From positions 1-64,000 of the forward strand of contig CACWPM010000018.1 in the NCBI GenBank assembly GCA_902762795.1: a stretch of DNA of 64,000 nt. Direction: 5' to 3'. This stretch comes from Fibrobacter succinogenes. Its GTDB lineage: Bacteria; Fibrobacterota; Fibrobacteria; Fibrobacterales; Fibrobacteraceae. Shown piece after piece: positions 1-64,000 of the stretch (its first letter is position 1; every line of letters begins with the position of its first letter). The translations under genes and the position numbers were made by a program. Below the pieces are notes generated by a model. That model saw nothing but the letters and a program-made list of their open reading frames with translations. It searched no databases and was not told the origin of the DNA.

Positions 1-1
1 G

Positions 2-628
2 TACCGCTGCGACAAGGACGACGACCTGTTCCTCATCCCGACTGCAGAAGTGCCTCTGACCAACCTCTATGCCGGCGAAGTGATTCCGGAATCCGAACTT
101 CCGAAGCGCATTTGCGCCTACTCCGCCTGCTTCCGCCGCGAAGCTGGCTCCTACGGCAAGGACACCCGCGGTCTTCTCCGCTTGCACCAGTTCAACAAGG
201 TCGAAATGGTCTACTTCGCCCATCCGGAACGTAGCTACGAAGACCACGAAGAACTCACCCGCTTCGGTGAAAAACTCCTCGAAAAGCTAGGCCTTCCGTA
301 CCACCGCCTCGCCCTCTGTAAGGGTGACCTCGGTTTCGGTGCTGCCAAGTGCTACGACCTCGAAGTCTACGCCCCGGTCGAAAAGAAGTGGCTCGAAGTC
401 AGCTCCTGCTCCAATTTCGAAGACTACCAGGCTCGCCGCGCCAACATCAAGACCAAGATTGGCGGCAAGAACGTCTACGTTCACACCTTGAACGGTTCCG
501 GCCTTGCAACCCCGCGCGTAATGGTCGGTATCTGCGACAACTACCAGCAGAAAGACGGCTCGCTCAAGATTCCTGAAGTGCTGCGTCCGTACATGGGTGG
601 GCTTGAGTTTATTAAACCGAAAGCCTAA
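2..628 (+). CDS. serS: Seryl-tRNA synthetase, C-terminal part (5' end outside window)
   Basis: Cytoplasmic class II aminoacyl-tRNA synthetase that charges tRNA-Ser with serine. The frame is open from base 2, so about the last 208 residues are present. Visible are the motif 2 region ([21 protein letters not shown] followed by KVEM), the [12 protein letters not shown] segment that lines the active site, the [13 protein letters not shown] stretch and the motif 3 region (NGSGLATPR) near residue 160 of the fragment. This order and spacing are diagnostic for SerRS. The N-terminal tRNA-binding coiled coil lies upstream of the window. The gene ends before a tandem repeat and a bidirectional terminator, so it is probably the last gene of its transcript. 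Confidence 0.96.
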
Positions 629-741
629 CCATGTAGTGAGGATTTTTCGCAAGAAAAATCCGAGTGCGAGGTTTCGCTAGAAACCTTGCCTGCTCATCAG
701 GGTGGCATGGAAATGATTGAACCGAAGAAGTAATTCGGTTT

Positions 742-828
742 CGTCATCCTAAAGCAGCATCCTCAACCTTGTCATCCTGAAGCAGCCATCCTTAACCTTG
801 TCATCCTGAAGCGTAGCGACGGGAACCA
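742..828. repeat. Three tandem copies of a 28-29 bp GTCATCCTGAAGC unit
   Basis: Units begin near 743, 771 and 800. Each opens with GTCATCCTRAAGC. The third diverges after its first half. The stretch lies between serS and its terminator and has no reading frame of interest. It looks like a short dispersed intergenic element. Confidence 0.6.
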
Positions 829-840
829 TAAAATTTCAAA

Positions 841-867
841 AAGCAAGTCCCATGGACTTGCTTTTTT
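841..867. terminator. Bidirectional terminator between serS and a convergent gene
   Basis: A near-perfect stem AAGCAAGTCC / GGACTTGCTT is followed by T residues on the plus strand and preceded by A residues. It can therefore end both serS and the minus-strand gene whose stop codon is at 871. Confidence 0.8.
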
Positions 868-870
868 CAT

Positions 871-1197
871 CTACAGCTTTTCTAGCCGTTCATAAACGTC
901 GTACAGCCTTTGCACGCCATTCTCAAGCCCGTAGTAATGCTTCACATACGGCACCAAAAGCGCAAAGAACAACACATCCAGCAACATTACCGGAATTTCG
1001 GGCACAACAATCACAAAAAATATTCCGCCTACGGTCAATAGAGCAAACAATATCATCACGAGTTCGTGCACCAATCGCTCGTGCTGAAAAAATCCGATAT
1101 GCGTCCGCACCGACAAGAGCTGCTCCGCGGTCAAAGGCGCCCCTGCCTCAACCATTTTCAAAAGTTCATTTTCGTAGTCACTCAACTTTTTCAGCAT
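871..1197 (-). CDS. Small two-helix membrane protein of unknown function
   Basis: A protein of about 108 residues if it starts at the MLKKLSDYENELL methionine. Residues about 40-85 form two adjoining hydrophobic helices (MILFALLTVGGIFFVIVV and VMLLDVLFFALLV). They are flanked by a charged amphipathic N-terminus and a charged C-terminal helix ending ERLEKL, which suggests a cytoplasmic coiled-coil-like part. The start at 1197 is preferred over longer frames because a TTGCAT-17-TATATT promoter ends 6 nt before it, and no Shine-Dalgarno site is seen. I do not recognise the family. It converges on serS. Confidence 0.6.
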   Translation of the reverse strand: MLKKLSDYENELLKMVEAGAPLTAEQLLSVRTHIGFFQHERLVHELVMILFALLTVGGIFFVIVVPEIPVMLLDVLFFALLVPYVKHYYGLENGVQRLYDVYERLEKL

Positions 1198-1203
1198 ATC
1201 CAT

Positions 1204-1232
1204 AATATACCGAAATTTTGAATCATATGCAA
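1204..1232 (-). promoter_or_regulatory. Promoter TTGCAT-N17-TATATT, probably leaderless
   Basis: On the minus strand the -35 is TTGCAT (1232-1227) and the -10 is TATATT (1209-1204), 17 bp apart. The expected start of transcription falls on or next to the ATG at 1197. Confidence 0.6.
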
Positions 1233-1248
1233 TCATTCGATGCAACAA

Positions 1249-1514
1249 AAAGGAAGAAGCATCGGTCGCAACCTAAAAAAGCAAGTGCCGCGACCAAGAG
1301 AGTGCAAATTTATTCAAGCATAAGCCATTTATGGACTTATATTTGATAAATGCAGCCACGGACGCGAAGCGTCAAACTTGTATGGTCATGGTCGAGCCGT
1401 AAGGTTGGCGCTTGCGCTAGGATGGGGTAAGTTCACAAAACGAAATTTTGTCGATAATCCAATTTTTTTCAGAAAAAATGAGCTATTGCAAAATAGAATG
1501 TTATTTTAATTAAT
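1249..1514. other. Intergenic region with a dispersed palindromic repeat
   Basis: No gene is seen. At 1360-1375 lies GACGCGAAGCGTCAA, one of several degenerate copies of a TTGACGCTTNGCGTCAA palindrome found in intergenic DNA of this window (also near 44493, 44579 and 46844). A TATTTT hexamer at 1502-1507 sits 7 nt before the next start codon. Confidence 0.5.
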
Positions 1515-3287
1515 ATGGAGCAACTTCAATATTCATCTCTGCCGGCAATGTTCTTCATGAACTGCAACCGATCCTATTTCAAAGGATGGTATCACCGTAA
1601 AAACGGCGAGTGGATACATTATTCCAAAGAATCTTTAAAAAACAGCACCAAAGCACTAGCCCTTGCATTAAACGATCTCGGACTTGAAGAAAACGAAAGT
1701 GCAGGTATCATCGCGCCAAGTTCACCAAACTGGCTCATTGCAGACATAGCCATACAACTAAACCATGCGCGAGTCGTCCCGCTATTTCCAAATATTTCAT
1801 CCGAAAATTTTGAATACCAGAGCAATGATGCCAATATCAAAATTCTCATCATCAACGCCCTCGAAGAACTAGACACGCCACTCTTCGATAAACTGTCTCG
1901 TTTCAAAACCATCATCTGCATCGAAAAAAGTTCTGTGCTCCCGTCCAACGGAATTTATTGGGACGACATCCTTAAAAAGGGTTACGAACTTTTAGACGAC
2001 CAAGAAAGATCCTCATGGATAGACCGCCAACAAGCATCCATCAATCCAGACGACATCTTCAGCATTATCTATACAAGTGGATCTACAGGACGCCCTAAAG
2101 GCGTAGAGCTCACGCATAGGAACATGTTAGTACAAATTCAAAACATCGCACCGATGTTTCGATTCGACACGCAAAAAGATACATGCCTTACAATTCTCCC
2201 TGTTGCGCATGTTCTTGAACGAATGGCCGTCTACTTTTACACGCTAAGCGGAGTTTCCATTTACTTTGGTGACAATCCCAACAATCTCTCCCATATTTTA
2301 CGCGAAATCCGCCCTACCATTATGATAGTTGTCCCGCGCATTCTTGAACGACTCTACGAAAGCATGACAACTGCAGCCGACCGCGCCAAGGGTTTCAAGC
2401 GTTTCGTCATCAAGCATGCCATTAAAATTGCAAAAATAAAAGACCCGAACAAACATTTTGCCCCTCTTTATTGGCTATTCAACTATTTCGTCTATAGAAA
2501 AATGCGCGATGCCGTCGGCGGAAATTTTCGCATGATAATCTCGGGAAGCAGTTCTCTGAACAAGTCCATCTTACGTTTTCTGATGAATATCGGACTCCCC
2601 GTCTTTGAAGGCTACGGCATGACGGAATGCTCACCAGTCGTTTCCGCAAATTGCACACAAGCGATAAAACCCGGTTCCATAGGCAAGCCACTTTCACATC
2701 TTGAAGTCAGAATTGGAAGATGCAACGAAATTCAAGTTCGCGGTGAAAGTGTTTTTAAAGGCTATCACAACCGTCCTGACCTAAACGCGCTAGTTTTTTC
2801 TGAAGACGGTTTTTATCGCTCTGGAGACCAAGGCTATTTTGATAATGAAGGTTTTCTTTACTTTACCGGTCGCATCAAGGAACTCCTCAAAACAAGTACC
2901 GGAAAATACGTTTGTCCAAATCCTATCGAGCTTGAAATCATTCGCCATCCGCTTGTAGAACAGGCGCTCGTCATCGCAAACGACCGCAAGTTTGCATCTG
3001 CAATTATTTGGCTCAACCCCGTAGGGGCCCGTCGTATGCTCAAGCCGCAAAATGAAGATTACGATATCGAAAACGCATTAAAGTCACCATTGATTTTGAA
3101 CTCCATCAATCGCCATATCGAGCATATCAACGAAAAGCTAAACCATTGGGAACAAATTCGCAAATGGACTTTAATCGGTGACGAACTTACGATTGAATCC
3201 GGGCTTTTGACCCCCACATTAAAAATTCGACGTACCATTGCAGAAAAACGATACGCCGAAGAAATTGAGAAGATGTATAATAGCTAA
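1515..3287 (+). CDS. AMP-forming long-chain fatty acyl-CoA synthetase
   Basis: A 590-residue member of the ANL adenylate-forming superfamily. It is expected to activate a fatty acid with ATP to an acyl-AMP and transfer the acyl group to CoA. Residues about 185-202 carry the AMP-binding signature YTSGSTGRPKGVELTHRN. GYGMTECSP is near 365, the YRSGDQG equivalent of the A7/A8 core near 434, and GRIKELLKTSTGKYV near 452. The C-terminal subdomain ends with TLKIRRT, which holds the usual catalytic lysine. Length and motif order fit the FadD/long-chain type rather than acetyl-CoA synthetase. It stands alone and converges on serA. No Shine-Dalgarno site is seen. A TATTTT hexamer 7 nt upstream suggests a leaderless start. 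Substrate chain length cannot be told. Confidence 0.9.
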   Translation: MEQLQYSSLPAMFFMNCNRSYFKGWYHRKNGEWIHYSKESLKNSTKALALALNDLGLEENESAGIIAPSSPNWLIADIAIQLNHARVVPLFPNISSENFEYQSNDANIKILIINALEELDTPLFDKLSRFKTIICIEKSSVLPSNGIYWDDILKKGYELLDDQERSSWIDRQQASINPDDIFSIIYTSGSTGRPKGVELTHRNMLVQIQNIAPMFRFDTQKDTCLTILPVAHVLERMAVYFYTLSGVSIYFGDNPNNLSHILREIRPTIMIVVPRILERLYESMTTAADRAKGFKRFVIKHAIKIAKIKDPNKHFAPLYWLFNYFVYRKMRDAVGGNFRMIISGSSSLNKSILRFLMNIGLPVFEGYGMTECSPVVSANCTQAIKPGSIGKPLSHLEVRIGRCNEIQVRGESVFKGYHNRPDLNALVFSEDGFYRSGDQGYFDNEGFLYFTGRIKELLKTSTGKYVCPNPIELEIIRHPLVEQALVIANDRKFASAIIWLNPVGARRMLKPQNEDYDIENALKSPLILNSINRHIEHINEKLNHWEQIRKWTLIGDELTIESGLLTPTLKIRRTIAEKRYAEEIEKMYNS

Positions 3288-3426
3288 TGGGCTCGGAGCT
3301 TACGCCCCTCTCAGGTATGGGCACGGCACTTCGTGCCTTTGAGCTATTTTAAGAAGAATTTCTTACTTGCAATAGCCCAAACCCCAAAGCCTTGCCTATG
3401 CAAGGCGACCTCATAGCCCATACCTA
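3288..3426. other. Convergent intergenic gap with short hairpins
   Basis: It lies between the acyl-CoA synthetase and serA. It holds small hairpins (GGCAC-TTC-GTGCC near 3339, and GCCTTGC-CTAT-GCAAGGC near 3392-3409) that could stop transcripts from either side. No gene is seen. Confidence 0.5.
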
Positions 3427-4593
3427 CTAGAAATGAATCACGCGAACCTTGATGACCTTGTCGAGCTTAGAAAGCTTTTCGACGATAGAATCATCGACCT
3501 TGCTTTCCACGTCAACGAGGTTGTAGCCGATCTTGCCGTTGCTCTTGTTGCTGAAAGAAGCAATGTTGATGCCTTCGGCGCCGAACACCTTCGTGATTTC
3601 AGAAATCATGTTCGGAACGTCCTGGTTAATCACGACAACGCGGCTCTTCACGCCAGCATGCGGGTGATCGACGAGGGCCGGGAAGTTCACGGAATTGCGG
3701 ACGCAGCCGTATTCGATGTAGTCCTTCAGTTCTTCGACAGCCATCACGGCGCAGTTTTCTTCGGCTTCTTCGGTGGAAGCACCGAGGTGCGGGAAGCAAG
3801 TCACCTTGTCATTCTTGATGAGGTCGGCAGTCGGGAAGTCGCAGAGGTAACCCTGGAGGGAGCCAGAAGCGAGCATTTCGTTCACCGGATCCATTTCGAC
3901 AATGCCACCGCGAGCAAAGTTCATGATGTAGGAACCCTTGAACTGAGCGAGGTTTTTCTTGTTGAGGAGATTTTCGGTCACACCCTTGATGAACGGAACA
4001 TGGACCGTGAGGAAGTCAGACTTAGCAATCACGGTGTCGAGGTCTGCAATTTCGACCTTGTTCGAAAGTTCATGCATGTTATTTGCATTCGGATACGGTT
4101 CATAAGCGATGACGCGCATGTTCTTCCAACGGGCATAGTTGGCAACGAGCACACCGATCTTGCCGAGGCCGATAACACCGAGAGTCTTGCCTGCGAGTTC
4201 CATGCCGGCGAACTTCTTCTTGCCGCTTTCGACGGTCTTTGCGAGATCCGGATCGTTCACGTCGAGATTCTTGACCCATGCAGCGGCCTTGTCCACGTTA
4301 CGGACGGCCATGCCGAGCACGGTCATCACGAGTTCGGCAACGGCGTTGGCGTTTGCACCCGGAGTGTTGAACACGCAGATGCCCTTCGCGGAGGCCTTGT
4401 CGATGGTGATGTTGTTCACGCCAGCGCCGGCGCGTGCGACAGCCAAAAGGCCGTCGAAGTTATCGGTATCAACCTGGGCGGAACGCACCAAGATGGCATC
4501 CGGCTTTTCGATGGAGTCGGAAACCTGGTAGAACGAGCCAAACAGGCTCAAGCCTTTCTTGGAAATGTTGTTCATCGTCTTAATAGTTGCCAT
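3427..4593 (-). CDS. serA: D-3-phosphoglycerate dehydrogenase
   Basis: Catalyses the first step of serine synthesis, oxidising 3-phosphoglycerate to 3-phosphohydroxypyruvate with NAD. The 388-residue protein shows the Rossmann motif GVIGLGKIG (about residues 138-146), substrate and catalytic segments NFARGGIVE and CFPHLGASTEEAEENC with the active-site histidine, and a C-terminal ACT domain (about 315-388) of the serine-sensing type. It lacks the extra ASB domain of longer forms, so it is the short SerA class. Start choice is supported by AAAGGAA upstream of ATGGCAACT. It follows ispG on the same strand after about 130 bp of repeat-rich DNA, so co-transcription is possible but not shown. Confidence 0.95.
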   Translation of the reverse strand: MATIKTMNNISKKGLSLFGSFYQVSDSIEKPDAILVRSAQVDTDNFDGLLAVARAGAGVNNITIDKASAKGICVFNTPGANANAVAELVMTVLGMAVRNVDKAAAWVKNLDVNDPDLAKTVESGKKKFAGMELAGKTLGVIGLGKIGVLVANYARWKNMRVIAYEPYPNANNMHELSNKVEIADLDTVIAKSDFLTVHVPFIKGVTENLLNKKNLAQFKGSYIMNFARGGIVEMDPVNEMLASGSLQGYLCDFPTADLIKNDKVTCFPHLGASTEEAEENCAVMAVEELKDYIEYGCVRNSVNFPALVDHPHAGVKSRVVVINQDVPNMISEITKVFGAEGINIASFSNKSNGKIGYNLVDVESKVDDSIVEKLSKLDKVIKVRVIHF

Positions 4594-4726
4594 TTTTCAT
4601 TCCTTTGTTTAAGTTAAAAATCTTAGACGAGAGACCGCTTCGCTGGTAGACGAGAGACGAAAGATTGTTCAAAAGAAATTCTCTCGCCATTCGTCTGTAG
4701 CCGCATAGCGGCGTTCTTTCGTCTTA
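4594..4726. repeat. Intergenic GACGAGAGACGAAAGAT repeat
   Basis: Holds two copies (4626-4637 partial; 4646-4672 fuller) of a GACGAGAGACGAAAGAT-NGTTCAA element that recurs at 19016-19056. A CCGCATAGCGG hairpin follows near 4702. No gene is seen. Confidence 0.55.
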
Positions 4727-6475
4727 TCAAGGTTCCTGCCAGCGTCCTCGTTCTTTGATGAGGTTCACCAATTCTTCAATCGCGTCCTCTTCGGGGATGT
4801 TCTTCTTCACGGCGGTCTTGCCTTCAAAAAGCGTAATGCGGCCGGGGCCACCGCCCACGTAACCGAAGTCGGCGTCCGCCATCTCGCCCGGGCCGTTCAC
4901 GATGCAGCCCATCACGGCAATGGAAATATCCTGCAAATGTCCAAAGCGTTCCTTAATCTTGCCGAGCACCGTACGAATGTCGTACAGCGTGCGACCGCAG
5001 CCCGGACAGCTGATAAAGTTCGTCTTGCTGCGGCGGCATGCGGCAGCCTGCAAAATATCAAATGCGAGCGCGACAGAATCCTTAGCACTCTTATAGCCGT
5101 CAATCACAACGGCATCGCCAAGGCCATCCGTCAAGAGGCTTCCAAAGTCAGCTGAAACGCGGAGCATGTCCTTGTCCGAGCTACCAATCTTTGCATAAAG
5201 CAAAATCGGATCCTTGCGGTCAGCGGCAGCCAAAGCAGAGGCAAGCGCACGCACGCCATAAACCATGTCGTTACCCACGTAGCAGAAAATCGATCCGGCC
5301 GGAACGCTCGCCGGATTTGCGGCAAAGCCAGCCACATCCATGGCGTCCTTGAACGTCACGATGTTTGCTCCGGCAGATACATCAAGGCCAGCCAATGCAA
5401 ATTCAGGACCACGACGTTCGCCCGTAAGGCTAGCGGCATCGGACTTCACGCCCACCTTCACCGGAAGGCTGCCGCCAATTTCCACGCCAGCAATCTTCAC
5501 CACAGAAGTTTCGCGACGTTCATAATGATACGGGTCCTTCTTAAGCACCGGCACTTCAAATTTCGGAGCGTCCGCCTTCAGTTCACAAGCTTCTATCAAG
5601 TCCTGCGCAACAGGAACTTCTGCCACCGGATCTTCGGTGAGCGACACACGGATCGTATCGGCAAGGCCATCAAGCAGCAAAGCTCCTATACCAGCCGCCG
5701 ACTTGAGGCGTCCATCCGCACCAGCCCCCGCTTCCGTCACGCCGACGTGGAACGGATACGGCTTGAAGTTTTCCTGCTTCAAGCGTGCAGCGAGCAAACG
5801 GTAAGCGGCAATCGCCACGCGCGGATTACTCGACTTGAGACTTAGGACAACTTGGTCAAAATGTTCAGCTTCGCATACCGCCAGATATTCCAAGGCGCTT
5901 TCCACCATGCCTTCCACAGTGTCACCATAGCGGTAAATCATACGGGCGCTCAAAGAACCGTGATTCACGCCAATACGGATAGCGCGACCAAGGCGCTTCG
6001 CCTCTTGCACAAACGGCGTAAACGCTTCGGCAACCTTTTCCTTACCTTCATCAAACAACGCATCCGTCTGTTGGTCGAGCGTCAAAATGCCGGTATCCAC
6101 AAAGTTACCCGGATTGATGCGAACCTTTTCCACCCATTTGATCGCTTCAAAAGCGGCCTTCGGCTGGAAGTGGATATCTGCGGAAACAGGAACCGTACAG
6201 CCGGCAGCGCGCACGCGCTTCATCACCTCTTCAAGGCCTGCAGCATCGGCAAAAGTCGGAGTCGTAATGCGAACCAAGCCGCATCCTGCCTTAGCAAGTT
6301 CAAGCGTCTGGCGGACGGTCTCTTCCACGTCCTTGGGCTTGGTCGTCGTCATGGATTGAACTAAAATGGGGGCGCCCCCCCCTATCAAGGCCTCGCCTAC
6401 GCGGACCTGAACAGTTTCCCTGCGGACCGCCTTAAAACGGTCTTCAACATACGGAAGTGTGGTAAAATCTAGCAT
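4727..6475 (-). CDS. ispG: 4-hydroxy-3-methylbut-2-enyl diphosphate synthase, long form
   Basis: Penultimate enzyme of the MEP isoprenoid pathway. It reduces 2-C-methyl-D-erythritol 2,4-cyclodiphosphate with a [4Fe-4S] cluster. The protein has 582 residues, well above the roughly 370 of the E. coli form. This is the three-domain long form known from chlamydiae, Bacteroidota and plants: a TIM barrel (about 1-275, with VQSMTTTKPKDVE and RINPGNF), an inserted middle domain (about 290-480), and the cluster domain with CPGCGRTLYDI and MGCIVNGPGEMADADFGYVGG, which supply the three cysteines. The start lies about 10 nt after the stop of the upstream HD-GYP gene, so the three genes are likely one transcript. 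A run of eight G followed by CGCCCCC sits at codons about 31-36 (near 6368-6382). Confidence 0.95.
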   Translation of the reverse strand: MLDFTTLPYVEDRFKAVRRETVQVRVGEALIGGGAPILVQSMTTTKPKDVEETVRQTLELAKAGCGLVRITTPTFADAAGLEEVMKRVRAAGCTVPVSADIHFQPKAAFEAIKWVEKVRINPGNFVDTGILTLDQQTDALFDEGKEKVAEAFTPFVQEAKRLGRAIRIGVNHGSLSARMIYRYGDTVEGMVESALEYLAVCEAEHFDQVVLSLKSSNPRVAIAAYRLLAARLKQENFKPYPFHVGVTEAGAGADGRLKSAAGIGALLLDGLADTIRVSLTEDPVAEVPVAQDLIEACELKADAPKFEVPVLKKDPYHYERRETSVVKIAGVEIGGSLPVKVGVKSDAASLTGERRGPEFALAGLDVSAGANIVTFKDAMDVAGFAANPASVPAGSIFCYVGNDMVYGVRALASALAAADRKDPILLYAKIGSSDKDMLRVSADFGSLLTDGLGDAVVIDGYKSAKDSVALAFDILQAAACRRSKTNFISCPGCGRTLYDIRTVLGKIKERFGHLQDISIAVMGCIVNGPGEMADADFGYVGGGPGRITLFEGKTAVKKNIPEEDAIEELVNLIKERGRWQEP

Positions 6476-6484
6476 GGCTAAAAT

Positions 6485-8218
6485 TTAGCAATTTTTAGCC
6501 ATTTTCGCTTCATCCATTTCCGCTTCACATTCCTTTCTGTAGTATTCTTCCAGTTCCTCTCGACTCTGGTCAAAATATTTTTTGAGACTCGGATCGAAAT
6601 GTTTTCCCATCGACTTGTCGATGATATCGTAAGCATCCTCAAAAGAGAAAGCTTCCTTGTAGCAGCGCTTACTCACAAGAGCATCATAAACATCGGCTAT
6701 AGCCATCACGCGGGCTTCAAGCGGAATGCTTTCGCCCTTCAATCCATACGGGTAGCCACTGCCATCCCAGCGTTCATGATGGCCACCAGCCATATTTTTG
6801 GCAATTTCCACAAAAAGTTCGCTCTGGAAATTAGAAAGCAGGTTCTTGATAATGATAGCACCCTTTTCAGCATGGGTTTTCATTTCGGTGTATTCTTCTT
6901 CCGTAAACTTGCCCGGTTTGCAAAGCACTTTATCATCAATGGCGATTTTTCCAATATCGTGCATAGGGGCAGCTGCAATCATATCATCATAGAACTCTTT
7001 CGAATAATTTAAATTAGGATCCTGCTGCATCTTAGAGACAAGGATGCTCACCACTTCCTTTGTCCGCTTGAGATGCGCCCCGGTAAAGCCATCCTTATTA
7101 TTGACCATTTCAGCCATACCCACAAGCATTTGATTCTGGAAAAGCCGAATTTGGTCCTTATTATTCTTGATGAGGGCAGCCAGTTCTGTATTGTTAGCAT
7201 CGAGTCGTTCAATATAACGTTGGATATTGGTTTCGTCTTCTATGCGGAACAAGAATATCTGCAACTTTTTGTTCTGATGCACATTCCTCATCACCGCCTT
7301 GAAATAGCGTTCCTTATACGTAAAGCGATAGACCTTATCACCGCTAGCGCCTTTCAACTGATTCATTCCTTTCCTAAAAATTTCCTCGATTTCAATATCT
7401 TTCGGCAAGACATGATCGACACGACAATCTAGAAGCTCCGGGAAATAGCGACTTGCAATATCGTTACATCCAAGATAAAGCCCCTTAGGGGAGAACGCTA
7501 TATATGCAGCAGTATTTTCTGCTTCCAGGGATTCCAGCACGCTGTTCATCACATCATGCATTTTCACCAAGGCGCAAATATAAAGCAAAACCAGTTCATC
7601 AATTAGATATACAAGCGGCATGAGCAAAGTATCATTTTCTAAATTGCGCGCCAAAATAAAGGCTCCAATAGAAACAAAAGCAAGCGAAGCAATGGCAATC
7701 AATGTTTTGTAGCTAACATTGCGTTTTTTCTTTGCCGCAATAACAATAAGGACAATATTAGCCACCATGTAAAAATACAATAGGATATTCCACAAAACAT
7801 GACCAGGTCCGTATGTGGGCATATAACTGCCGAAGCCATTCAAGACAACGTATCGAACCGATTCGTAGAATACATCGCTGAAGCCCACCGTACAAGAAAG
7901 AGCGAAAACAAGAGCACTGTATAAGAACAGCGCCAACTTAATCCATTTGGACAAATCAAACGAACACAGGCGACAAATCAAGAGGAACAAGAAAAGCGGC
8001 AAGAAACAAGCGCCCAGATAGCATACCTTGTTAGCAACAATAGCGCCTTCGATCGTCGTTGAAAGAGCCAGGAACAAGTATCCAAAATCAGCAAGGACAA
8101 TCGAAAAGAAGAACGCCGTAAAATAGGAATTCATCGGCCTTCGATAAAAATACGAAAGCAGGCAGGCGTTAATTCCCGCAAAGACGCACATGGCTATCAA
8201 ATAATAAATAACAAACAT
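6485..8218 (-). CDS. Membrane HD-GYP protein, intact motif (probable c-di-GMP phosphodiesterase)
   Basis: About 577 residues from MFVIYYLIAMCVF. This start avoids overlap with the upstream gene, leaving a 23-bp gap. The first 220 residues form about seven membrane helices like the 7TM input module of some histidine kinases. A PAS-like segment follows (about 235-340, IAFSPKGLYLGCNDIASRYFP), then the HD-GYP domain (about 385-560). Metal-binding and signature residues are all present: GAHLKRT, PMHDIGK (HD near residue 420), GGHHERWDGSGYP, and LEARVMAIADVYDAL. HD-GYP enzymes with this full set hydrolyse cyclic di-GMP. The C-terminal tail is acidic and lysine-rich. The gene lies between a degenerate paralogue and ispG. 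Confidence 0.88.
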   Translation of the reverse strand: MFVIYYLIAMCVFAGINACLLSYFYRRPMNSYFTAFFFSIVLADFGYLFLALSTTIEGAIVANKVCYLGACFLPLFLFLLICRLCSFDLSKWIKLALFLYSALVFALSCTVGFSDVFYESVRYVVLNGFGSYMPTYGPGHVLWNILLYFYMVANIVLIVIAAKKKRNVSYKTLIAIASLAFVSIGAFILARNLENDTLLMPLVYLIDELVLLYICALVKMHDVMNSVLESLEAENTAAYIAFSPKGLYLGCNDIASRYFPELLDCRVDHVLPKDIEIEEIFRKGMNQLKGASGDKVYRFTYKERYFKAVMRNVHQNKKLQIFLFRIEDETNIQRYIERLDANNTELAALIKNNKDQIRLFQNQMLVGMAEMVNNKDGFTGAHLKRTKEVVSILVSKMQQDPNLNYSKEFYDDMIAAAPMHDIGKIAIDDKVLCKPGKFTEEEYTEMKTHAEKGAIIIKNLLSNFQSELFVEIAKNMAGGHHERWDGSGYPYGLKGESIPLEARVMAIADVYDALVSKRCYKEAFSFEDAYDIIDKSMGKHFDPSLKKYFDQSREELEEYYRKECEAEMDEAKMAKNC

Positions 8219-8241
8219 ACCACTTTCTCGCACAAGTTCAA

Positions 8242-9948
8242 TCAATGATCCACGGAACAATAATAATCCATCAACTGGTCTTGGCATTCCAAGAAACAAT
8301 CCTTCAGATGCGGATCAAACTGTTTCCCCATCGATGCAATAATCACGTCACGCGCTTCCCTGAACGACATGCGTTCCTTGTAGCAACGTTTGCTCACCAA
8401 GGCATCGTACACATCGGCTAAAGCCATAATACGCGCTTCCATTGGGATATTTTCACCCGAGCGCTGTTCCGGATAGCCCGTTCCGTCCCAACGTTCATGA
8501 TGATAAAGCGCCATATTCTTTGCAACACTGACAAAATAACTGTCCTTGACATCGGAGAGAAGCTTTTCAATAATGTTTGCGCCCTTCTCCGCATGGGTCT
8601 TCATGATTTCATAGTCATCAAAATTAAAGCGGCCCGGTTTACGCAAAACGGCATCGTCAATCGCCACCTTGCCCAAATCATACATCGGAGCGGCAGCAAT
8701 CAACACATCGAGGAATTTATCGGACAAATTATCGGCACCTTTCTGGCGCATCATCGAGACCAAAATTTTCACGACTTCACTTGTACGCTTGATATGCCCT
8801 TCCATATTGCCAGCGCGACTTTCAGCCATTTGCGCCATGCCGACTATCCATTTTTCCTGCACGGATAGCTTTTCGTTTTCTGTTTTAACCATGTTTCTCT
8901 GCAACATGGAATTGCTACGGCCGAGCGCATCGATATACTGTTGTTCCTGAGTGTTGTCTTCTATTCTGAACAAGAACACATTCTTGCCATGCACCTGCCT
9001 CAAGACTTTCACTTCGCATTTATAATGACGTCCCGAATAATTAAATTCGGTCATTTGGCTGTAGTCCGTCAAGATTTTGGATTTCCTGTACTTTTCAATC
9101 CAGGACATAATGTGCTGTTGCAATTCCGTTTCCCCTTTCAGATGAGCATCCACTCTCATCTTCACTATTTCCGGGAAGAAATCTATCGCTATTCGGTTGG
9201 CCCCCAAATAGGCGCCATCCACCGAAAACGACATATACGCACACGAACTTTCAATTTCAATCGATTCAATCACGCATTCCGTAATATCGTACCACTTGAC
9301 GTTATTGCAAATGTAAAGCAAGAGGATTTGGTCAATCACGTAAATGAGAGGCATGACGAGCATGTCGCTGCCCAGAAAACGAGCCAAAAAGAACGAAAGG
9401 ATTGTCGCGATTTCGCCTATAATCATCGCAATGATATTCTTGAGCGAAACCATTTTCTGGTGCAATATAGCCCGGATAATGATCCAGATATCCAAAATAA
9501 CATAACTCACCAGGAACGCATTGAACAAGCCATGAGCCCAACCGTAAGTCGCCACATAATTTCCGACGCCAGCCTGGACCACATATTCCACCGTCTTGTA
9601 GTATGCCGGAAAATACCCGACCGTCATAGCCAGTGCACAAATCGTAAAGCTCATGAAAATAAGAGTCAAGTGCAGCCATTTCGGAATACTCATCTTGCAA
9701 ATTTTCAAAAGTGCAAAGAACATGAACATTGGAAGGAAGGACCCGCCAAGGTAGTTCACCTTATTGGCAATGATAGCACCTTCAACAGTTTCCGAAAAAC
9801 CTAAAAGCCAATGACCAAAATTCGCGACGAGGATCGCATAGAAGGAGTAGTAAATGTAATTGTTCCGCTGATTTTGGAATCGCAAAGAAAGGACCGCCAA
9901 ATTGACAGCAGACAAAACAAACATCAATGTTAAATAGATATAACCCAT
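8242..9948 (-). CDS. Membrane HD-GYP paralogue with a degenerate HD motif
   Basis: A 568-residue protein with the same architecture as its downstream neighbour: about seven N-terminal membrane helices, a PAS-like segment (about 240-350) and an HD-GYP domain (about 390-560). The GYP signature is kept (YHHERWDGTGYP, MEARIMALADVYDALVSKRCYKE). The HD motif reads PMYDLGK: the codon is TAT, so the metal-ligand histidine is a tyrosine near residue 423. In HD-GYP enzymes loss of this histidine is expected to impair metal binding, so this copy may be a receptor or partner rather than an active phosphodiesterase. That is inference. It is the first gene of a probable HD-GYP, HD-GYP, ispG transcript. Confidence 0.86.
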   Translation of the reverse strand: MGYIYLTLMFVLSAVNLAVLSLRFQNQRNNYIYYSFYAILVANFGHWLLGFSETVEGAIIANKVNYLGGSFLPMFMFFALLKICKMSIPKWLHLTLIFMSFTICALAMTVGYFPAYYKTVEYVVQAGVGNYVATYGWAHGLFNAFLVSYVILDIWIIIRAILHQKMVSLKNIIAMIIGEIATILSFFLARFLGSDMLVMPLIYVIDQILLLYICNNVKWYDITECVIESIEIESSCAYMSFSVDGAYLGANRIAIDFFPEIVKMRVDAHLKGETELQQHIMSWIEKYRKSKILTDYSQMTEFNYSGRHYKCEVKVLRQVHGKNVFLFRIEDNTQEQQYIDALGRSNSMLQRNMVKTENEKLSVQEKWIVGMAQMAESRAGNMEGHIKRTSEVVKILVSMMRQKGADNLSDKFLDVLIAAAPMYDLGKVAIDDAVLRKPGRFNFDDYEIMKTHAEKGANIIEKLLSDVKDSYFVSVAKNMALYHHERWDGTGYPEQRSGENIPMEARIMALADVYDALVSKRCYKERMSFREARDVIIASMGKQFDPHLKDCFLECQDQLMDYYCSVDH

Positions 9949-10051
9949 ATCCGCAACCGGAATAAACCGTTTATAAAGCTAATCTATTTTTGCAAGAATG
10001 AACTATCCACCTCCTAAAAAAGTCCATTTTACAAAATTACAAATTAAATAT

Positions 10052-10085
10052 AAAAAAAGAAAACGCATGGCGATAACCATGCGCT
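10052..10085 (-). terminator. pnp: Terminator after pnp
   Basis: On the minus strand a CGCATGG / CCATGCG stem with a 6-nt loop is followed by a T-rich tract, just past the pnp stop codon. Confidence 0.8.
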
Positions 10086-10120
10086 TCACTTAAAGAGTCT
10101 TAATTGGATTAATCCAGGAC

Positions 10121-12397
10121 TTAAGCTTCGATAGGAGCTTCCGGTTGAGCATCTGCAGCCGGAGCTTCAGCGTCAGCAGCATTTGCAGCTTCTGTCGGAG
10201 CATCGGCAGCCGGGGCAGCCTTCGGAGGTAGCAGAGCCTTCATGGAAAGCTTCACCTTGCCCTTCGGGTCCACACCGAGGCAAAGCACTTCGACTTCATC
10301 ACCGACGTGAACAACGTCTTCGACCTTTTCGACACGGCGGTCGGCAAGTTCGGAGATGTGCACGAGACCGTCGCGGCCCGGAAGGATTTCGACAAATGCG
10401 CCAAACGGCTGGATCGTCTTGACCTTGCCTTTGTACTTGCGGCCCGGTTCCGGTTCTGCGGTGAGTTCCTCGATCATACGGCGGCAAACTTCACCTGCCT
10501 TGCCCGTCGGGGCGGCGATGTCGATATTGCCGTTGTCGTCAATGTTGATGGTGCAACCCGTCTGGGACTGCATGCCCTTGATGACAGAGCCACCAGAACC
10601 GATAACATCACGGATTTTCGCGGTCGGAATGCGCATCTTGAGCATCGTCGGAGCCTTTTCGGAAACCTTCGGACGCGGAGCCGGAAGGCCAAGTTCGGCC
10701 ATCTTGCCAAGAATGTGGATACGGCCCTGACGAGCCTGTTCCAAAGCTTCGCGCATGAGTTCCGGGGTGATACCGCGGATCTTGATGTCCATCTGGAATG
10801 CGGTAATACCTTCGGCAGTACCCGTCACCTTGAAGTCCATATCGCCGAGATGGTCTTCCGTACCGGTAATGTCGGACAAGATCTTGATCTTGCCGCCTTC
10901 CTTGACGGAACCCTTTTCGGAGATGAGGCCCATGGCGATACCTGCAACCGGAGCCTTGATAGGAACGCCAGCGTCCATCAAGCTGAGGCAGCCACCGCAA
11001 ACAGAGGCCATAGAAGAAGAACCGTTGGATTCCATGATTTCGGAAACCACGCGGATGGTGTACGGGAAGTCTTCCGGGAGCGGAAGGACTGCAGCGAGGG
11101 AACGTTCGGCCAAGTGACCGTGACCGATTTCACGGCGAGAAAGGCCGAGCTTCTTGCATTCACCGACAGAGAACGGCGGGAAGTTGTAATGGAGCATGTA
11201 GCTCTTGGAGCCTTCGCCCTGCATGCTTTCGAAACGTTGTTCGTCAGCCTTTGTTCCAAGCGTACAAATGACGAGACCCTGGGTTTCGCCACGCTGGAAG
11301 ATTGCAGAACCGTGAGCACGCGGGAGCACGCCCATTTCGATTTCGATCGGACGGACTTCGGTCGTCTTACGACCGTCAAGACGCACGTCTTCGTTCAAAA
11401 TCATTTCGCGCATAGCGGTGCGTTCAAGGTCGCTGAAGATACCCTTAGCATCAGCGACGAGAGCAGCATCCTGAGCTTCGTCCTTGCCGACAATAGCGAG
11501 AATGCGTTCGTCTTCGAGCATACGGGCACAGAGGTCTGCCATAGCCGGATAGAAGTCCGTCTTCACCATGTTGGAGTGGACGTCCTTGTTCAGTTCGTCC
11601 CAGACAACTTCCTTGACCGTAGCGACAAGTTTGTCATGATTTTCACCGACAAACTTCGGCTTGAGTTCCATCTTCGGCTTGGAGCAGCGGTCCACCAACT
11701 GCTGTTGGGCCTTGCACATTTCCTTAATAACTTCATGACCAGCGAGGATGGCTCCAATCATCGTGTCTTCAGACACTTCGTAAGCACCACCTTCGACCAT
11801 GCACACAGAGTCTTCCGTACCGGCGACCACGAGGTCCAGATCGGCCACGGCAACCTGATCGTAAGACGGCATCACGACGTTTTGACCATCGACCACAGCC
11901 ACACGAACGGCAGCGACCTGCTGTTCGAACGGGAGTTCAGAAAGACCGATGGAAAGAGATGCTGCGCTCACGCCAAGAACGTCCGGAGCGAACTTCTTGT
12001 CGGAAGAAAGAACCTGAACGATAACCTGGACTTCACGAGTGAAGTTTTCCGGGAACATCGGACGAATCGGGCGGTCGATGATACGAGCGGAAAGAATTTC
12101 TTCATCGCTCGGACGACCCGGTTCGCGCTTGCTATAGCCACCAGGCAGGCGTCCGGCAGCATAAGACTTTTCGCGGTATTCAACTGTCAGAGGGAAGAAG
12201 TCACCATCCTTTTCTTCACCGTAGCAAACGGTAGAAAGGACAAACGCGTCCCCCATCTTAGCGACAGCAGAACCACGTGCCTGCTTTGCGATACGGCCAG
12301 TTTCAAACGTAATGACACGGCCATCCGGAAGGTTTACCGACACTTCCTTCGGGTCGAGCATCTTGCCGTATTTAGCTTGATAAGCTTCTGTTGACAT
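10121..12397 (-). CDS. pnp: Polyribonucleotide nucleotidyltransferase (PNPase)
   Basis: Phosphorolytic 3'-5' exoribonuclease central to mRNA decay, normally a trimer. The 758 residues show two RNase PH domains (about 12-145 and 325-540) separated by an alpha-helical linker, including VTVEYREKSYAAGRLPGGY, SDEEILSARIIDRPIRPMFP and the second-core FFPPFSVGE-like FPPFSVGECKKLGLSRREIGHGHLAERSL. A KH domain (about 555-615, VIGSGGSVIKGM) and an S1 domain (about 630-698, GKVKTIQPFGAFVEILPGRDGLVHISEL) follow. The last 55 residues are an Ala/Pro/Glu-rich tail, a feature of low complexity. GGAG lies 7-8 nt before the ATG. It directly follows rpsO, the classical order. Confidence 0.97.
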   Translation of the reverse strand: MSTEAYQAKYGKMLDPKEVSVNLPDGRVITFETGRIAKQARGSAVAKMGDAFVLSTVCYGEEKDGDFFPLTVEYREKSYAAGRLPGGYSKREPGRPSDEEILSARIIDRPIRPMFPENFTREVQVIVQVLSSDKKFAPDVLGVSAASLSIGLSELPFEQQVAAVRVAVVDGQNVVMPSYDQVAVADLDLVVAGTEDSVCMVEGGAYEVSEDTMIGAILAGHEVIKEMCKAQQQLVDRCSKPKMELKPKFVGENHDKLVATVKEVVWDELNKDVHSNMVKTDFYPAMADLCARMLEDERILAIVGKDEAQDAALVADAKGIFSDLERTAMREMILNEDVRLDGRKTTEVRPIEIEMGVLPRAHGSAIFQRGETQGLVICTLGTKADEQRFESMQGEGSKSYMLHYNFPPFSVGECKKLGLSRREIGHGHLAERSLAAVLPLPEDFPYTIRVVSEIMESNGSSSMASVCGGCLSLMDAGVPIKAPVAGIAMGLISEKGSVKEGGKIKILSDITGTEDHLGDMDFKVTGTAEGITAFQMDIKIRGITPELMREALEQARQGRIHILGKMAELGLPAPRPKVSEKAPTMLKMRIPTAKIRDVIGSGGSVIKGMQSQTGCTINIDDNGNIDIAAPTGKAGEVCRRMIEELTAEPEPGRKYKGKVKTIQPFGAFVEILPGRDGLVHISELADRRVEKVEDVVHVGDEVEVLCLGVDPKGKVKLSMKALLPPKAAPAADAPTEAANAADAEAPAADAQPEAPIEA

Positions 12398-12418
12398 AAA
12401 AAAACTCCAGTACGAGAA

Positions 12419-12691
12419 TTAGCCGCGGAGACCGAGTTCCTTGATCAAAGCACGCTGAGCGATAATGTCCTTTTCGCCGTAGTACTTGAGAAGGTTCTTG
12501 CGCTTTGCAACCATCGCAGACAGACCGCGGAGGGAGTGGAAGTCCTTCTTGTTGGTCTTGATGTGTTCGGTGAGGTTCTTGATCTTTTCCGTGAGGATTG
12601 CGATCTGAACGCGGACGTTACCGGTGTCCTTTTCGTTAGCACCAAACTGAGCGGTGAGTTCTGCAGCTTTTTCTTTAGTAATAGTAGCCAT
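12419..12691 (-). CDS. rpsO: 30S ribosomal protein S15
   Basis: A 90-residue primary rRNA-binding protein of the small subunit. MATITKEKAAELTAQFG starts the protein and the signature LTEHIKTNKKDFHSLRGLSAMVAKRKNLLKYY spans about residues 40-71. The ATG at 12691 is chosen over the ATG at 12700 because the AAAGGA ribosome site abuts 12700 but sits about 9 nt from 12691. It is 21 bp upstream of pnp. S15 often represses its own mRNA in other bacteria, but no specific leader structure is asserted here. Confidence 0.95.
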   Translation of the reverse strand: MATITKEKAAELTAQFGANEKDTGNVRVQIAILTEKIKNLTEHIKTNKKDFHSLRGLSAMVAKRKNLLKYYGEKDIIAQRALIKELGLRG

Positions 12692-13076
12692 TGTAGCCAT
12701 TCCTTTTTTTGTTTGTTGTTTCATCACATGTTTTTGTCCGAGTTTCTCTGCTCTAGCACCAGTGGAATTGGCGAATCTGGTCACAGGACCCAGGCAAAAA
12801 TGCAATTTGCGGGTAAATATAACTAAAGGCGAGAGTCGCGGCAACCACGCTTGCGTGGATTGACATGACCGAGCCGTGTTATATGCGCCCATAGGGCGCC
12901 AATATAGTTATTAGAACTTAGAACTTAGAAAATACATCGAAATTAAAGTCTTTTTATGGGTTTTAGGTATTAGTTCTTAGGGATTAGGTAAATAATCGCG
13001 GCTTCGCCGCCCTTTACAAATGCGCATAGCGCATGAAATTAATCCTAACCCCTACCACCTGTGACCTAACACCTAT
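12692..13076. other. rpsO leader and repeat-rich intergenic region
   Basis: The first 150 bp form the upstream leader of rpsO, with a TATATT-like box near 12815-12820 on the minus strand. From about 12905 the DNA is made of degenerate short repeats (AACTTAGAACTTAGAA, TTAGGTATTAGTTCTTAGGGATTAGGT, CCTAACCCCTACCACCTGTGACC). Two small hairpins are embedded (GGCGGC-TTC-GCCGCC-like near 13000 and TGCGCATAGCGCA near 13021). No gene is seen. Confidence 0.6.
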
Positions 13077-16000
13077 CTACAAGAACCTCGACAGCACTTC
13101 CTTCAACTTATTGACGTTCACGGGCTTTGCCACATGCTCGTTCATGCCGGCCTCCAAAGCCGCTTGTTGGTCGTCGGCAAAGGCATTCGCCGTCATGGCG
13201 ATAATGGGGATGTTCGCCGCGACCTTATTTTCGAGTTTTCGAATCTGCCGAGTCGCCTCGTAACCATCCATAATCGGCATCTGCACATCCATCAAGACAA
13301 GATCGCAAAGACCTGGCGTTATATTTTTTATGTAATCCACAGCTTTTTTCCCATCGCAAGCCGTCGTCACTTGAATTCCGCAATCTTCCAGAATTTCCTG
13401 GGCGATTTCCCGATTCAATTCGTTATCATCGACAAGCAAAACCCTCTTGCCACTGAAATTAACCTTTTTGTCAGACACCTGCTTTGTCGCATGAGAAAAT
13501 CCAAAGCTCTGCATCAGTGCATTCCTAGCATCCGAAGGAAATACCGGTTTGCTCATGAAATTGTGTATTCCCACACCAAGAGCCTTGTCCTCTATATCCG
13601 ACCATTCATAAGCAGACATGACGATCACTAGAATATCCTTGCCAAGTACTTCATGAAGGCGCGTAGTCGTCTTCATGCCATCCATGTCCGGCATGCGCCA
13701 ATCCACGAGGAACGCATCATACGCAAACCCCATCGACTTCGCATAATATACTTTATCCAAAGCCTCGGCTCCAGAACTGCAACATTCCACATCGACACCC
13801 AAAGCGTTGAAGATCCGAGGAATACTCTTCAAGCAATCTTCATCGTCATCGATTACAAGGATTTTCTTACCCTCCAGTTCCTTGCCACGGTTCACTTCCT
13901 GTTTCGTTTTCACTAGTTTGAACTTAAAATTCAGTACAACATCAGTACCTTCATTCAATTTACTTTTGATGTCTATCGTACCATTCATCATATCGACGAT
14001 GTTCTTCGTAATCGCCATACCAAGACCCGTTCCCTGGATTCCAGAAACCGTCGAAGAGTTCACTCTCGTAAACGCATCATAAATCTTGGGCAAAAAGTCC
14101 TCGCTCATACCAATGCCGGAATCTTTTATTCTAAATACAAAGGAGCCAACACCCGGTTCAGGCTCGATTTTCTGTTCAACGGAGAACCAAATGGATCCTC
14201 CTACCGGAGTGTACTTGATTGCATTCGATATCACGTTCAGGAGCACCTGATTCAAGCGAAGTCTATCACAGACAACATTTTCGTTGACAATGCCGATACT
14301 ATTGGCAAAGAACTGCAATTTTCGTGCATTGATATCCGCCTGGACAATATCTTTAAGCGTATGGATAATCTCCGGGAGATGCTCAGGTTTTTCGTTCAAA
14401 TTAAGTTTGCCCGACTCGATGCGGCTCATATCGAGGACATCATTAATCAACGAAAGCAGGTGATTCGACGAAAGCTCGATTTTTCCAAGGAAATTCTTGA
14501 CCAAATCCTTGTTGCCAATATGCATTGTTGCAAGTTCCGTATAACCGATAATGGCATTCATCGGAGTCCGGATATCGTGGCTCATGTTATTAAGGAACAT
14601 CGTCTTCGCACGGGATGCCGATTTCGCCATTTCAAGCGCCTGCTCCAGGGCGGCCTGCTGCGCCATTTCTTTGCGATAAACGACATCGTTATTGAATAAG
14701 CCTACAAGCACACGATGCGATTTGGACCAGTCGCCCATTTTTGTCACCTTCATGCGGTACCATTTGAGCCCTTCAGTCGTCACTCGGCGATAATCCAGGA
14801 AGAACGAATTTTCATGCTGCAAACGGGCAATAACAACATCACGATTAAGGGTATTCAACACCAGATCAAGATCGTCCTTATAAATATCCTTACGAATATC
14901 CTTTTCCCAATCCTTAAAGAAGTCTATTCCTACACCCGTCTTTTCATCGATAACATCGTTAAATTTACCACCCTTTAGCGAAACGCTAAACAACCCCGTA
15001 TCGATATTGACATCGAACACAATCTCAAATTGGTCCGAAAGGCTTATGATGCGTTCAATATTTTCCTGGTGTTCCGTCTCGGCTCGATATTGAGCATCCA
15101 CTTCGACAAAGCCAACAGCAATCAACTTCGGCGGAATATCGGCAGGCTCGGCTTTCGCAAACACCAGGCGCGTGTACTTGTATTCAGTTCCATAGAGGTG
15201 CCTAAATACAATCGTCATACGCTTTTGGTGCAAAAGCTGTTCCGCAACGTATTCTCTTGAAGCTAGACCAACCAGCTTTTCGCGGTCATCAGGATGAGCC
15301 AAATCCATGACAAACGCCTTAAATACATCTTCCAGCCTTTCGCAAGAAGCAAACAAGTTGTTCAAAGAAGTCCTGAGATCTTCGCGAACGGCAAGAACGC
15401 CGCTCGTATTGTCTTCAATATTAAAGTAAAACAGCGACGAATAGTCTTCCGAAAGGATGTCGATGATTTCAAGGTTTCGCTTCAAGTTCGACTGAATTTC
15501 CATCTGTTTTTTGATTTCTTCATCGACGCTATGCAAACCAAAAACGATACCCTTGAGATGACCGATTTCATCCTTGTCTGCAATAATTTTCATTTGATAG
15601 CAAACATCCTTGCCATCTAACTTGATCTTGAAATTGACATGAGCCACAGGCTCTTTTTTCAGAATAAGAACAAGCCGGTCTCTGTTAGTCTGTTCCTGGA
15701 ACTGGAGCTTATCCGAATCGCAAACCAGATACTTGAGCAGCAAATCCATTCTCTTGGCAAAACTTTTTTCCGAAGACCATCCCGGGATTGCCTTCAAGAG
15801 CACCGAACTTGCGCGGTATGTGACTACAAAATCTGATGAAGCGTCTTCCCCAAGCGTTACGTAGTTCACAAAATCAAAGTCAGAAGCAAGCGATTCAATC
15901 ACACGGTTATTGCGGTCCATTTCCTGACGCTGGGCAATCGCCTTGTTGACTTCGGAATCGATATTTTCAACCGCTATGATGACATGATTTTCATCCTTTT

Positions 16001-17273
16001 GGGACTTGATGACCTTCATTCGATAGAACTGCGGAACGCCATCGATTACAAGCCTATATTCAACCGATGCACTCGGGCTTTCCTCCAAGCGTTTGAGAAA
16101 CGCTCCCTTTTCCATAAAGTGCATGACCACTTCAAGGTCGTCCTCGTAAAGGTTATGACGCAGGCTCGCAATAGATTCGAAGAAGAAATCCCGTCCACTC
16201 ACCGACTCGTGCAACTTATTCATCAATTTATCCGCATGGAACGAATCGAATGTATCGTCAAGGACGTTCACGTAAAAAATACACTCGTACGTTCCGCTCA
16301 AAGCATCCGCAATTTCAGAATACTCGCTACTTTCAGCTTCAGCCATCCGGCGCGCATTCCACACCATCCGTATAAGATACAGGAGAATAACCAGAAGTTC
16401 AATTGCCGAAATTCCTATATAGAACCGGCGTATTTTATCCACTCGCGCAAACGCGATATTTTCATTAACGTACAAGACTAAAGACCAATAGCCGCCAAAC
16501 AAAGGCAACGCCACCAAAAGCTTCGATTCATCCGAAGTTTCTTCTTCATACGCCAAATGAGCGGACTCGCCCTTCATCACGTTAGCGGCCCACTCGTCAA
16601 GCGAATACCCGCTCTTAGGAGTAATCATTCTTATAAATTCATTAAAACTTTTCCATTTACCCGTTTTCTCAACGACAAAAGACCCATCGCGGCGATCGAC
16701 GACAATCAAAGAAGTCTTGCCCTTGAACGCGTTTGTCGCCACATAACCATACAGAGGTTGGATTTCGGAAACGGCCGAAAGCATCCCGACCACCTGTCCC
16801 CTACGGCGGACAGGCACAAGCTGTTCGAATACAATATTTTCAGAATGGACAACATCGCGGTGGACTTTCGAGACATACGGCTTTGGCGATACAATCGAAT
16901 TGTAATGCTGTACATAAGAGGTATCAAAAACAACAGCGTGGTCCGCAATGATATGACCATCCGGTAAATACAAGCGAACAGCCGATACCAAGGGACCTAT
17001 TCGCGAACCCCGGATCAAACGAACCATGTTTTCCGACAGGAGATCTTCTTCCATCCCCACCACTGTCGAAATATTGGACAAGGCACTTAAAAGGGAACGC
17101 CCTAAAAAGCCCATTTTCGCTTCAGAAGCGTAGGCCACCTCATCCAAAGAATCCCAACTATCGTCTATCGCCTTTCTATTTATGTACAAGAACGAGATAT
17201 TTGTTACAATGAACAAGAATGCAACAAGAAGAAGCGAGACGATTAAATTTCGTTTGAAAAAATTATTGTTCAT
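13077..17273 (-). CDS. Hybrid sensor histidine kinase with four tandem PAS-like modules and two receiver domains
   Basis: A 1398-residue inner-membrane signalling protein. TM1 (about 12-32) and TM2 (about 280-302) flank a roughly 245-residue periplasmic sensor that looks like a Cache domain. Four PAS-like modules of about 140 residues follow (about 315-455, 460-600, 605-740, 745-885). Each opens with a phrase such as ALSGTYECIFYVN, LASDFDFVNYV, LSEDYSSLFYFN or LSDQFEIVFDVN. HisKA with MSHDIRTPMNAI (histidine near 897) and HATPase (GTGLGMAITKNIV) come next, then REC1 (from about 1138, LVDWRMPDMDG) and REC2 (from about 1276, LMDVQMPIMDG). Phosphorelay from histidine to receiver aspartates is expected. 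No output domain or DNA-binding partner lies next to it. It is divergent from the NfeD gene. The ligand is unknown. Confidence 0.93.
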   Translation of the reverse strand: MNNNFFKRNLIVSLLLVAFLFIVTNISFLYINRKAIDDSWDSLDEVAYASEAKMGFLGRSLLSALSNISTVVGMEEDLLSENMVRLIRGSRIGPLVSAVRLYLPDGHIIADHAVVFDTSYVQHYNSIVSPKPYVSKVHRDVVHSENIVFEQLVPVRRRGQVVGMLSAVSEIQPLYGYVATNAFKGKTSLIVVDRRDGSFVVEKTGKWKSFNEFIRMITPKSGYSLDEWAANVMKGESAHLAYEEETSDESKLLVALPLFGGYWSLVLYVNENIAFARVDKIRRFYIGISAIELLVILLYLIRMVWNARRMAEAESSEYSEIADALSGTYECIFYVNVLDDTFDSFHADKLMNKLHESVSGRDFFFESIASLRHNLYEDDLEVVMHFMEKGAFLKRLEESPSASVEYRLVIDGVPQFYRMKVIKSQKDENHVIIAVENIDSEVNKAIAQRQEMDRNNRVIESLASDFDFVNYVTLGEDASSDFVVTYRASSVLLKAIPGWSSEKSFAKRMDLLLKYLVCDSDKLQFQEQTNRDRLVLILKKEPVAHVNFKIKLDGKDVCYQMKIIADKDEIGHLKGIVFGLHSVDEEIKKQMEIQSNLKRNLEIIDILSEDYSSLFYFNIEDNTSGVLAVREDLRTSLNNLFASCERLEDVFKAFVMDLAHPDDREKLVGLASREYVAEQLLHQKRMTIVFRHLYGTEYKYTRLVFAKAEPADIPPKLIAVGFVEVDAQYRAETEHQENIERIISLSDQFEIVFDVNIDTGLFSVSLKGGKFNDVIDEKTGVGIDFFKDWEKDIRKDIYKDDLDLVLNTLNRDVVIARLQHENSFFLDYRRVTTEGLKWYRMKVTKMGDWSKSHRVLVGLFNNDVVYRKEMAQQAALEQALEMAKSASRAKTMFLNNMSHDIRTPMNAIIGYTELATMHIGNKDLVKNFLGKIELSSNHLLSLINDVLDMSRIESGKLNLNEKPEHLPEIIHTLKDIVQADINARKLQFFANSIGIVNENVVCDRLRLNQVLLNVISNAIKYTPVGGSIWFSVEQKIEPEPGVGSFVFRIKDSGIGMSEDFLPKIYDAFTRVNSSTVSGIQGTGLGMAITKNIVDMMNGTIDIKSKLNEGTDVVLNFKFKLVKTKQEVNRGKELEGKKILVIDDDEDCLKSIPRIFNALGVDVECCSSGAEALDKVYYAKSMGFAYDAFLVDWRMPDMDGMKTTTRLHEVLGKDILVIVMSAYEWSDIEDKALGVGIHNFMSKPVFPSDARNALMQSFGFSHATKQVSDKKVNFSGKRVLLVDDNELNREIAQEILEDCGIQVTTACDGKKAVDYIKNITPGLCDLVLMDVQMPIMDGYEATRQIRKLENKVAANIPIIAMTANAFADDQQAALEAGMNEHVAKPVNVNKLKEVLSRFL

Positions 17274-17433
17274 AAGTTTTTTGTAACATTTTCGAGTATA
17301 TTATACATTTTGCAGTTGATAACAGAGGGAAAAAATGAAAAAATATACGCCTTAAACTCGTGATTTATGCAAAAAAGTGTTTTTTTTCACAAAAAAGTGT
17401 CCAAGACAAATCAAATCTTTATACATTGACGAT

Positions 17434-19038
17434 ATGAAAATTTTAACAAAATTGCTTTGCTTTTTAATTTTTCTCGTCTCATTTGCATTAGCCGACACAA
17501 CAGGCGTTGCTTCCACGAAATCCTCCATGGCAAAAGAAATTTCCGATTCAGCCGGGAATGACAAAAGCGCAATCATCAAAAACGACAGCGCTAAAGTTCA
17601 AAAAAAACAGGCCGTATGGATTAAGCTAGAGGGCGATGTTGACCCTGCCATGTACGAATTCTGCGCCCGAGCCATCGGCGAGGCTCTCGACAAGAAACCG
17701 GACTATATCGTCTTCGAAATCAACACATTCGGCGGGCGTCTCGACGCGGCGTTCGATCTTGTCGATACCATCATGGCCGTAAAAGGAGCCGAAACAATTG
17801 CCCTCGTGAAAAAGAAGGCAATCAGCGCAGGGAGCCTCATCGCTCTCGCCTGCAAGCGTCTCTATATGCTCGAAGCGACAACCATCGGCGACTGCGCCCC
17901 GATCGTGCAAGGCGGCGACGGCACTCCGCAAATCGTTGGCGAAAAGATACAGTCCCCGCTCCGCGCAAAGTTCAGAAACTTGGCTCAGCGCAACGGCTAC
18001 CCCGAATTGCTAGCGTCCTCGTTCGTGACACCGGAACTCGAAGTGCTCGAACTTACCACCAAGCTCGACAAAGGTAAGGCTACAGAACGCGACACGACGC
18101 TCATCATCGAAGGCAAAAAATTCGCCGTACTCGACAGCACCGAAAAGAAGTTCTGGGGATCACCCAAGATTCTCGTCAAGGAAGGCGAACTCTTGACCAT
18201 GACCGACCAGGAAGCCGAAGAACTCGGATTTTCCAGAGGCACGTTCAAGAACCGCGAGGACTTCGAAACCAAGCTCGCCATAGAACAAAAAAGCGAAGTC
18301 GAAACGAACACCGGCGAGAAAATAGCAAGCGCCATAGCCGCCATTTCTGGCATACTCCTCATTCTCGGCTTTGGTGCGCTTTATATTGAATTCAAGACCC
18401 CCGGCTTCGGATTCTTCGGTATCGCAGGCATCATCCTTATCGGCATCGTGTTCTTCGGGCAGTTCGCCCCTCAGCTCGATGGCTACTTCCCGGCCATTCT
18501 CCTCATTGCGGGCGTGATTTTGTTCTTAGTCGAAATTTTCGTCATGCCGGGAACGTTCCTCTTTGGCATAGGCGGCATCGCCTGTATGATTATAGCGCTA
18601 ATTATGAGCATCGATACAACGAACATACCCGAATACGTCCCGGAAGCCGTAGAATCTACATTTGACGCAACCCCTTGGCTATTTGGATTATTTTTCGTTC
18701 TCAGTAGCGCAGCCATCGCACTCATATTCCCGATTGCGGCTAGCAAGTATTTGATTCCACTTTTACCCGAAGGCTGGACACCCATGCTAAAGACGGACAT
18801 GGAAACGGCAGTCTCCCCAACCGAATCCATCCAGGAGGTCGCCATTGGCGCAATCGGAACCGCAAAAACGTTCCTGCGCCCCGTAGGCCAGGCAAACATT
18901 ACCATGCCTGACGGAAGCTCGAAACTCTTCGATGTACAAACTCATGGAGAAATCATCGAAGCCGGTCAAAAGATCAAAGTCGAAGCCGTGCAAGAAGGCC
19001 ACATCTGGGTCAGTATAGACGAGAGGCGAGAGACGTGA
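17434..19038 (+). CDS. NfeD-family membrane serine protease (ClpP-class), long form
   Basis: About 534 residues starting at MKILTKLLCFLIFLVSFALA, a clear signal peptide. An in-frame upstream extension is rejected because it would place a non-signal stretch first. Residues about 50-260 form a ClpP-like protease domain with FEINTFGGRLDAA and the nucleophile segment KKAISAGSLIALACKRLYM. Four or more membrane helices follow (about 290-430), including GFGFFGIAGIILIGIVFFGQ and ILLIAGVILFLVEIFVMPG. The C-terminal OB-fold NfeD domain (about 450-530) has GAIGTAKTFLRPVG. NfeD proteins commonly partner with flotillins, and the next gene is floA. The last codons (DERRET) come from a dispersed repeat. A TATACA hexamer sits 8 nt before the start. 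Confidence 0.9.
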   Translation: MKILTKLLCFLIFLVSFALADTTGVASTKSSMAKEISDSAGNDKSAIIKNDSAKVQKKQAVWIKLEGDVDPAMYEFCARAIGEALDKKPDYIVFEINTFGGRLDAAFDLVDTIMAVKGAETIALVKKKAISAGSLIALACKRLYMLEATTIGDCAPIVQGGDGTPQIVGEKIQSPLRAKFRNLAQRNGYPELLASSFVTPELEVLELTTKLDKGKATERDTTLIIEGKKFAVLDSTEKKFWGSPKILVKEGELLTMTDQEAEELGFSRGTFKNREDFETKLAIEQKSEVETNTGEKIASAIAAISGILLILGFGALYIEFKTPGFGFFGIAGIILIGIVFFGQFAPQLDGYFPAILLIAGVILFLVEIFVMPGTFLFGIGGIACMIIALIMSIDTTNIPEYVPEAVESTFDATPWLFGLFFVLSSAAIALIFPIAASKYLIPLLPEGWTPMLKTDMETAVSPTESIQEVAIGAIGTAKTFLRPVGQANITMPDGSSKLFDVQTHGEIIEAGQKIKVEAVQEGHIWVSIDERRET

Positions 19039-19056
19039 GACGAAAGATAGTTCAAG
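19016..19056. repeat. Dispersed GACGAGAGRCGAAAGAT repeat overlapping the NfeD stop codon
   Basis: It shares TAGACGAGAG, GAGACGAAAGAT and GTTCAA with the intergenic copy at 4646-4672. Here it supplies the last codons and the stop of the NfeD gene. Confidence 0.55.
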
Positions 19057-19113
19057 TCTAATCGTACTTTTTTCAATAAATTTTAAAACAAAACACATAA
19101 CTTGGAGAAAACC

Positions 19114-20088
19114 ATGGATAACCTTATCATCATCGGCATCATTATTGCCGCAATCGTCGTCATCATATTGCTAGCCTTCATCGGCAGGTTCTTTAGCCTT
19201 TGGCTCCAGGCATTGTTCTCCAAGGCAAACGTGAGCATTTTCCAGCTCATCGGTATGCGCTTGCGTAAAGTACCGCCTCAGGTCATCGTCGAAGCCCGTA
19301 TTTTGAGCTGCAAGGCAGGTCTCCCTGTCGATACGAACTTGCTCGAAGCGCACTACCTTTCCCGCGGTAACGTGCTCCGCGTGATTCAGGCCCTCATCGC
19401 CGCGAACAAGGCAAACATCAAGCTAGACTTCAAGGAAGCTGCCGCTATCGATCTTGCCGGCCGTAACGTGCTCGAAGCCGTGCAGATGTCCGTGAACCCG
19501 AAAGTCATCGAAACCCCGAAGGTTTCCGCCGTGGCCCTCGACGGTATCCAACTCCACGCCATTACCCGTATCACCGTGCGCGCAAGCATCCAGAAGCTCG
19601 TCGGTGGCGCCGGCGAAGAAACAGTCGTCGCCCGCGTTGGCGAAGGCATTGTGTCTTCTATCGGTTCTGCCCAGAGCCACAAGGAAGTGCTCGAAAACCC
19701 GAACATGATTTCCAAGAAGGTGCTCGCTTCCGGCCTCGATGCCGGTACAGCATTCGAAATTCTCTCCATCGACATCGCAGACGTGGACGTGGGCCAGAAC
19801 ATCGGCGCCATCCTCGAAACCGACCGTGCCGAAGCCGACAAGAAGATTGCACAGGCCAAGGCAGAAGAACGCCGCGCCATGGCATTTGCAGCCGAACAGG
19901 AAATGAAGGCAAAGGTGATGGAAATGAAGGCCAAGCTCGTGGAAGCCGAAGCCCAGATTCCGATGGCCATGGCAACAGCGCTCCGCGACGGAAAGCTCGG
20001 CGTGATGGACTACTACAACCTGAAAAACATCGAAGCCGACACGCAAATGCGTAAGGAAATCGGTTCTGCTCCGGAAGCAAACAAGTAA
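19114..20088 (+). CDS. floA: Flotillin-like protein FloA
   Basis: About 324 residues from [13 protein letters not shown]. An upstream TTG in the same frame overlaps the GGAG ribosome site and is rejected. One N-terminal membrane helix (about 4-27) is followed by [33 protein letters not shown] and a long SPFH/FloA core. The coiled-coil region rich in Ala, Glu and Lys (about 235-300, [40 protein letters not shown]) is typical. FloA proteins form membrane microdomain assemblies that affect membrane fluidity and signalling. The operon with the NfeD protease and a third membrane-anchored protein is a known pairing for the first two. Confidence 0.95.
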
Positions 20089-20110
20089 TTTGACCAAAAG
20101 GGTTTAGCCC

Positions 20111-20998
20111 ATGGATTCAATTGACAAACTAATCATTGTCATTCTCGCAATCATCGTCGACCAAGTCATCAAAAGGGCGAAAGCGAAAAAGAAGCAGTCT
20201 CAGCAGGAGCAAACATCGCCGTATGCTCCCGAGGACGATTCTACGCTAGAATCCGAAGAAAATAGTTATGACGATGATTACGAAGAACGTCCAGAAGCGC
20301 CCCCCAGCCCCGAACCTTCTGCTACACGCAAATTGCAAGAATACATCAGGCAATTTGAAGAGGCTCAGCGCGAGGCTTCGCAAGGGACGCTTGAACCCGC
20401 CATGCCCCCTCCAGTCCCCGAAAGCAGTCACGGTTACGGCAACAACGTAACTGTGCGCGAAGTTGCAGAAAACATAGTTCAGCTAGACGTTGTTGATGCA
20501 GAATACCTGATGGACGAATTCGACATATCCAAAGGAACCGCATACGCAATACTTACAGAACTGCAGCAGCTCCGCGTAATCGGGCGCGACATGGGAGACG
20601 GCGAATACGACGTTCTAGTACAGGACATCGATGAACTCAACAACTTGCTATCGCGCGAGCCCATGGCCATGCAAATGGCCGCAGAGAAGGCGGCGGACAT
20701 CCCCGCAACCACCCCTGCGCACGAATCAGCGCAAAGCCCGGCAGCAAGCGACAAGCAAAGCCAGTTGAAAATTCTAGAAGAACGAGCCCGCAAGGCACGT
20801 GAAGAAGCCGAAGCCGCATCACGCCAAAGCGACTTCGAAAACGGCTACTCCTCGGACACGCCTGTCGAGACCGCCCTGCCCACCAAGCGCGCTAACGGAC
20901 GTTCAATAAACCGTGAAAGTGTCCGACGCGGATTCATCTGGGGTAAAATTATCGACGAGCCTCGCTTCAAAAAGCACTGGACTGCGCTCAGCAGGTAA
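20111..20998 (+). CDS. Membrane-anchored protein with a possible winged-helix segment
   Basis: A 295-residue protein, 22 bp after floA and therefore likely in the same transcript. The N-terminus has one short hydrophobic helix (LIIVILAIIVDQVI, about 6-20), then a Lys-rich and an acidic, proline-rich low-complexity stretch (20-115). Residues about 116-175 (VREVAENIVQLDVVDAEYLMDEFDISKGTAYAILTELQQLRVIGRDMG) resemble the FtsK gamma type winged helix, with a helix-turn-helix pattern and a wing ending in YDVLV. A charged linker follows, ending in RRGFIWGKIIDEPRFKKHW. No family is recognised with confidence. The winged-helix assignment is by eye. It may regulate or link the NfeD/FloA membrane complex, but this is speculative. 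Confidence 0.7.
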   Translation: MDSIDKLIIVILAIIVDQVIKRAKAKKKQSQQEQTSPYAPEDDSTLESEENSYDDDYEERPEAPPSPEPSATRKLQEYIRQFEEAQREASQGTLEPAMPPPVPESSHGYGNNVTVREVAENIVQLDVVDAEYLMDEFDISKGTAYAILTELQQLRVIGRDMGDGEYDVLVQDIDELNNLLSREPMAMQMAAEKAADIPATTPAHESAQSPAASDKQSQLKILEERARKAREEAEAASRQSDFENGYSSDTPVETALPTKRANGRSINRESVRRGFIWGKIIDEPRFKKHWTALSR

Positions 20999-21044
20999 TT
21001 CGCGCGATCTATTGAACACGCCCCCCGTCGAAATCATACAATTC

Positions 21045-21077
21045 ATCCCGGACGGTTCTACCGCTCGGGATTTTTTT
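21045..21077 (+). terminator. Terminator after the NfeD-FloA operon
   Basis: An ATCCCG / CGGGAT stem is followed by seven T residues. It closes the operon about 45 bp past its last stop codon. Confidence 0.8.
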
Positions 21078-21155
21078 ATACTACCGATGTGAGAGATGGC
21101 GGATCAGGTCCCCGCCATGACGTCTCCATCGATCCGACCGACATAAGCATAAACG

Positions 21156-21185
21156 AAAAACCCCGGTCAAATGACCGAGGTTTTT
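21156..21185 (-). terminator. Terminator downstream of tRNA-Asn copy 1
   Basis: On the minus strand the stem is CC-TCGGTCA / TGACCG-GG with a 2-nt loop and one mismatch. Five T residues follow. It sits directly after the tRNA 3' end. Confidence 0.75.
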
Positions 21186-21188
21186 CAG

Positions 21189-21261
21189 CTGCTTCACTTG
21201 GACTCGAACCAAGGACAACGCGATTAACAGTCGCGGGCTCTACCAACTGAGCTATGAAGCA
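21189..21261 (-). tRNA. tRNA-Asn (GTT), copy 1
   Basis: 73 nt. The acceptor TGCTTCA / TGAAGCA, D-stem GCTC / GAGC, anticodon stem CGCGA / TCGCG with loop CTGTTAA, and T-arm CTTGG-TTCGAGT-CCAAG all fold. The discriminator is G, as in other bacterial tRNA-Asn. CCA is not encoded. Confidence 0.97.
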
Positions 21262-21307
21262 TCGTTGTCAATTCAAAAATCTTTGAAGACTCCAATTGAC
21301 GCGCTCA

Positions 21308-21336
21308 AATATAGATGATTTTAATTCCTTTGTCAA
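21308..21336 (-). promoter_or_regulatory. Consensus promoter of tRNA-Asn copy 1
   Basis: On the minus strand: TTGACA (21336-21331), 17 bp, TATATT (21313-21308). A GCGC element follows. This is the best match to a housekeeping promoter in the window. Confidence 0.85.
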
Positions 21337-21373
21337 GGGATACACGTACATTTTCTTTTTCCGAAAAAACACA

Positions 21374-21403
21374 AAACCCCCGATCTTTCGATCGAGGGTT
21401 TTG
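21374..21403 (-). terminator. Terminator downstream of tRNA-Asn copy 2
   Basis: On the minus strand a CCC-TCGATC / GATCG-GGG type stem with a 4-nt loop ends in TTTT, directly after the tRNA 3' end. Confidence 0.75.
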
Positions 21404-21405
21404 AG

Positions 21406-21478
21406 CTGCTTCACTTGGACTCGAACCAAGGACAACGCGATTAACAGTCGCGGGCTCTACCAACTGAGCTATGAAGCA
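21406..21478 (-). tRNA. tRNA-Asn (GTT), copy 2
   Basis: Identical in sequence to the copy at 21189-21261, with anticodon GTT and discriminator G. CCA is not encoded. Confidence 0.97.
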
Positions 21479-21527
21479 TCGTTGTCAATTCAAAAAAATC
21501 TTTGAGGGATTTCTATCGACGCGCTCA

Positions 21528-21556
21528 AATATAGATGATTCTTATTCCTTTGTCAA
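21528..21556 (-). promoter_or_regulatory. Consensus promoter of tRNA-Asn copy 2
   Basis: On the minus strand: TTGACA (21556-21551), 17 bp, TATATT (21533-21528). Nearly identical to the promoter of copy 1. Confidence 0.85.
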
Positions 21557-21583
21557 GGCTTAATCATAAAAAAAATCTATTTT

Positions 21584-22411
21584 TTATCGTTCCCGACTTC
21601 GCATCAAAGCAATTTCCGCAGCATAACCAGGCAACTCGTTCGGTGTTTCCAAATAAAACGGAAGCCCCTTGAGCGCCGGGTGATTTACGACATTCACAAG
21701 CGCCTCCAAGCCAATGAAACCGCCACCGATGACCTCATGACGGTCCTTGTGACTGCCCATCGGATTCTTGCTGTCGTTCAAGTGGATCGCGCACAAACGA
21801 TTGAGCCCAATCACCTTGTCAAATTCTTCAAGCACATCGTCCAGATGATTCACGATATCGTAACCACCGTCAAAAACATGACATGTATCCAGGCAAACAC
21901 CCAACTTTTCACTAAGTTCCACGCGGTCAATAATCGCACGCAGTTCTTCAAAGGTACGGCCGACTTCAGAGCCCTTTCCCGCCATCGTTTCCAGGAGCAC
22001 CTTCGTCTTGAGACCTTTGTGCAAGATATTGTTCAAATGCTGCGAAATGAATTCTATCCCAACCTCAGCCCCTTGCTTCACGTGACTGCCTGGATGGAAA
22101 TTGTACATGGCATGTGGGAAATGGTCCATGCGGAACAAATCATCCTTCATCACGTCTTGTGCGTACTGCCTTAGCGAAGGATCCGCCGCACAGGCGTTTA
22201 ACGTATAAGGAGCATGCGCCAATATCGGCGCAAAACCGTTCGAATCCATCAACGCATTCAGCGCTTCCGCATCGGCCTTGTCAAAAGGCTTTGCTGCGCC
22301 GCCACGCGGATTACGCGTAAAAAACTGAAATGTATCAGCACCGATGGAGAGAGCGGTTTCGCCCATCGCCAAAAAACCGCTCGAAGAAGAAAGATGGCAC
22401 CCGATATGCAT
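21584..22411 (-). CDS. nfo: Endonuclease IV (AP endonuclease)
   Basis: A 275-residue zinc enzyme that cuts DNA 5' of abasic sites in base excision repair. [13 protein letters not shown] opens the TIM barrel. [72 protein letters not shown] and FYLETPNE supply the conserved His, Glu and Asp metal ligands in order. Length matches the family. It starts 2 nt after the stop of the barrel protein gene upstream, so it is the last gene of an envelope-protein transcript, an unexpected partner. Confidence 0.96.
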
Positions 22412-22413
22412 AA

Positions 22414-24726
22414 CTAGAAGTCGTAATTAAGGGCGACCGAACCGTAAATATCCCTGTATTCTTCAGATTCATTGTCGGGACGATAATTAAAGAACGAACC
22501 AAAATCACATTCCATACCAAGTTGTTCCGTCAACTGGAATTTTACGCCCGCAGAAAGATCCAGGTCCATTTCCATTTCGTCTATTTTCTTGCCATCTTCT
22601 TTACGGCTTAAATAATTCTGGCGAATGTTTCCATGCAATATCAAATCGAGGAACCCAGGCTTCACCTTGATAGTCGCATCATCCCTCAAGTTCCATTCAA
22701 ATTCACTCATATCATTGCGATTATAAAGCTTGAATCTCGGAGTCAAGGCGACCGTGTTGCGCACATTCTCAAGCGTAGTCGTGAGAGAAATGGGGTAACG
22801 CGCGTCAAAGAAATCACCGCCATGGAAATAATAACCCAAGATACCATAAGTTTCATTCGAGAAATCAAAGCCATCCAGCAAGTCGTCATTATTGAATCTC
22901 GACATATCCGTACGGTAGGACCAAATACCTCCGACCTTCAAAACATTCTTGGGGAACTTAAACGTGGCATTAAGCTCGATTGTATGCTTTATCAAACGTT
23001 CTTCAAAATCCGAAGCCAAGAATTTTTCACCCTGCAAAGCAACATAACGGGCCCAACGAGCGGAATCGATTTGAATAGTTCCATCATCCGTGGTCACGTC
23101 GATTGAAGGCTTTCCTTTTTGACTAGCAAACCAGGAATCCGAATAAATTCCAGACACCGCAGAAAAATTGCCATGAAGTCTGCGCGGAGTGCTGCGGGTG
23201 CGGTAATTGAGCGCATAACGAGCAGTAAGTTCAATAGAATCGCGAAGCTTGAACGTATTCTTCAACTTGAAATCGTGAACGTAAAGAGTTCTGGACTTAT
23301 CGAAATTATGCTTTTCGAGCCAGTCTTCATCGGCTCCCGGCAAAAGTCCGAGTTTGGAGCCTTCGGCAAAGCCAAATACGTTATACGCGTCTCCGCTCCC
23401 GGAAGCATTTTCAATTTTCAAATCATAACTGGCATTCAACTTCCAGAAATCCCTCAGCGTCTGATCCAACTTGATTCCCAATTGACGGGAGTTTTGCAAC
23501 AAGTCCGGAGAAGCGGCGCTGTAGTAATTGCGCCCGACAAAACGGAAATACGCATCAATCATCGTCGATTTGCGCTTCCAGTTATACGAACCGGACAAGG
23601 CCAAATTTTGCGCAGTCCATTCAGTCGGATCCTCATCCTTTTCGTCGCGATGCTTTTTCAACACATCCTGTGCAACCTTCAATATTCGTTTCAACTCCGT
23701 TCGCATTTCTTCTGCGGTCATATCCGTATTGTCGCCAAAAATGAGTTCCAGCTCATCCTGATCCATACGGTCCACAAGCGAAGAATTATTCATCAAACGA
23801 CGCAATTGAGCAAAACGGGACACGTCCAATTCGGCATCTTCAAACACGGCATTCACAGCGCGGTGAACAACAACATCCATAGTATCGGCGCCGCCGAAAC
23901 CTAGCTGCAAATTGTAAGTTCCACGACCGTCAAGAATTTTACCACCAAAATCGCCAAAGAACGTCCGCGAAGAGAACATCGGTATCGAAAGATTGACATC
24001 CCTCGAAACCCCATCGCGCAAAAACGGATCATCCAAAAAATCCTTGCTGCCAACGAAGCCTGCCGTCATGTTATGATTCTTCGAGAAATTCCAAAGCACT
24101 TTACCGCCCACCAGCATTTTTTGTGCTTCGACTTCATCAAGCGTTATATACTCATTGTACAAATCAGGATCACGATCGCCAGGCAGTTTGGGCGCATGGG
24201 TTTCGCCCCCAAATGCGCTGAAAACAAGCAATGGATTTTCGGACCGATTCAAGTTCAAATTGAAATCATAGCTTGCACCAAATACATTGATGCCGGACAT
24301 ATACAAATCGCCCCCCAGAAGATTGTAATCGCCCAAAATAAGCTTCTGGAAACGGTCTTCGTAAGACACCTGCATGAACTTTGGATCAAAATAATTCCAA
24401 CGGTCATGGGAAACATCCATGGAAATTTCAATTTTCTGGCCTGTCGGAGCTTCTAAATGTAGGTACGCATTCCACGCGCCATAAATTCCGGGAACCTGGA
24501 AATAGTTCCTATACTTTTTCCCAGGAAAAATTGTATCGCGACCATTCACAAAAATTTTAGCCGTTTCATTCTCTTCCGTCACGACAGAATGATATCCAAA
24601 TTCAGCACCTATAGAACCATTTACAAGCCAAGCATCACCCTTCTGCTGCACGTTAGCCGAATCGGCAGTTTGGGCAAATGAAGGTATAACCAAAGCAGAA
24701 ATAATAGCAAGCTTTCGTAAAATCAT
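22414..24726 (-). CDS. Probable outer-membrane beta-barrel protein of unknown function
   Basis: 770 residues with signal peptide [20 protein letters not shown]. The rest is dominated by alternating polar and hydrophobic short strands rich in Tyr, Asn, Asp and Phe (such as [23 protein letters not shown] and [28 protein letters not shown]), and the C-terminus ends [14 protein letters not shown] with the terminal aromatic residue typical of outer-membrane barrels. One charged helical insert lies near 310-365. Its ATG overlaps the stop of the FecR-domain gene (ATGA), showing translational coupling. A function is not recognised. A large barrel acting with the FecR-domain partner at the cell surface is inference. 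Confidence 0.75.
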
Positions 24727-26138
24727 TCACTCACCTCGTATACCATATTCGTCTTTACAGTGTAACCGCTCTTATGAATAACCTCGACTTCAATACGATG
24801 TTTGAGACCTCGCTTAAGTTCTATAGGAACCTGGTAATCTAAATCCTGAATTTGGGACAAACGCTCTTCCAAAATGGGTTTGCCATTCTGACGAACAACA
24901 ACTTTATTCAAGAAACTTGGATCATTCTCGGGCAACCGAATTTGGAACTGCAGTGTTTGCGTAATAACATCATCGGCGCTCGAAGGAGGCGCTGGCGGAA
25001 TTTGCAATCGCACATGTTTGTTCCCCAGAATTTTAACAGAAAAAGGCTTTAGAGGATAGCAACCCAATGTCTTACTGACGCTATTATGTCCTGCACTGTT
25101 CTCGACAACAAATTCATATTCATGCACACCATTTTGCAAAGCAAGTCGTTTCGACGTATTGCGTTCCACCCCCACTTCGAAAAATGAAGTTCCGTCAACA
25201 AGCGTAGACAAACGGGTACCGCTTCCTTTCTGCACATCGTACACAACAACATTCGCTACACAACGCAACGAATCATAGGAGGAATATCTAATCCGCGGAA
25301 CTTTAACAGCCTCAGCCGGCTTTACCGGTTCAACCGGTTGCACCGACGTTTGAACAATCGTATCAGCCTTTAAAGAATCATTCAATGACGCCGACGAAAC
25401 TTTCGATGTATCTGCAAAATCATTCGAAGCGTTTAATGATCTCTGGTAAATGGAATCTGCAGCTTCGGTTGCCAATTTCAGTTTTTCTATAGACAAAGTC
25501 GTATCCGAAACGATATTGTTCAAAATTTTCGCAAAAGCAGTATCACCGGAAGACTTGAGTTTCAGGATTACGAATTCACCCCTGCCAAGAACAGTCTCGC
25601 CTTCTACGATAGAAAGCGAATCGCTCTCGTTCGGTTTCAGTTTCACATTCAATTTACCATTCTTAAGGCTTGCAAAGAAAGTCTTTTCGTTTATACCGAT
25701 AAAACCTTCCGTACCACGAATCGAAGCCGCTGCGGTCCCCGTGCGGAAATCCACCTCGTGACCTTTATTCTTTTCGGCTTTAAAGCCCATATACCCTTTC
25801 TTGATATCGAGCTTGATTCCATAAACCCCAGTTTCGGTTTCTTCGACCAATTCATCAACATTCACTTTAGCATTTTCAGGAATGGTGAATATATCATTTC
25901 CAGTCAATTCCAGTCGAATAGAACCACCAGGACCGGTCTTAAAGCAATCCAACTGTCTGAAGGTTTTGTCATTCTTCACTTCTTTCCATTCAGCATCGTC
26001 TGCGCAATCGCCGGAACGCTGGTACGCCGGCAAATTGACACCACGAGTTTTACCCACTTTTGGCGCTTTCGCAGCAAAAGTATTTGTGGATGCCATCATC
26101 GCAAATAAAAGACACGATAAAGACAGATGTCTAAGCAT
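24723..26138 (-). CDS. Secreted FecR-domain protein
   Basis: About 471 residues from MLRHLSLSCLLFAMMASTNTFAA, a signal peptide preceded by GAGAGG. Residues about 60-200 form a FecR-type beta-rich domain, with VDFRTGTAAASIRGTEGFIGINEKTFFASLKNGKLNV. Unlike FecR anti-sigma regulators there is no internal membrane helix and no sigma factor next door. A Ser/Asp/Thr-rich linker (about 205-275) leads to Ig-like strands (about 285-471). The gene overlaps the following barrel gene by ATGA. The pair probably works in the envelope. What it binds is unknown. Confidence 0.8.
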   Translation of the reverse strand: MLRHLSLSCLLFAMMASTNTFAAKAPKVGKTRGVNLPAYQRSGDCADDAEWKEVKNDKTFRQLDCFKTGPGGSIRLELTGNDIFTIPENAKVNVDELVEETETGVYGIKLDIKKGYMGFKAEKNKGHEVDFRTGTAAASIRGTEGFIGINEKTFFASLKNGKLNVKLKPNESDSLSIVEGETVLGRGEFVILKLKSSGDTAFAKILNNIVSDTTLSIEKLKLATEAADSIYQRSLNASNDFADTSKVSSASLNDSLKADTIVQTSVQPVEPVKPAEAVKVPRIRYSSYDSLRCVANVVVYDVQKGSGTRLSTLVDGTSFFEVGVERNTSKRLALQNGVHEYEFVVENSAGHNSVSKTLGCYPLKPFSVKILGNKHVRLQIPPAPPSSADDVITQTLQFQIRLPENDPSFLNKVVVRQNGKPILEERLSQIQDLDYQVPIELKRGLKHRIEVEVIHKSGYTVKTNMVYEVSE

Positions 26139-26273
26139 AAGACCTCTCAATTTATTTTCTAAAGCCCTTGCGCCTACTAGGATACCAGTGCATACTGAGC
26201 ATTTTCATAAATGAAATTTAAATTTTTCGTAAGAAATAAAATAAAAAAATTACAGAATATGACCTAAAACACA

Positions 26274-26600
26274 TCACCCGCCAGCAAGTTTGACGGTAAA
26301 ACCTTTTTTTTCGAGTTCAGCCTTCAGCACGTTGCGCTTATCGCCCTGAATTTCAATATTAAAGTCCTTGACAGACCCTCCGACACCGCACTTTTGCTTC
26401 AACAGGCGAGCCAAATTCTTCAACTCGTCATCGTCCACCGGCAAGCCCGAAACAACACTCGCCATTTTTCCACCTCCGAGACGCTTTAGCATTATACGAA
26501 CCACTCCGTCTCCCTGCGGGCGACTAGCCTTAGGCTTTTCTTCTTTAATTCTACCGACACCGCTTGCAAACACAAGCGTCGAACGATCTTCAATACCCAT
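26274..26600 (-). CDS. SUI1/YciH-type translation initiation factor homologue
   Basis: A 108-residue protein of the eIF1/SUI1 fold. Residues about 30-108 read VVRIMLKRLGGGKMASVVSGLPVDDDELKNLARLLKQKCGVGGSVKDFNIEIQGDKRNVLKAELEKKGF, with the family's basic loop, the CGVGGSVKD motif and the QGD turn. Bacterial YciH can weakly promote fidelity of start selection, but its role is not settled. The N-terminus is variable. AGAGG lies 6-7 nt before the ATG. It stands alone between two envelope-protein units. Confidence 0.93.
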   Translation of the reverse strand: MGIEDRSTLVFASGVGRIKEEKPKASRPQGDGVVRIMLKRLGGGKMASVVSGLPVDDDELKNLARLLKQKCGVGGSVKDFNIEIQGDKRNVLKAELEKKGFTVKLAGG

Positions 26601-26702
26601 GATAACCTCTTTTTTTGAAAAGATAGTTATTCATTGACTATAATCGTTAGCAGATAGAGAACTATCGTATGAACTCGACTCCTTGCGCTCAAAGATCTCC
26701 AC

Positions 26703-26742
26703 AAAAAAATCCCGGACACGCAGTCGTGACCGGGATTTACTT
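26703..26742 (-). terminator. Terminator after the 2904-residue cadherin-type gene
   Basis: On the minus strand a long stem AAATCCCGGTCACG / CGTGTCCGGGATTT with a 4-nt loop is followed by T residues, 15 bp past the stop codon. Confidence 0.85.
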
Positions 26743-26756
26743 TTAAGTTTTACGCC

Positions 26757-29700
26757 TTATTTTTTCTTCTTGGAGTCTTCGTTCTTGGAACCGCTCTTCG
26801 AAGATTTTCTTTGAATCGGCTTTTCATTTCCACGCAACACCGGACGTCTATAACCGAAGCGTTTAAGCATTTCATCGCTGGACTTCAGCACGTCGCCAAT
26901 CTTGGAACCTTCTGCCACCGGCGGAACCACGCAACGCTGCTTGGAACGAACATCCACCTTGGTCCTTACGATATACGGTCCAGTACCATAGAGACGTCCG
27001 TTTTCATCTCTCAATTCACCGTTCAGATCCAGTTTCTTTTCGAAGAAGAGTTTGACAAGACCGGCCTTATCCACATTTTCCGGATCATCGATTTCATAAT
27101 CGAACTGGTACTTGTCAACGAACTGACCAACAGTCGTATAGAACCAGAGCGTCACATGAGCCTTTGTGGTGTAAAGCGTGGCCTTGCTGTTGTCCTTGCT
27201 CTTTTCAAGATCTCTCTGGAATTCTTCAGAGCAGTATTCCTTGACATATTCCTTAACCGTGACCTTTTTACTATTTGCAGCATCCAGACCTTCCAGCGGG
27301 ATCATGTCACCATTGATGATGATATCATCCAAGGTAGAAAGACCGCCCACAGGGCTTACAATCGGCAATCTCAAGTCAATCGTAATCGTCGGACCCAAGT
27401 GAGTTCCCAATCCCGGATACGGTTCTTCTCCAGATCCCGGCTTGCTTTCATCACCATTGCCTCTGACCACTTCTTTTTCCGTTTGAGACTTCTGGTTCAA
27501 GACGCTTACAGAATAGGTCTGTTCTTCTTCAGGCGGATTATTTTCATAGTACTTGATAACCGAGTCTCTCGAAACGATAATCATCGGCTGTTCAAGGTTG
27601 ACATCAATATCCTTAGCCTTCTTGAGCATCACTTCAATCTGCGCGATAGTTTCATTCCCAGCCTTATCACGGTAAATACGCTTAATGGTATTCACGCCCT
27701 GATGGAGACTCTGGAAATTCAAGGTATCCTGCGTGACGCAGTTATTTGCATCACCATCGACAGAAATGCACCAATCGACATCGACAAAGTTCGCATAGAC
27801 AACATCTCCATCGCTCGGGGACTTAATCTTCACAAACGGAGCCTTCTTGTCAAGCACCATGAACACCGACTTTTCGGCAGTGTTGTTGTACCTATTGGTG
27901 TAGGTGTAGGTCACGAGATAGCCTCTATCGCCTTCCTCATTGGCAACAATCTTACCCTTTTCGTCAATAACGTAGGTAACGGTTGCACCATTCTTTTCGT
28001 CACCGCTGGCAGTGTAAGTCACCGTAAATGCGCCTACGCCAGTCTTCAAATCAACATCGTCCTTATCTTTGGACTCACTCTTGCTAGAAGAACCCTTAGG
28101 AATGCTGTACATCAAGTTACCTTCGGAGTCGCCATAAAGGATTTCACCCGTTTCTGCATCAGCCTTGTAGGAAACAATCACATCTTTACCCTTCACGACA
28201 ACAACCGTCGAAACTTCAATCACAGCGACATTCTTCTTCTTACCATCATCGCCAATCACAGGGACTTTAATCTGTTCACCCTTATCATCGACATAGTAAG
28301 AAACAGTCACAGAATCCCCCTTCACGAACTTCTTATAAGAAACCTTTGTCTTGTCGCCAACGGACTTGCTCTTGACTTCAGACTTCGGATTCTTTTCAAG
28401 CGTAATCTCGGACTTGGAAATATCCACCATATTCTTCACAGATCGATCCGATATGGCAATCGTATCCAAGACCACATCAACCTTGAACGACTTGTTGTAA
28501 TTCGAAACGGTATCCTTCACAGAGACATTGACGTCCTTGGTACTCTTGTTCACATAGATGGAAGAATCCTTCTTGTCGACTTCTTCAACAATGGTATAGA
28601 TGTTATCGGCTTCGACCTTCGTCTTCTTCGCATCGACATCTACAATCGGGGCTGCGGTGCTATAACAGACTACGACAGTATCAGAACCGGCAAGATCCTT
28701 GCTCGGATCCTTATACGTCTTGATAATATCGTGGCAACCTTCGCTCTTCAAGGTATCAAGACTGGTCTTGATCTTGTCGTCCTGCTTCCATTCCACCGAG
28801 ACGACATCCTTATTCGTAAAGATTGTATCCTTAGGAGTCGGCTTGATATAAACGGAATCCGTTTCAACACGAGTAATCTCGACTTCGGACTTTTCAACAA
28901 CGTTACCAACTTTGACCTTGATTTCCGTGGTATCGGAGAATTCGCCATCCGTCACACGAACCTTGATCACATAGAGAGAATCTCTTTCGTAATCGAGTTC
29001 GCTCTTCAAGACAATGTCGCCATTCGGCTTGATTTCAAACTTTTCGTTTTCATCAACAGGATAGAACTTCAAGTCATTGAAATCAGGATTCTTCGTGTCC
29101 GGATCCGTAGCCTTGACAGGACCCTTCTTATCGCCCGGCTTGGAATCTTCAGGGAATGTGAATTCCTGAGGTTCAATCTTCGGAGCTTCGTTCACATCAA
29201 TAACCTTAATGACGATATTACCTTCAGATTCAAGACCATCGGAATCCTTGACTTTCACCTTGATGGTGAATTGCTGCATCTTCTCATAATCAATCTTGGC
29301 ATCTTTACGGACTCTGATTTCGCCATTCTGCTTGACTATCACATATGGGCTTTCTTCAGTAAGTGCAAAAAGGAGATCTCCTGCGCCATCCGGGTCAGTC
29401 GCTTCAATGATTCCAATCAGGAGATCTTCCGGAGAATTTTCCTTGACACTAAATTCAGTGCTGGTAATTTCAGGAACTTCCGGCATATCCTTAAGCGTAA
29501 TCGCAACAGTCTTCTTTGTCGTTAACGTCGGATATTTTGTGGTATTTCTATCAGACAACGAAACGACAATTTCAAATCTGTGGTTCTGTTCCAATTCATA
29601 GTCGAACTTTTTCTTCGTCTTGATCTTACCATCTTCGGTAATCGAGAAGTACGCAGTATCACCGCTCACGGCATTAAAAACGTTATCGGTAAACACCTTG

Positions 29701-32700
29701 GAAGTATCGATATCGTTGGAATAAAGTTTACCGATAACCGTACCGGCAGCCTTGCCTTCGTAGAAAGAAATTTCAAGGCCACCCGAAATAATCGGCATTT
29801 CGTTCACGTCAACAATGTTGATGGTCTTTGTAACCTGAGCCGTCAACTGATCATCGTCCATCACAGAGACATTGACTTTATGCGTGTGAGCAACGGCTTC
29901 GTAATTCAATCTATCACCATTTTTGACAATAAGGCAAAGCTTATAACCTGAGCCTTCCTTTTTGATCTTGGCATCAAACAAGCGGTCAGCATCCGTATTG
30001 CCGGCATCCGTCACATAAGGAACAAGAGTTGCTACCTGGGCATGATCACTATTCGTATCTTCATCATGGACATCGTAGCAAGCAATTTCAAATCCGGTAG
30101 GCGTATTTTGATCAACGGTATTTTCGTTAACATCATAGTTCTTACCATCATCGATAATCTCCGGCTTATCAGGATCATCAATCAAGTTAATAGTCACAAG
30201 CGTTGTTGCGCTGTAATTCTTGAAGCCCTTGGAATCGCCGTTATCCGTAGCCTTGGCCCAGACTTGATACGTACGCTTCTTTTCATAGTTCAAGGTATCC
30301 GCAACGAGATAGATCTTACCAGCATCTATCTTGAATGCAGCGGCATCCTTAGAACCCGATTCATAATCCGAAAGCACATACGTGAGCTTGCTCCATGTAT
30401 CTTCATCATCGGCAACAACCGTACCAATGAATTCGCCCACCGGAGCGTTTTCATGAATTTCAAACACATATTCTTTCTTCTTATAAGTCGGAGCATCATT
30501 GACATCATTAACAGCAATCTTCACTTCGACACTCGAAGATAGCGTCGGGTCATCGCCATCGGTAGCCACGACACGAACGAAATATTCATTCTGGACTTCA
30601 TAGTTCAGGATGCTGTCTTTAATCACCCTAATCGTTCCATCCGAATCTATTTTGAAAGCCTTGTAGTCATCGGCATCAAGAGTAGAAGCGGTAAGCGTAT
30701 AAACCGGAGGTTTGCATTGATTATTGTTGCTGCAATCATCATCTGTAGCGGCAACGACACCGACCTTTTCACCTTCCAAAGTATTTTCATTGACCGTCAA
30801 AGTAGGAATATCATCCGGGAACTTCGGAACTTCCTTTTCATCCTTGACAGAAACCGTTACGTTAGCTTCCTTCGTGAATTCCTTATCCGTAACGATAACT
30901 TTGAACGTGTATGATTTCTTGGTTTCATAATCGAACTTTGCATTATCTCTCGTAAAGAGTTCACCAGTACTCTTGTCAATATCGAACTGAGCGGCCTCAC
31001 TACCACTAAGCGAGAAATACAAGGTGTGGAAATTAGGAGTCCACTTATCCGGGTCTGTCGCAGAAGCAACACCCAGCAAAGTAGCCTTGGTCGTATTTTC
31101 GCTAACAGTGAATGAATACGGAGGATTCGTAAATGAAGGTTCTTCGTTCACGTCAATCACACGAATTCTAGTATCCTGCGAGGTCTTATTGCCTTTAGTA
31201 TCTGTTACCGTCAAAGTTATATTGAATACGGCATCCTTTTCCACAGCCTTATAAAGGGTTTCATAATCCAAATCAGCCTTAGTCTTGATAACAAACGTGG
31301 ACATAAGACTTGCATTCGTTTTACCAACCTGGACAACTTCGAACAGCTTGGCCGCGTCAATAGCTGCGGTCGCATCATTATCCGTTATGGAAACCTTCAG
31401 CATATCGCGATCGTCAATGTCTTCATCATAGACAACAATCTGCTTTCCATCCAATTCAGTACCGACAGTCACATTCTCTTCAACTTCATATGGATTTGTC
31501 AGCACCTTGAACTCGGAAGGTCTATTGACATCCGTAACATTGATCGTAATTTCTTTCAAGTCAAACTGCGACGGATTTTCAGAATCCGTAGAACGGTCCA
31601 TCACCTTGGCAATAAACTTGTATTGTTTCTGCTTTGTATAATTCAGTTCTTTACCGACACTAATGCTAATCTCACCCGTATTAGGATCGACTTCGAACGG
31701 GAAATCCTTACTGCCATCAACTTCAATAACTTCATCAACCTTATAAGTCAACTTATTGAAGCCCAAAGGATGGACTTTGCCATAAGCATTATCCGGATCT
31801 GTTGCTTCGATCCTACTAATAGCGCCATCCTTGCTGGTCGCTGTTTCGGGAACAGAAATCGGAGCCTTACTTTTAATTTCGGGTTTTTCATTGACATCAA
31901 CAACGACAATTTTTCTATTCATGTTGATTACAACTTTATTCCCTGCTGAATTTTCCCCAGAAGCAACGATAGCTACCGTATAGGTATTTTTCGGATAAAG
32001 CGATTCGAAATCAATGTTTACATTACTCTTAACCGTTATACTACCCAGCTGATCATCGATATCGAATAGAGCTCCAGCCTCAGCACTTGCAACCCTATCG
32101 ATATCATAAGAAATCGGCGTCGTGATTTCATCCAACTGTTTCCGGATATCCGGATCCGAGATTGTATCGAGAACATCAGCGAAACTTTCTACTTCACCCG
32201 TTGCATTTTCTTTAACAATAGCGGAGCCTTCCGTATCATATTCAATCTTGGGTTCAGTAATGTTGTCCATCTTCACAGTCACTTCGACATCCTGAGAGAA
32301 ACCGATATCGGAAACAGTCACCAAGAAGACATACGTATGCTTCTGCGTTTCGTAATCGAAATCATCGTTAGAGGACAAGGCCCCATCATACGTGCCAACA
32401 GCAAAGCGCTTGGCATCCTTGGCCATATCTCCAGTATTGTTACTAGAGATCTTAAAAGTCAATGTGCTAAATGTAGGATTATAGATGTCAAGATCAATAC
32501 CTTCTACATGAGCCTGTTTTTTACAATCACCCGGAATATCACCTACCGCAGGTTCATACTCGACACAAACCGGGCTTCCAATCGGCAACTGTTCCTGCAA
32601 GTAGAAAGTTCCACCAGTCGCCGTAAATGTTTCATTGACATCTACAACAACAATGTTCGTCGTTTTCGAAACCGTATGGTTAGCTTGGTCCGTGATAGTG

Positions 32701-35471
32701 AATGTCACAGGATATGTAGCATTCTTGGTGCTGGGATTGTAAAGTTCCTCGTAATTCAGCAAGGACTGGTCCTTTACACGAATTTCGACCTTTCGTTCAC
32801 CACCGTTAGGATCAACTTCAACAAGTTCAAAAATATCCGCCAAAGACTTACCCGTCAACGAGCCTTCCGTATTAACGGCACTAGCCAAAGAACCCGTCAA
32901 AGTATAAGTCAACTTTTCAAAGTTGTTCCCCACCTTGTCGTAATCCTTAACGATAAACGTACCCAAGACAGTCCCCTTGGCAGAATTTTCGTTAACAGAA
33001 TATTCCTTTTTCACATCAGGAGGAGGAGGAGGTTCATTGACATTCGTGAGATTAACCGTAATCGTAGCCGTAGCAGTAGCCTGACCATCAGACACAGAAA
33101 CCTTGAACGTCCAAGTCGGCTTGGTTTCATAATCCAGCTTGCTTCCATCAGCAACATGAAGTTCGCTGCCCGAATTTCTGAAATTAAACGGTATACCGGC
33201 ATCAACAACGCTAAAGGTCAATCCGTCGCCATCCGGGTCCGAGGCAACAACATCGCCCACAATCTTCGCACTCGTCCAATCGCTACCGTCCGTATTCTTT
33301 TCAGGGATTGTAAACGACTGGTTGGCAATAACCGGAGCATCGTTTTCGTTCTTAATTTTGACCGTTATCTTGAACTGGTCAGAAGTCAACGGACCGTTAA
33401 CAACCGACGTTTCTGTTTTAGCATTATCCTTGACCGTAGCATAGACAACATATTCACTCTTCACACTGTAATTAAATACAGCACCGGACTTTACAGTAAG
33501 AGTCGCATTCTGGTTATTCAACTTGGTAATAGTAAACAAGTTGTTGAATGCAGCATAATCGGAACCAGCAACATTCACCAACGTATATGTGTAAGTATCC
33601 ACGTTTCTTTCATTGGAAACATCCGTAACAACAATCGGTCCACCAGATACGGCATGATCCAATTCATTCACTTGGAAAATCACATCGGCAGCTTTGGGTT
33701 TGTCATTGACAGGAACAACATTTACAGTAGCAACGTACTCCTTAGACGTATTATCGCCAGTCCCATCGCCAACAACCTTGTACCTGAACTTCGTATAGGA
33801 ATTGCCGAATTCATTTGCTTCAGCCTGATATGTGAGCTTACCAAGATCAGCGACAGCAACTGTTTTACCCGAAGATATAAGAGCAGTCCCATCGTAAGCT
33901 AAAGTTCCCTTGTCCGGAAGACCCGTTATGATAACAGATGCAAATTTTTGTTTTGCATGTTGGAAATTAAATTCTGCAGCAGTAAACGCATACTTCGTAT
34001 CTTCTTTGACATTAACAACAAGTTCACTAGAAACCGTAGGCAATTTATCGTTACTAGCTATGAAAATTTTATAACCATGACCTTTTTCATAATCAGGAGC
34101 AAGATTAGCTCCTACTAGATTATTCACCTGGAAATAAAGCTGTTCATCATTTTCAACAAGACCGTCTATGAGTGGTTTAATATAAATTCCCGCAGCTTTC
34201 TTTTCACCAACAGGAATAGTCACTTTGACAAACTGATTTTCATTGCATATCGGGAATTTATGTGATGCATCAGCAGCACCAACATCATCATACCCAGCAT
34301 AAACACCATGAGTTCCATTTTTAGAATTGAATTCAAAGCAATACTCAAAGGAAACCGGTTCAGTAGATTCTTCACTCAAAGCGACATTAATAGCCGTCCA
34401 AGAATCATTTTCTTCAAACTTGATGACTCCATTATTTAAAATAGAAAGCGTTGGCCAAACAACAAACGGTTTAAAGACAAAGTTTTGGGCTTTAAAGTCA
34501 TCACCGATTACAATCTTATTTGCAATAAATTGACCAACAACGGTCATATTGCTTTTTCCAGTCAGGGTTCCGTTAATAACATAAGTTCCCATAAAATCGG
34601 CATAGTCCGTATTTTCAAAAGAAACATTGCTATTTACATAAATCAGCAAATTTCCTTCATAACTCGAAGCATCCAAATCACCATTACCATAATTGACCAC
34701 GATCTGCGGATGAGTCTTTGTTGACAATGAATTTGTAAAAATTCGAGTAATACGCCCGCCTTCAGGCATTTGAATCACAAGACGATTATCTTGGTCAAAA
34801 TTTATACTGCTAAAGAATAAATCACATATACCTTCTTTAGGACACGTGGATTGACCAGAGCTAGAAATATTTAAAACGGTTCTGCGTTGACTATCTGTTT
34901 TATTGAGATTTAATGCAGAATAATTGCTCCAATTAACACCTTCCAGAGTCGGTACTTTCAGGTCCGATCGAATTTCAGGAACCTTGTCATAAGCACAATT
35001 CCCGGAACTATTTGTTCCCACACAAGTTGTTCCATTATGGCTACAAGATATATTTCCCGTACCCGTACGAACAGGTCCAGTCACAAGCGTCATCTGTTGG
35101 GTAGTGATAGACCCACCCACAATAATCGGGCCATCAAGCCAACCACCATTTTTTCCGCCTTCACTAGACAAATTACCAGAGGCCGTACCCACCCAACCAA
35201 GGGAGTCCAAAATATTTACACCATTATAATTTCCGCTACCGGATTTATTATAATACCTCGTATCATAAAATTCAGGTCTCCAACCGAACTGAATACCCGT
35301 GGTTCCCCAAAGTTTAAACCGAGTCAAGTAGTTCCAATTGTTTACTTCCTGCTGTGAAGAAACGCTACTCCCGAATGTCAACGGAGAAATACTACTTTTA
35401 GCAGCCATCGACGAAACTGCGCCCACCAAAATCAGGGCCGCCGCTTTAAGACTTAACTTGTCTAACCACAT
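26757..35471 (-). CDS. Giant cadherin-repeat surface protein (2904 residues)
   Basis: Secreted protein with signal peptide MWLDKLSLKAAALILVGAVSSMAA. Residues about 25-345 are a unique N-terminal region with beta-helix-like patterns (NGTLTGKSNMTVVGQFIANKIVIGD). A Calx-beta domain follows (about 345-473, with FEENDSW and DGLVENDEQLYFQV), then about 14 cadherin-type repeats (about 590-2187) that end in motifs such as VVDVNEKPEI, VTDVNRPS and VIDVNEAPKI and carry DxDxD-type calcium ligands. A region of Ig-like and unusual YTYTNRYNN repeats runs to about 2620. The last 280 residues match the end of the 1909-residue paralogue. The last residues are lysine-rich. Cadherin repeats mediate calcium-dependent surface adhesion, so attachment to fibre or cells is the best guess. 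The Asn-rich, strand-rich make-up fits an extracellular location. Confidence 0.85.
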   Translation of the reverse strand: MWLDKLSLKAAALILVGAVSSMAAKSSISPLTFGSSVSSQQEVNNWNYLTRFKLWGTTGIQFGWRPEFYDTRYYNKSGSGNYNGVNILDSLGWVGTASGNLSSEGGKNGGWLDGPIIVGGSITTQQMTLVTGPVRTGTGNISCSHNGTTCVGTNSSGNCAYDKVPEIRSDLKVPTLEGVNWSNYSALNLNKTDSQRRTVLNISSSGQSTCPKEGICDLFFSSINFDQDNRLVIQMPEGGRITRIFTNSLSTKTHPQIVVNYGNGDLDASSYEGNLLIYVNSNVSFENTDYADFMGTYVINGTLTGKSNMTVVGQFIANKIVIGDDFKAQNFVFKPFVVWPTLSILNNGVIKFEENDSWTAINVALSEESTEPVSFEYCFEFNSKNGTHGVYAGYDDVGAADASHKFPICNENQFVKVTIPVGEKKAAGIYIKPLIDGLVENDEQLYFQVNNLVGANLAPDYEKGHGYKIFIASNDKLPTVSSELVVNVKEDTKYAFTAAEFNFQHAKQKFASVIITGLPDKGTLAYDGTALISSGKTVAVADLGKLTYQAEANEFGNSYTKFRYKVVGDGTGDNTSKEYVATVNVVPVNDKPKAADVIFQVNELDHAVSGGPIVVTDVSNERNVDTYTYTLVNVAGSDYAAFNNLFTITKLNNQNATLTVKSGAVFNYSVKSEYVVYATVKDNAKTETSVVNGPLTSDQFKITVKIKNENDAPVIANQSFTIPEKNTDGSDWTSAKIVGDVVASDPDGDGLTFSVVDAGIPFNFRNSGSELHVADGSKLDYETKPTWTFKVSVSDGQATATATITVNLTNVNEPPPPPDVKKEYSVNENSAKGTVLGTFIVKDYDKVGNNFEKLTYTLTGSLASAVNTEGSLTGKSLADIFELVEVDPNGGERKVEIRVKDQSLLNYEELYNPSTKNATYPVTFTITDQANHTVSKTTNIVVVDVNETFTATGGTFYLQEQLPIGSPVCVEYEPAVGDIPGDCKKQAHVEGIDLDIYNPTFSTLTFKISSNNTGDMAKDAKRFAVGTYDGALSSNDDFDYETQKHTYVFLVTVSDIGFSQDVEVTVKMDNITEPKIEYDTEGSAIVKENATGEVESFADVLDTISDPDIRKQLDEITTPISYDIDRVASAEAGALFDIDDQLGSITVKSNVNIDFESLYPKNTYTVAIVASGENSAGNKVVINMNRKIVVVDVNEKPEIKSKAPISVPETATSKDGAISRIEATDPDNAYGKVHPLGFNKLTYKVDEVIEVDGSKDFPFEVDPNTGEISISVGKELNYTKQKQYKFIAKVMDRSTDSENPSQFDLKEITINVTDVNRPSEFKVLTNPYEVEENVTVGTELDGKQIVVYDEDIDDRDMLKVSITDNDATAAIDAAKLFEVVQVGKTNASLMSTFVIKTKADLDYETLYKAVEKDAVFNITLTVTDTKGNKTSQDTRIRVIDVNEEPSFTNPPYSFTVSENTTKATLLGVASATDPDKWTPNFHTLYFSLSGSEAAQFDIDKSTGELFTRDNAKFDYETKKSYTFKVIVTDKEFTKEANVTVSVKDEKEVPKFPDDIPTLTVNENTLEGEKVGVVAATDDDCSNNNQCKPPVYTLTASTLDADDYKAFKIDSDGTIRVIKDSILNYEVQNEYFVRVVATDGDDPTLSSSVEVKIAVNDVNDAPTYKKKEYVFEIHENAPVGEFIGTVVADDEDTWSKLTYVLSDYESGSKDAAAFKIDAGKIYLVADTLNYEKKRTYQVWAKATDNGDSKGFKNYSATTLVTINLIDDPDKPEIIDDGKNYDVNENTVDQNTPTGFEIACYDVHDEDTNSDHAQVATLVPYVTDAGNTDADRLFDAKIKKEGSGYKLCLIVKNGDRLNYEAVAHTHKVNVSVMDDDQLTAQVTKTINIVDVNEMPIISGGLEISFYEGKAAGTVIGKLYSNDIDTSKVFTDNVFNAVSGDTAYFSITEDGKIKTKKKFDYELEQNHRFEIVVSLSDRNTTKYPTLTTKKTVAITLKDMPEVPEITSTEFSVKENSPEDLLIGIIEATDPDGAGDLLFALTEESPYVIVKQNGEIRVRKDAKIDYEKMQQFTIKVKVKDSDGLESEGNIVIKVIDVNEAPKIEPQEFTFPEDSKPGDKKGPVKATDPDTKNPDFNDLKFYPVDENEKFEIKPNGDIVLKSELDYERDSLYVIKVRVTDGEFSDTTEIKVKVGNVVEKSEVEITRVETDSVYIKPTPKDTIFTNKDVVSVEWKQDDKIKTSLDTLKSEGCHDIIKTYKDPSKDLAGSDTVVVCYSTAAPIVDVDAKKTKVEADNIYTIVEEVDKKDSSIYVNKSTKDVNVSVKDTVSNYNKSFKVDVVLDTIAISDRSVKNMVDISKSEITLEKNPKSEVKSKSVGDKTKVSYKKFVKGDSVTVSYYVDDKGEQIKVPVIGDDGKKKNVAVIEVSTVVVVKGKDVIVSYKADAETGEILYGDSEGNLMYSIPKGSSSKSESKDKDDVDLKTGVGAFTVTYTASGDEKNGATVTYVIDEKGKIVANEEGDRGYLVTYTYTNRYNNTAEKSVFMVLDKKAPFVKIKSPSDGDVVYANFVDVDWCISVDGDANNCVTQDTLNFQSLHQGVNTIKRIYRDKAGNETIAQIEVMLKKAKDIDVNLEQPMIIVSRDSVIKYYENNPPEEEQTYSVSVLNQKSQTEKEVVRGNGDESKPGSGEEPYPGLGTHLGPTITIDLRLPIVSPVGGLSTLDDIIINGDMIPLEGLDAANSKKVTVKEYVKEYCSEEFQRDLEKSKDNSKATLYTTKAHVTLWFYTTVGQFVDKYQFDYEIDDPENVDKAGLVKLFFEKKLDLNGELRDENGRLYGTGPYIVRTKVDVRSKQRCVVPPVAEGSKIGDVLKSSDEMLKRFGYRRPVLRGNEKPIQRKSSKSGSKNEDSKKKK

Positions 35472-35756
35472 AATATTTTCATGCTCCTTTTGCTACGGCA
35501 AATCGTATGCATCCAACTTGCCACAGGTTTCCCCCAAACATCCATGTATTCCATCTATAAATATAGTAACGAGACCCCAAAAATCAAAACGCTTTTTCCT
35601 TAAAAAAGTAAGAAAAAAGTACCATTTTTGCCGTTTTTTTGCCAAATATTTTTGACGTTTGTATCATACACGCTATATGCGTTTTCGAAGTAAAAAATGT
35701 TCACTGGATTATTCATCCATTGCGTTCAAGAAGGCTCGAAAAAAACAAACTGATTA
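35472..35756. other. Upstream region of the 2904-residue gene
   Basis: AT-rich and without a gene. It holds a candidate minus-strand promoter (35560-35587) and scattered T tracts. No further structure is seen. Confidence 0.45.
35560..35587 (-). promoter_or_regulatory. Candidate promoter of the 2904-residue gene
   Basis: On the minus strand: TTGATT (35587-35582), 16 bp, TATATT (35565-35560). GTTACTATATT also lies upstream of the paralogue at 41600-41610. Confidence 0.5.
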
Positions 35757-35789
35757 CAAAAAAAGGGTGAAACAGAAGTTTCACCCTAC
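35757..35789 (-). terminator. Terminator after the 1909-residue cadherin-type gene
   Basis: A perfect 9-bp stem GGGTGAAAC / GTTTCACCC with a 4-nt loop is followed on the minus strand by a T tract. Confidence 0.9.
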
Positions 35790-35811
35790 AACTTATTAAC
35801 AACTAATACCA

Positions 35812-38800
35812 TTATTTATTAACCGGACGACGGTAACCAAAAACCTTGAGAAGGTCATCGCTTGTCTTGATAACGGCGTTCTTCTTCTTGTTAGCTTCAT
35901 CCTTGCTTAACGGCGGGAGGTCGCAGCGAAGCTTCGAGCTAATCTTGACTTCGGTCTTGAAAAGATAGGCGCCAGTACCCAAGAGACGTCCCTTCTTCGT
36001 CCTGACATCGCCGTTCTCATCCGGTTTCATCTCGAAGAAGGATCTCAAGAGACCCGCCTCATTCACATAAGCCGGATTATCGATGTCATATTCATAACTG
36101 TACTTTTCCACAAATGCACCCGTATTCGTGTACACCCAGATTTTCACCTTGAGCGTTGACCAGTAGAGGTTCATCTTGCTGTAGTCCGAAGTCATGGAAT
36201 TCTTGAATTCGTCCGTGCAGTACTTTTCGACATATTCTTCCACAGGCATCTTTTTACCGTTAGCGGCATCGACGCCTTCTATAGCCACCATGCCTCCAGG
36301 AGTCATGATATCGTCCAGCGTAGCCAGTCCGCCCACGCTACTTGCCACAGGAACACGAGCGTCAACCACGAGTGTCGGTCCGAGGTGACTTCCAAAACCA
36401 GGATATGGTTCCTTGCCCGAGCCATCCTTAGTCTTGCGACCGACTCCAATAATTTCTTCGGTTTCAGCATTCTTCTCGTAATTAAAGAACGTCACGCCAA
36501 AATTCTGGCCCTTCACAGGCGGATTTTCCTTGAAATACCTTTCGACAGAGTCGCGATCAATTTTAGTAACAGGCTTTTCGACTTCGATAGCAATGTCCTT
36601 CGCCTTCTTGACGATGACATGCACGGAGTCTCGGGATTCGTTACCAGCCTTGTCACGGAACACGCGGACAACCGTCTGAACACCGTTATCAAGTCCCTGC
36701 ACGCGAAGCGTATCCTGTTCTACTCCATCTACCGTCCACTTGATTTCGGCATAATTAGACGTAATCACTTCGTCTTCGACCGGAGACACAATCTTCACAA
36801 CCGGTCCCTTCTGATCAAGCACGATGAAGACGGTCTTCTTCGAAGAATTGCCAAACTTGTTCACATAGGTATAGCTGACGTTGTAACCAATATTGCCATC
36901 GTTATTCTTTGCAATCTTGCCCTTTTCATCCAGGTAATACGAAACTTCAACTGTATTGCCGTTCTTGTCGGTATAGTCGTAAGAAACCTTGTACTGGCCC
37001 GACACATTTTCCCCATCGGCAGAAAGCACGGATTCTTTATCAGAAAGCCCTGTATCCAACGATACGCGTTCACCCGTCGATGCATCCGCAAAATACGAGA
37101 TGGTCACAAACTTGTCACCAATCTTTGTTTTGTACGATACTTCGATAACGGCAATTTCCTTGGTCTCGCCAGAAGATGTGACCACAGAGCGCTTGACATC
37201 CTTACCGTTACGGTCGGTATAGTAGGTAACCGTCGTTTCGACACCATTGATTGTTTCGGTATACGTGTTCTTGTAATAAGAGCCATTTTCAGGAACGGTC
37301 GTAATGCCCGACGCCGGATTGTTCTTCCGTGTTACCTTGGTATCGGCCATTTTCTGGATGTTCTTGAATTCCTTGGACGATACAGAAACAGTATCCAGAT
37401 TAAGATTAACCGTAAAGGACTTCGAAACATTAGCTGCGGTATCCTTGACAGTAACCCAGATGTCGTTCGCCTTCTTGTTCACGTAAATAGCCGTATCGTT
37501 TTTCGTAGTCTTTTCAACGACCGTGTAAATGTTTTCCGCAGTCACGTCTTTACCGTTAGCAGATACAGTCACAACCGGAGCCGCATTGCTGTAGCAAACG
37601 ACGACCGATGCAGAACCCGCTTCGTTCTTGGTCGGATCCTTATAAGTCTTCGTAATGACGTTGCAGCCGGGACGCAGCGAATCGGTGCTGGATTTAATTT
37701 TATCGTCAGCCTTCCATTCGATATCGACAACCGGGACATTCACGAAAACGGAATCCGGCTTAAGGTAGATGGAATCCTTCGTTTCTACACGGGTGATTTC
37801 GACAATCGACTTTTCGTAGATATCTTTCACCTTCACGACCACATTCTTGGTCGACGTAAGCGTTTTGTCATCCTTGTCTGTCACGCGGACGGTAATCGTA
37901 TAAAGCGAATCGGATTCGTAATCCACCGGTTTCAAGAGAACTACGTCACCATTCGGCTTCACGGAGAAGATTTCGCTGCCGTCCGTATTTTCGTAAACGT
38001 TGTTACGGAAATCAGCATTCTTGGTATCAGGATCGTCCTGGTCCGTCTTGACCGAGCTAAACGGATTATTCACGGCCTGATTTTCATACACATAAATAGT
38101 ATCCACAATGACAGACGGAGCTTCATTCATGTCGAGCACGTTAATAGTGACGGTCGTGTCAGAATAGGCGCCATTTTCATCCTTGACGCGGACCTTGACA
38201 GAATAGGATTCCGTCTTTTCAAAATCCAGCGGAGAAGCTACAGTAAATACACCCGTAGCCGAATCCAGCTTGAATTCATTAGTCGAGAGAACTTCCTTCG
38301 TTCCATCTAGAATAAAGTATTTGAATTTTCCCGAATCATCCAAAAGATCTGGGTCGAGAGCATCGAGATGTTCCTTGACGGCTGTTCCAATCGGTTCTGT
38401 TTCGGGAACCGTGAACACAATATCCTTCAAGTAAGGAGGTTCATTCACATTGACCAGTTCAATCGTAATCTTTCCTGTCGCCGTAAGATCGGCCCTGCCC
38501 GAAACATCGTAAATGCGAATTGTCAACTCGTACGTTTTCGGATCCGTTTCGTAGTCGAATTTACGCGTCGTGGTAAGCACGCCCGTTTCAGGATCCAGAT
38601 AGAAACCGTCTACAACTCCCACTATTTCAAACCTATCATTTGTAAACTTCTTGGCCGTATCGAGATCAGCCAATGGGATTGTCCCAATTTCGTAGCCCTT
38701 TGCATTTTCAGGGAACGTGAAGGCTGTAGTCGGCTCGACAAAGATCGGTTTTTCATTCAAATCATTGAGCTTGATAATAACCTTGGCGGTATCGGTCTGT

Positions 38801-41541
38801 ACAGACTGAGCATTATTGCCAGAAGCATCGGATGCGACAACATTCATTTCATAAACATTCTTGGTTTCGAAATCCAAGATGGCCCCATCAGCAACCGTAA
38901 TCACGCCCGTACCTGGGTCAATCACAAACGAATTCGTTGAATCGAGCAAGATGTAAGTAATCTTGGCGCCTTCCTGCGTTGTCGTTGCATGGATTGCATT
39001 ATCCATATCGACTTCTGTACCGGCAATAGAATTTTCATCTATTTTGCCATTGTAAACCTTAAAATCAAATTCAGGGCCATCATTGACATCTTGAACTATA
39101 ACGACAAAGGTCTTTTCATCGAATAAATCCGCAAAAACATAGTTACCATCGACATCCTTTATGGCGTCCTGAACTCTCAATGTAAGCTTGTACTCGTTTT
39201 TGGTTTCGTAATCGAGGACAACACCCGTCTTTACCTTGACAATGCCTGTTGCAGTCACTTCGAAAACATCGACATCGCCACCGGTCAAAACGACTTCGTT
39301 AGTGGTAAGCGAGCCATCGGTATTATACTTGTCCGTATCTTCGAACTTGACTTTTTCGGCAACTTTGGAATCTTCGGCTATATAAATAGTATCCTTGTTG
39401 GTAAAGTACGGTTTTTCGTTGATATCCCTGACGCTGATTTTAAAGGTAAAATCATCGCACAACAAGGCATTGAACGAAGTTGCCTTAGCATCGCAGATTT
39501 CTACTTGAATAGTATAAGGCTCTTTTGTCGGATTGCTATTCTTCGCTTCGATCCAAGCTTCATAATCAAACGGATCTACGCCATTTTTCATGGACACGGT
39601 CCCCTTTGTCGGATCAATTTCAAACAAATCCTTAGCCGTACCTCCAACAATATCATAAATAAAGGCATCATCCTCATCGTCCTTAGCTTTGACAACGCCG
39701 GCCGTTGCCTTCGAGACATTCTCAGAAACAATGAGATTCGTCTTTTCGGGATTGACAAAATGAGGTCTATTGTTGTTCGCATCGACAAGCTTGATCAAAA
39801 GACCACCATCGAACCTGTTTCCCGTAATAGTAGCTCCGTTCAAGTTGAAAATCCGGAACAACATAAATTCATCGTCTTCCACCAAACCGTCATTGTTGAC
39901 CTTGATAAATGCCGACAATGAATCGATAGTCGGTTTGCGATCACCCTTCTTGATGACCATCGTCCTCCTCTTGCCTTCCGAGCAGAACGGCATGAAATGC
40001 ACATCTTTGGGATCCGACGGATTATCTGCTAAATCTGCACGCTTGGCAAATTCTCCAGAAAGGCGCCCTTTATAGGCCGCATACTTTGTGTCGGCATCCG
40101 GGATTTCGTCAAAGAACGAGAAACAGTACTCAAAGGAAACTTCGGCATGGGTCGTATCCGTGAGGTAAAATTCCATGTTGTACCATTTATTGTCATCTTC
40201 CTTAAAACCGTTGTTGAAGAAGATATCAGGCTTGATTTCGGGAGAGTTGAACGGCACGTAGTGGAATTCTCCGTTGACATCGGATTCAAACCAAAGCGTC
40301 TTACCGGCAATCAACTGCCCTGCAAGATTCATGTGGTCCTGAATTACAAATCTTCCTGTCGTGATAAACGTTCCCTGGTAATCAATATCAACCATCGATT
40401 CCCATTTGACATCCTTGGTCGTATAGAACATTAAATTGCCGGCATAATTGGAATCGGCAACAACAACGGACTTGCTCAAATCAAAATTATTCCAGGAACT
40501 ACCATTCCAAGAAGCCTCATCGTTGACATAGACAATCTGTATTTTAGTGTCGTTTGCACTTTTATGGAAATTAAACCCGTCTTTTGAGAAAATACGCGTC
40601 AAACGTCCGGTCTTGCCATTTGCATTCTTCGATCCGGAAGGCATCAAGATATAAAGCTTTTTGCCCTTGCTGCCCCCTTCTATTCCCAATTGAATGTCTT
40701 TCACAAACATGTCATACCAGGTATGAGAGTTTTTGACATCATTTTCACTAATCGGCGGAATATGTATATACGCCGTTTCATTTTCGTAATTAGAAGTCAT
40801 GACGATGGCATCACCCCAAGTAATACCCGCCTCATCTAAAACAGGAACACGAAGATGCTTATCGGGCTGTGGAACGTCACTAGGACAGTTTTCATAGGAA
40901 CCGTTAAGATTCAAGCCCGTCAATGCAGATGCGCTCCCTTCGCTTTTCGTATTCCAGTCGGCATAAACTTGACCGCCAGCATTACGGACATTGTTTATAA
41001 AATTATTGACATGTTCTACATCGCGGCCATTATTATTTTCCTGCATGAAGACCTGATGTTCAAAACACATCACAGCATTCAAACTTGTATTCTGAGCACT
41101 ATACCATTTCGGAAGGAGCAAGCTATCGGCGCGGACAAGGCCTTTTATCAAGACATCATTGTTTGCGGACCCGTCAATAATCTCTAAATTTCCTCCAGAG
41201 ACAATCGGTCCACCTAAAGTGTGGTCATCCGCCATAAAGATGATTCTATCTCTTGCGGTACCCGTATATCCGCTAGTTTCGCGAATGGAAAACTTACCCT
41301 TTGCAAAAACGACGGAATCAGTCCCCCAGAGCTTATATTTCATAAGCTCGTTCCAAAGTTTCTGGTTTTCCTCTTCGCTAGTCACGGCAACACCACTGGA
41401 ATCCACGAAATGGAGAGGATCCAGTTTGATGTATTCGCGTTCTACTGGAGGCTCATCTTGAGCCGAAGCCGGCACAAAAAATCCAAGTGCCAACATCATT
41501 GAACCAATAACGGTTCTAAAAGCAATAATATCCTTTTTCAT
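35812..41541 (-). CDS. Cadherin-repeat surface protein (about 1909 residues), paralogue of the neighbour
   Basis: The start at MKKDIIAFRTVIGSMMLALGFFVPASA gives a standard signal peptide. An upstream in-frame ATG is rejected. The layout mirrors the larger paralogue: a unique N-terminal region (about 28-430), a Calx-beta domain (about 434-587, EFYLTDTTHAEVSFEYCFSF), about six or seven cadherin-type repeats (about 587-1244, ending VRDINEKPYF, VQDVNDGPEF, LVNVNEPPYL, VLDMNEAP), Ig-like strands (about 1245-1650), and a C-terminal module (about 1655-1909) that shares EPYPGFGSHLGPTLVVD, VASSVGGLATLDDI and FGYRRP with the other protein. It has its own terminator and upstream GTTACTATATT box, so the two genes are separate units. 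Extracellular adhesion is the likely role. Confidence 0.86.
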   Translation of the reverse strand: MKKDIIAFRTVIGSMMLALGFFVPASAQDEPPVEREYIKLDPLHFVDSSGVAVTSEEENQKLWNELMKYKLWGTDSVVFAKGKFSIRETSGYTGTARDRIIFMADDHTLGGPIVSGGNLEIIDGSANNDVLIKGLVRADSLLLPKWYSAQNTSLNAVMCFEHQVFMQENNNGRDVEHVNNFINNVRNAGGQVYADWNTKSEGSASALTGLNLNGSYENCPSDVPQPDKHLRVPVLDEAGITWGDAIVMTSNYENETAYIHIPPISENDVKNSHTWYDMFVKDIQLGIEGGSKGKKLYILMPSGSKNANGKTGRLTRIFSKDGFNFHKSANDTKIQIVYVNDEASWNGSSWNNFDLSKSVVVADSNYAGNLMFYTTKDVKWESMVDIDYQGTFITTGRFVIQDHMNLAGQLIAGKTLWFESDVNGEFHYVPFNSPEIKPDIFFNNGFKEDDNKWYNMEFYLTDTTHAEVSFEYCFSFFDEIPDADTKYAAYKGRLSGEFAKRADLADNPSDPKDVHFMPFCSEGKRRTMVIKKGDRKPTIDSLSAFIKVNNDGLVEDDEFMLFRIFNLNGATITGNRFDGGLLIKLVDANNNRPHFVNPEKTNLIVSENVSKATAGVVKAKDDEDDAFIYDIVGGTAKDLFEIDPTKGTVSMKNGVDPFDYEAWIEAKNSNPTKEPYTIQVEICDAKATSFNALLCDDFTFKISVRDINEKPYFTNKDTIYIAEDSKVAEKVKFEDTDKYNTDGSLTTNEVVLTGGDVDVFEVTATGIVKVKTGVVLDYETKNEYKLTLRVQDAIKDVDGNYVFADLFDEKTFVVIVQDVNDGPEFDFKVYNGKIDENSIAGTEVDMDNAIHATTTQEGAKITYILLDSTNSFVIDPGTGVITVADGAILDFETKNVYEMNVVASDASGNNAQSVQTDTAKVIIKLNDLNEKPIFVEPTTAFTFPENAKGYEIGTIPLADLDTAKKFTNDRFEIVGVVDGFYLDPETGVLTTTRKFDYETDPKTYELTIRIYDVSGRADLTATGKITIELVNVNEPPYLKDIVFTVPETEPIGTAVKEHLDALDPDLLDDSGKFKYFILDGTKEVLSTNEFKLDSATGVFTVASPLDFEKTESYSVKVRVKDENGAYSDTTVTINVLDMNEAPSVIVDTIYVYENQAVNNPFSSVKTDQDDPDTKNADFRNNVYENTDGSEIFSVKPNGDVVLLKPVDYESDSLYTITVRVTDKDDKTLTSTKNVVVKVKDIYEKSIVEITRVETKDSIYLKPDSVFVNVPVVDIEWKADDKIKSSTDSLRPGCNVITKTYKDPTKNEAGSASVVVCYSNAAPVVTVSANGKDVTAENIYTVVEKTTKNDTAIYVNKKANDIWVTVKDTAANVSKSFTVNLNLDTVSVSSKEFKNIQKMADTKVTRKNNPASGITTVPENGSYYKNTYTETINGVETTVTYYTDRNGKDVKRSVVTSSGETKEIAVIEVSYKTKIGDKFVTISYFADASTGERVSLDTGLSDKESVLSADGENVSGQYKVSYDYTDKNGNTVEVSYYLDEKGKIAKNNDGNIGYNVSYTYVNKFGNSSKKTVFIVLDQKGPVVKIVSPVEDEVITSNYAEIKWTVDGVEQDTLRVQGLDNGVQTVVRVFRDKAGNESRDSVHVIVKKAKDIAIEVEKPVTKIDRDSVERYFKENPPVKGQNFGVTFFNYEKNAETEEIIGVGRKTKDGSGKEPYPGFGSHLGPTLVVDARVPVASSVGGLATLDDIMTPGGMVAIEGVDAANGKKMPVEEYVEKYCTDEFKNSMTSDYSKMNLYWSTLKVKIWVYTNTGAFVEKYSYEYDIDNPAYVNEAGLLRSFFEMKPDENGDVRTKKGRLLGTGAYLFKTEVKISSKLRCDLPPLSKDEANKKKNAVIKTSDDLLKVFGYRRPVNK

Positions 41542-41599
41542 ATAGCTAACCCCGAACAATAAAAATTCAGATCAATATGACCCTAAACACCTACTATTG

Positions 41600-41628
41600 A
41601 ATATAGTAACATTTTTTTAACAGTAAAA
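41600..41628 (-). promoter_or_regulatory. Candidate promoter of the 1909-residue cadherin-type gene
   Basis: On the minus strand: TTTTAC (41628-41623), 17 bp, TATATT (41605-41600), inside a GTTACTATATT box shared with the other cadherin-type gene. Confidence 0.45.
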
Positions 41629-41743
41629 CATTAGTTACGAAGAAAATACTAAAAAAGGTACTTTATTACCCACTTTTAAGAATATGTTATCATGACATTG
41701 TATTATATAGCGTAATTTGTTTCATACCGGCACAAATCAGCCC

Positions 41744-41772
41744 TTGAAAAAAGAAACGTTTAATTCTATATT
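41744..41772 (+). promoter_or_regulatory. ffs: Promoter of the SRP RNA gene
   Basis: TTGAAA (41744-41749), 17 bp, TATATT (41767-41772). Transcription would start near 41778-41779, the 5' end of the folded RNA. Confidence 0.8.
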
Positions 41773-41777
41773 TTGTG

Positions 41778-41871
41778 CCCCAGGCCCTGCGCAATGATCA
41801 TTTGCGGGCAACTCGCCAGGGCGAAAGCAGCAACGGACTTGCGGATTTTTATGTGCTCAGGTAGCCTGGGA
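41778..41871 (+). ncRNA. ffs: Small bacterial signal recognition particle RNA (4.5S-like)
   Basis: About 94 nt. The two ends pair (CCCAGGC at 41779-41785 with GCCTGGG at 41864-41870). The centre carries the conserved domain IV core, CGCCAGG-GC-GAAA-GC-AGCAACGG (41813-41836), which matches the universal CAGG / AGCA internal loop that binds Ffh. The apical stem has only two base pairs under a GAAA tetraloop, one fewer than E. coli. A strong promoter lies directly upstream and a CGCCC-GAAA-GGGCG terminator directly downstream. It is expected to form the SRP with Ffh and target membrane proteins. No Alu domain is present, as in most Gram-negative bacteria. Confidence 0.85.
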
Positions 41872-41880
41872 TTTTTATTT

Positions 41881-41901
41881 CGCCCGAAAGGGCGTTTTTT
41901 T
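41881..41901 (+). terminator. ffs: Terminator of the SRP RNA gene
   Basis: CGCCC-GAAA-GGGCG stem-loop followed by seven T residues. Confidence 0.9.
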
Positions 41902-41937
41902 ATTTTAGCCCAAAAACCTACAACCTATAACCCAGCA

Positions 41938-42561
41938 ATGATTCTTTGGACCATTCGACATACCAAACCCTACAATCCTAACGATGTTTGCTATGGGAGA
42001 CTGGACTTCGACGTTTCCCCCACATTCGAAGAAGAATCTGACGGCGCGATCAAGGCTCTGCTAGCCACGGACGCAAAGCCAACACGTTTGTTTTCGAGTC
42101 CACTCAAGCGCTGTCTAAGACTAGCCGAAAAAGCCTCGAAGGCAACAGGGCTTGCGATCGAAAAAGAACCTGCAATTATAGAACTGAATTTCGGCACATG
42201 GGAAGGGCAAAAACTTACTGCGGTACCTCGCGCTGAGATGCACGCCTGGATAAGCGACCTTCGCGGTTACCGCTTCCCCGAAGGAGAAAATTTTTACGAC
42301 ATCGACAAGCGTGCCGGAGAATTCCTGGACTTACTCCCCGACGATGGCGAATTCCTTTGCATCACGCACGCCGGCGTAATCGCCGCTTTGCAACATTCAA
42401 GATGCGGACTGCCAGACGAAGTCTTCGTTGAAGGAATGTTCAGTTATGCAATGGTGACCAAGTTCGAATTTACTCGTAACGCGAACGGAAAATACCACGG
42501 GACTTTCACGAAGATTCATGACGGAATTCCGATGCCGAAGCTGAAGATGGGCGACGCCTAA
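41938..42561 (+). CDS. Histidine phosphatase family protein (phosphoglycerate mutase-like)
   Basis: 207 residues from MILWTIRHTKPYNPNDVCYGRLD. The IRHTKP motif is the RHG-type catalytic core (His near residue 8). Phosphate-pocket residues lie in FSSPLKRCLRLAEKAS (about 60-75), LNFGTWEGQKL (about 83-93) and CITHAGVIAAL (second catalytic His near 143). The family includes alpha-ribazole phosphatase CobC and small-molecule or protein phosphatases. The CYGRLD and EGEN-type residues fit the CobC-like group, but no cobalamin genes are near. Longer in-frame starts pass through the SRP RNA and are rejected. A TATAAC hexamer 6 nt before the ATG lies in a dispersed repeat, and no ribosome site is seen. 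Confidence 0.85.
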   Translation: MILWTIRHTKPYNPNDVCYGRLDFDVSPTFEEESDGAIKALLATDAKPTRLFSSPLKRCLRLAEKASKATGLAIEKEPAIIELNFGTWEGQKLTAVPRAEMHAWISDLRGYRFPEGENFYDIDKRAGEFLDLLPDDGEFLCITHAGVIAALQHSRCGLPDEVFVEGMFSYAMVTKFEFTRNANGKYHGTFTKIHDGIPMPKLKMGDA

Positions 42562-42765
42562 ACGCCCCCTATGTAAATCATGGACACATATGTGGCCAAA
42601 GAAGTCCGGCAGACGAAAGAGTATCGTGCGATGAGCCCTGATTGTTTTAATATCGCCGCCTAGTCATCTACACTCGTGGCCCACCGCCGAAAACTCAATA
42701 TCAACAAGCTATAAACGCCACAGAACCATGTAAAACGCACTGCAATACCAAACCTTTTTATTTCA

Positions 42766-43047
42766 GTACCTATAAAACAGATGGCAACGAAATTTTATAG
42801 GTACCGAAGACTCCTTTTTTCTATTTCGTACCTATAATTTTTTCATTTTGTACCTATAAAATCCTAAAAGACAACACTTTTATAGGTACACTTTCCTGAT
42901 TTTACATACAAAACAAACATAAAATTACCTATAAAAACGAATTTATGCGTTATTTATAGGTACAAGCCCACTAAAAAAGGCCTTACAGAACAAGCAAGAA
43001 ACTGTTTTGTACCTATAAAGCACACAAAACATTAATTTTATAGGTAC
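42766..43047. repeat. Array of four 12-bp-arm inverted repeats plus one half-site (GTACCTATAAAA)
   Basis: The arm GTACCTATAAAA and its complement alternate: forward at 42766, 42828, 42850, 42925 and 43009; reverse at 42793, 42878, 42953 and 43036. Pairs 42766/42793, 42850/42878, 42925/42953 and 43009/43036 enclose unrelated 15-16 nt spacers. 42828 is unpaired. Unit centres lie about 75-85 bp apart. The rest of the convergent gap 42562-43132 shows no gene. Each pair could form a stable hairpin in either transcript. Known repeat or insertion families are not recognised. Confidence 0.9.
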
Positions 43048-43132
43048 TTTTTCAGAATCGTCCTAAATACTTGCAATAATTAGGGGAAGCATAGAACCAT
43101 CCCCTACTTCAACTACGCAATCATTCGACAAG

Positions 43133-44236
43133 CTAAAAGTCTAGCGTCATCACGGCCTGGGCACCGCCATCAAAATTCGGAAGAAGAGCCATATGCATGG
43201 GATTATCGAAATCGCTCAGTAGAGCGTCTACAGCAGCATCGGCAATGGAATATAAATAAATTAGCACTCCGCCCCAAATATACGTGTTGCGGTTTTTGCG
43301 GTAGTACGTTACACGTTCCTGAATACGGTCGTACTCCTCGGACCTAGGGCTTTCCTTTTCAACCAGATGCTTACGGCCAAGATAATAATTGACCATATTC
43401 TGCGATGTAGAAACACTTGCGATGGCACCGAGAATGCCCATGTAAACGAGTCCGGCCTTTCCAAAGTCGCGATTGAAAATCTGCCCACCTCCCGGCAAAA
43501 TCGCCCAAAGAAGCGCTTTTTTCATTTCACGATATTCGTTACTACGATAATTATTATTGTACCAAATGCCAAACGTATCGAACATTCCATAAAGATGTAC
43601 ACCAATAAGCCACGCGACTTCGGCCTTGCGCACATCCTCCTGCTCCATTTTCTTATCGCTCTGCGCACGGACTCGTTCAAGAAAATCAAGACGTTTTGCA
43701 TGATATACGGCAACACTATCGCGAGGCCCGTTCAATAAGCGCGATGAAAAATAGCGGACAGAATCCTGGAAAGTACGGGCACGTTCCAAAAGCCGATCCC
43801 GTTGAAACGACCTGTTAAAAAAAACATCGTAGATTAACAAGCCTTCTATGCCCGTCAAGAATCCTCCACGGACATAATGTTCCGTATAATACTGACCACC
43901 TCCAGGAAGTAGGCTAAAAAGCATGGCGTACTTGAGGGAATTACGCTTTGTCGGAATGTCCCATTCGTTTACAGGGAGCGTATCGATAGCCGCGATGCCC
44001 GTCTTGCCTCTCAAAAGCGGAGTTGAGGAAACTGCAAAATTTTCATCGGCGGGCGCATCCGGGATATCCTCATCGTCGGACTCGTCTTCGGCTTCTACGG
44101 CAACCTTCGCTACGCTGCCGGTAGAATCGGGCGCACTCCCCTGAACCGAGTCCGGGGGCACAGCTGGAGACGCAGCCTCTGCAAAAAGAGATGCGCACAG
44201 CACCAAAAGCGCCAATATGAAGGATTTTGCGGCCAT
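43133..44236 (-). CDS. Membrane protein with two DUF5683-like repeats
   Basis: 367 residues starting at MAAKSFILALLVLCASLFAEAA, a signal peptide. The first 75 residues after it are acidic and Ser/Pro-rich low complexity. Two repeats follow, each beginning with a conserved phrase: SLKYAMLFSLLPGGGQYYTEHYVRGGFLTGIEGLL (about 110-145) and KKALLWAILPGGGQIFNRDFGKAGLVYMGILG (about 235-266). These LPGGGQ-N-containing hairpins match the DUF5683 style of envelope proteins. Membrane helices lie at these repeats and near 315-335 (TYIWGGVLIYLYSIADAAVDALLS). The function is unknown. A TATATT hexamer 8 nt before the ATG suggests a leaderless transcript. Confidence 0.75.
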   Translation of the reverse strand: MAAKSFILALLVLCASLFAEAASPAVPPDSVQGSAPDSTGSVAKVAVEAEDESDDEDIPDAPADENFAVSSTPLLRGKTGIAAIDTLPVNEWDIPTKRNSLKYAMLFSLLPGGGQYYTEHYVRGGFLTGIEGLLIYDVFFNRSFQRDRLLERARTFQDSVRYFSSRLLNGPRDSVAVYHAKRLDFLERVRAQSDKKMEQEDVRKAEVAWLIGVHLYGMFDTFGIWYNNNYRSNEYREMKKALLWAILPGGGQIFNRDFGKAGLVYMGILGAIASVSTSQNMVNYYLGRKHLVEKESPRSEEYDRIQERVTYYRKNRNTYIWGGVLIYLYSIADAAVDALLSDFDNPMHMALLPNFDGGAQAVMTLDF

Positions 44237-44797
44237 TGAGGGCGAATATAGAAAAAGATTCTTATAAAGTCGCAACAGGACGATAAAAGTTATTTAATTT
44301 TGCGGCACAAGATGAAGATTCCCGGGCAGCACAAAAAATGGCAAAGATATGGATATGGCGACCCCAAATAAACGTGAGTTCATGAAATAATGGATGGGGC
44401 AAGCCCAACCTCTTTGGCCTGGTCCATGCAATAGCATACAAAGCGAACGCCGCAAAAAATGCTTGCATTTTTTGGGTAGAGCTGAAGAAGCGGACGCAAA
44501 GCGTCAACCATGGTCGCAACATTGACGTTTCACGTCTTGCCAAACGGCTCAACCATGTTTGTGCAAGCACAATGCGGATTGACGCTTCGCATCATGCTAT
44601 TGGCTCGGATATAAGACTACAAGCAATCTTGCATCTCTCGCTTTAGGGCATTTTCGCCTTGAAGCATACTCGGCTTCTGAGGTTGTCCGTCACGACGCTC
44701 CAGGATGACTTGGTCGAGAACAGTAACGGAGTCAGGAATGAAAAAAATTCAAGTTTTTACAAAGATGTCTGTTTTTGACACTTAATGTTTTTAACTT
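44237..44797. other. Intergenic region with degenerate dispersed repeats
   Basis: No gene is supported. It includes palindromic repeats near 44493-44507 (GACGCAAAGCGTCAA), 44522-44536 and 44579-44594 (TTGACGCTTCGCATCA), and a GTCATCCTGAAGC-like fragment on the other strand around 44700. It looks like remains of short intergenic elements. Confidence 0.5.
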
Positions 44798-45340
44798 ATG
44801 GGTGTAATGATGAACGAAACAATCAATATCGAACACGAAATTCACGAACTGGCCATAAAGATCAAGGATGAACTGATCAAGCGCGGCGAAATGATGGCGA
44901 CGGCGGAATCCTGCACGGGCGGGCTTATCGCATCGAGCATCGTCAACGAGCCTGGTTCCTCTGCAATCCTCAAGGGTGGAATCGTCGCCTACCAGAACGA
45001 AGTCAAGCACGAAACGCTTGGGGTAAGCAACGAAATTCTTGAGAAATACGGCGCTGTCAGCGAACAGACCGTAAAAGCCATGGCCGAAGGCGCCCGCAAA
45101 GCATTCCATTGCGAATGGGCGGTTGCCACTTCGGGAATTGCGGGGCCAACCGGTGCAGAACCGGGAAAACCCGTCGGTACAGTATGGATGTGTGTCGCCA
45201 ATAGTCTGCAAAATGAAGCCTTTTGCGAAATTTTTGCAGGAAATCGTGGACAAATCCGTGAAAAAAGCGTGTATAAGATAATGAGCAAGCTTCTTTTTTT
45301 ACTGAATAGCCAAAAAAGCACTTGCACAAAAGTTCACTAA
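44798..45340 (+). CDS. pncC: CinA C-terminal-type nicotinamide-nucleotide amidohydrolase
   Basis: 180 residues (175-178 if either of the ATGs at 44807 or 44810 is used) of the PncC/CinA-C family, which deamidates nicotinamide mononucleotide for NAD recycling. Visible are the nucleophile region MMATAESCTGGLIASSIVNEPGSSAILKGGIVAYQNEVKHETLGV (about 31-75) and the WAVATSGIAGPTGAEPGKPVGTVWMCVA segment (about 105-135). The catalytic Ser is in AESCTGG. No CinA N-terminal domain is attached. It is immediately upstream of recA, whose promoter overlaps its last codons. The cinA-recA order is common and often SOS- or competence-linked. Confidence 0.92.
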   Translation: MGVMMNETINIEHEIHELAIKIKDELIKRGEMMATAESCTGGLIASSIVNEPGSSAILKGGIVAYQNEVKHETLGVSNEILEKYGAVSEQTVKAMAEGARKAFHCEWAVATSGIAGPTGAEPGKPVGTVWMCVANSLQNEAFCEIFAGNRGQIREKSVYKIMSKLLFLLNSQKSTCTKVH

Positions 45341-45350
45341 TTAGTATATT
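45322..45350 (+). promoter_or_regulatory. recA: recA promoter with a possible LexA operator
   Basis: TTGCAC (45322-45327), 17 bp, TATATT (45345-45350), giving a leader of about 24 nt. TGCAC-AAAA-GTTCA (45323-45336) overlaps the -35. It differs by one base from the palindrome TGCAC-N4-GTGCA and resembles the LexA motif I recall being reported for F. succinogenes (TGCNCN4GTGCA). It lies in the last codons of pncC. Confidence 0.6.
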
Positions 45351-45380
45351 AACAAAAAAAAGATAAAAACGGAGTCTACA

Positions 45381-46481
45381 ATGGCTAAGAAAACTACTAC
45401 ACCCACCAGCAACCTTTCCAGCGAAAAAGCAAAAGCAGTCGAAGCAGCAATCGCCCAGATTGAAAAGAATTACGGTAAAGGTTCCATCATGGCACTCGGA
45501 CAGCAACCGGTCGAAGACATCCCAGTCATCCCGACAGGCTGTATCCAGTTGGACATGGCTCTTGGCGTAGGCGGGTTCCCTCGCGGACGCATCATTGAAA
45601 TTTACGGACCGGAATCTTCCGGTAAGACAACGCTTGCTTTGCACGCTATTGCCGAAGCGCAAAAGCTCGGCGGCGTTGCGGCCTTCATCGACGCTGAACA
45701 CGCCTTTGACGCGGTCTATGCCCGCAAACTCGGTGTGGATATCGAATCGCTCCTCGTGTCCCAGCCGGACACCGGCGAACAGGCTCTTGATATCGCAGAA
45801 ACGCTCGTGCGCTCTGGCGCTATCGACATCATCGTCGTGGACTCCGTGGCAGCGCTTGTTCCGCAGGCAGAAATCAACGGCGAAATGGGCGACAACCATG
45901 TGGGACTCCAGGCCCGACTCATGTCGCAGGCCCTCCGCAAGCTCACTGGCATTCTTTCCAAGTCGAACACTTGCATGTTGTTCATCAACCAGCTCCGTAT
46001 GAAGATCGGCGTGATGTTCGGCAACCCGGAAACGACCACCGGCGGTAACGCCCTCAAGTTCTACGCCACCCAGCGTATCGACATCCGTCGCATCGCGGCC
46101 ATCAAGAACGGCGAAGAAGTAATCGGCAACCGCACCCGCGTAAAGATCGTAAAGAACAAGGTCGCCGCACCGTTCACCCAGTGCGAATTCGACATTCTCT
46201 ACGGCGTAGGCATTTCTCGCGAAGCCTCCATCCTCGACCTCGCCTGCGAACTCGACATCATTCAGAAGAGCGGTTCTTGGTTCAGCTACAACAACGAACG
46301 CATTGGCCAGGGTCGCGAAAACACGCGTTTGTTCTTGAAGGATAATGCCGAACTTTGCAACGAAATTGAACAGAGGATCCGCGAAAGCATGAAGGACGTG
46401 GAACTCTTCAAGCTCGGTGAAAACGACGCCGTTGATCTTGGCGACGATGGCGAAGGTGAAACAATGCCTGAAGAAGCATAA
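45381..46481 (+). CDS. recA: Recombinase RecA
   Basis: 366-residue homologous recombination and SOS co-protease protein. Walker [15 protein letters not shown] (about 73-86), the IDAEHAFD segment (about 99-106), Walker [13 protein letters not shown] (about 150-161), loop L1/L2 residues ([49 protein letters not shown], about 177-225), and the C-terminal domain with an acidic tail ([18 protein letters not shown]) are in order and at family length. GGAG lies before the ATG. A strong promoter with a likely LexA box lies upstream. Confidence 0.98.
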
Positions 46482-47147
46482 CTATGAGATTAAGGTGCTC
46501 CTCTTAAGCGGATACGACAAGCGCTAGATGGAGGAGCCCTCCCCATACACGGATTACGCCAACCCATCACAAAGTATCGGCAGCAAAGCCCAAGGTGCCA
46601 TCCCCATATATGGATTACGCTCACCATAAGAGCTAAATAGCATATAAGCGCTAAATAGTATCCTAGGCGAGTAAGCCCAAAGGAGAATGTTGTAGTTAGG
46701 CTTACACAAACATAGTTGAGACATAAGCACGAAATGTTAGCGGCGGTGAAACAAAATCAAGCTTGCTTTGAATTTCTTCATAGAGGACAACTCAAATGGA
46801 GAAGCGAAGTTTTAAGTTCCGTATATGATTGTGTCGAAATTGATGACGCAAAGCATCAACCACTAAGTGAGGAAAAAACACGGTGGCGACCGAGACTTTC
46901 CATCGCCAACCGCTTGTTTCCTACAGGCTGCATCCTACAAGCTAGCATCCTACATCCCACTTCCTACACCCCACTTCCTACCGCCTACTTCCTACTGCCT
47001 ACCTAACCCTTTCTTCCTGAAAAAACATAAACCCTGACCTATCCTTTAGCCATTGGGATGGGTTGGGGTTTTCTTTTTTCGCACAAGTTTACAAAACTTT
47101 AACTTATTGAGTGATCGAAAATTACAAAAATTATCTATTTTCAGAAT
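46482..47147. other. Long intergenic region with short repeats and a terminator
   Basis: No gene is supported. An open frame near 46716-47006 looks non-coding because it runs through the repeats. 46520-46620 holds two copies of CCCCATAYAYGGATTACGC. 46844-46858 holds a palindromic GACGCAAAGCATCA repeat. 46920-47003 is built of repeats of CTTCCTAC and CATCCTAC. A terminator-like stem (47028-47079: AACCCTGACCTATCC pairing with GGGATGGGTTGGGGTT) ends in T residues. Confidence 0.5.
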
Positions 47148-47936
47148 ATGATTAAAAGCATAAAATTAACAGTTATTGTTATATGTTTTTTTGCCGCTAA
47201 CCTGACGGCAAAAGCCAATATGCATAAAGTTTGCCCGCACCTGTTAGCGAGCTCTTCAATGGTTATAAATATCGAAGGGAAATTCGTCAATCAAGAAAAA
47301 AATAGGACCAGCATGTCCATAGAATGGCGGCACCACAACAATGACCTCGATACTTTCTTTGTCAACTTGTATGATAGCCCTTCATTCAACTTCATCACAT
47401 CAGGTAGCTATCGTTACATGGAATTCGGATATCCCAAAGTTAAACGCCAGCTGGGACTACATCACCTCAGAGAAAATATCGGCAAGACCCCTCTAAAACT
47501 AGACGATCTGGAGCTTCTTGCAAACGGGTACTTCATGTGCCCAGATTCTACAAAACCAAAACCGAACAACAACGTATTTGCAACAGCCGCTTCAAATACC
47601 TGGTGGAGTCTCGTCGTCGATTCTCTACCAAAACCGGAGAGGGCCGTCATGCGCGGTGTACAGAAAAAAACACGCTATTTTTCCATAGCCAACTGGAAAT
47701 CTTACGCAGGAGAAACGCTCCCGACCCTCGCAAGCGTTGCAAGTGACGACTATAGCGGAAATATCTGGATTCGTTCCGCCTACCCTGCACAGGCTCTAAA
47801 AGTCGATCCGCTAAACAAACCCGTCATACCCAAAATTCTTCTGCCGGTTCCGAAATTACTTGGAAAAATTTCCATGGAAGGGGAAAGAAAAATACCCCTT
47901 ATACTCAAGCTGAATCAACAACTGCTGGGCAAATGA
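47148..47936 (+). CDS. Secreted protein of unknown function
   Basis: 262 residues with signal peptide MIKSIKLTVIVICFFAANLTAKA. It has an HKVCPHLLASSSMVINIEGKF start, a mixed alpha/beta middle (YRYMEFGYPKVKRQLGLHHLRENIGKTPLKLDDLELLANGYFMCP) and an IRSAYPAQALKV segment. It has no known motif. A TATTTT hexamer lies 6 nt before the ATG. The last 81 nt overlap the convergent gene at 47856-48842, so one stop may be further in or the two genes truly overlap tail to tail. Confidence 0.6.
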   Translation: MIKSIKLTVIVICFFAANLTAKANMHKVCPHLLASSSMVINIEGKFVNQEKNRTSMSIEWRHHNNDLDTFFVNLYDSPSFNFITSGSYRYMEFGYPKVKRQLGLHHLRENIGKTPLKLDDLELLANGYFMCPDSTKPKPNNNVFATAASNTWWSLVVDSLPKPERAVMRGVQKKTRYFSIANWKSYAGETLPTLASVASDDYSGNIWIRSAYPAQALKVDPLNKPVIPKILLPVPKLLGKISMEGERKIPLILKLNQQLLGK

Positions 47937-48842
47937 GCCATTGTAGAAGCGTTTTTTATCACGGCGCCACATGCCCGCCTTCACGACAATATTGCGCAGA
48001 CCTTCTTTCCAGGTGAAATGAGTTCCAAGAAGAACCATTCGGTAGCTTAACGATTCTTTTTTGACATTATCGCCACTGCGCAAAAGCCCTGTCTTAAGAT
48101 ACAAGCCCTCGTAAACAAGAGACACAAAATCAGTCATCGGGAAGCGACCGAAACTTTGCAACTCGACAATGTAGTCTCGGCTAAATACAGGGATATTGCG
48201 TTCATAATCATAGCTTTTGCCTTCGAAATCCGTACTGATGTCCGTCAAGACGTAATGAGCGCCAACCCCAATAACGCCTCCATGCGGCAAGGAATAACTA
48301 AGTTCGATATTCATGTCAAAAAGTTGAGCGTAATCGAATTCGAAATCCTTGGAACGTCCGACATTATCGAAGATGTAATCGGAATTCCACGTTTCGGCTA
48401 TGAGCCCTCCCCCCTTAACATCCGCATTAACCATTTCCAAATTTGAATTGAAATAAAAATAGCTTTCATAGACAAAGCCAAATTCGATTTGCGGATTCAC
48501 TTTGAACGGACGAAGCCCAAGCCCCGCACGAAAGCCCCCATAAAAGGGAGTAAGTTCAATGGAGGCATCCATTTTCAGGTAAGCCGAAGCAAAGCCTAGC
48601 GGTTCCCCGTAATTCAAGGGATACAGCGGTTCGAGCCACGTATAGCGCATTCCGACATTCGCCTGCGGAACCCATTGCCCCCAGACAACCGGAGTGTTCA
48701 CCATTCCGCCCCAAGAAAGGTTCGGCCCATAGCGAAGTCCAACTAAATTGGACTGGTCAAAACTAATTGCAGCAAAACACATGGAGCTTAAAAAAGCCAC
48801 ATTAAGTAAAATAATTTTAAACAAAGCGACAATCTTATTCAT
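47856..48842 (-). CDS. Probable outer-membrane protein
   Basis: 328 residues with signal peptide MNKIVALFKIILLNVAFLSSMCFA. The rest is aromatic and strand-rich with many alternations (YKTYGPNLSWGG-type openings, IELTPFYGGFRAGLGLRPFKVNPQIEFGFVYESYFYF, VIGVGAHYVLTD), which suits a small beta-barrel. The C-terminus is FPFHGNFSK, so the terminal aromatic is not at the very end. Family unknown. It overlaps the neighbour's end by 81 nt on the opposite strand. Confidence 0.65.
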   Translation of the reverse strand: MNKIVALFKIILLNVAFLSSMCFAAISFDQSNLVGLRYGPNLSWGGMVNTPVVWGQWVPQANVGMRYTWLEPLYPLNYGEPLGFASAYLKMDASIELTPFYGGFRAGLGLRPFKVNPQIEFGFVYESYFYFNSNLEMVNADVKGGGLIAETWNSDYIFDNVGRSKDFEFDYAQLFDMNIELSYSLPHGGVIGVGAHYVLTDISTDFEGKSYDYERNIPVFSRDYIVELQSFGRFPMTDFVSLVYEGLYLKTGLLRSGDNVKKESLSYRMVLLGTHFTWKEGLRNIVVKAGMWRRDKKRFYNGSFAQQLLIQLEYKGYFSFPFHGNFSK

Positions 48843-48922
48843 TTCAGTGTAAAATCTAAAAATTATTTAGCTACTTGCGCAATAAATTCTTATTTTGTGG
48901 TCATCAAATACAAGGAGATCTA

Positions 48923-49366
48923 ATGAAATTTTCCCATCTGTGCATTATTTCTTTTGGTGCACTCATGCTATTTGGATGTACAAGCAATAAGTATTCGTCA
49001 CCAGTGCTGATTGAACGCGGCGTGGGCCAGAACGAATACGAACGCGAGTACTTTATTTCCAAGGAAAGCATGGGCATCGACAAGCACTTGCAGAACACCT
49101 TCAAGCAAGGCTACATCGAAGAAGGCATGACGACCGACATGGTGAACCTTCTGTGGGGACCTCCCGACCACGAAACCGCTGACGGCATGGTCTGGGAATA
49201 CTACACTCGCGAAGACAAGCTGATCACGCGTCTCTTCTGGAAGTACCCGGAACAGGCTCGCCTGAAAGGTTACGAAGCGGAAAAAGTCCTCGACAAGATC
49301 GAAGGTGACCGCTACGGTGGTTCCCCGGCCCCGACCTCCAGCCGCTCGAACAACTACGAACACTAG
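48923..49366 (+). CDS. Small outer-membrane lipoprotein, SmpA/BamE-like
   Basis: 147 residues from MKFSHLCIISFGALMLFGCTSNKYS. AAGGAG sits 6-7 nt before this ATG, which is why an upstream frame is rejected. LFGC is a lipobox with Cys19, so a lipoprotein anchored by lipid is expected. Residues about 70-110 read YIEEGMTTDMVNLLWGPPDHETADGMVWEYYTRED, a BamE/SmpA-type motif in which the GPP turn and aromatic pair stand out. The C-terminus is Pro/Ser rich. If it acts like BamE it would help assemble outer-membrane proteins, but similarity is by eye. Confidence 0.75.
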   Translation: MKFSHLCIISFGALMLFGCTSNKYSSPVLIERGVGQNEYEREYFISKESMGIDKHLQNTFKQGYIEEGMTTDMVNLLWGPPDHETADGMVWEYYTREDKLITRLFWKYPEQARLKGYEAEKVLDKIEGDRYGGSPAPTSSRSNNYEH

Positions 49367-49689
49367 TTTAGGTGCTAGGGTTTAGTATAGCTCTACAACC
49401 TGTAACCTAAATAAAACTGCTCCCCTTGGTTTAAACGCCTAGGGGAATTTTTGATATTAGGTACTAGGTTTTAGGGGTTAGGTAGAAAACAGTAAGCAGT
49501 GGTTTGTAAACAGGGCGGCTTCGATGTGATTATAAATCCTAACCACTAATCACTGAAGTCTACCTCCTATAGCCTACAACCTGTAACGGGTTCAGGAGGA
49601 CGACAAATCATGTTGCGGGGATGACGCATCCTCTAAAATTTTTCTACATTTACGCGCGTTAAATTTTAAAACAACTCAAGGAGTTAATT
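49367..49689. repeat. Intergenic CCTACAACCTGTAACC-type repeats
   Basis: Clear copies at 49393-49408 and 49573-49587, plus TTAGGTACTAGGTTTTAGGGGTTAGG and related degenerate units between them. AAGGAG for tpiA is at the end. No gene is seen. A GCCTAGGGGAATTTTTGA hairpin region near 49430 may be an end signal for the upstream gene. Confidence 0.55.
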
Positions 49690-50451
49690 ATGCGTCAGTA
49701 TATTATTGCTGGTAACTGGAAGATGAACAAGACCGTTAGCGAATCCGTTCAGCTCGCTAAGGATATCGTTGAAGCTGTTAAGGATGTGAAGAAGACCGAA
49801 GTCGTTATCGCTCCGACCTACCTCGCAGCCGCTAAGGTAGCAGACGTTATCAAGGGCACGAACGTGAAGCTTGCTATCCAGGACATCCACTGGAAGGACC
49901 AGGGCGCATACACCGGTAAGGTTTCCATCGACATGGTCAAGGAAATCGGTGCAGAATACGTGATCATCGGCCACTCCGAACAGCGCCAGTACTTCCACGA
50001 AACGGAAGAAACCGTGAACCTCAAGGTCAAGAAGACTCTCGAAGCTGGCCTCAAGCCGATTATCTGCATTGGTGAAACTCTCGACCAGCGCCAGGGCGGC
50101 ATCCTCAAGGAAGTTCTCGGCCTCCAGGTCAAGGGTGCATTCAAGGACGTTTCTGCTGAAGACGCAGCAAAGTGCGTTCTCGCATACGAACCGGTTTGGG
50201 CAATCGGTACTGGCGTTACCGCTACCGACGAACAGGCTGAAGATACTCAGGCTTATGTCCGCTCCGTTGTTAAGGAAATCTACGGCGAAGCTGTTGCCGA
50301 AGGCATGCGCATCCAGTACGGTGGCTCCATGAAGGGTGCCAACGCTGCTGGCCTCCTCGCTCAGAAGGACATCGACGGTGGTCTTATCGGTGGTGCAGGC
50401 CTCAAGGCTAACACCTTCAAGGAAATCATCGACGCTGCTGAAGCCAAGTAA
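49690..50451 (+). CDS. tpiA: Triosephosphate isomerase
   Basis: 253-residue glycolytic enzyme interconverting dihydroxyacetone phosphate and glyceraldehyde 3-phosphate. IIAGNWKMNKT opens the barrel (Asn and Lys of the active site). VIIGHSEQRQYFHE (catalytic His near 95), AYEPVWAIGTGVTATDEQAEDTQAYVR (catalytic Glu near 168 and flexible loop) and YGGSMKGANA (phosphate site) follow in order. AAGGAG lies 8 nt before the ATG. It is 24 bp upstream of secG. Confidence 0.98.
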   Translation: MRQYIIAGNWKMNKTVSESVQLAKDIVEAVKDVKKTEVVIAPTYLAAAKVADVIKGTNVKLAIQDIHWKDQGAYTGKVSIDMVKEIGAEYVIIGHSEQRQYFHETEETVNLKVKKTLEAGLKPIICIGETLDQRQGGILKEVLGLQVKGAFKDVSAEDAAKCVLAYEPVWAIGTGVTATDEQAEDTQAYVRSVVKEIYGEAVAEGMRIQYGGSMKGANAAGLLAQKDIDGGLIGGAGLKANTFKEIIDAAEAK

Positions 50452-50475
50452 CTTTTAACGAAAGGAACGTCACAA

Positions 50476-50979
50476 ATGACAACTCTCTTTTGGGTATTGA
50501 TCGTCCTCCACGTGTTTCTCTGCTTTTTCCTCGCACTTCTCGTTCTCGTGCAGAACGACAAGATGGGTGGTTTGGCAGGTCTCGGTGGCATGACTTCGCA
50601 ATCTGCATTTTCCACCGCCGGCGCAGCGACCTTCATCCAGAAGTTGACCCGTGTCGTTGCTGTGATTTTCTTCATCGTAGTTTTCGCACTTGGCCTTATC
50701 ACGGCTAAGCAGGATCAGGCTGTTGAAGAATCCACCATGCAGAAGGCAACTCGCGAAAGCGCAGCCGAACAGGCTCCTGCTATTCCGGCTCTCCCGGCAA
50801 CGTTCAACGCTCCGGCTGAAGCAGCTCCTGCAGCACCGGCTGCCGCTGAAGTCAAGGCCGAAGCTCCGGCTGCACCGGCTGCCGAAGTAAAGGCTGAAGC
50901 CGCACCGGCTCCTGAAGCTGCCGCTCCAGCCCCGGCTGAAGCTCCGAAAGCCAAGAAAGGCAAGAAAGCTGCGAAGTAA
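50476..50979 (+). CDS. secG: Protein-export membrane protein SecG with an Ala/Pro-rich tail
   Basis: 167 residues. SecG is a small SecYEG subunit of about 75 residues. Here residues 1-75 match it: two membrane helices (about 3-23 and 55-75) flank the LVQNDKMGGLAGLGGMTSQSAFSTAGAATFIQKLTRVVA segment. The remaining 90 residues are low-complexity Ala, Pro, Glu and Lys, ending KAKKGKKAAK. This is an unusual extension that is not known to me from classic SecG. tpiA-secG gene order is common in several bacteria. A terminator follows at 51027. Confidence 0.93.
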   Translation: MTTLFWVLIVLHVFLCFFLALLVLVQNDKMGGLAGLGGMTSQSAFSTAGAATFIQKLTRVVAVIFFIVVFALGLITAKQDQAVEESTMQKATRESAAEQAPAIPALPATFNAPAEAAPAAPAAAEVKAEAPAAPAAEVKAEAAPAPEAAAPAPAEAPKAKKGKKAAK

Positions 50980-51026
50980 AAGAATCGACTGGCATGCTTT
51001 CATGCCGGTCAAACTGCATTCAGAAG

Positions 51027-51058
51027 TCCGCCCTTATCGGAGCGGATTTTTGTTTTTT
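51027..51058 (+). terminator. Terminator after secG
   Basis: TCCGC / GCGGA stem with T residues at the end. A second hairpin, GGCATG-CTT-TCATGCC, lies just before it at 50991-51006. Confidence 0.75.
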
Positions 51059-51093
51059 GATAAACGGTCAATGGATAATTGTATATTGAACAA

Positions 51094-52209
51094 ATGATGA
51101 AAGTTGTTCTGTGTTTAATTCTTTTGCTTGCATGCCTAGGATATTCTTCGAATATTAATAACAACATAACTGCAAAAGATTCCGTAGCGATGGTCCCATT
51201 GCAGCAATATATTCCAGCAACCGAAAGAATGGCTCACGAAGCCCGATTACAGCTTTACCAAGCCTTGCAGCAGGGCTCCACTAGTGATGAGATATTGCAC
51301 CTGATGGAACCTCAAGATTCCACAGTTCCATTCATCTCCAACTACGAAAAATTACAGCTCTATTTATTGCTTGGGAAATACGAGCTCGCCACGGATTTTT
51401 GGATAAACGAATACATCGAAGACGAGCCTCGCGTAAAGCATTTCCCATCGACAAAGAATCTCCTTGGAGAATATTTAGACAGCAGCATCAACTTAAAAGA
51501 CAGTTTGATAATCAAGGAACAAGTCCGTTTAATTAAAGAATCGAACATACCAGAAGATTCAAAAAAGTTAGTCGAAATTTTAGCAAGCGTACCACTTATT
51601 ACAAACTACTATGGACACCATTTTCCAAAGAAGAATCGCATCAGAGACATTGCTTTAACCACAAAGCATAGCATCGAACTCTACGAAATAAGCCTTGCTA
51701 GTTTAGATGTTTTCGCATGTGATTTTCCAAATTCCAAATACGCATCACTCGTGCCACAGTTAAAACAAATTATCCAAGAGGAATACGATAGAGCACATCC
51801 CACATTAGATCCTGCAATTTATAAGGTATATACCGGCGGATTAGGTATAGAAGCATTCTACCCCTTTTCAGAAAAATATTCAATCAGCTTCCCCATACAA
51901 ATCAGCCGATTTATCGTAACCCCTACAATCTTCAATGGTCGTTTTTACACATCCATCGGATTCGATGCGTTCGATTCAAAAAGGTTTAAATTACAGCCAT
52001 TTGCTAGTGTAAGGGATTTTGGCAAAGACAAAATTGCAAAAATTGCAGGAGCCCAATTCGATTGGCGCATTCTCTTAGAAAAAAGAGCCGACCCAAAATT
52101 CGGTCTCCAAGGATATATTTCCCTGAAATTGAAGTACCTTGCAGAATGGCACGAAAAAAAAGACATTCAAAACATATTCATGATCGGTCTTGGCGCCCAC
52201 TTTTGGTAA
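51094..52209 (+). CDS. Secreted or lipid-anchored envelope protein of unknown function
   Basis: About 371 residues. The start at ATG 51094 (MMKVVLCLILLLACLGYSS) is chosen over an upstream TTG. TATATT at 51082-51087 lies 6 nt before it, with no ribosome site, so the mRNA is probably leaderless. The N-terminus is a signal peptide with a possible lipobox (LLAC). The first 200 residues are mostly helical (AHEARLQLYQALQQGSTSDEILHLM), and the last 120 are strand-rich, ending QNIFMIGLGAHFW. The final aromatic pair fits an outer-membrane barrel. No family is recognised. Confidence 0.68.
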   Translation: MMKVVLCLILLLACLGYSSNINNNITAKDSVAMVPLQQYIPATERMAHEARLQLYQALQQGSTSDEILHLMEPQDSTVPFISNYEKLQLYLLLGKYELATDFWINEYIEDEPRVKHFPSTKNLLGEYLDSSINLKDSLIIKEQVRLIKESNIPEDSKKLVEILASVPLITNYYGHHFPKKNRIRDIALTTKHSIELYEISLASLDVFACDFPNSKYASLVPQLKQIIQEEYDRAHPTLDPAIYKVYTGGLGIEAFYPFSEKYSISFPIQISRFIVTPTIFNGRFYTSIGFDAFDSKRFKLQPFASVRDFGKDKIAKIAGAQFDWRILLEKRADPKFGLQGYISLKLKYLAEWHEKKDIQNIFMIGLGAHFW

Positions 52210-52346
52210 GGGTTGCTAAATTTTAGTCTGTAGTTATTGGTTAATGGTCATTAGTCATTGGTCAATAGTATAGTTAGAACGCTAGAAACCATCTAGCACA
52301 AGCTATTGTCTAAAGACTATGGACTTGCTTCTATTTCAGAGGTTTT
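52210..52346. other. Intergenic region with TTGGT/TTAGTCATTGGT repeats
   Basis: Built of degenerate repeats such as GGTTAATGGTCATTAGTCATTGGTC, akin to those before tpiA. murD's GAGG ribosome site is at its end. No gene is seen. Confidence 0.45.
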
Positions 52347-53708
52347 ATGCAGAACACACTTGTTTCTCCGGTTGGAATTTTGGGCTTTGGCGTTGAGGGC
52401 CAAAGTACGTTGCGCTATCTTTTCCGCGAAGGGGTCAAGGACATTGTCGTGATGGACAAGAATCCGGTGACACTCCCTGAGGTACCCGCAGGCGTGAACG
52501 TGAAGGTTTGTAGTGGCGAAAACTACCTAGACGGTTTGAAAGATTGCGTGACGGTCGTACGTTCGGCAGGCGTTTATCCGATGAGCAAGGAGCTGTTCCA
52601 ATTCCAGATGAACGGCGGGCTCATGACGAGCCAAATCCAGCTTTTTTTGGAACAAACTCAATCAAAAGCGACGGTGGGCGTTACGGGCACACTTGGCAAG
52701 GGCTCAACAGTGAGCATGATCAGCCATATTTTGGACAAGTGCGGCAAAGCGAATGCCATTGGCGGAAACTTCGGCGTGCCGGCATTGGACTTGCTCGAAG
52801 ACGAGACTCCGGACCGCATCAGCATTTTGGAACTTTCGAGTTTCCAGTTGATGACTTTGTCCGTATCACCGGATGTAGGCGTCATATTACGCGTTTCGAC
52901 GGAACACTTGGACTGGCACAAGAGCGTTGAAGAATACCGCGATGCGAAGGCAAATCTGGTGCGCTGGCAAAAGCGCGAAGGCACCTGCGTTTATCTAAAA
53001 GATGCCGAACCGACGGCAAAGATTGCTTTGGAAAGTCCAGCCAAGACAAAGTATGCGGTAAGCCTTAAGGATGGCGAAAGCGTTGGTGACGGCGATGCCG
53101 TGATTGACGGAGCAACGCTCACGGTTGGAGGCCAAACGCTGGACCTCGACGACTGCAAAGTGCGCGGCATTTACCAACTCGAAAACATGGCTGCAGCAAC
53201 GCTCGCCTGCAAAGCATTGGGAATTGGAGTTGCCGAAGCGTTCGAAGCGCTCAAGAGTTACGAAACGCTCCCCTTCCGCATGGAATTCAAAGGAGAAAAG
53301 AACGGCATCGAATTTTACAACGACAGCTACGCCACACGCCCGGATGCAACGATTGCAGCAACAGGCAGCATGAAGCGCCCGTTTGCTTTGATCCTGGGCG
53401 GATCCGAAAAGAACGCCGACTTCACGGAATTGTCTAAAATTCTTGTGGAACAGCGCCCGAACTTGAAGCGCATCGCGCTCATTGGCGCTACCGCAGAACG
53501 CATGCTCGCCGACTTGAAAAAAGCAGGCGTGGATGAAGCAGGCATCAAGACTGCAATCTTCCCCACACTCGAAGAAGCTTTCGCTGATAGCCTCAGTATC
53601 GGCAAGGGCGGAACCGTTATTATGAGCCCCGCCTGTGCAAGCTTTGGACTATTCAAGAACTATAAAGTCCGCGGGCAGGTGTTTGACAAGCTCGTTTCGG
53701 AGGTATAA
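52347..53708 (+). CDS. murD: UDP-N-acetylmuramoyl-L-alanine-D-glutamate ligase
   Basis: 453-residue Mur ligase of peptidoglycan synthesis that adds D-Glu to UDP-MurNAc-L-Ala. The N-terminal Rossmann-like domain opens PVGILGFGVEGQSTL. The central ATPase domain has VGVTGTLGKGSTVSMI (about 111-126), ELSSFQLMTLSVSPDVGVILRVSTEHLDWHKSVEEYRDAKANLV (about 157-200), and the last domain starts near LPFRMEFKGEKNGIEFYNDSYATRPDATIAA (about 308-338) with the glutamate-binding region ALILGGSEKNADF. In place of the common GTNGKTT the ATP loop reads GTLGKGST; the Lys-Ser/Thr pair is kept. GAGG lies 5 nt before the ATG. No other mur gene is adjacent. Confidence 0.94.
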   Translation: MQNTLVSPVGILGFGVEGQSTLRYLFREGVKDIVVMDKNPVTLPEVPAGVNVKVCSGENYLDGLKDCVTVVRSAGVYPMSKELFQFQMNGGLMTSQIQLFLEQTQSKATVGVTGTLGKGSTVSMISHILDKCGKANAIGGNFGVPALDLLEDETPDRISILELSSFQLMTLSVSPDVGVILRVSTEHLDWHKSVEEYRDAKANLVRWQKREGTCVYLKDAEPTAKIALESPAKTKYAVSLKDGESVGDGDAVIDGATLTVGGQTLDLDDCKVRGIYQLENMAAATLACKALGIGVAEAFEALKSYETLPFRMEFKGEKNGIEFYNDSYATRPDATIAATGSMKRPFALILGGSEKNADFTELSKILVEQRPNLKRIALIGATAERMLADLKKAGVDEAGIKTAIFPTLEEAFADSLSIGKGGTVIMSPACASFGLFKNYKVRGQVFDKLVSEV

Positions 53709-53811
53709 GGCCAAGCCTTCGCGCAAAAAAAAATTGATAAAAAATGCGCGCAACCCCCTTTACAAGATCAAACATTTAAACTAAATTTGTTGCCGTTCCG
53801 CTAAGGACCAC

Positions 53812-53895
53812 GCGGTCGTGGTGGAATTGGTAGACACGCTAGCTTGAGGTGCTAGTGGGAGCAATCTCATGACAGTTCAAGTCTGTCCGACCTCG
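53812..53895 (+). tRNA. tRNA-Leu (GAG), copy 1
   Basis: 84 nt. D-arm GTGGAATTGGTAGACAC, anticodon stem CTAGC-TTGAGGT-GCTAG, a long class II variable arm, and T-arm GACAG-TTCAAGT-CTGTC all fold. The acceptor GCGGTCG / CGACCTC has one mismatch (C2 opposite T71), and the discriminator is G, not the A needed by most LeuRS. CCA is not encoded. The gene may be functional or partly degenerate. Confidence 0.85.
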
Positions 53896-54189
53896 AGTCT
53901 TTTTTCATTTTTGCAAAAAGGGAGATTCCCTCCCCATACGCGGATCATGACTACCAAGCAGCGAAACCGCAAATAGTCAAAGAGCTCGGGAGCGGGAATG
54001 CCTCGAAGGCAAGAAAGTCTATTTTCACGCCAAAGGAAATGCCCGCTCGAGGGCGGGAATGACAAATGACGGAGAGAATGCAGCAAGGACGAGGTGACAA
54101 CGTCGAAAAATTTTTTCATTTATTTTTGTCCTAAACGTTTCCAAAATCAAAATTTTATACTATCTTTGTGTCGTTCCGCTAAGGACCAC

Positions 54190-54273
54190 GCGGTCGTGGT
54201 GGAATTGGTAGACACGCTAGCTTGAGGTGCTAGTGGGAGCAATCTCATGACAGTTCAAGTCTGTCCGACCTCT
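54190..54273 (+). tRNA. tRNA-Leu (GAG), copy 2
   Basis: Sequence matches copy 1 across the body, including the C2/T71 mismatch. The discriminator here is T, followed by a run of T residues that would end the transcript. A TATACT box lies near 54157-54162. Confidence 0.85.
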
Positions 54274-54437
54274 TTTTTCATTTTTGCAAAAAGGGAGATT
54301 CCCTCCCCATACGCAGATCATGACTACTAAGCAACTAAACTGCAAGTAGTCAAAGAGCTCAGGGCGGGAATGCCCCGAAGGCGAGAAAATCGATTTTCAC
54401 GCCAAAGGAAATGCCCGCTCGAGGGCGGGAACGACAA

Positions 54438-54610
54438 ATAACGGAGAGAATGCAGCAAGGACGAGGTGACAAATGACGGAGATAATGCGACAAGGCCGAG
54501 GTGACAAATGACGGAGATAATGCGACAAGGACGAGGTGACAAATGACGGAGATAATGCGACAAGGACGAGGTGACAAATGACGGAGATAATGCGACAAGG
54601 ACGAGGTGAC
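54438..54610. repeat. 35-bp minisatellite, about five copies
   Basis: Unit ATGACGGAGATAATGCGAC + AAGGACGAGGTGACAA, starting at 54438, 54473, 54508, 54543 and 54578 (last copy truncated). The first copy is diverged, and 54473 has one C for A. On the minus strand it makes an open frame of repeated peptides that I regard as spurious. Confidence 0.9.
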
Positions 54611-54645
54611 TGAGCGTAAAAAATGTCTCCACATCCATTTCATAA

Positions 54646-55803
<1,158 letters not shown>

Positions 55804-55973
55804 TTTTTTGCTTTTGGGAAAGAAGGGTCTTAAGGAAGGCGAAGCCATCCCTAGTCGTAGATGCCTTGCGATAAGCGAGGCCTCGAACCCAATGGGCTAA
55901 GGCCAAGTGCGAAATACAGCAGAGAAATCTCGAGTAAAAGTTGCTCGGAACCCAAATTTTAAATTTTAGTCGA
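55804..55973. other. Intergenic region after tgt
   Basis: Contains an imperfect near-copy of the 3' end of tgt (TTTGGGAAAGAAGGGTCTTAAGG then GGCGAAG) and AT-rich spacer. No gene is seen. Confidence 0.35.
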
Positions 55974-56219
55974 TTTTTACGTAAAAAAAGTCCGTATATA
56001 CGGCTTTTTGACGTAAAAAACCATACAAAGTAATAAAAATTACAAATAAAGTTTTATTTTGGAGGAATTTTAAGTTATTTTTTTCGTCAAAAAATGTAAT
56101 TTCTATCAAAACATGTTCTAAAAAAAACGAAAAAAGAGTAAAACCTCATAAAAAGGTACAGACAACGTATAAAATTTACGTCAAAAACGACAAAAATCCA
56201 TTATTTTTTACGTAAAATT
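55974..56219. repeat. ACGT-centred inverted repeat array (second convergent gap)
   Basis: Arms of the type TTTTTACGTAAAAA or TTTTGACGTAAAAA occur at 55974, 56004, 56078, 56172 and 56204. The first pair forms an imperfect 47-bp inverted repeat whose centre is CCGTATATACGG (55992-56003). The last pair (56172-56187 and 56204-56219) encloses 16 nt. 56078-56094 (TTTTTTCGTCAAAAAA) is a related half-site. The gap between tgt and the GH5 gene holds no gene. The layout resembles the 42766 array but with a different arm. Confidence 0.75.
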
Positions 56220-56254
56220 CGGCATTTTTCCAAAATTTCATTTTTTCAGCATAA

Positions 56255-56290
56255 CAAAAAACGCCCCGAACATTCGTCCGGAGCATTTTT
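56255..56290 (-). terminator. Terminator after the GH5 cellulase
   Basis: On the minus strand a GCTCCG / CGGGGC stem (one wobble pair) with a 10-nt loop is followed by T residues. Confidence 0.75.
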
Positions 56291-56331
56291 GATGGTTACT
56301 TAAGCGCTCCGTGAGGGAACGCCGTCAGTCT

Positions 56332-59043
56332 TTACTTGATGAAGATTCGCGCAGTCTTGCTTACAGAGTTCATCTTCACGCGCACAACATAGTTACCTGC
56401 GCTCGCGTTTTTGAGAGAGAACTGTTTTGCACCGGCAGCCACGTTTTCATTGAAGCTTTCAACAACGTGGCCCATCATGTCGAACACCTGGACAGAAGCC
56501 TTGCCAGCCTTGTCGAAGTTCACATTCAGCATATTGCCCTGGATTCCGAGCTTGATGCCACTTGCAGCACGGGCAATCGTCTTGATACCAACCGATCCGC
56601 TCAAGCACTTGAGGTCATCCACATAGAGGTAGTTGATTTCCGGCTGAGCATCAAAATCAGCATAGCCAACCACTTCCCAAGCCATCTTCTTGATAGCGGC
56701 CTTGTTCAAGTCCTTCGGATCCTGCGTCCAGGCCGGCTGTTCGAGCTTTTCCCAAGGAATTACGACCGTAGTCCATTCAGAAGCATCTGCGGAGAGAAGC
56801 TCATGATAAGCGTAGTCCAGAACCTGACCATCCTGGATTTTGAACTTATGAGAAGCGCCCTTGTAACGATAGCTGAGAGCAGAGCAGGCACTCAAGTCAT
56901 AACCCTTGGTAGTATCGTTCATATTGAGGCCAAGAGCTACAAACGGAGCATATGCATAATCGGCTTGATTCCAGACAATATCCGTAAGGCCAACAAAGCC
57001 TTGAGTACCATTGGTCGCATCCTTCGTACCGGGGAACACAACGACATACCCCGGAAGAGCCGGATCGTAAACGTTAGAAATCTTCGACTTTCCGCCCGAT
57101 GCGCTATCCGTGTAAGCATACCACGTACCGCCCGTCTTGAGAACTTCATCACCGTCTTCGACATCATCGATAAGCAAGAGGTCTTTATAAGAAATGACTA
57201 CAGAAGAAGAAGATTCCGGAGGAATTATAGAGCTTGAGCTCGTCACGCTGGAGCTGGAAGCCGTACTAGAAGAAGACTTCGGTGTTTCGGTTTTGCCGCT
57301 AATGGCCGTGATAGAGGCTCCATTGCAACGCACATCATCGACATAAAGATAACTGTACGCAGGCTGATTTTTTCCATCAGGAACGTCCAAAGCACCCTTG
57401 ACTTCCCAAGCAAAGCGCTGCACCTTGTCCATACCCTTGTCGAGGCTGAAGTGTTTATCGTCATCGCCCCAGCTTTCCTGAGTGAACTGGTCCCAAGTAA
57501 GTTCCACTTCCTTCCAATCAGCTGAAGCGTCCTTGTTCACATGATGGAAATTCCAGTTCTTGACGGGAGAAGTTTCAACGCGGAAGTTGTGGCTTGCACC
57601 CTTGAACTTGTAGCTGATAGACTTGCAAGCAGAGAGGTCAATTTCTGTAGTATCGCGCTTGAGGTTGAGGCCGATAGCCACATACGGAGCATACTTGTAA
57701 GCACCCTTTTTGAGATAGAAGCTATCGATACCCACTATGTAGTTTGAAGTGTTCTTGCGATCATCATCCTTTCTCGGCATGAGCACATCGTAAACTTTTT
57801 TACCGAAGTCATTTTCCCATTTATTGCTTCTTACAAAAGTTTCGCCCTTACCGTCAGTGTCATCATCGGAGTCCGCGAAAGCAGACCACCATCCGCCCGT
57901 GTAAGCGAAACGGTCACCGTCTTCCATGTCATCGATGATATCGGTCTTTGCGCCATTGGCAACACCCGTCGAGAAACCGCTGTTGCTGCTGCCATTGCCG
58001 TTCTGGAGACCGCAGTCCTTATAACCGCTCGTTCCGTTCATCCAGCCCTTGACCATGTTGCCGGAATTCGTAAAGGTAAGTCCGTTGTCAATAGCGAGGT
58101 TCTGGAACGCAGCGGACTGTTCCTTGATGGCAGAAGCAGACCAGTTCGCCCAAGAAACATTGTTCTGGTTCATCCAGTTAATCCATGCCTGGCTCGCACT
58201 CTGGTTCGGAGAGCCGTTACCGTCGGCGCTGACCGTACCCCATTCCGTAGCGAACACGGGAACGCCACTAGACATAGCCTGAGCAGCACGGTCATTGTAG
58301 CCGCCGTTACCCGTCTGGTGCGTTGCTGCATAGAAGTGGAGCGTGCAACCGAAGTTTTTCTTGCTGTCCTGAATGCCAGCCTGGGCGCACTGTTCCGGAT
58401 GGCTGGACCATTCCGGGCTGCCCACGAGCACGAGGTTGTCGGAATGCTTACGAATAGCGGCAATCACGGAGTTCGCATGAGAAGCAACCGTACCCATATC
58501 GGCACCGACCGGTTCGTTCCACACTTCGAAAATCACGTTGTTGTAGGAGCCGTATTCCTGAGCGGCATATTCGAAGAACTTCACGGCTTCATTCGTGTTA
58601 CCATTTGCACTTTCGATGTGCCAGTCGATAATCACGTAGATATCGTTATCGATAGCGGCGTTCACGACGTTCTTGAGGTAACCTTTCTGCAAGGTTTCAC
58701 CCTGGGCGCTGCTCAAGTAGCCACGTCCCTGGTCCTGGAACTTTTCCTGGGTCACGCCCATAGCAAAGCGGATGACTTCGATATTCATCTGCCTCACCAT
58801 CGCATTCACAGCTTTTTCGGAATAGAAAACAGTAGAACTGTCAGCGCCCGAGCTCCAGAAAAGGCTCATGCCCTTGACTTGGACAGCCTTGTTAGAATAT
58901 TCCGGGCAGGTACCGGAGAGTTTGCCTCCGTTCGCCTTAAGTTCACCATAAGTACTTACAGGCCCAGTACGGCTAGCACTCACTGCCATAGCAGAAGTTA
59001 CAGCAGCGCACATTAAAAATGCGAAGATTTTTTTCATAAACAT
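56332..59043 (-). CDS. Secreted GH5 cellulase with two CBM11-like modules
   Basis: 903 residues. Signal peptide MFMKKIFAFLMCAAVTSAMA is followed by a GH5 domain (about 30-345) with IDWHIESANGNTNEA, FEVWNEP (acid/base Glu) and FATEWGTVSADGNG (nucleophile Glu). GH5 enzymes cut beta-1,4-glucan links. Two related modules of about 200 residues (about 369-573 and 621-813) begin IIDDMEDGDRFAYTGGWW and LIDDVEDGDEVLKTGGTW and end YLYVDDVRC or YLYVDDLKC; they look like CBM11. A Ser-rich linker (about 581-618) joins them. The last 70 residues (VQVFDMMGHVVESFNENVAAG and ASAGNYVVRVKMNS) form the C-terminal sorting-type domain. It is divergent from the GH9 cellulase. Confidence 0.93.
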   Translation of the reverse strand: MFMKKIFAFLMCAAVTSAMAVSASRTGPVSTYGELKANGGKLSGTCPEYSNKAVQVKGMSLFWSSGADSSTVFYSEKAVNAMVRQMNIEVIRFAMGVTQEKFQDQGRGYLSSAQGETLQKGYLKNVVNAAIDNDIYVIIDWHIESANGNTNEAVKFFEYAAQEYGSYNNVIFEVWNEPVGADMGTVASHANSVIAAIRKHSDNLVLVGSPEWSSHPEQCAQAGIQDSKKNFGCTLHFYAATHQTGNGGYNDRAAQAMSSGVPVFATEWGTVSADGNGSPNQSASQAWINWMNQNNVSWANWSASAIKEQSAAFQNLAIDNGLTFTNSGNMVKGWMNGTSGYKDCGLQNGNGSSNSGFSTGVANGAKTDIIDDMEDGDRFAYTGGWWSAFADSDDDTDGKGETFVRSNKWENDFGKKVYDVLMPRKDDDRKNTSNYIVGIDSFYLKKGAYKYAPYVAIGLNLKRDTTEIDLSACKSISYKFKGASHNFRVETSPVKNWNFHHVNKDASADWKEVELTWDQFTQESWGDDDKHFSLDKGMDKVQRFAWEVKGALDVPDGKNQPAYSYLYVDDVRCNGASITAISGKTETPKSSSSTASSSSVTSSSSIIPPESSSSVVISYKDLLLIDDVEDGDEVLKTGGTWYAYTDSASGGKSKISNVYDPALPGYVVVFPGTKDATNGTQGFVGLTDIVWNQADYAYAPFVALGLNMNDTTKGYDLSACSALSYRYKGASHKFKIQDGQVLDYAYHELLSADASEWTTVVIPWEKLEQPAWTQDPKDLNKAAIKKMAWEVVGYADFDAQPEINYLYVDDLKCLSGSVGIKTIARAASGIKLGIQGNMLNVNFDKAGKASVQVFDMMGHVVESFNENVAAGAKQFSLKNASAGNYVVRVKMNSVSKTARIFIK

Positions 59044-59384
59044 CCTTTTAGTTCACCCAATCTCCGCAACCATATAATCCCAAACGAAAGATAAATATTA
59101 TAAAAGGGGAAAGATGTAATTTATTTGGAAACATGCGAAACCGTAAAAAAAACGGCATTTTGATTAAAAATCTTTACCAAAAAAAGGCAACACACCGCCA
59201 ACATGCGTTACCAAAGATGTCAAATTTTTTCAAAAATCGTTTTCATTGCATTCAAAAAAACACACAATAAGAGCAAATTTGCCCATTTTTTTCAAATATG
59301 AATTTTATTTTTCATGAAAAATTTCTATAAAAATTTATATTGTGGTCGCTACGTGTGTGGATGGGAAACCTTTAGAGGATGAGT
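59044..59384. other. Divergent control region between the two cellulase genes
   Basis: About 340 bp, AT-rich. It holds long T and A tracts and an imperfect inverted pair AAAAATTTC / GAAATTT near 59310-59330, with GTAGCGACC / TGGTCGCT-like sequence on one side. No clean -35/-10 pair can be chosen by eye. AGAGG ahead of 59385 marks the GH9 start. No gene is seen. Confidence 0.45.
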
Positions 59385-61208
59385 ATGTTAAAAAAGACTT
59401 TTTTGGCAAGCCTTGCCGTTTGTGGATTCGCATTCACAGATGGTTTTGCAGCACTGAGCGATGACGACTATATCGAAGCCGCTTGGATGACCACACGATT
59501 CTACGGAGCCCAGCGTTCCGGCAAAGGACCGAACTGGATTCTCGACGGGACAAACAACCCGACCAGTTTCACTAATGAAAAATATAACGGCAAGGACGTG
59601 AGCGGCGGTTGGTTCGACTGCGGCGACCACGTGATGTTCGGACAAACACAAGGATTCGCTTCCTATGTCTTGGCTCTTTCCTATGCGGAATTCACAAAGG
59701 GCTTCTATGACCTTTACACCGGCGACTACACCGACTACAAGGCAAGCAAGGACTACACCCGTAAAGGCGGCAAGCCTAACGACATACGCGACCTTCTTGA
59801 AGAACTCCGCTACGAAGCCGATTTTTGGGCCAAAGCAGCCATTGACGAGAACAACTTTGTGACAGTGAAAGGCAACGGCAACCAGGACCACAACAAATGG
59901 GTAACAGCCGGCGCAATGACCAAACTCGGCACAGGTGACGGTGGCGAGCCGCGCGAAATCAAAGGGAACGCCGATGACGCCTACACGCCAGGCATGGCGG
60001 CCGCCATGCTCGCAATTATGGCCCGTGTCGATCCTGACGAAAGCGCCCGAGAAAAATACTTGAAAGCGGCCAAGACCGCATTCGCATACGCCAAGAAGCA
60101 CAAAGGCGTCACGAACTCCCAAGGATTTTACGATAGCGGATGGTGGAACGGCATTTGGCAAGACGGTCCATTCCTTGCAGCGACTGAGCTCTACCGTACA
60201 ACAAGGGACGAATCCTACAAGGACGAAGCCAAGAAATTCTACGACAAAATTGACTTCGACAAAAATAGCTATTCGCGTTTCAGCTATTCTGACGCAAGCC
60301 CGCTCTCTAACATCATGGGTGAATTTGTTTTCGACTTTCATCCGGAGGGAGACTTTTCCGGGTCTGTAGGCTATCTTGATAAAATGTATTTGGAGCAGAC
60401 GGACAAGAACGGCATATACAATAAAGAAACCTCCTCCAAAGATCATTTTCATGTCCGTACTCCATCGGGTGGCGCATTCCTTTACGCCCTCTATGCCAAA
60501 TTTTCCAAGGATACAACATACGACAAGGCTATCGAAAAAAACATAGCCTACCTCCTTGGCGACAACAATGACAAGAAATCCTACGTCGTCGGTTTCACCC
60601 GCAACGGCGCCAAGGCTCCCACGAGACCGCACCACCGTGGCTACTACGGCAACGAAGATCCGGGACGCGATGTCAACGGTGCAGGAAATCCTCCTGAAAA
60701 AAACAAGCTCTTGGGTGGTATGATTGCAGGAAACTTCAATAGCGGAAGCCATGACGGGTCTACCGCCAACTGGCAAGTAAACGAAGTCTGCGTTGACTTG
60801 AACGCTCCGCTTGTTGGCGCTCTCGGCTACATCTTGAGCAAACGCGCGCCGGTCGATAGCGTCGGAAGCGATGTCGAAGATCCTGAAGAAAAGAAGAAAC
60901 GTGAAGAGGAAGAAGAACGAAAGAAAAAAGAAGAGGAAGAAAAGAAAAAACAGGAAGAAGGTATTGTTAGCGGACGTCTTTTGAATACAAACGCTTTCAG
61001 CATCGTCCGCAGCGCAACATCGTTCACGATAAACAGCACGAACAACGTACCGTTTAAAGTTCAAGTTTTTGGACTCAGCGGCAAAATCGAACAGGAATTT
61101 TCAAGCAACGGAAATAGCCTGAGCATAAGCCTTCAAAACAAGGGAATGCAGATTATCAAAGTCATCTCCAAGAACACCACAAAGTTGTTCAAGGTGAATA
61201 ATTTTTAA
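59385..61208 (+). CDS. Secreted GH9 cellulase
   Basis: 607 residues from MLKKTFLASLAVCGFAFTDGFA. AGAGG spaced 6 nt from this ATG favours it over the ATG at 59379. The GH9 domain (about 25-488) has GGWFDCGDHVMFGQTQG (catalytic Asp pair region), GGTGDGG-like and DDAYTPGMAAAMLAIMARVDPDES segments, and TRPHHRGYYGNEDPGRD and WQVNEVCVDLNAPLVGALGYIL at its end (catalytic Glu in NEV). GH9 enzymes cut cellulose by inversion. A Lys/Glu-rich coiled or rigid linker (about 495-526) with an all-purine gene tract leads to a C-terminal sorting-type domain (about 530-607, PFKVQVFGLSGKIEQEF). No carbohydrate-binding module is attached. A terminator follows. Confidence 0.95.
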   Translation: MLKKTFLASLAVCGFAFTDGFAALSDDDYIEAAWMTTRFYGAQRSGKGPNWILDGTNNPTSFTNEKYNGKDVSGGWFDCGDHVMFGQTQGFASYVLALSYAEFTKGFYDLYTGDYTDYKASKDYTRKGGKPNDIRDLLEELRYEADFWAKAAIDENNFVTVKGNGNQDHNKWVTAGAMTKLGTGDGGEPREIKGNADDAYTPGMAAAMLAIMARVDPDESAREKYLKAAKTAFAYAKKHKGVTNSQGFYDSGWWNGIWQDGPFLAATELYRTTRDESYKDEAKKFYDKIDFDKNSYSRFSYSDASPLSNIMGEFVFDFHPEGDFSGSVGYLDKMYLEQTDKNGIYNKETSSKDHFHVRTPSGGAFLYALYAKFSKDTTYDKAIEKNIAYLLGDNNDKKSYVVGFTRNGAKAPTRPHHRGYYGNEDPGRDVNGAGNPPEKNKLLGGMIAGNFNSGSHDGSTANWQVNEVCVDLNAPLVGALGYILSKRAPVDSVGSDVEDPEEKKKREEEEERKKKEEEEKKKQEEGIVSGRLLNTNAFSIVRSATSFTINSTNNVPFKVQVFGLSGKIEQEFSSNGNSLSISLQNKGMQIIKVISKNTTKLFKVNNF

Positions 61209-61241
61209 AGAATAAATTTAATAGACTTGATTAACAAATTT

Positions 61242-61273
61242 CGCCCGTTTTATTCAAAACGGGCGTTTTTTTT
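61242..61273. terminator. Terminator after the GH9 gene, also abutting the convergent gene
   Basis: CGCCCGTTTT-ATTC-AAAACGGGCG stem followed by eight T residues. The minus-strand neighbour's stop codon is at 61272-61274. Confidence 0.92.
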
Positions 61274-61865
61274 ATTTGCAATTTTGTTCTGCCTGGCGTT
61301 TTTTTCGGCCTTCCGCAAGCATTCTGTCGAATTCTTCGGTGTCCGCAATTTCACGCTCAAGCATTTCTCCAGAACTTTTAGCCCTTTTAAACGGCAAATA
61401 TGGAGACAGGACAAATAAAAGAAATACTGCAAACGTACAAATCAACTTCTTGGCAAAAGAAAGCTTGTATTTGTAATGATCAGCTTCATAAAACGTACCA
61501 ACGTCAATCAAATCACGGGATACATAAGCCTCGGCTATGAACATTTTGGCTTGGCCATCCACAAGACAACGCATAAAAACATACGATTCATAAGGAGCGC
61601 CCATGGAAGAGGCTGCATTCACAACCTGACAATCTTTACGCTTCACAGAGTACGGACCATAAGGATCTTCCAGATAAACCTCCAATGGCAGGTCTCCATT
61701 TTCAAGACGTAGATTTTCGGCAACCAGCTCCATTTTTTTTGAACTGAAGGCGGCCAAAGACTTATTTTCAATTTTATTTCCAAGATTATAGCGATATTCA
61801 CAAATTTGGACAAATAAAGCTGCCGAAACAGCATAAAGGATTAGCTTACGAATAGGGTATTTCAT
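61272..61865 (-). CDS. Membrane protein of unknown function
   Basis: 197 residues from MKYPIRKLILYAVSAALFVQI. One membrane helix at the N-terminus (about 5-22) and one near 140-160 (KKLICTFAVFLLFVLSPYLPF) flank a 110-residue outer region with EVYLEDPYGPYSVKRKDCQVVNAASSMGAPYESYVFMRCLVDG (two Cys that could bond). The C-terminal 35 residues are charged and helical. TATATT lies 7 nt before this ATG. The family is unknown. It is divergent from a small lipoprotein gene across 48 bp. Confidence 0.72.
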   Translation of the reverse strand: MKYPIRKLILYAVSAALFVQICEYRYNLGNKIENKSLAAFSSKKMELVAENLRLENGDLPLEVYLEDPYGPYSVKRKDCQVVNAASSMGAPYESYVFMRCLVDGQAKMFIAEAYVSRDLIDVGTFYEADHYKYKLSFAKKLICTFAVFLLFVLSPYLPFKRAKSSGEMLEREIADTEEFDRMLAEGRKKRQAEQNCK

Positions 61866-61913
61866 AATAGTAAATATACAAAACGAGACCAAAATTTAAG
61901 TATATTCCCAACC

Positions 61914-62132
61914 ATGCTGCTCGTCTTCGTACTTTTGCTTTTTCTATTGCCCGGCTGCATTTTTGAAGCACCCTGTGCCTTTTGCAGCGTAGAATTTCGC
62001 GGAACAATCGACAATCTAGATTCTAATCAAGATTTAAAGACGAGCAACTCTACGCAGTGCCCTCATTCATGGTACGTTGATTTTGATAATTTATCCAACA
62101 AACCTCAACTCGACATAAAAATGGCACAGTAA
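61914..62132 (+). CDS. Small lipoprotein
   Basis: 72 residues. MLLVFVLLLFLLPGCIFEAPCAFCSVEF has a signal sequence and lipobox LPGC (Cys about 15), and four more cysteines (PCAFC and later QCPH). TATATT 7 nt upstream supports the ATG. The short length and cysteine content fit a periplasmic-facing lipoprotein. It lies 14 bp before the U32-like gene, so may share its transcript. The function is unknown. Confidence 0.55.
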   Translation: MLLVFVLLLFLLPGCIFEAPCAFCSVEFRGTIDNLDSNQDLKTSNSTQCPHSWYVDFDNLSNKPQLDIKMAQ

Positions 62133-62146
62133 AATCGAGAAGCGAA

Positions 62147-63118
62147 ATGAAAATCTACTACCACCTTCCCGGGCTATTTGAATTTTACGACTTGTACAAG
62201 GCGTTTTTGCCGCTATTCCGCGAGCACCGGGAATATTTTTACGACTGGTGCGAAATCGGTTCTATTTACGGAGCGCCAAACGACTGCATCTGGGGCGGAG
62301 GCCGCGTAGGCTTCGGGGATGCAGAGTCGCGGAAAGTTGCGGAACTCATGAAGGAATATGGAATTTCAGCGAGGCTCACATTCAGCAATTCATTGATCCG
62401 CAAAGAACATCTTGATGATAAAAAGTGCAATAAACTGTGCGAAATGTTCGAAAGCGGCGCTGTTTCCAATGCAGGCAAGATGCACGCAATTCAAGATGCC
62501 GACAAGAGTCGCGAGAATCCCGACACAAAGGAAATGTACACGGTTCAAAACGGCGTCATCGTTCATTCCGACCTGTTGCTGAATTACATCAAAACAAAAT
62601 ACCCCGGTTATTACTTCGTCTCTTCAACAACGAAAGTCATCACAGATTTTGAGCAGTTCAAAGCAGAGCTGGACCGCGATGAATTCCGCTATGTCGTTCC
62701 CGATTTCAGACTCAACAAGCAATTCGACAAATTGAACGCACTCTCGAGCGCACAAAAGCAAAAGGTCGAATTCCTGTGCAATGAATGTTGTTGGTTCGGC
62801 TGCTACGATCGCAAAAAATGCTACGAGAACGTAAGCCAGAAAAGCCTTGGCGAGAACAGCGAAGACCACATCTGCGTCTCGCCCATGGCCCAAAGGGGTT
62901 ACCGCTTTTCCGACGCGATGAAAAACCCCGGCTTTATAGGAATTGAGGACATTCAAGACATCTACACCCCCGCAGGATTCCGCCATTTCAAAATCGAAGG
63001 CCGCAGCCTCGGCAGTGCCCTCATTTTAGAATTTCTACTTTATTACATGACCAAGCCCGAGCACCAGATTAAAATCCGTGAGGAAATTTATCTGGACAGC
63101 TCATTAGATTTATTTTAA
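62147..63118 (+). CDS. Peptidase U32-like, cysteine-rich protein
   Basis: 323 residues. The protein reads MKIYYHLPGLFEFYDLYKAFL at the start, and RLTFSNSLI, VVPDFRLN and CNECCWFGCYDRKKCYENVS in the middle. The phrase GFRHFKIEGRSLG near 280-292 is the U32 family hallmark. Proteins of this superfamily often carry a [4Fe-4S] cluster on four cysteines and act in RNA hydroxylation or ubiquinone synthesis, or are old protease assignments; the exact subfamily is not told. The small membrane gene 11 bp downstream and the radical SAM gene further on make an iron-sulfur biosynthetic cluster plausible. Confidence 0.62.
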   Translation: MKIYYHLPGLFEFYDLYKAFLPLFREHREYFYDWCEIGSIYGAPNDCIWGGGRVGFGDAESRKVAELMKEYGISARLTFSNSLIRKEHLDDKKCNKLCEMFESGAVSNAGKMHAIQDADKSRENPDTKEMYTVQNGVIVHSDLLLNYIKTKYPGYYFVSSTTKVITDFEQFKAELDRDEFRYVVPDFRLNKQFDKLNALSSAQKQKVEFLCNECCWFGCYDRKKCYENVSQKSLGENSEDHICVSPMAQRGYRFSDAMKNPGFIGIEDIQDIYTPAGFRHFKIEGRSLGSALILEFLLYYMTKPEHQIKIREEIYLDSSLDLF

Positions 63119-63129
63119 ACGGAGAACTT

Positions 63130-63429
63130 ATGAATTCTACTTTAATGGCAGCAATCATAATAATCACGTTATCTTCGTTTATCATAGCCAAGATTCTAAA
63201 AAAATTTGCAAAGAAAGCGTCTCCCTATTTGCTGTTTGCCATCGCAGATATCATCATCGGGCTTTTAATCTTAGGCTTCTCCATCTACGATTTCAATACC
63301 GCCGAAGGAGAATTCGCAGGAATCTTAGGCGAATTGGCTTTGCTGATTGGAGAGCCGATTGTCATTGTCCTTTTAATTATAGATGCCATTGCATGGTACA
63401 CATCACGAAAAGAAACAAAGAACCGTTAA
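63130..63429 (+). CDS. Small membrane protein
   Basis: 99 residues with three membrane helices (about 4-22, 33-56 and 68-90): AAIIIITLSSFIIAKIL, YLLFAIADIIIGLLILGFSI and LGELALLIGEPIVIVLLIIDAIAWY. The C-terminus is basic (SRKETKNR). It follows the U32-like gene by 11 bp. Family unknown. Confidence 0.7.
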   Translation: MNSTLMAAIIIITLSSFIIAKILKKFAKKASPYLLFAIADIIIGLLILGFSIYDFNTAEGEFAGILGELALLIGEPIVIVLLIIDAIAWYTSRKETKNR

Positions 63430-63451
63430 AAGTTTCAAGCAAACAAACATT

Positions 63452-63539
63452 TTAAGATAAAAATTGAGCTTATCTTAACAGTAATACGCAGAAAACGATC
63501 TTACAGGACATGTTTTTCTCCTGTAAAATTTTATATAAT
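63452..63539 (+). promoter_or_regulatory. Two inverted repeats and a -10 box before a radical SAM gene
   Basis: TTAAGATAA / TTATCTTAA (63452-63478, 9-nt centre) is a possible end signal for the gene before, or an operator. TTACAGGA / TCCTGTAA (63501-63526, 10-nt centre) lies over the expected -35, and TATAAT is at 63534-63539. This gives a leader of about 20 nt. Confidence 0.5.
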
Positions 63540-63565
63540 ATGACATATAACAAAAATTGAGAATC

Positions 63566-64000
63566 ATGAAAACGTCGTCCTTTTTATACCTTGCCAAATT
63601 CTGGCTAAAAACAGTTCTTTTCAAGAAAAAAGATCCCATCCTTGGTTCAGTAATCATAACAGACCGATGCAATTTGAAATGCAAGCACTGTTCCGTAAAT
63701 AACATTACCTCTATAATGCATCCATATTCCCAAATTCAAAAAGAAATGCAGACTTTATACGATATGGGTGCAAGAATACTTTTTATTTATGGAGGAGAGC
63801 CGTTCTTATGGAAAGACGGCAATTTGACAATTAGGGATTTGGTCATTGAAGCCAAAAGAATGGGCTTCATTCTTGTAAACATCGTTACGAACGGAACTTT
63901 TCCCATTAATTTGCCAGAAGCCGACTTGATTTTAGTCAGCCTTGACGGCGATAGGGAACGACATAACGCCATCAGAGGCAATACGTTCGACACCATCATG
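63566..64000 (+). CDS. Radical SAM protein, N-terminal part (cut by window end)
   Basis: The frame is open from ATG 63566 to the last base, 145 codons. DRCNLKCKHCSVNN near residues 35-48 is the CxxxCxxC site that binds the radical SAM [4Fe-4S] cluster. IYGGEPFLWKDG near 85-96 is the glycine-rich SAM-binding strand, and VTNGT and VSLDGDRERHNAIRG are later core strands. The Lys/Phe-rich first 25 residues may anchor it to the membrane or a partner. The layout resembles peptide-maturase or other SPASM-type enzymes, but the C-terminus that would tell is outside the window. Confidence 0.9.
   Translation, partial: MKTSSFLYLAKFWLKTVLFKKKDPILGSVIITDRCNLKCKHCSVNNITSIMHPYSQIQKEMQTLYDMGARILFIYGGEPFLWKDGNLTIRDLVIEAKRMGFILVNIVTNGTFPINLPEADLILVSLDGDRERHNAIRGNTFDTIM

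Follow-up and report, generated by a model that had tools for sequence, protein, structure and literature searches.

Helically phased palindrome arrays in Fibrobacter: candidate dispersed repeats of a predicted Vsr/TnsA-like nuclease

The window array and its dispersed copies

What is an array of four palindromes with one arm sequence doing between two host genes of a rumen Fibrobacter, and how did it come to be there? The array lies at 42766-43047 of the 64,000-nt stretch of DNA analysed here (the window), flanked by a histidine phosphatase superfamily gene (PF00300; 41773..42561, plus strand; syntenic in relatives) and a DUF5683 protein gene (PF18935; 43133..44275, minus strand), both of them outside the element. 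An earlier note on this DNA had described nine arms in about 280 bp, four inverted pairs with 15-16 nt spacers, a unit spacing of some 75-85 bp and convergent neighbours, and all of this was borne out: nine arms are present at up to 2 mismatches (five are exact 12-mers), eight of them form pairs whose 12-mers are separated by 15, 16, 15 and 15 nt, and the centre-to-centre pitches are 84.5, 74.5 and 84 bp. The four inverted-repeat units, which have no strand, occupy 42766..42804 (39 bp, GTACCTATAAAA-15-TTTTATAGGTAC), 42850..42889 (40 bp), 42925..42963 (39 bp, with one change, TTACC, in the left arm) and 43009..43047 (39 bp); the ninth arm is a plus-strand half-site, GTACCTATAATT, inside a 22-bp (two-turn) insertion (42828..42849) that is missing from the 12 other arrays in the subfamily alignment. 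The whole window holds 15 arm matches at up to 2 mismatches against 3.9 expected, and 200 dinucleotide shuffles of the gap gave at most one unit each, which places the array far above chance. Weak alignment with other arrays of the genome carries the element about 40 bp further left and 35 bp further right, to approximate ends at 42725..43082 (no strand).

The window also contains a minus-strand open reading frame of 1915 aa with cadherin-type repeats (35812-41559) and a second, different array (55974-56216) between tgt (plus strand) and a cellulase gene (minus strand), in which two palindromic units around TTTTACGTAA/TTACGTAAAA stand 199 bp apart. The arm of this second array resembles that of an array on contig 3 of the same genome (pitches 200.5 and 211) at a nuclease paralogue, L234, whose gene has an internal stop codon.

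A search of the window's entire genome (G000) with GTACCTATAAA returned 85 sites, all within 15 clusters of about 210-280 bp, compared with 3 sites for the reversed control sequence. Simple ORF calling places 5 of these 15 arrays between convergent, 8 between tandem and 2 between divergent genes, so the weight that had been put on a 3'-3' gap finds no support. Thirteen arrays have common sequence that covers the array and roughly 30-60 bp outside, where similarity stops; neither a target-site duplication nor an exact insertion end was found across the aligned arrays of the subfamily. The loops, described as unrelated, do differ within the window array, yet those in corresponding positions of other subfamily arrays are partly alike. 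A further GTACC array on the window's contig (contig 18, 110963-111204) has two units 168 bp (16 turns) apart and a counterpart in G019 and RGIG10017.

An initial search of 37 Fibrobacter genomes found GTACC arrays in 4, and a scan across GTDB located the unit in further Fibrobacter MAGs as well as Fibrobacterales Fibro_02, Fibrobacter UBA4223 and two clostridial MAGs. One of the latter, S27M_St_58, has 98 exact cores, its examined arrays consisting of 5-8 units at an 84-bp pitch; with 98 units in one assembly contamination is unlikely, despite possible binning error of single contigs. A second arm family is scattered likewise (24 units in one genome), and the array pattern was not found on viral contigs. 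Over all families the unit measures 35-45 bp, with arms of 10-12 bp around a spacer of about 16-20 bp that is not conserved, in arrays of 3-13.

The window gene pair is intact in 22 relatives, with a gap of 2-229 bp (577 bp in G000) that holds an array in none of them, G019 and G006 included, both of which have GTACC arrays elsewhere; the window array is therefore a lineage-specific gain. Six other arrays are common to G000 and G019 at the same genes, and in these the arms are 93.8% identical, the loops 79.7%, the sequence between units 77.5% and the flanks 75.4%. Together with the empty window site, they show that lineages acquire arrays and afterwards retain them. Either selection or homogenisation maintains the arms, and gene conversion could be the means of the latter. 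The GTACC units carry 1.12 changes each in G006 (from 8 units only), 0.48 in G000 and 0.35 in G019; the nearest nuclease homologue in G006 has a different arm, not GTACC. The earlier note had expected its reading to fail with a single array and unconserved arms, and the opposite was found; its suggestion of a mobile-repeat relic agrees with the 15 dispersed copies and with a window site that 22 relatives have empty, although the conserved arms of orthologous arrays make the term "relic" doubtful.

Helical phasing and a nuclease family beside the arrays

The pitches in G000 cluster at 61-64, 74-75, 84-86, 94-97 and 168 bp. Taken over all arrays and all arms, 266 pitches fit multiples of 10.56 bp with a score of 0.91, and the fit of the 32 non-redundant turn-class means per group was unmatched in 20000 randomisations; the classes seen are 5, 6, 7, 8, 9, 10, 13, 14, 15, 16 and 20 turns. 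The array detector left the pitch free apart from a minimum of about 25 bp, and homologous arrays are non-independent, yet six groups with unrelated sequence give one period. A pitch of whole helical turns indicates a protein complex seated on duplex DNA, not a row of RNA hairpins.

Clustering of the open reading frames near arrays revealed one family, 264-307 aa in length, that adjoins an array in every well-covered genome of both phyla, and this nuclease is the only protein family recurring at arrays in Fibrobacter, Fibro_02, UBA4223 and a clostridial MAG. In G000 the member with the GTACC arm is encoded on contig 37 (6851-7747), with its array just upstream. It was predicted beforehand that homologues would carry their own arrays with their own arms, and an arm-blind de novo search found at least three units at 67/100 loci: 27/30 in Fibrobacter, 14/30 in clostridial genomes and 26/40 in an additional set. 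Ten more loci have two units, bringing those with at least two to 77/100, and about a third of all nuclease loci (half of the clostridial ones) have no clear array by this detector. By comparison, 29 control loci and shuffles gave at most one unit each (0/29 with at least two), all controls being DUF5683 loci, taken from Fibrobacter and from other members of its phylum. At the 67 loci the array is upstream in 61 and downstream in 14, 8 of them having arrays on both sides. The arms at homologue loci include TTACATACTAA, ATGCATATAA, GGGGCRTATAA, TTACGGACTAA, TTACGTACTA, TGCTAC(C/T/A)AAA and GTACGGATAA, and several paralogues with different arms coexist within one genome. The protein-site option of the earlier note thus gains support from the phasing, from the existence of a cognate gene accompanied by an array, and from arms in which the sequence, as opposed to the base pairing, is conserved.

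The structure model of the nuclease (pLDDT 88.6) matches I-Bth0305I (Z 8.6 over 89 residues, level with the next two), Bax1 (8.2), TnsA (8.1), VRR_NUC (6.9) and Vsr (6.6). Since these scores are moderate, we claim for the C-terminal domain a predicted restriction-endonuclease-like fold of the Vsr/TnsA/I-Bth0305I kind and no membership of a single family. Fourteen residues, among them those of catalytic type, are invariant in 52 sequences (R192, S193, K194, E196, Y212, E213, P226, D227, F228, E242, H243, G245, Y252 and E279). No model in Pfam or NCBIfam covers the protein. Among 61 relatives of the window genome 22 have the family, every one belonging to its genus, as do 37 of 246 sampled genomes of the clostridial order, with up to 9 copies per genome among the matches listed; the full-length protein occurs in 5 of 398 genomes drawn across the entire clostridial phylum. 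The full-length protein also turned up in a single faecal record of 4.2 kb, and plasmid searches did not return it. A phage or plasmid family was rejected, given that viral contigs lack the array pattern and viral relatives match the C-terminal domain only.

Identity between the GTACC-arm enzyme of G000 (L133) and its nearest homologue in G006 (L135, TTACATACTAA arm) is about 97% for residues 101-299 and drops to about a quarter for residues 21-95. With N-terminal domains unrelated and arms that differ, this domain, made of helices and a beta-hairpin, most likely reads the half-site, and the pair represents a natural domain exchange accompanying an arm change. A beta-hairpin motif, LRxxxxxxxxQYY, tracks the arm across paralogues, LRVITNHNRPQYY for example going with TTACATACTAA and LRVQPHKKSFQYY with GGGGCRTATAA. 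A partial Mantel test of arm against hairpin similarity, with the nuclease domain held constant, gave r 0.24 (0/500 permutations), a modest effect to be read with the fact that short arms can agree by chance; the hairpin-to-arm relation may amount to a readable recognition code. Predicted alone, the N-terminal domain matched coiled-coil-type folds only, at Z 7.6 or less. Two arms are common to Fibrobacter and Clostridia, GTACCTATAA in L133 and L173 and TTACGGACT in L144 and L186; the proteins in each pair are distant (nuclease domains 45-49% identical) and their closer relatives have different arms; horizontal exchange or convergence may be the cause.

Possible roles of the arrays

Our best reading, to which we give a probability of about 0.58, is that of a nuclease-driven dispersed repeat that works as REP/RAYT does with unrelated parts, the window array being a dispersed, non-autonomous copy of the predicted binding site for a nuclease encoded elsewhere in the genome. 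Subunits of the nuclease would bind the two inverted half-sites of each unit; the whole-turn spacing would put the bound units on one face of the DNA, where a single multi-subunit complex could form; cleavage by this complex, in arrays or close to them, would lead to array copies being placed in new intergenic sites, while the nuclease gene would retain its own upstream array. Dispersal, phasing, the pairing of nuclease with array, arm conservation, co-variation of arm and N-terminal domain, and the gain at the window site are visible in the sequences themselves; the predicted fold, the REP/RAYT analogy and the lineage-specific gain are what suggest binding, cutting and spread of arrays by the nuclease. 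We consider it slightly favoured, too, that Fibrobacter and a clostridial order harbour a new class of mobile or selfish DNA, in which Vsr/TnsA-like nucleases, each recognising a half-site of about 10 bp through an N-terminal hairpin that can be exchanged, spread and maintain their own paired, helically phased arrays.

The strongest competitor, although an unlikely one, is a host-serving protein, a DNA-binding regulator or chromosome organiser for which the upstream array would be an operator and the dispersed arrays regulon or architectural sites maintained by the host. The upstream position at 61 of 67 loci is operator-like, helical phasing is typical of cooperative binding, and the arms are conserved in orthologous arrays; a purely host-serving function would also give arrays at the same place in several species. 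Such a function sits poorly with the patchy distribution of GTACC arrays, the several paralogues with differing arms in one genome, the mixed gene orientation around arrays, which is unlike a promoter regulon, the invariant nuclease residues, and a window array that is missing from every relative checked.

Still less probable is a defence module, in which the nuclease would attack invading DNA and the arrays would label self DNA, store the enzyme or recruit it. The C-terminal domain (about 110 residues) is similar to the PADLOC candidates PDC-S68 (E about 1e-24), several specificities are found per genome, and, much as restriction systems do, the family swaps its N-terminal domain while the nuclease part stays constant. 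However, the PDC-S68 candidate is a large multi-domain protein, and a full-length relationship was rejected because the match is limited to model positions of about 1090-1235; arrays aside, no partner genes recur at the nuclease, and no target site is known beyond the arrays.

A miniature transposon relic, with arrays spread by an unrelated transposase and a nuclease adjacent by hitch-hiking, would account for a subfamily of dispersed copies with common flanks and is very improbable, given that the nuclease association recurs with independent arms in two phyla, that the arms co-vary with the N-terminal domain, and that the Y1 transposases of G000 (matches on contigs 1 and 69) are on no array contig. 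The weakest reading, an RNA element whose units are transcript hairpins acting as a bidirectional terminator or stabiliser between convergent genes, is hardly credible: the array strand folds better than its shuffles (z -6.7), though palindromes always would, whereas the pitch tracks B-DNA turns, tandem and divergent gaps hold arrays too, the core ACCTATAA is almost invariant, Rfam covariance models gave 0 matches to the array at E <= 1, and compensation of arm changes is rare, the 131 changed arm positions in 176 units comprising 6 compensated, 37 G-U and 88 pair-breaking changes.

Two further candidates were rejected. An intrinsic terminator is at odds with A+T-rich stems, long loops and occupied divergent gaps. 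One frame of the clostridial 84-bp repeats is open and would encode 28-residue TYK...FIGT repeats (L098, 493-1163; L108, 2198-2452; L118, 2703-3230), but coding is a by-product because neither the 39-bp units nor the Fibrobacter pitches are divisible by 3; some database entries with these peptides may thus be wrongly called genes.

Comparison with known systems

No similar nuclease-repeat system was found in the open-access papers searched, and searches there for the arm sequences gave chance matches only; a Thermus CRISPR repeat containing GTACCTATAAGGG is unrelated. A CRISPR array was itself rejected, as the half-sites are inverted, the pitches differ from one another by helical turns, and the genes recurring beside arrays include no cas-like family. 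The PDC-S68 proteins, at about 1200 residues, have no known array. TnsA of Tn7 has a similar nuclease fold, and the ends of Tn7 carry several protein-binding sites; unlike in Tn7, TnsB, TnsC and other transposition genes are not recurrent at the arrays. The EDxHD homing endonuclease I-Bth0305I, the best match to the C-terminal fold, is likewise a stand-alone nuclease gene tied to a specific DNA site. The gene described here, in contrast, is free-standing and chromosomal, with an array upstream, and is not within an intron or intein, and its presumed sites are dispersed arrays rather than the empty allele of its own location.

The closest parallel in way of working is REP/RAYT (REP, BIME and REPIN elements with RAYT, or TnpA-REP, transposases), in which dispersed extragenic palindromes co-evolve with an enzyme gene flanked by cognate palindromes, several families occurring per genome (PMC2817692, PMC3116915, PMC8266576). 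The array system also pairs dispersed extragenic palindromes with an enzyme gene, but its parts differ. The enzyme of a REPtron is a Y1 (HUH) tyrosine transposase (PF01797), whereas the array-adjacent protein has no Pfam match and a predicted Vsr-like fold, and the outer arm ends are GTAC, TTAC, GGGG, TGCT and others according to family, in place of GTAG/CGTC at the hairpin foot.

If our reading is right, a chromosomal enzyme would maintain a population of small palindromic sites in a system common in gut and rumen bacteria. With its modular N-terminal domain and dozens of protein/site pairs, the family would be a natural data set for a protein-DNA recognition code, and new sequence-specific nucleases could perhaps be obtained. 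REP enzymes work on folded single strands, and the whole-turn arrays suggest duplex binding here; the nuclease arrays would thus be a second, independent solution of the REP/RAYT type, with a different enzyme and with duplex instead of single-strand recognition.
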